Source of the DNA: an uncultured Rubrobacteraceae bacterium
Lineage (GTDB): Bacteria; Actinomycetota; Rubrobacteria; Rubrobacterales; Rubrobacteraceae
Direction: 5' to 3'
Length of the DNA stretch: 15,439 nt
Assembly (NCBI GenBank): GCA_902806105.1
Contig: CADCVI010000043.1
Coordinates: forward strand, 1-15,439
The translations under genes were made by a program, and so were the position numbers. Shown in pieces: positions 1 to 15,439 of this stretch. The notes under the pieces are model-generated. The model did not search any database. It was given only the letters and a program-made list of their open reading frames with translations, and had not been told where the DNA came from. Each line of letters starts with the position of its first letter. Positions within the stretch are counted from its first letter, which is position 1.

Positions 1-768
1 TTAGAGGGTTGTCCCTGTGCGTCTCCTGCGCCGGATGAGGGCGGCGACGAGCACGCCGGCGAGGATGACGGTGGAGGAGAGCAGGAAGAGGCGGACGTTC
101 TCGGGGGCCCGGTGGCCCAGGTAGGAGTAGACCAAGGTCTGGGGGAAGACCCCCAGAGCCGTGGCGCCCAGAAAGCGGCGGAAGCTCATGTGGGTGATCC
201 CGGCGGCGTACGAGACGACGTCGAAGGAGATGCCGGGGACGAGCCGGGCGATCACGACGGCGTACAGCCCCCACCGCGCGAACCACCGATCCGCCGACTC
301 CAGGCCCCCCTTCCCGACGACTACCTCGACGGGCACCCTCCCGAGAGACCGGGAGATCCAGAAGCACACCGCCGCCGCGAGGGTGTGCCCGAAGAGGCTC
401 AGGGCCCACCCCCAGAAGGTCCCGAACGCGAGCCCGTTGGCGAACGTCAAGACGAAGGAGGGCAACGGCGCGGCGAGCGCTTGCAACACCATCAGGAAGG
501 TCGATGCGACGGGAGCCCACGCCCCGTACGAGAGGATGTACTCCCCCAGCCCGCCCACGTCCCCGCTCGCCAGGATGCCCGTCGCCTCCCTGACCTCCGC
601 ACGGAACCCGGCCGAGATCCCGTAGAGCAGCCCGAATACGCCCCCGAACGCGACCACTATGCCAAGGCGCAGGAGCCGGATCGTCCCCACGGAGAGCCCG
701 GCGTGCCCCTCTGGGCCGCTCGCGGGCGGGGACCCGGAGGGATCGGCACGTTCTTCCGTGGGATGCAA
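1..768 (-). CDS. TVP38/TMEM64 (DedA/SNARE-associated) family membrane protein
   Basis: A 255-residue multi-pass membrane protein of the TVP38/TMEM64 (VTT/DedA-like) family. Hydrophobic segments lie at about 33-52, 83-110, 113-137, 167-190, 198-216 and 226-245. The family hallmark is at 174-190, where A-R-L-V-P-G is followed by FDVVSYAAG, preceded by the FANGLAFG stretch near 108-116. The tail is short and basic (RRRRR, 246-250). Family members are proposed to act in lipid or polyprenyl-phosphate movement across the cytoplasmic membrane; the substrate here is unknown. The start is TTG, 6 bases after the stop of the upstream propeller gene, with no good ribosome site. A GTG at 688-690 (residue 27), just before the first membrane segment, is an alternative start. 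The stop TAA falls on bases 1-3, so the gene is complete. It may be the last gene of the minus-strand unit, but no functional link to glycolate use is evident. Confidence 0.85.
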   Translation of the reverse strand: MHPTEERADPSGSPPASGPEGHAGLSVGTIRLLRLGIVVAFGGVFGLLYGISAGFRAEVREATGILASGDVGGLGEYILSYGAWAPVASTFLMVLQALAAPLPSFVLTFANGLAFGTFWGWALSLFGHTLAAAVCFWISRSLGRVPVEVVVGKGGLESADRWFARWGLYAVVIARLVPGISFDVVSYAAGITHMSFRRFLGATALGVFPQTLVYSYLGHRAPENVRLFLLSSTVILAGVLVAALIRRRRRTGTTL

Positions 769-774
769 TGGGGC

Positions 775-1992
775 CTAGCGGTAGACGCCGTTGTGTCCCA
801 GGCTGTAGCGTCCGGGGTTCGGGAAGTAGGCGATGCCGTGGGGCTGGGTGCCGGTGTAGATCGTGCTCAAAGTCTCTCCGGTCCCGGTGTCGATTACGTA
901 GACGGCGCCGTCGTAGCGCCCGGAGACCCAGAGTTGGCGGCCGTCCGGCGAGAGCTGGAACATGTCCGGGCTGCCCCCCGTCGTCCAGGTGTCGGTGACC
1001 TCGCGTGTCGCGAAGTCTACGACGGAGATCGTACCCTCGAGCCGGTTGCTCACGTAGAGCGACTTCGTATCTCGCGAGACCTGCAACCCGTGCGCCCCCT
1101 CGCCGGTGGGGATAAAGTCGACCTCCTCCATCGTCTCCCCGTCTATCACGGAGAGGCCCATGGTGCCCTGGTTCGCGACGTAGAAGACCGAGCCGTCCGG
1201 CGAGAGCTTTATGTCGATGGGCAGCCCCCCGACCTCGGCGTGGTCCACGAGCTCCATCTTCTCGACGTCGACCTTGGAGACGACCCCGCTCCACTCGCTG
1301 CTCGCGAGGAGGTACCTCCCGTCCGCCGAGAAATCCATGTGGTCCACGCCCGGCCAGGGGATATAGACGCTCCCCAGAAGCTCCCAGGTCTCCGGGTCGC
1401 GAAACTCCAGCGTCTGGACGCGCTCGGCGACTACGACGGCCTTCTCGCCGTCGGGGGTGTAATAGAAGTTGTACGGGAACGGGGCCTCGATCGTCTCCTT
1501 CGGCCGTCCCGTCCTCGCGTCTATCACCGTGAAGGTGCCGGAGGCCTCGTTGTTGACGTAGAGCTCGGTCATGTCCCAGGACGGGGTGACGTGATACGGA
1601 AGCTCCCCGACGGCGAAGCTATCCACGACCTCGAAGGTCTCGGGGTCCACGACGCTCACGGTGCCGTCTATGATGTTCGGCACGTAAACCCTCTCGGGGA
1701 TGCCCTTCAGATCCTCCCTGACCTCGGTGGACATCGCCCCCGAGTAGACGTTCCCCACGGGGTCCTTCTGGCTCGCCTCTTCGACCCTGGCCGTGGCTTC
1801 GGACGGATCGGCCCCGGCCTCCTCTTCCACGGTAGTCGACGGCTTCTCCTCGACCGGGGGTGCTGCGGGGTTCTCCCCGGCGGCGGTCTCGCCGCTCTCG
1901 GCAGTCCCGATGACATCGGAGGGGGCGCATCCGGTCAGGGGCCAGGCTACAAGAAGTAGAACGAGCAGGTACTTGTGAGCGGAACCCCCCAT
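775..1992 (-). CDS. YVTN-type seven-bladed beta-propeller lipoprotein, function unknown
   Basis: A 405-residue secreted lipoprotein. The signal peptide (residues 1-21, KYLLVLLLVAWP core) ends in a lipobox, L-T-G-C, with the cysteine at about residue 22. Lipidation would anchor it to the outer face of the membrane. A low-complexity acidic/proline linker follows to about residue 75. The rest is a run of about 40-residue YVTN/NHL-like blades with recurring pieces such as VYVPNIIDGTVSVVD, LYVNNEASGTFTVID, FYVANQGTMGLSVID, LYVSNRLEGTISVVD and LWVSGRYDGAVYVID, each with an SPDG-type turn. This fits a seven-bladed propeller. Such proteins bind ligands, metals or partners and show no catalytic motif here. 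ATG at 1990-1992 is preferred because it directly precedes the basic signal-peptide start; a TTG nine bases upstream is also possible. Neither has a strong ribosome site. It follows the lyase gene after 65 bases and may share its transcript. Confidence 0.85.
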   Translation of the reverse strand: MGGSAHKYLLVLLLVAWPLTGCAPSDVIGTAESGETAAGENPAAPPVEEKPSTTVEEEAGADPSEATARVEEASQKDPVGNVYSGAMSTEVREDLKGIPERVYVPNIIDGTVSVVDPETFEVVDSFAVGELPYHVTPSWDMTELYVNNEASGTFTVIDARTGRPKETIEAPFPYNFYYTPDGEKAVVVAERVQTLEFRDPETWELLGSVYIPWPGVDHMDFSADGRYLLASSEWSGVVSKVDVEKMELVDHAEVGGLPIDIKLSPDGSVFYVANQGTMGLSVIDGETMEEVDFIPTGEGAHGLQVSRDTKSLYVSNRLEGTISVVDFATREVTDTWTTGGSPDMFQLSPDGRQLWVSGRYDGAVYVIDTGTGETLSTIYTGTQPHGIAYFPNPGRYSLGHNGVYR

Positions 1993-2057
1993 CTCGCACA
2001 AAATATCACATGGTCTGCGATTCGTGTCCTCTTATTCGTCGTCTTCTCGCTGGTTAT

Positions 2058-2981
2058 CTAGCCGTTGGGTCGTGTCTCCGACGCACGCACGAGATCCAGG
2101 GTGTTACGGGCCATCCTGATGGAAGCGGCGTCGACCATCTTTCCGTCCATGTTTATGGAACCGGAGCCTGCGGCCTCGGCCTCTTCGTAGGCACCGACCA
2201 CCTTCTTCGCCCACTCGACCTCTTCTTCCGTCGGTGAGAACAGCTCGTTGACGGCCTCGATCTGCCCCGGATGGATGCACCATTTCCCATCGAAGCCTAT
2301 CGAGCGGGAGAGCAGACAGCTCCTGCGCAGCCCCTCCTCGTCTCGAAAGTCCGCGACCGGGCCGTCCACCGCGCGCAGCCCGGCGGCGCGGGCGGCGACG
2401 ACGATACGGTGCATGACGTAGTGGAAGCGGTGTCCGGGGTAGAGGTCGTCCCACTCGTCCGCCGTCCCGATGCTCGTCTGGGGCATCCGCACGCTCGCGG
2501 CATAATCCCCCGGACCGAAGTGGAGCGCCTCCAGGCGATCGGTCGCGCGCGCAATAGCGTCGATGTTCACGAGGCCGAGGGCGGTCTCGATCTGGGCCTC
2601 CAGCTTGACCTTGCCCGGCTCCAGTCCCGATGCCGCTTCGACGCCGCGCAGGAGCGTATCCAGCGTGACGAGATCCTCGGGAAGTTCGACCTTCGGGACT
2701 AGGATGAGGTCCAGGCTCTCCCCCGCCTCTTCGGCCACCTCGATCACGTCCCGGTAAAAGTACGGGGTGTCGAGCGCGTTCATGCGGTACATCGTCGGCC
2801 TGCCCCGCCAGTCGCGCTCGTTGACGGCCTGGATCACGTTCTTGCGCGCCTCGGCCTTCGAACCCGGAGCCACAGCGTCTTCGAGGTCGAGAAAGAGAAG
2901 GTCCGCCCCGGAGGACAGACCTTTCTCGACCATCTTCGTGCTCGACGCCGGGACCGCGAGGACCGAGCGGGAGACCCTCAC
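2058..2981 (-). CDS. L-malyl-CoA / beta-methylmalyl-CoA lyase (HpcH/HpaI-CitE superfamily)
   Basis: A 307-residue TIM-barrel enzyme of the CitE/HpcH superfamily. It fits the Mcl1 type best: reversible cleavage of malyl-CoA to acetyl-CoA plus glyoxylate, or of beta-methylmalyl-CoA to propionyl-CoA plus glyoxylate. Visible motifs are RSVLAVPAS (5-13), FLDLEDAVAP (30-39), an arginine in MYRMN (66), E132 in IETALG, LHFGPGDYAASVR (153-165, D159), DGPVADF (206-212), GKWCIHPGQIE (232-242) and MDGKMVDAASIRMA (278-291). The last blocks closely resemble proteobacterial Mcl1. E132 and D159 fit the Mg ligands known in the family. The GTG start has an AGGGG site 8 bases upstream and lies 11 bases past the glcF stop, so the gene is in the glycolate operon. 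Sharing glyoxylate as substrate or product makes the placement logical. Other CitE-like activities, such as malyl-CoA thioesterase, cannot be excluded by reading. Confidence 0.85.
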   Translation of the reverse strand: MRVSRSVLAVPASSTKMVEKGLSSGADLLFLDLEDAVAPGSKAEARKNVIQAVNERDWRGRPTMYRMNALDTPYFYRDVIEVAEEAGESLDLILVPKVELPEDLVTLDTLLRGVEAASGLEPGKVKLEAQIETALGLVNIDAIARATDRLEALHFGPGDYAASVRMPQTSIGTADEWDDLYPGHRFHYVMHRIVVAARAAGLRAVDGPVADFRDEEGLRRSCLLSRSIGFDGKWCIHPGQIEAVNELFSPTEEEVEWAKKVVGAYEEAEAAGSGSINMDGKMVDAASIRMARNTLDLVRASETRPNG

Positions 2982-2992
2982 CGGACTTGCCC

Positions 2993-4522
2993 CTACCTGT
3001 TCAGCAGCAGGGTCTCGACCGACTTCCCGCGAATGCTCGCGTCGAGGACCTCCATCGGGTGGGCCATCGGCATGGAGTGACCCATGCGCCTGAGGCTCGC
3101 CTGGATCTGGAGTATGCACCCCGGGTTCGACGTAACGACCATGCGCGCTCCGGTGTTCAGGACGTTCGTCGCCTTGCGGTCGCCAAGCTCCGTGGCGGGC
3201 TCGGGCTCGACCATGTTGTAGATGCCCGCCGAACCGCAGCAGATCTCGGCCTCCTTTATCTCCCGCACCTCCATCCCCGGAATCTGCTTGAGCGTCTGGC
3301 GCGGCTGCTTCCTTATCCCCTGCGAATGCGCGAGGTGGCAGGCGTCGTGGTACGCCGCCGCGACCGGCAACGGGTTCCTCTCGGCGACCGGCCCGAGCTC
3401 CTGCAAAAACTCCGAGACGTCGCGAACCTTGGCGGAGAAGTTGCGCGCCTTCTCGGCGTAGGCCCGATCGTCTCGCAGGAGGTAGCCGTACTCCTTGAGG
3501 GTAGAGCCGCAACCGGCGGCGTTGATGATGATCCGGTCTACCCCTGCGTCCTCGAACTCGTCTATAAGCTTGCGCGCGAAGCCGAGGAACTCCTCCTCGC
3601 GCCCGGCGTGGACGCTCAGGGCGCCGCAGCAGCCCTGCGCCTTCGGCGTGACGACGTCGCAGCCCTCGGCGGTCAAGACCCGCACGGTGGCGGCGTTGAC
3701 CTCGGAGAAGAAGACGCGCTGGACGCAGCCCTTGATAAACCCGACGGTCATGCGCTTCTCGCCCTCGGCCGGGGTGAACTCGGGGACCTCCTGCTGCTTC
3801 GTGAGCATCGGCATGAGGGCCTCCATGGCGCGCATGCGCTTGGGGAGCATCTTCATCACGCCGGCCTTGCGCAGCATGTCGCCCACGCCGAAACGCTGGT
3901 AGAGCTTCAGGGGGGCGGCGGCCACGCGGAGGCGGTTCGGGTAGGGGAAGAGCTGGAAGATCATCTCGCGGAACGCCTTGTCCTGCGCCGATCGCTCGTA
4001 GCGCCGCTCGACCTGCCCGCGCGTCGCCTCGATAAGCTTGTCGTACTGCACCCCCGACGGGCACGCCGTGACGCACGCCATGCAGCCGAGGCAGAGGTCG
4101 AAGTGGCGGACCATCTGATCGTTGAGGGGCTCCTCTTCGAGGCCCTTGTTCATGAGGTAGATGCGCCCGCGCGGGCTATCCATCTCCTCGCCGAAGAGGA
4201 CGTACGTCGGGCACGTCGGCAGGCAGAAGCCGCAGTGGACGCAGTCGTCGATGAGGTCCTTCTCCGGCGGGTGGTGGGAGTCGAAGGCAGGGAAGATCAC
4301 GCTGCCCGACTCGGTCTTGCGCCCGATACCCACGGTCTGCATGACGGACCCTCTTGAGGCGAAGGTGTCTGCGGGCACGTCCTCGGGGCTGCCGGCGCCT
4401 ATCGCGCCCGCCATCCCCTCGTCCGCCAGGGTAGAGGAGTCGCGCTTGCGCTCGGTGGCATCGGTCGCGTCGTACGGGTTTCCGTCCTGGCGAGGGTCCA
4501 ACGAGCCGTTGTCCTTGTCCAC
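2993..4522 (-). CDS. glcF: Glycolate oxidase iron-sulfur subunit GlcF
   Basis: The 4Fe-4S electron-transfer subunit of the membrane-associated glycolate oxidase complex, 509 residues from the GTG start. Two ferredoxin-like clusters are intact: C94-x2-C97-x2-C100-x3-C104-P and C144-x2-C147-x2-C150-x3-C154-P. Two CCG (cysteine-rich) domains follow, with GCCGALSVHAG and ICCGSAGIYN, plus HDACHLAHSQGI between them. E. coli GlcF has about 407 residues; the excess is mainly an 80-residue polar N-terminal extension that looks disordered. Two starts are plausible. GTG at 4520-4522 has GGGAGG six bases upstream and shares one base with the glcE stop (TAGTG). ATG at 4340-4342 (residue 61) has AGAGGG six bases upstream and would give 449 residues. 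The glcE overlap suggests translational coupling. It passes electrons from the flavin subunits, probably to quinone. Confidence 0.95.
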   Translation of the reverse strand: MDKDNGSLDPRQDGNPYDATDATERKRDSSTLADEGMAGAIGAGSPEDVPADTFASRGSVMQTVGIGRKTESGSVIFPAFDSHHPPEKDLIDDCVHCGFCLPTCPTYVLFGEEMDSPRGRIYLMNKGLEEEPLNDQMVRHFDLCLGCMACVTACPSGVQYDKLIEATRGQVERRYERSAQDKAFREMIFQLFPYPNRLRVAAAPLKLYQRFGVGDMLRKAGVMKMLPKRMRAMEALMPMLTKQQEVPEFTPAEGEKRMTVGFIKGCVQRVFFSEVNAATVRVLTAEGCDVVTPKAQGCCGALSVHAGREEEFLGFARKLIDEFEDAGVDRIIINAAGCGSTLKEYGYLLRDDRAYAEKARNFSAKVRDVSEFLQELGPVAERNPLPVAAAYHDACHLAHSQGIRKQPRQTLKQIPGMEVREIKEAEICCGSAGIYNMVEPEPATELGDRKATNVLNTGARMVVTSNPGCILQIQASLRRMGHSMPMAHPMEVLDASIRGKSVETLLLNR

Positions 4523-5814
4523 TAAATGCCTCCCACGAACCTACCCGGGTTCATTATGCCCCGGGGATCGAACTTCTCTTTCAAGCGCCGGGTGAGCTCC
4601 AGCCGGGTGCCCATCGGCCCCCACACCTCGACCCGCTTCTTGAACGACACGGGGGCCTCGCGCACGACGACGCTCCCGCCCCTCCTCACCCAGATCTCCC
4701 TGAGCTCCTCCGTCACCGCGACCCGCCCGTCCTCGTCGCCTCCCGAGAGCCCGACGTACGCGACCCCGGTCGCCGCCTGTCCGGTAACGCGCGGGGCATC
4801 GAGGCCCTTGCGCGAGCACGCGCCGACCGTCGAGTCGAGGACCCCGGTGAGCTCGGCGGGCGGGAAGGATACCTTCAAGGTGACGTTGTCCGATGCGTCG
4901 GGGCCTCCGGGCGGAGAGAGCGGCCCGAGGTTGCCGGCCTCCTCGTCCGAGAGCGTCCGGGTCTCGCCGAAGCCCTTGAGTAGAAACTGGGCGGTCTCGG
5001 CCTGCGCCTCGACGGCGGGCGGTATCCCCTCGACGAGGACCGTCAGCAGCTTCGCCCCCTCGCCCCAGTGGAGCTCCACGGCGCTCGGGACGAGCTGGGA
5101 GTGCATGATGGCCTGCGTCGCCTGGCCCGCCGCCGCCGCGTCAGGAAGCTCGACGGCCACGGTGCGCGCCGACTCCGGGAGGGGATGGAGCCGGAAGTTG
5201 GCGCTGGCGATCACGCCGAGGGTCCCCAGGGAGCCGGTAAACAGCTTCCCGAGATCGTAGCCCGCGACGTTCTTGACTACCTTGCCGCCGGCCTTGGCGA
5301 TCGTCCCGTCCGGCAGGACTACCGTGACCCCGATGATCAGGTCCCTGAGCGTCCCGTAGCGGTAGCGCCGGGGCCCCGAGGAGTTCGCCGCGACGATGCC
5401 GCCGACGGTCGCCCCCGCCTCTCGCTCCGGCGGATCTACGGCGAGCATCTGGTTCGAGCCCGCGAGCTTCTCCTGGAGGTCGTGGAGCTTCAGCCCGGCC
5501 CCGGCCCTCACTACCTGGTCGCCGGGGACGTGCTCTATGACCTCGTTCATCCTCACCGTGCTCACGACGAGGTCGGCCTCGCGCGGCGGGTTCCCAAGGG
5601 ACATGCTGGTGCCGCCGCCCCGGGGGGAGACGGCGAGCCCGCCGTCGTTCGCGAGCTTCAGGAGGGCGCTCAGCTCCTCGACCGTGCCGGGCTCGGTGAC
5701 GAAGGAGGGACGGACGCCCTCGATCGCGTCCGTATCCTGAGCCTCGCGGGCGTTCGCCTCGCCGACTATGCCTTGCAGGTCTCCGAGGGAGACGTTGTTC
5801 GTGCGCGTATCCAT
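4522..5814 (-). CDS. glcE: Glycolate oxidase FAD-binding subunit GlcE
   Basis: The second flavin subunit of glycolate oxidase, 430 residues. The N-terminal PCMH-type FAD domain covers about 35-215, with VSPRGGGTSMSLG, the AGATVGGIVAANSSGPRRYRYG block, DLIIGVTVVLPDG and NVAGYDLGKLFTGSLGTLG. The C-terminal half is divergent, but the tail carries the family ending FDPRGIMNPGRF. This pattern (short C-terminal domain, GPRRYRYGTLRD, KVVKNVAGYDL) separates GlcE from GlcD. ATG has a GGAGG site eight bases upstream that begins within the glcD stop codon region, and the gap to glcD is 13 bases. The stop TAG overlaps the glcF GTG by one base. It is somewhat longer than E. coli GlcE (about 350). All three subunits are needed for the E. 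coli enzyme, and all three are present here in the order D-E-F. Confidence 0.95.
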   Translation of the reverse strand: MDTRTNNVSLGDLQGIVGEANAREAQDTDAIEGVRPSFVTEPGTVEELSALLKLANDGGLAVSPRGGGTSMSLGNPPREADLVVSTVRMNEVIEHVPGDQVVRAGAGLKLHDLQEKLAGSNQMLAVDPPEREAGATVGGIVAANSSGPRRYRYGTLRDLIIGVTVVLPDGTIAKAGGKVVKNVAGYDLGKLFTGSLGTLGVIASANFRLHPLPESARTVAVELPDAAAAGQATQAIMHSQLVPSAVELHWGEGAKLLTVLVEGIPPAVEAQAETAQFLLKGFGETRTLSDEEAGNLGPLSPPGGPDASDNVTLKVSFPPAELTGVLDSTVGACSRKGLDAPRVTGQAATGVAYVGLSGGDEDGRVAVTEELREIWVRRGGSVVVREAPVSFKKRVEVWGPMGTRLELTRRLKEKFDPRGIMNPGRFVGGI

Positions 5815-5827
5815 GTTCGCGGCCTCC

Positions 5828-7282
5828 CTAGAAGTTCTCTGCGAGGCCGGCCTTCTGGACCGGATGCATGTGGAAGGGACCGGGCTTCTCGCCGCACAGG
5901 CGCGGGGTCGGGAAGACCTTGCCGGGGTTGCAGATGTGGTGCGGGTCGAAGGCGCACCGGAGGAGCTGCATGGTGTCCATGTCCTCGTCGGTGAACATCT
6001 TCGGCATGTACTTCTTCTTGTCCAGCCCGATGCCGTGCTCGCCGGTGAGGGAGCCGCCGTGCTCCAGGCAGGTCATCACGATCCTGCCGGCCAGGTCCTC
6101 GGCCTGCTCGGCCTCGCCGGGGACATCGTTGTCGTAGAGCACCAGGGGGTGCAGGTTGCCGTCTCCGGCGTGGAATACGTTCGCCACACGCATCCCGTAC
6201 TCCTCGCCGAGCTGGTTTATGCGCTTGAGGACCGCCCCGAGCTCCGTGCGCGGGACTACCGCGTCCTGCACGTAATAGTCGTTCGCGATGCGCCCCATCG
6301 CGGCGAAGGCGGCCTTGCGGCCCTTCCAGAAGAGCGCCCGCTCCTCGTCGTCCTCGGCGATCCTTATCTCCGAGGCGTTCGCCTCCTCGCAGATCTTGAT
6401 GGTCTGGTCGAACTGGCTCGAAACCTCCGCCTCCGGTCCGTCGAGCTCGACGATGAGGATGGCCCCGGCCTGCGGAAAGCCCGGATGGACCGCGGTCTCG
6501 ACCGCCTCGATGCACAGGGCGTCCATCATCTCTATGGCGGCGGGGACGATGCCGCTCCCGATGATCCCGGAGACCGCGTCCCCCGCCTCCTCCGTGTCCT
6601 TGAAGGCGGCGAGCACCGTCCTCACGGACTCGGGCTTCCTCACGATGCGCAGCGTGATCTTCGTGGCGATGCCGAGCGTCCCCTCGGAGCCTACAAAGGC
6701 CCCGAGAAGCTCGTAGCCGGGGGAGTCGGGGGCCTTGCCGCCGCCGACGTTGACGAGAGAGCCGTCGGGCAGCACGATCTCGGCCCCCATCACGTGGTTC
6801 GTGGTGAAGCCGTACTTCAGGCAGTGGACGCCGCCCGAGTTCTCGGCGAGGTTGCCGCCGATGGAGGAGATAATCTGGCTCGCCGGGTCCGGCGCGTAGT
6901 AGTAACCCTCGTCCGCGACCGCCTGCGAGACCCAGATGTTTATGACCCCCGGCTCGACGACGACGCGCTGGTTCGCGATGTCGACCTCGATGATGCGCCG
7001 CATCCTGCTCAGGACGATCAGGACGCCCGACTCGACAGGGAGCGCCCCGCCGGAGAGTCCGGTGCCGGAGCCGCGGGCTACGAACGGTATGCCCTCGTCG
7101 TGGCAGTACTGGACGATTCTCTGGACGTGCTCCGTGGATTCCGGGAGGACGACTATCTCGGGGATAACCCGGTAGTTCATGAGGCCGTCGCACTCGTAAG
7201 CCCGGAGCTGTTCGCGTTCGGAGATCACCCCCTCGGGCCCTAGGATCTCCGTCATGCGGTCCACAAGTCGACTGCTAGCCAT
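5828..7282 (-). CDS. glcD: Glycolate oxidase catalytic subunit GlcD (FAD-linked)
   Basis: The catalytic flavoprotein that oxidises glycolate (and often D-lactate) to glyoxylate, 484 residues, close to E. coli GlcD (499). The PCMH FAD domain spans about 35-220, with PFVARGSGTGLSGGALP, IGGNLAENSGGVHCLKYG, ADEGYYYAPDPAS and FVGSEGTLGIATKITL. The FAD-oxidase C-terminal domain carries NVFHAGDGNLHP and SLTGEHGIGLDKK, holding the conserved histidines, and ends with FDPHHICNPGKVFP. ATG is preceded by AAGGGA/GGGAG at suitable spacing. It is downstream of glxR by 43 bases and upstream of glcE by 13. D-lactate dehydrogenase of the same fold is an alternative by sequence alone, but the adjacent GlcE and GlcF and the glyoxylate-processing genes point to glycolate. 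Confidence 0.95.
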   Translation of the reverse strand: MASSRLVDRMTEILGPEGVISEREQLRAYECDGLMNYRVIPEIVVLPESTEHVQRIVQYCHDEGIPFVARGSGTGLSGGALPVESGVLIVLSRMRRIIEVDIANQRVVVEPGVINIWVSQAVADEGYYYAPDPASQIISSIGGNLAENSGGVHCLKYGFTTNHVMGAEIVLPDGSLVNVGGGKAPDSPGYELLGAFVGSEGTLGIATKITLRIVRKPESVRTVLAAFKDTEEAGDAVSGIIGSGIVPAAIEMMDALCIEAVETAVHPGFPQAGAILIVELDGPEAEVSSQFDQTIKICEEANASEIRIAEDDEERALFWKGRKAAFAAMGRIANDYYVQDAVVPRTELGAVLKRINQLGEEYGMRVANVFHAGDGNLHPLVLYDNDVPGEAEQAEDLAGRIVMTCLEHGGSLTGEHGIGLDKKKYMPKMFTDEDMDTMQLLRCAFDPHHICNPGKVFPTPRLCGEKPGPFHMHPVQKAGLAENF

Positions 7283-7325
7283 ACTCCCGTCCCTTCCCTG
7301 CCGCCCCGGGCCCGAAGGCCCTCGA

Positions 7326-8213
7326 CTACCCTATCTCGTGTTGCGCGAGGTCCTCGATGAAGGTCAGGATCGCCGAGTGGTCCCGGTCGCCCCGCCCCCT
7401 CACCTTCAATGCCTCCAACATCTGATCCACTATAGCGGTAACCGGCAGCGACACCCCGTACTCCCTGCCTGCCGCGAGCGCTATCCCGAGATCTTTGTGG
7501 TGCAATTCTACCCGAAAGCCCGGATCGAAGGAATGATCCAAGAACTTGTCCCTCTTTACCTCCATGACCTTGTTCCCCGCGAGCCCGCCCGAGAGGACGT
7601 CAAGGATCTTCGACGGCTCCACCCCGGCCTTCGACCCGAGCACCAGCGCCTCCGAGACGGCCTCGATGGTCAGCCCGACCACGATCTGGTTGCAGGCCTT
7701 CACGACCTGCCCCGCCCCGGCATCTCCAACGTGCGTGACGGTCTTGCCCATGACCTCGAACAGCGGACGAGCGCGCTCGAAGTCCTCCTCGCTCCCGCCG
7801 ACCATGATCGAGAGCGTCCCGTCCTTCGCGCCCACGTCCCCGCCCGAGACCGGCGCGTCGATCATCGAGGCACCCTTCTCGCGGGCCTTCCCGGCGAGCG
7901 CCCGCGCCACCACCGGGGAGATCGTGCTCATGTCGACTATAAGCGAGCCTTCCCCGATCCCTTCGAGCAACCCGCCCTCCCCCGCGACGACCGCCTCGAC
8001 GTCAGGGGAGTCCGGGAGCATGGTGACGATGATCCCGGAGCTCTCGGCTACCGCCCTGGGGGTATCTGCCACCGTGGCGCCGTCGCCCGCCAGCTCTTCG
8101 GCCTTCTCCTTCGTGCGGTTGTACAGGACGAGCTCGTGGCCCGCCTCGATGAGGTTCTTCGCCATCGGGCGTCCCATGATCCCGAGCCCCACGAAACCGA
8201 TCTTCTGCGCCAC
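7326..8213 (-). CDS. glxR: 2-hydroxy-3-oxopropionate (tartronate semialdehyde) reductase
   Basis: A 295-residue beta-hydroxyacid dehydrogenase that reduces tartronate semialdehyde to D-glycerate with NAD(P)H. The Rossmann motif is at 6-20 (GFVGLGIMGRPMAKN), the substrate-binding signature DAPVSGGDVGAKDGTL at 119-134, and the catalytic lysine is K172 in GAGQVVKACNQ. Length matches E. coli GlxR/GarR (292-294). The GTG start has an excellent AAGGAGG site six bases upstream, immediately after the hyi stop codon; the gap to hyi is 11 bases. Relatives such as 3-hydroxyisobutyrate dehydrogenase share these motifs, so the specific substrate is assigned from the hyi, gcl and glycerate kinase neighbours. 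Whether it is closer to GlxR or GarR cannot be settled by eye; the two catalyse the same reaction. Confidence 0.92.
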   Translation of the reverse strand: MAQKIGFVGLGIMGRPMAKNLIEAGHELVLYNRTKEKAEELAGDGATVADTPRAVAESSGIIVTMLPDSPDVEAVVAGEGGLLEGIGEGSLIVDMSTISPVVARALAGKAREKGASMIDAPVSGGDVGAKDGTLSIMVGGSEEDFERARPLFEVMGKTVTHVGDAGAGQVVKACNQIVVGLTIEAVSEALVLGSKAGVEPSKILDVLSGGLAGNKVMEVKRDKFLDHSFDPGFRVELHHKDLGIALAAGREYGVSLPVTAIVDQMLEALKVRGRGDRDHSAILTFIEDLAQHEIG

Positions 8214-8224
8214 GTTATGCCTCC

Positions 8225-9040
8225 TTACAGCTTCAGATCCGACACGGCGATCTCCCCGTCCCGGCCCTCTTCGGGGATCCAGGCGAAGCTCTCCCCGGTC
8301 GAACCGACGGGGTTGTACTCCAGGCCGACGTAGCCTGAGTAGCCGAGGTCTTCTAGTTGAGCGAGGACGTAGGGGTAGTTGATCTCGCCGGTACCGGGCT
8401 GCCCCCGCCCCGGGGAATCGGCGATCTGGACGTGCCCGATCTCGCCTATGTACTCGCGCAGGTTGGCGACGAGGTTCCCCTCCATCCGCTGCATGTGGTA
8501 CAGGTCGTGCTGGATCGTCAGGTTCCCCCGCCCCACGCTCCTGACGAACTCGACGGCCTGCGCCGTCGTGTGCAGGAGGTAAGGCCCGTTCTCGAAGGTG
8601 TTGACTGCCTCCACGACCACCTCGATCCCGGCCTCACGAGCCCTGTCGGCCGCGAACCCGACGCTCTCGCGTGCGAGCGCTAGCTGCGCCTCTCTCTCCA
8701 TCCCCGGCGCCTCGTGCCCGAGGAGTATGTTCATCCTGCGGCACCCGATGGAACGGGCGAGCCCGATCGCCACGGGCACGTTCTCGCGGAACTCGTCCGC
8801 GCGCTCCGGGTCGCCCGCGAGCCCCCTGTCCCCCGCCGCCATGTTTCCCGCCGAGAAGTTCATGAGCGCGACGGAGACGCCCGCCGCCTTCACGGCCCCG
8901 GCTACCTCGTCGAGATCCCCCACCTCCCCACCCGGCCACCAGAACTCCACGGCCCCGAACCCGGCCTCGGAGACCCGCGCGAAACGCTCCAGGAACGGAA
9001 CCTCCTTGAACAGGATGGAGACGTTGATGCTGAACCTCAT
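8225..9040 (-). CDS. hyi: Hydroxypyruvate isomerase
   Basis: A 271-residue TIM-barrel sugar-isomerase-like (AP endonuclease 2 fold) enzyme that interconverts hydroxypyruvate and tartronate semialdehyde. Start and length (E. coli Hyi 258) agree with the family: it opens with RFSINVSILFKEVPFLERF. Expected metal and catalytic residues are present: E144 in VVVEAVN, H178-D179 in IQHDLYHMQ, Q205 in GHVQIADSPGRGQPGTGEIN, and E241 in GLEYNP. The first gene of the minus-strand operon, its ATG has a GGGGAG site seven bases upstream. The 112 bases between it and the iclR stop hold the likely promoter and a palindromic operator at 9123-9140. In the pathway it connects hydroxypyruvate to the carboligase product pool. 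Confidence 0.93.
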   Translation of the reverse strand: MRFSINVSILFKEVPFLERFARVSEAGFGAVEFWWPGGEVGDLDEVAGAVKAAGVSVALMNFSAGNMAAGDRGLAGDPERADEFRENVPVAIGLARSIGCRRMNILLGHEAPGMEREAQLALARESVGFAADRAREAGIEVVVEAVNTFENGPYLLHTTAQAVEFVRSVGRGNLTIQHDLYHMQRMEGNLVANLREYIGEIGHVQIADSPGRGQPGTGEINYPYVLAQLEDLGYSGYVGLEYNPVGSTGESFAWIPEEGRDGEIAVSDLKL

Positions 9041-9122
9041 CCGGAAACTCCCCTCTCCCCCGACAAAACCTCGTAACCCTGGGCACCATCACAGCATACT
9101 CACGCCCCACGGTAAAGCATTC

Positions 9123-9140
9123 TTTTCGTATGACGGAAAA
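9123..9140. promoter_or_regulatory. Candidate IclR-regulator operator upstream of hyi
   Basis: The 18-mer TTTTCGTATGACGGAAAA has perfect TTTTC/GAAAA arms around an 8-base centre. It sits 82 bases upstream of the hyi ATG and 12 bases beyond the iclR stop. It matches the palindrome upstream of gcl at 14 of 18 positions, including both arms. Its T/A-rich arms resemble IclR-family sites known in general (GGAAA/TTTCC type). I infer that it is bound by the adjacent IclR-family protein and controls the hyi-glxR-glcDEF unit. A weak TATGCT box on the minus strand (9098-9093) lies downstream of it as a possible -10. Confidence 0.6.
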
Positions 9141-9152
9141 AGGTGCATTTGC

Positions 9153-9941
9153 CTACTGTGGATCGAAGGTCTCGGATAGGGCATGGGCTATGCGTTTGAG
9201 CTGGGGGACGAGCTCGTCCACGCGCTTGCCGTGCAGCCGGCTGGCGGGGCCCGAGAGGCTCATGGCTGCGAAGATGGCGCCGTCGGGGCCGAAGACGGGG
9301 GCGGCGAGACAGCGGACGCCCTCCTCCTGTTCCCCGTGGTCGACGGCGTAGCCCTGGCGCCGTATCGTCTGCAGCTCCGCGCGCAACTGCGCGTGGTCGG
9401 TAATGGTGCTCGCGGTCCGGCGGGGCAGATCCTCTTTCCCCAGGACGAAATCGACGAGCCGGGGCGGCTGGTAGGCGAGTAGGACCTTCCCGGTGCCGGA
9501 CGAGTGCAGGGGTACCCGGTTGCCGGGCTCGGTGAAGATACGGAGCATCCTCTCCGGGGCCACCTGCTCGACGTACACGGTCGAATTGCCCTCCAGCACG
9601 GCCAGGTTGGCAGTCTCCTGGCTCGCCCTCATCAGCTCCTCCAGGAACGGCAGGGCCAGCGGGCCTATGCGTTCCCGCGTGGCGACGGCCATCGTCAGGG
9701 CCTTCAGGCCGAGGCCGTACCTGCGGCTCTCCCCGTTCCTGCGGACGTAACCCCGGGAGACAAGCGTCCCGAGCAACCTGTGCACCGTCCCGACCGCGAG
9801 CCCGGTCGCCCCCCCGATCTCGCTGACCCCGAGCTCCCCCTCAGACCGGCTCAGAAACTCCAGTATGTCCAGGGTCCGCTCCACGGATTGAACCCCGCTC
9901 TCCCGCTGCCCGGACGCACTCCCCGACGCTGCTCCCGCCAT
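9153..9941 (-). CDS. IclR-family transcriptional regulator of the glyoxylate cluster
   Basis: A 262-residue IclR-family regulator. The N-terminal winged helix-turn-helix is at about 15-80: SGVQSVERTLDILEFL, then GVSEIGGATGLAVGTVHRLL as the recognition unit and RGYVRR as the wing. The C-terminal effector-binding domain (about 90-255) has VPLHSSGTGKVLLA, GYAVDHGEQEEGVRCLAAPVF and AMSLSGPASRL, typical of the family. ATG at 9939-9941 is chosen because GGAGG precedes it by four bases; a GTG at 9981-9983 would add 14 residues with poorer spacing. It lies between the hyi operon (same strand, downstream) and gcl (divergent). Paired palindromes flank it. By position it is a functional analogue of E. 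coli AllR, which senses glyoxylate or allantoin; here the likely effector is glyoxylate or glycolate (inference). Autoregulation is plausible because the operator at 10027-10044 is 85 bases upstream of its start. Confidence 0.9.
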   Translation of the reverse strand: MAGAASGSASGQRESGVQSVERTLDILEFLSRSEGELGVSEIGGATGLAVGTVHRLLGTLVSRGYVRRNGESRRYGLGLKALTMAVATRERIGPLALPFLEELMRASQETANLAVLEGNSTVYVEQVAPERMLRIFTEPGNRVPLHSSGTGKVLLAYQPPRLVDFVLGKEDLPRRTASTITDHAQLRAELQTIRRQGYAVDHGEQEEGVRCLAAPVFGPDGAIFAAMSLSGPASRLHGKRVDELVPQLKRIAHALSETFDPQ

Positions 9942-10026
9942 AACCCCTCCGACTCCGCTCTGCTCCTCACGGGAGCCTCTCACGGCCTCCCCATGCCGTC
10001 AACAGAGAGCGCGGCCAGTAGCGTGT

Positions 10027-10044
10027 TTTTCGTTGTGCGGAAAA
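10027..10044. promoter_or_regulatory. Candidate IclR-regulator operator between iclR and gcl
   Basis: The 18-mer TTTTCGTTGTGCGGAAAA has perfect TTTTC/GAAAA arms around an 8-base centre, the same design and 14 of 18 identities with the hyi site. It lies 68 bases upstream of the gcl ATG and 85 bases upstream of the iclR ATG, so it can serve both divergent genes. A minus-strand TACTGG (10020-10015) next to it could be the iclR -10, which would put the operator over the iclR -35 region. Confidence 0.6.
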
Positions 10045-10050
10045 CGGGGC

Positions 10051-10080
10051 TTGTGGCGAGAAAGTATCCGGTAGCACAAT
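10051..10080 (+). promoter_or_regulatory. Possible gcl promoter (weak -35/-10)
   Basis: TTGTGG (10051-10056) and CACAAT (10075-10080) are separated by 18 bases, upstream of the gcl ribosome site. Each box matches the sigma-70 consensus only in part. If real, the operator at 10027-10044 would lie just upstream of the -35, a position better suited to activation than to repression. This is a tentative call made by eye. Confidence 0.25.
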
Positions 10081-10112
10081 CCGGCATCCGACGAGAAGGG
10101 GAAGGAGCCACG

Positions 10113-11882
10113 ATGACCAGGATGGACGTCATGGACGCGGTGGTTGGGGTGATGGAGGACGAGGGGGTGGAGCTCGCCTTCGGGGTGCCGGGGGCGGCGA
10201 TCCTGCCTTTGTACAAGGCGTTGAGCCGGTCCGAGAAGATAAGGCATCTCTCGGTGCGGCACGAGGAGGGCGGGACGCACGCGGCGGACGGGTATACGCG
10301 GGTGACGGGGAAGGTCGGGATCAACATAGGGACCTCGGGGCCTGCGGGGACGAACATGATCACGGGCCTGTACACGTGCATGGCGGACTCCATCCCCCAG
10401 ATCTGCATCACCGGGCAGGCCCCCACGAACGTCCTGCACAAGGAGGCGTTCCAGGCGGTGGACATCGTGGAGATCGCCAGGCCCGTGACCAAGTGGGCGG
10501 TGCAGGTGAGGGAGCCCGGCCAGCTTGTGTGGACCTTTCGGGAGGCTTTTCGCATAGCCCAGGAGGGTCGTCCCGGCCCGGTCCTGATAGACCTGCCGCT
10601 CGACGTGCAGACCGCAGGGCTCGAGGTGGACTTCGACCCGGGGCGGGGAGGTCGGCTGGGCATCACGAAGCCCGAGCCGAGCCCGAACGCCATCCGCCAG
10701 GCCGTCCAGATGCTCCTGGAGGCCGAGAGGCCCATTCTGATGCCCGGCGGCGGGGTAGTCGGCGCCGACGCCTCGGAGGAACTCATGGCGCTCGCGGAGT
10801 ACTTGCAGGTCCCGGTGAGCCCGACGTACATGGGCAAGGGGGTCATCAACGAGGACCACGAGCTGTACGCTGGCATCGTCGGGTTGCAGACCAGCCAGCG
10901 CTACGCGAACGCGATCTTTCTGGAGAGCGACCTCGTGGTCGGGATCGGCAACCGCTGGGCGGAGCGGCACACCGGGGATCTGGACGTATACAGGGGGGAT
11001 CGCCGGTTCGTCCACGTGGACATAGAGCCGCGCCAGATAGGCCGGGTCTTCCCCCCCGACCTCGCCGTGGTCTCCGACGCGAGGCTGGCGCTGGAGGCGA
11101 TGCTCGACGCCGCGAGGGACGCGGCCTCGGCGCGAGAGCCAGGCCCGTGGGTCGAACGGGTCGACGAGCTGCGCTCCACGCTCTTGAGGAAGATGGACTT
11201 CGACAACGTTCCGGTCAAGCCCCAGCGGGCCTTCAAGGAGATGAACGAGTTCTTCGACGAGGACGCGATCGTGGTGACCGCCATCGGGCTTTACCAGATC
11301 TTCAGCGGCCAGTTCCAGAAAACCTACAAGCCGCGCCACTACATCTGCTGCGGGCAGGCGGGGCCTTTGGGCTGGGAGGTGCCGGCGTGCATCGGGGCGA
11401 AGCTCGGCAAGCCGGAGAGCACCGTCGTGGGCGTCGTCGGCGACTACTCCTTCCAGTTCCTCATGGAGGAGGTGGCGGTGGCCGTGCAGTACGGGGTACC
11501 CTACGTGCTCGTCATGCTCAACAACGGCTACATGGGCCTCATCCGCCAGGGAGAGCTCAAGTACGACATGAACTACGCGGTAGACCTCAGCTACAAGGGG
11601 CCGAGCAGCGACTACGGCATAGACAACGTCATGGTCATGGAGGCGATGGGCGCCCTGGGGAGGCGCGTGACGAGCCCCGAGGACATACAGGATGCGCTGG
11701 AGTGGGCTGTCCGGGAGAGCGAGGAGCAGCGGGTCCCCGCCCTCGTCGAGATCATGTGCGAGCGGGAGGTCAACGCCGCGATGGGCGTGTCCATAGACAA
11801 GATCAACGAGTACGAGCCCATCCTCGACGGGACCAGGGAGCGCTCGGGACAGGTCGTCGGGGGCGTCCCCGACAGGGATTAG
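10113..11882 (+). CDS. gcl: Glyoxylate carboligase (tartronate-semialdehyde synthase), with unusual Glu51
   Basis: A 589-residue ThDP enzyme (E. coli Gcl 593) that condenses two glyoxylates to tartronate semialdehyde and CO2. The start is the ATG with AAGGAG five bases upstream; the open frame extends further upstream but without gene character. Matches to Gcl include AFGVPGAAI (22-30), GTSGPAGTNMITGLY (73-87), ITGQAP (99-104), VGLQTSQRYANA (256-267), HVDIEPRQIGRV (301-312), DFDNVPVKPQR (362-372) and CGQAGPLGW (413-421). The ThDP/Mg region runs from GDYSFQFLMEE (443-453) to the NN pair at 470-471. Oddly, residue 51 is Glu (RHEEG), where E. coli has Val51, and residue 474 is Met where E. coli has Leu476; the active-site Ile is kept (I391). 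Gcl is therefore well supported by overall similarity and neighbours, but the active site departs from the family rule. It is followed by glycerate kinase after 10 bases. Confidence 0.93.
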   Translation: MTRMDVMDAVVGVMEDEGVELAFGVPGAAILPLYKALSRSEKIRHLSVRHEEGGTHAADGYTRVTGKVGINIGTSGPAGTNMITGLYTCMADSIPQICITGQAPTNVLHKEAFQAVDIVEIARPVTKWAVQVREPGQLVWTFREAFRIAQEGRPGPVLIDLPLDVQTAGLEVDFDPGRGGRLGITKPEPSPNAIRQAVQMLLEAERPILMPGGGVVGADASEELMALAEYLQVPVSPTYMGKGVINEDHELYAGIVGLQTSQRYANAIFLESDLVVGIGNRWAERHTGDLDVYRGDRRFVHVDIEPRQIGRVFPPDLAVVSDARLALEAMLDAARDAASAREPGPWVERVDELRSTLLRKMDFDNVPVKPQRAFKEMNEFFDEDAIVVTAIGLYQIFSGQFQKTYKPRHYICCGQAGPLGWEVPACIGAKLGKPESTVVGVVGDYSFQFLMEEVAVAVQYGVPYVLVMLNNGYMGLIRQGELKYDMNYAVDLSYKGPSSDYGIDNVMVMEAMGALGRRVTSPEDIQDALEWAVRESEEQRVPALVEIMCEREVNAAMGVSIDKINEYEPILDGTRERSGQVVGGVPDRD

Positions 11883-11892
11883 GGGTGATGGG

Positions 11893-13182
11893 GTGGAGCA
11901 GGATCTCAGAGGAGTGATGGAGGCCGGACTGGCCGCCGCCGACCCGGGGGACGCCGTCCGGCGTTTCCTGAAGGCCGAGGGCGGGCGCGTGGAGGTCGGC
12001 GGGGAAGCACTGGAGCCGGGGAGGGTCTTCGTCCTCGCCGTCGGCAAGGCCGCGGTCGCGATGGCCGGGGCGGCCGTAGAGCTCCTGGGCGACGGGCTCT
12101 CGGGCGGGCTCGTGGTCACGAAGGAAGGGAGCGAGGGTCCGGTGGAGGGGCTGGAGGTCATCGTAGCCTCCCACCCGGAGCCCGACGAACGGGGAGAGGA
12201 GGCGGCGCGGCGGGTCGAGGAACTGCTCGACTCCCTGGAGGACGGCGACGTGTTGCTCGCGCTCGTCTCGGGCGGCGCTTCGGCGCTGCTCGCGGACGTG
12301 GCCCCGGAGGTCGGGATAGAGAACCTGAAGAACCTGACGCAGTCCCTCCTCAGGAGCGGGGCGGCGATCGGGGAGATCAACACCGTCCGCAAGCACGTCT
12401 CGACGCTGAAGGGCGGAAAGCTCGTGCGCCGCGCCGCGCCGGCCCGCGTCGTGGGCCTCCTCCTCTCCGACGTGGTCGGCGACGAGCCGACCTCCATCGC
12501 CAGCGGCCTCACCGCCCCGGACCCGACGACCCTGGAGGACGCGAAGAAGGTAATCCACGAGTACGGCATCGAGCCGCCCGAGAGCGTCAGCGCGCACCTC
12601 GACGAGGCCGAGGAGACCCCGAAGCCGGGCGACGGGATCTTCGAGGGGATCATAAACCTCATAGTCGGGGGCGGCCGGCTCTCGGCGGCCGCCGCGACGG
12701 AGAAGGCGCGGGAGCTCGGTTACGAGCCGCTGCTGCTCTCGACCTACCTCACCGGCGACGCCCGCGACGTCGCCCTCACCTACGCCGCCATAATCCGGGA
12801 GGCCCTGGAGAGCGGCAACCCCGTCCCGCCGCCGTGCGCCATCATCTCGGGGGGAGAAGCGACGGTGGTGGTGCGCGGCGAAGGTACGGGCGGCCCGAAC
12901 CAGGAGTTCGCCCTCGCGCTCGCCACGTACCTCGAAGGGGTAGGGGGCTGGGGGGCTTTCGCCGTGGATACCGACGGCACCGACGGCCCGACGGACGCGG
13001 CGGGCGGCCTGGTCTCCGGGGAGACGGCGGGGGCCATACGCGAGGGCGGGGTCGAGCCCGGCGAGGCGCTCGGCGAGAACGACGCCTACAACGCCTTGAA
13101 GGCCGGGGGGGCGCTCGTCGTAACGGGGCCGACCGGGACCAACGTCAACGACCTCAGGGTGGCCCTGATCCAGGGCAGGTAG
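11893..13182 (+). CDS. Glycerate 2-kinase (MOFRL/GckA-TtuD type)
   Basis: A 429-residue kinase of the GckA/TtuD (DUF4147 plus MOFRL) family that phosphorylates D-glycerate, typically to 2-phosphoglycerate, which enters glycolysis through enolase. Visible blocks are VLAVGKAAVAMA (47-58), ALVSGGASALL (123-133), INTVRKHVSTLKGGKL (162-177), LLLSDVVGDEPTSIASG (189-205), the MOFRL part GGPNQEFALALA (333-344), and DTDGTDGPTDAAGG (359-372). The GTG start has AGGGG seven bases upstream and lies 10 bases after the gcl stop, so co-translation with gcl is likely. An ATG eight codons later has its GGAG too close to be preferred. It is not of the GlxK/GarK family used by E. coli, so gckA or ttuD would be the closer name; I leave the symbol open. 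Confidence 0.92.
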   Translation: MEQDLRGVMEAGLAAADPGDAVRRFLKAEGGRVEVGGEALEPGRVFVLAVGKAAVAMAGAAVELLGDGLSGGLVVTKEGSEGPVEGLEVIVASHPEPDERGEEAARRVEELLDSLEDGDVLLALVSGGASALLADVAPEVGIENLKNLTQSLLRSGAAIGEINTVRKHVSTLKGGKLVRRAAPARVVGLLLSDVVGDEPTSIASGLTAPDPTTLEDAKKVIHEYGIEPPESVSAHLDEAEETPKPGDGIFEGIINLIVGGGRLSAAAATEKARELGYEPLLLSTYLTGDARDVALTYAAIIREALESGNPVPPPCAIISGGEATVVVRGEGTGGPNQEFALALATYLEGVGGWGAFAVDTDGTDGPTDAAGGLVSGETAGAIREGGVEPGEALGENDAYNALKAGGALVVTGPTGTNVNDLRVALIQGR

Positions 13183-13280
13183 GCGACTAGGGTTGCGCGG
13201 AGGGCACCTTAAAGATTACTCTTCCCGGGATCCGCGGCAGCGGTCAGGGAAATGTTCGCAGAGGGGAGCAAGCAAAACGT
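13183..13280 (+). other. Intergenic leader between glycerate kinase and permease genes
   Basis: This 98-base gap is the longest within the plus-strand unit and is locally AT-richer around 13209-13222 (TTAAAGATTACT). TTGCGC at 13193 with a poor TTACTC 17 bases on is a very weak promoter candidate. No hairpin with a T-run is visible, so read-through from gcl and the kinase gene remains the simplest view. Confidence 0.3.
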
Positions 13281-15056
13281 ATGTTTGACCAGTTCACGCA
13301 AAATTACACGCCCATAGGGAACGTGTATGTATCCGCGCTCATAGCGGCCATACCCATAGCGGTCATCCTGATAATGCTCGGCGTGCTCAGGACGAAGGCC
13401 CACTGGGCCGCGCTCGCGGGGCTCGTCTCGGCGTTCCTGCTGGCCGTGGTCTTCTACGGCATGCCGGTCGGCATCGCGGGCTCGGCGGCGCTCAACGGGG
13501 CGGCGTTCGGCTTCTGGCCGATCACATGGATCGTGATCAACGCCCTGTTCCTCCACAACCTGACCGTCGAGTCCGGCAAGTTCGACATCGTCAGAAACTC
13601 GCTCGCGAGCCTGACTACGGACCGCAGGATCCAGGCGCTCATCGTCGCCTTCGCGTTCGGCGCGCTCCTGGAGGGCATCGCGGGCTTCGGGGCCCCCGTT
13701 GCGATCACGGCGGCGATCCTCGCCTCCCTCGGGTTCAACCCGATCTACGCGGCGGCGATCGCCCTGCTCGCGAACACCGCCCCCGTGGCGTTCGGCTCCC
13801 TCGGGGTGCCGGTCACGACGCTCGGCGGGCTCGTGGCGCCGATCGTCGGCGGCGACGAGACGACGGTCACGAACCAGCTCTCGGCCATGATCGGCCGCCA
13901 GCTCCCGATCTTCTCCCTGATCGTCCCCGGCTTCATGGTCTACGTGATGGCCGGCTGGCGCGGCATGATCCAGGTCCTCCCCGCCATCCTGACGGCCGGT
14001 GTCACCTTCGCCGTCGGCCAGTTTTTCGCCTCGAACTTCCTCGGGCCCGAGCTTGTGGACGTGATCGCCGCCCTCCTCGCCCTGGCCGGCCTCTACCTGC
14101 TCCTGAAGGTCTGGCAGCCTGCCACCGCCTGGCGCTTCGAGGACGAGCCGGATGAGGATACGGCCGATACCCAGAGCACCCCGGGCGGACGCCGGGGCAG
14201 CGAGCCAGGCCCCGCCCTCGGCTTCGCGGCGGGCGCGGCCCCCCGCGGCTCTCGCGGCGGTTCCTCGACGTTCTCGGCCTTCTTGCCCTACATCATCCTG
14301 ATCGTGCTCGTGGTTCTCTCGCGCATCCAGACGCTCGTACCGAGCATCGAGGGTACGGCTCTCGACGTAACGGGCTGGCTCAAGACGGCGGATATCGAGT
14401 TCGGCTGGCCCGGGCTCAACGGGCTCGTCACGCGCGTCCCCCCGATCGTCTCCGAGCCTTCCCCCTACGAAGCCGTGTACTCGTTTACCCTCCTGTCGGC
14501 CGCCGGCACGGTGGTGCTCTTCTCGGCGATCGTGGCGGGCCTCGTGATGGGCCTGGGCTTCGGCACGCTCCTCAGGGTCTACGGCCGGACGCTCAACCAG
14601 CTCAAGCTCGCCATCCTGACCATCGCGCTGATCCTGGCGATCGCCTACCTCATGAACTACTCGGGAGCGACCTCGACCCTCGGCCTCGCGTTCGCCGGCA
14701 CGGGCTTCTTCTTCCCGTTCTTCTCGGCGTTTATCGGCTGGCTCGGCGTCGTCCTGACGGGTTCGGACACCTCGGCCAACGCCCTCTTCGGCCCGATGCA
14801 GACCATCACGGCCCAGAGCCTCGGCGTGGAACCGGCCCTCGCAGGGGCCACGAACTCCTCCGGCGGGGTCATGGGTAAGATGGTCTCCCCGCAGAACCTC
14901 TCCGTCGGCGCCTCGGCGATAGGACAGGTCGGCCGCGAGCCCGAGATCTTCAGGCTGACGATCAAGTGGTCCCTGATCCTGACGGTCGCCATGGGCATCC
15001 TCGCCATGATCCAGGCCTACCTGATACCCCAGATCATCCCCGTGCTGGGCGGATAA
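13281..15056 (+). CDS. LctP-family L-lactate/glycolate permease
   Basis: A 591-residue integral membrane permease of the LctP family (E. coli LctP and glycolate permease GlcA, about 550-560). It has a dozen or so hydrophobic segments, with the family blocks LLEGIAGFGAPVAI (129-142), GSLGVPVTTLGG (172-183), LTGSDTSANALFGPMQ (492-507) and NSSGGVMGKMVSPQNLSVG (525-543). A hydrophilic, Gly/Pro/Arg-rich loop at about 286-329 explains most of the extra length. By context it imports glycolate for the oxidase; lactate is also a usual substrate, so GlcA versus LctP cannot be decided. The ATG follows the kinase gene by 98 bases. The only ribosome-like site, GAGGGGAG, is about 12 bases upstream, longer than normal. 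The gene ends 18 bases before a strong terminator. Confidence 0.93.
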   Translation: MFDQFTQNYTPIGNVYVSALIAAIPIAVILIMLGVLRTKAHWAALAGLVSAFLLAVVFYGMPVGIAGSAALNGAAFGFWPITWIVINALFLHNLTVESGKFDIVRNSLASLTTDRRIQALIVAFAFGALLEGIAGFGAPVAITAAILASLGFNPIYAAAIALLANTAPVAFGSLGVPVTTLGGLVAPIVGGDETTVTNQLSAMIGRQLPIFSLIVPGFMVYVMAGWRGMIQVLPAILTAGVTFAVGQFFASNFLGPELVDVIAALLALAGLYLLLKVWQPATAWRFEDEPDEDTADTQSTPGGRRGSEPGPALGFAAGAAPRGSRGGSSTFSAFLPYIILIVLVVLSRIQTLVPSIEGTALDVTGWLKTADIEFGWPGLNGLVTRVPPIVSEPSPYEAVYSFTLLSAAGTVVLFSAIVAGLVMGLGFGTLLRVYGRTLNQLKLAILTIALILAIAYLMNYSGATSTLGLAFAGTGFFFPFFSAFIGWLGVVLTGSDTSANALFGPMQTITAQSLGVEPALAGATNSSGGVMGKMVSPQNLSVGASAIGQVGREPEIFRLTIKWSLILTVAMGILAMIQAYLIPQIIPVLGG

Positions 15057-15074
15057 AGCAGAGCACCGAACGAG

Positions 15075-15116
15075 AAGGAGGGGGGCGGCTTTCGGGCCGC
15101 CCCCCTCCTTTGTTTC
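15075..15116 (+). terminator. Strong rho-independent terminator after the permease gene
   Basis: A perfect 15-bp inverted repeat, AAGGAGGGGGGCGGC (15075-15089) paired with its complement (15096-15110), closes a 6-base TTTCGG loop and is followed by TTGTTT. It begins 18 bases after the permease stop codon and ends the gcl-kinase-permease unit. Confidence 0.93.
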
Positions 15117-15129
15117 GTATGACGGGCCG
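15112..15129. promoter_or_regulatory. Degenerate copy of the cluster operator
   Basis: The 13 bases TTTCGTATGACGG (15113-15125) are identical to the left and centre of the hyi operator, but the right arm GAAAA is replaced by GGCCG, so the palindrome is lost. It overlaps the T-run end of the terminator. It could be a half-site for a gene beyond the window or a relic; function is uncertain. Confidence 0.3.
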
Positions 15130-15439
15130 GTCCGGGACGTATTCCGCGCCGGCCTTCGTGCGCCACGAGTCTCCCGTCCACGCCGGGGAACCCGGGCCAT
15201 GACGACCCCACCTCGTACCTCGACCCGGAGCCCCCTGCCTTTCGGACGAACTCTCTCCTCTACCTGGCACGAGCCCTTCCGGTGCGAAGGGGTCGACCGT
15301 GATCCGCGCCACCCTCGTCGCCCGGGGATCGGGCGAGGGGGGACACCAGGGGTTTTGGAGATGCCCTTACGGGGAATCAGGCGGCAGGGTCTCGTCCGGG
15401 TCCGGTCCGCACGACCTCGCGAGTACCTTTGTGACGGGG
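15117..15439. other. Right-end stretch without a supportable gene
   Basis: Short open frames exist on both strands, but none has a recognisable product, clear ribosome site or convincing codon pattern. An inverted repeat, TCGCCCG-N5-CGGGCGA, lies at 15318-15336 without a T-run. Two fragments touch the right edge. A plus-strand ATG at 15361 stays open to the end. A minus-strand frame running from the edge to a TAA near 15367 reads like a possible C-terminus (PVTKVLARSCGPDPDETLPP). Either could be part of a gene beyond the window; I cannot choose between them. Confidence 0.3.

Follow-up and report, generated by a model that had tools for sequence, protein, structure and literature searches.

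A predicted glyoxylate carboligase with glutamate at position 51, and the wide group of Glu-type relatives around it

Almost all ThDP enzymes use a glutamate to activate their cofactor. Glyoxylate carboligase (Gcl) of E. coli is cited as the exception to this rule (PMC3534367, PMC6350894), the latter paper's wording being "only one known exception". PMC3534367 (2012) gives the superfamily frequency of Glu51 as 94% and that of Val as 3%, and calls the Val substitution "characteristic of the entire family" of glyoxylate carboligases. This exceptional status bears on the role of the ThDP glutamate: should Glu51 persist in much of the Gcl family, the chemistry does not require its absence, and statements and motifs meant for the whole family would have to be corrected. 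Among the titles and abstract openings of the matches listed, a set from which subscription journals are mostly absent, no description of a Glu-type Gcl appeared, and an earlier notice is possible; likewise, no assay of such an enzyme was found among these matches and the passages available. Database entries already name many Glu-type members Gcl.

The window, the whole 15,439-nucleotide stretch of DNA that we analysed, contains such a gene, with the following features.

775-2001, minus strand: YncE-like beta-propeller protein adjoining the module
2058..2975 (start approximate), minus strand: CitE/HpcH-type C-C bond lyase (PF03328)
2993..4522, minus strand: glcF-like iron-sulfur subunit (PRK11274, 329.1 bits, below the cut-off of 333)
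4522..5814, minus strand: glcE-like FAD subunit (best model PRK11282, 171.6 bits, below the cut-off of 284)
5828..7282, minus strand: glcD-like, glycolate oxidase FAD subunit (TIGR00387, 523.8 bits, below the cut-off of 567.9)
7326..8213, minus strand: tartronate-semialdehyde (2-hydroxy-3-oxopropionate) reductase (TIGR01505, 379 bits, above the cut-off of 340.75)
8225..9040, minus strand: hyi, hydroxypyruvate isomerase-like (TIGR03234, 294.3 bits, below the cut-off of 353.45)
9153..9983, minus strand: IclR-family regulator, divergent from gcl (best models BhcR, PcaR/PcaU and IclR, all below cut-off)
10113..11882, plus strand: gcl, glyoxylate carboligase (tartronate-semialdehyde synthase) of the Glu51 type, 589 aa (NF008431 and Foldseek)
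10263..10265, plus strand: Glu51 codon GAG (Val51 in E. coli Gcl), motif RHEEGG
10353..10355, plus strand: Asn81 codon AAC (E. coli position 82, from alignment columns)
11376..11378, plus strand: Glu422 codon GAG (E. coli position 424, from alignment columns)
11532..11534, plus strand: Met474 codon ATG (Leu476 in E. coli Gcl), motif NNGYMGLIRQ, variable within Glu types
11893..13182, plus strand: glycerate 2-kinase, MOFRL class (PF13660 and PF05161; NF041176, 259.4 bits, below the cut-off of 550)
13281..15056, plus strand: lactate/glycolate permease, LctP family (TIGR00795, 510.4 bits, above the cut-off of 341.15)

An earlier note on this DNA had read codon 51 of gcl as glutamate where E. coli has valine and had pointed to Met474 in place of Leu476. 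Both readings hold up on inspection of the codons and on alignment with the annotated E. coli Gcl record (L133), whose same columns show Val51 and Leu476. The second is the less telling, since Met, Leu and Ala all occur at residue 474 among 46 core Glu rows (31, 13 and 2, respectively), and as a second marker it was dropped. Compared with E. coli Gcl (PDB 2pan, 8i01), the window protein has 50% identity, a fold TM of 0.93 and the same Ile393, Leu478, Ile479, Arg284 and Gln115 (E. coli numbering), and hyi adjoins gcl in both; it differs in carrying Glu51 for Val51, Glu for Thr424, Asn for Asp82 and Glu for Asn283. Its best PDB sequence match, the GCL of Deinococcus metallilatus (PDB 7ct6, 635 bits), reads RHVEG and thus has Val at the window's Glu51 position. 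Acetolactate (acetohydroxyacid) synthase large subunits share Glu51, Asn82 and an acidic residue 283 with the window protein (nine rows), whereas Val393, Met478, Val479, Trp482 and Asp112 set them apart, as does a separate branch of the tree.

The earlier note had also described the protein as Gcl-like along its full length. The motifs DFDNVPVKPQR and CGQAGPLGW are indeed present, and the score against the glyoxylate carboligase equivalog NF008431 (NF008431/PRK11269) is 884.4 bits, above the cut-off of 791. The older Gcl equivalog, TIGR01504, gives 701.6 bits and so falls 9.6 short of its cut-off of 711.2, and the acetolactate synthase model TIGR00118 gives 492.6 bits, under its cut-off of 538.35. 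When seven other Glu types were scored with TIGR01504, three lay over the cut-off (P0244, 946.9; L080, 826.3; L036, 720.4) and four under it (P0122, 689.2; L027, 693.9; L033, 670.1; L029, 598.9); this cut-off does not divide Glu types from Val types. At the position where PMC3534367 takes Val51 as the mark of Gcl, the window protein has Glu51. All six of its best PDB sequence relatives are glyoxylate carboligases. The AlphaFold model (mean pLDDT 83.9, pTM 0.88, with pLDDT <50 at residues 474-488) finds E. coli Gcl structures as its top Foldseek matches, the source of the identity and TM values given above. Its pocket residues Ile391, Leu476, Ile477 and Arg285 correspond to Ile393, Leu478, Ile479 and Arg284 of E. 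coli, and the acetolactate synthase signature (Trp482 and Val393/Met478/Val479, E. coli Gcl numbering) is absent, its places being taken by Gly480, Ile391, Leu476 and Ile477.

The same pocket recurs across the family (E. coli numbering from here on). Ile393 is found in 409/413 Glu rows (Val in 3, Cys in 1) and 73/73 Val rows, and Leu478, Ile479 and Glu112 in every row of either kind (413/413 and 73/73). The nine acetolactate synthases that were read combine Glu51 with their own pocket, that is, Val393, Met478, Val479, Asp112 and Trp482; Arg284 is common to both enzymes. The residues that we take to matter in the Gcl pocket were chosen partly from earlier work on E. coli Gcl, in which variants of I393 reportedly show that Ile393 keeps pyruvate out.

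Beyond residue 51, positions 424, 82, 396, 404, 412 and 448 split Glu from Val types almost without overlap over 488 rows. All 73 Val rows have Thr at position 424, where the 413 Glu rows have Glu (404), Asp (8) or Gly (1); at position 82 all 73 Val rows have Asp, and the Glu rows have Asn (412) or Asp (1). Val types further have Ser396 for Tyr, Leu404 for Gln and Trp412 for Tyr. Position 283 follows another pattern: it is Asp in 9/9 acetolactate synthases, acidic (Glu or Asp) in most Glu types, and Asn in 73/73 Val rows and most Inquilinus-type rows; N283Q is reportedly a change in engineered E. coli Gcl. The Inquilinus-type Gcl (P0243-P0360, found with L080 as query) resembles the window protein in having Glu51 and, nearly always, Glu424, Asn82 and Tyr396, and differs from it in Asn (rarely Ser) 283, Asp113 and Trp241, as in the Val clade. 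In the set retrieved with L080 (n=120, mostly Inquilinus-type), residue 283 is Asn in 117 and Ser in 3, Asp113 occurs in 119/119 readable rows and Trp241 in 120/120; Glu51 is present in 119/119 readable rows, residue 424 is Glu in 119 and Asp in 1, and residue 82 is Asn in 118, Asp in 1 and unreadable in 1. Judged by these residues and by the TIGR01504 score of P0244, the Inquilinus-type Gcl is an apparent intermediate between the two types.

Of the 488 Gcl-family rows, 413 have Glu at residue 51, 73 have Val and 2 cannot be read there; this ratio is not a natural frequency because 360 of the rows are close relatives of three Glu-type queries and duplicates were kept (loci and protein matches were not de-duplicated against each other, and the window appears twice). 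Matches spanning <480 residues, low-scoring matches, identical sequences and the very long branch L038 were left out before counting. Glu types are present in Actinomycetota, Chloroflexota, Methylomirabilota, Asgard archaea and Inquilinus, which we place in Pseudomonadota. A scan of contigs with the window protein returned 38 loci, 34 of them with Glu51 and one with Val (L030, Castellaniella); L026 and L035 end short of position 51, and L038 is a distant ThDP enzyme with Glu. These 38 loci were not used for frequency, as the scan patterns derive from the window protein and favour its close relatives.

Whole-genome samples were searched with NF008431 at E <= 1e-150, under which E. coli alone matched among 14 control genomes. 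Matches were found in 28/246 Actinomycetota genomes (11 at 1089-1135 bits, 17 at 848-915), 5/201 of Chloroflexota (682-911 bits), 6/95 of Methylomirabilota (795-847 bits), 3/148 of the Sifarchaeum (Asgard) phylum (721-727 bits) and 32/249 of Pseudomonadota (1081-1184 bits). Where residue 51 was read in the returned loci, it is Val in all above 1080 bits and Glu in all at 667-921 bits (Pseudomonadota G706 left out). By bit score, with five candidates scored per genome, none of the 28 matching Actinomycetota genomes (of 246) has both types. Among Pseudonocardiaceae, 124/200 genomes match, 35 with a protein >1030 bits, 92 with a lower-range one and 3 with both; the high-range loci have Val in 30/30, and 20 further proteins have Val in 5/5 of the high range and Glu in 15/15 of the lower range, the latter being a subset of the lower-range ones. 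The three genomes with both (L164/G1000, L165/G960, L166/G1079) hold within-cell pairs of a Val-type and a Glu-type gcl. In 17/18 genomes checked, a further match of 380-451 bits lies in the acetolactate synthase range (G014 gave only two short pieces), and acetolactate synthase is, by this score, covered by another gene in the genomes checked.

A Pseudonocardiaceae Glu-type query gave Glu51 in 120/120 of the matches listed, under names including Amycolatopsis, Prauserella, Saccharomonospora, Kutzneria and Actinopolyspora. Pseudonocardia dioxanivorans, for whose strain CB1190 Gcl activity has reportedly been shown, is not among the names shown for these 120, many of which are nameless or abbreviated entries. 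With L080 as query, Glu51 stands in 119/120 of the matches listed, the remaining protein being incomplete. An Inquilinus protein matched 53 of 398 Pseudomonadota genomes, many of them in the earlier 249-genome sample, at 61-67% identity; none of the intermediate type was found there, all 20/20 fetched loci having Val. In an Actinomycetota contig (L010), two Glu-type gcl genes stand in tandem (606-2384 and 3879-5471), the first with Ala at the Met474 position and the second cut by the contig end.

Three trees were built in IQ-TREE, using acetolactate synthases as the outgroup, by quick searches with SH-aLRT support only. Val rows were sampled to 26 in the first; in the other two, near-duplicates and some fast rows were thinned by hand and column 51 was omitted, and L038 was left out as a very long branch. 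The earlier note had left the placement of the window protein to such a tree, and the protein groups with Gcl, apart from the acetolactate synthases. In all three trees, the Val rows used form one clade (SH-aLRT 100) and the Glu types are paraphyletic, with Sifarchaeum-type and deep Chloroflexota sequences basal. The neighbour of the Val clade is L080 in two trees, and Inquilinus-type rows once these are added, at forks with support of 89-91. On the third tree (Gcl and outgroup rows, window positions), residues 51 and 81 change state once each, 422 four times, 394, 31, 474 and 242 five times each, 442 and 112 seven times each, and 284 nine times; among the linked positions only 81 is as clean as 51, and 422, 394 and 31 are less so. 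Forcing the Glu types into one clade costs 14.5 and 13.4 log units in two trees, with AU p of 0.303 and 0.311. Since the AU test does not reject one Glu clade, we do not claim paraphyly as proven: a Val clade nested inside the Glu types is the favoured arrangement, with which sister clades compete as compatible. The Glu types are thus probably a paraphyletic group and the majority of the rows collected, no small odd subfamily.

The acetolactate synthase outgroup has Glu51 in 9/9 rows, so that under either topology Glu is most simply ancestral, with one change from Glu to Val. The loss of Glu51 in the E. coli type looks like a single later change that does not characterise the family as a whole. 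Provided that the branching order is right, with Inquilinus-type rows beside the Val clade, Asn283, Asp113 and Trp241 predate this loss. The Glu-type finding, which we regard as well supported, runs against the family-wide Val51 statement of PMC3534367; in the rows collected, Val marks the E. coli-type clade alone.

The gene surroundings of the window accord with a Gcl. The earlier note had placed gcl in a complete glycolate module, and the module genes are present, with the reductase and the permease alone above curated NCBIfam cut-offs. The genes for use of tartronate semialdehyde near gcl comprise the TIGR01505 reductase, the Hyi-like isomerase and the MOFRL glycerate kinase, and the neighbourhood is a predicted glycolate-to-glycerate module. 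Across the family, a reductase homologue occurs in the fetched stretch of 29/43 Glu loci for which 2.8 kb or more of upstream DNA was available (26 lie on the same strand as printed and the other 3, as in the window, on the opposite one). The 14 loci that have none include the entire Methylomirabilota group of five (L016, L022, L023, L028, L033), where neither a reductase nor an isomerase homologue lies nearby in the fetched stretch, the Sifarchaeum-type L029, L182 and L183, the deep Chloroflexota L180 and L181, and L009, L010 (second copy), L012 and L176, of which L176 does carry an isomerase homologue. Setting aside, post hoc, the ten loci of the Methylomirabilota group, the Sifarchaeum type and the deep Chloroflexota leaves a reductase in 29/33. 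In the Methylomirabilota group, a TRAP transporter binding protein adjoins gcl in L028, and a transhydrogenase gene lies upstream in L022.

The Asgard loci L182 and L183 contain GlcD- and GlcF-like genes, and beside gcl both L182 and L029 have a 2-hydroxyacid dehydrogenase and a xylose-isomerase-like gene; the dehydrogenase of L182 has glyoxylate reductase as its best model (402 bits, below the cut-off of 455). The gene surroundings of L182, L183 and L029 carry the glycolate-pathway context to the base of the tree; the Methylomirabilota loci show no such context. At L182:1711-8246, the archaeal gcl stands amid GlcD, an Fe-S (CCG) protein and glyoxylate-reductase-like and xylose-isomerase-like proteins, a possible archaeal glycolate route.

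We interpret the window protein, with good though not full confidence, as a functional glyoxylate carboligase in which the ancestral catalytic glutamate has been retained. A one-codon sequencing or assembly error behind Glu51 has a negligible chance: we found nothing in its favour, and Glu51 stands in 120/120 of the matches listed with the window protein as query, among them its own copy, which refutes it. That an ordinary acetolactate synthase has been mis-annotated as Gcl is extremely unlikely; Glu51 itself and the 492.6 bits of TIGR00118 would suit such an enzyme, but that score is below the model's own cut-off while NF008431 is 93 bits above its own, acetolactate synthases branch apart with support of 99-100, and the window pocket is Gcl-like. 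The earlier note had left open whether the subfamily kept or regained the glutamate, and here the first half fares well and the second poorly. Regain, from a Gcl ancestor with Val to which the window lineage reverted, draws on the unfixed root of the Gcl tree and on a single Glu clade being compatible with the AU test. It needs two changes against one, since the outgroup has Glu, and the reversion must also restore Asn at position 82, the outgroup state in 9/9 rows; moreover, Glu occurs in four bacterial phyla and in Asgard archaea. We hold regain to be very unlikely.

For the kept glutamate, the following course is predicted from residues and gene context. Glu51 would hydrogen-bond N1' of the ThDP aminopyrimidine and promote the imino tautomer, through which C2 is deprotonated, and the glyoxylate-sized pocket (Ile391, Leu476, Ile477) would prefer glyoxylate over pyruvate. 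CO2 would be released, and the carbanion would then attack a second glyoxylate to give tartronate semialdehyde (two glyoxylates to tartronate semialdehyde, EC 4.1.1.47); this activity and the proton path are what we infer for the window enzyme. The product would go to glycerate via the neighbouring reductase, or via the isomerase and another reductase, and then to glycerate 2-kinase. The most probable mechanism is conventional ThDP activation by Glu51, with Gcl specificity coming from the remainder of the pocket. Acidic residues placed at position 51 of E. coli Gcl reportedly brought no overall improvement, so the Glu type must accommodate Glu51 otherwise; the E. coli type would have lost it once, with differences elsewhere (82, 424) presumably compensating in the Val clade. 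The altered acceptor preference suggested in the earlier note finds no direct support in the pocket residues, which are the same in nearly all rows of both types. We judge it unlikely, on balance, that the carboligase has a different chief substrate or acceptor (pyruvate together with glyoxylate, say, or an aldehyde) and owes its place in the glycolate module to descent. Residue 283 is Glu or Asp in the window-like and Amycolatopsis-like sets and 484 is often Leu or Thr, positions that we take to lie near the active-site entrance; 14/43 Glu loci are without a reductase homologue, and TIGR01504 is below cut-off for the window protein and 4/7 other Glu types tested. Against this stand Ile393, Leu478, Ile479 and Glu112, which nearly all Glu rows share with E. 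coli Gcl and by which they differ from acetolactate synthase, and a window context of glycolate oxidation and tartronate-semialdehyde reduction.

The Glu51 Gcl is, in its predicted activity, a variant of a known enzyme, and the Glu-type group is wide in the sequences collected. Taking residues and tree jointly, we lean towards a history in which Gcl arose and spread with Glu and lost it a single time, within a derived clade; Asn283, Asp113 and Trp241 would have appeared earlier (Inquilinus-type), and the loss would lie on the same branch as Asn82->Asp and Glu424->Thr, leaving two complete natural solutions and an intermediate for one reaction. If so, the long debate on the ThDP glutamate becomes testable in natural enzymes: Glu-type, intermediate and Val-type proteins would make the cost or gain of residue 51 measurable without point mutants of one enzyme. 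The Glu types would provide a naturally occurring control for a long-standing mechanistic question and new starting points for carboligase engineering.

One further gene of the window deserves mention. The CitE/HpcH-type lyase (2058-2975, minus strand) lies beside the glycolate oxidase genes and is perhaps, as a guess, a malyl-CoA lyase offering a second exit for glyoxylate.
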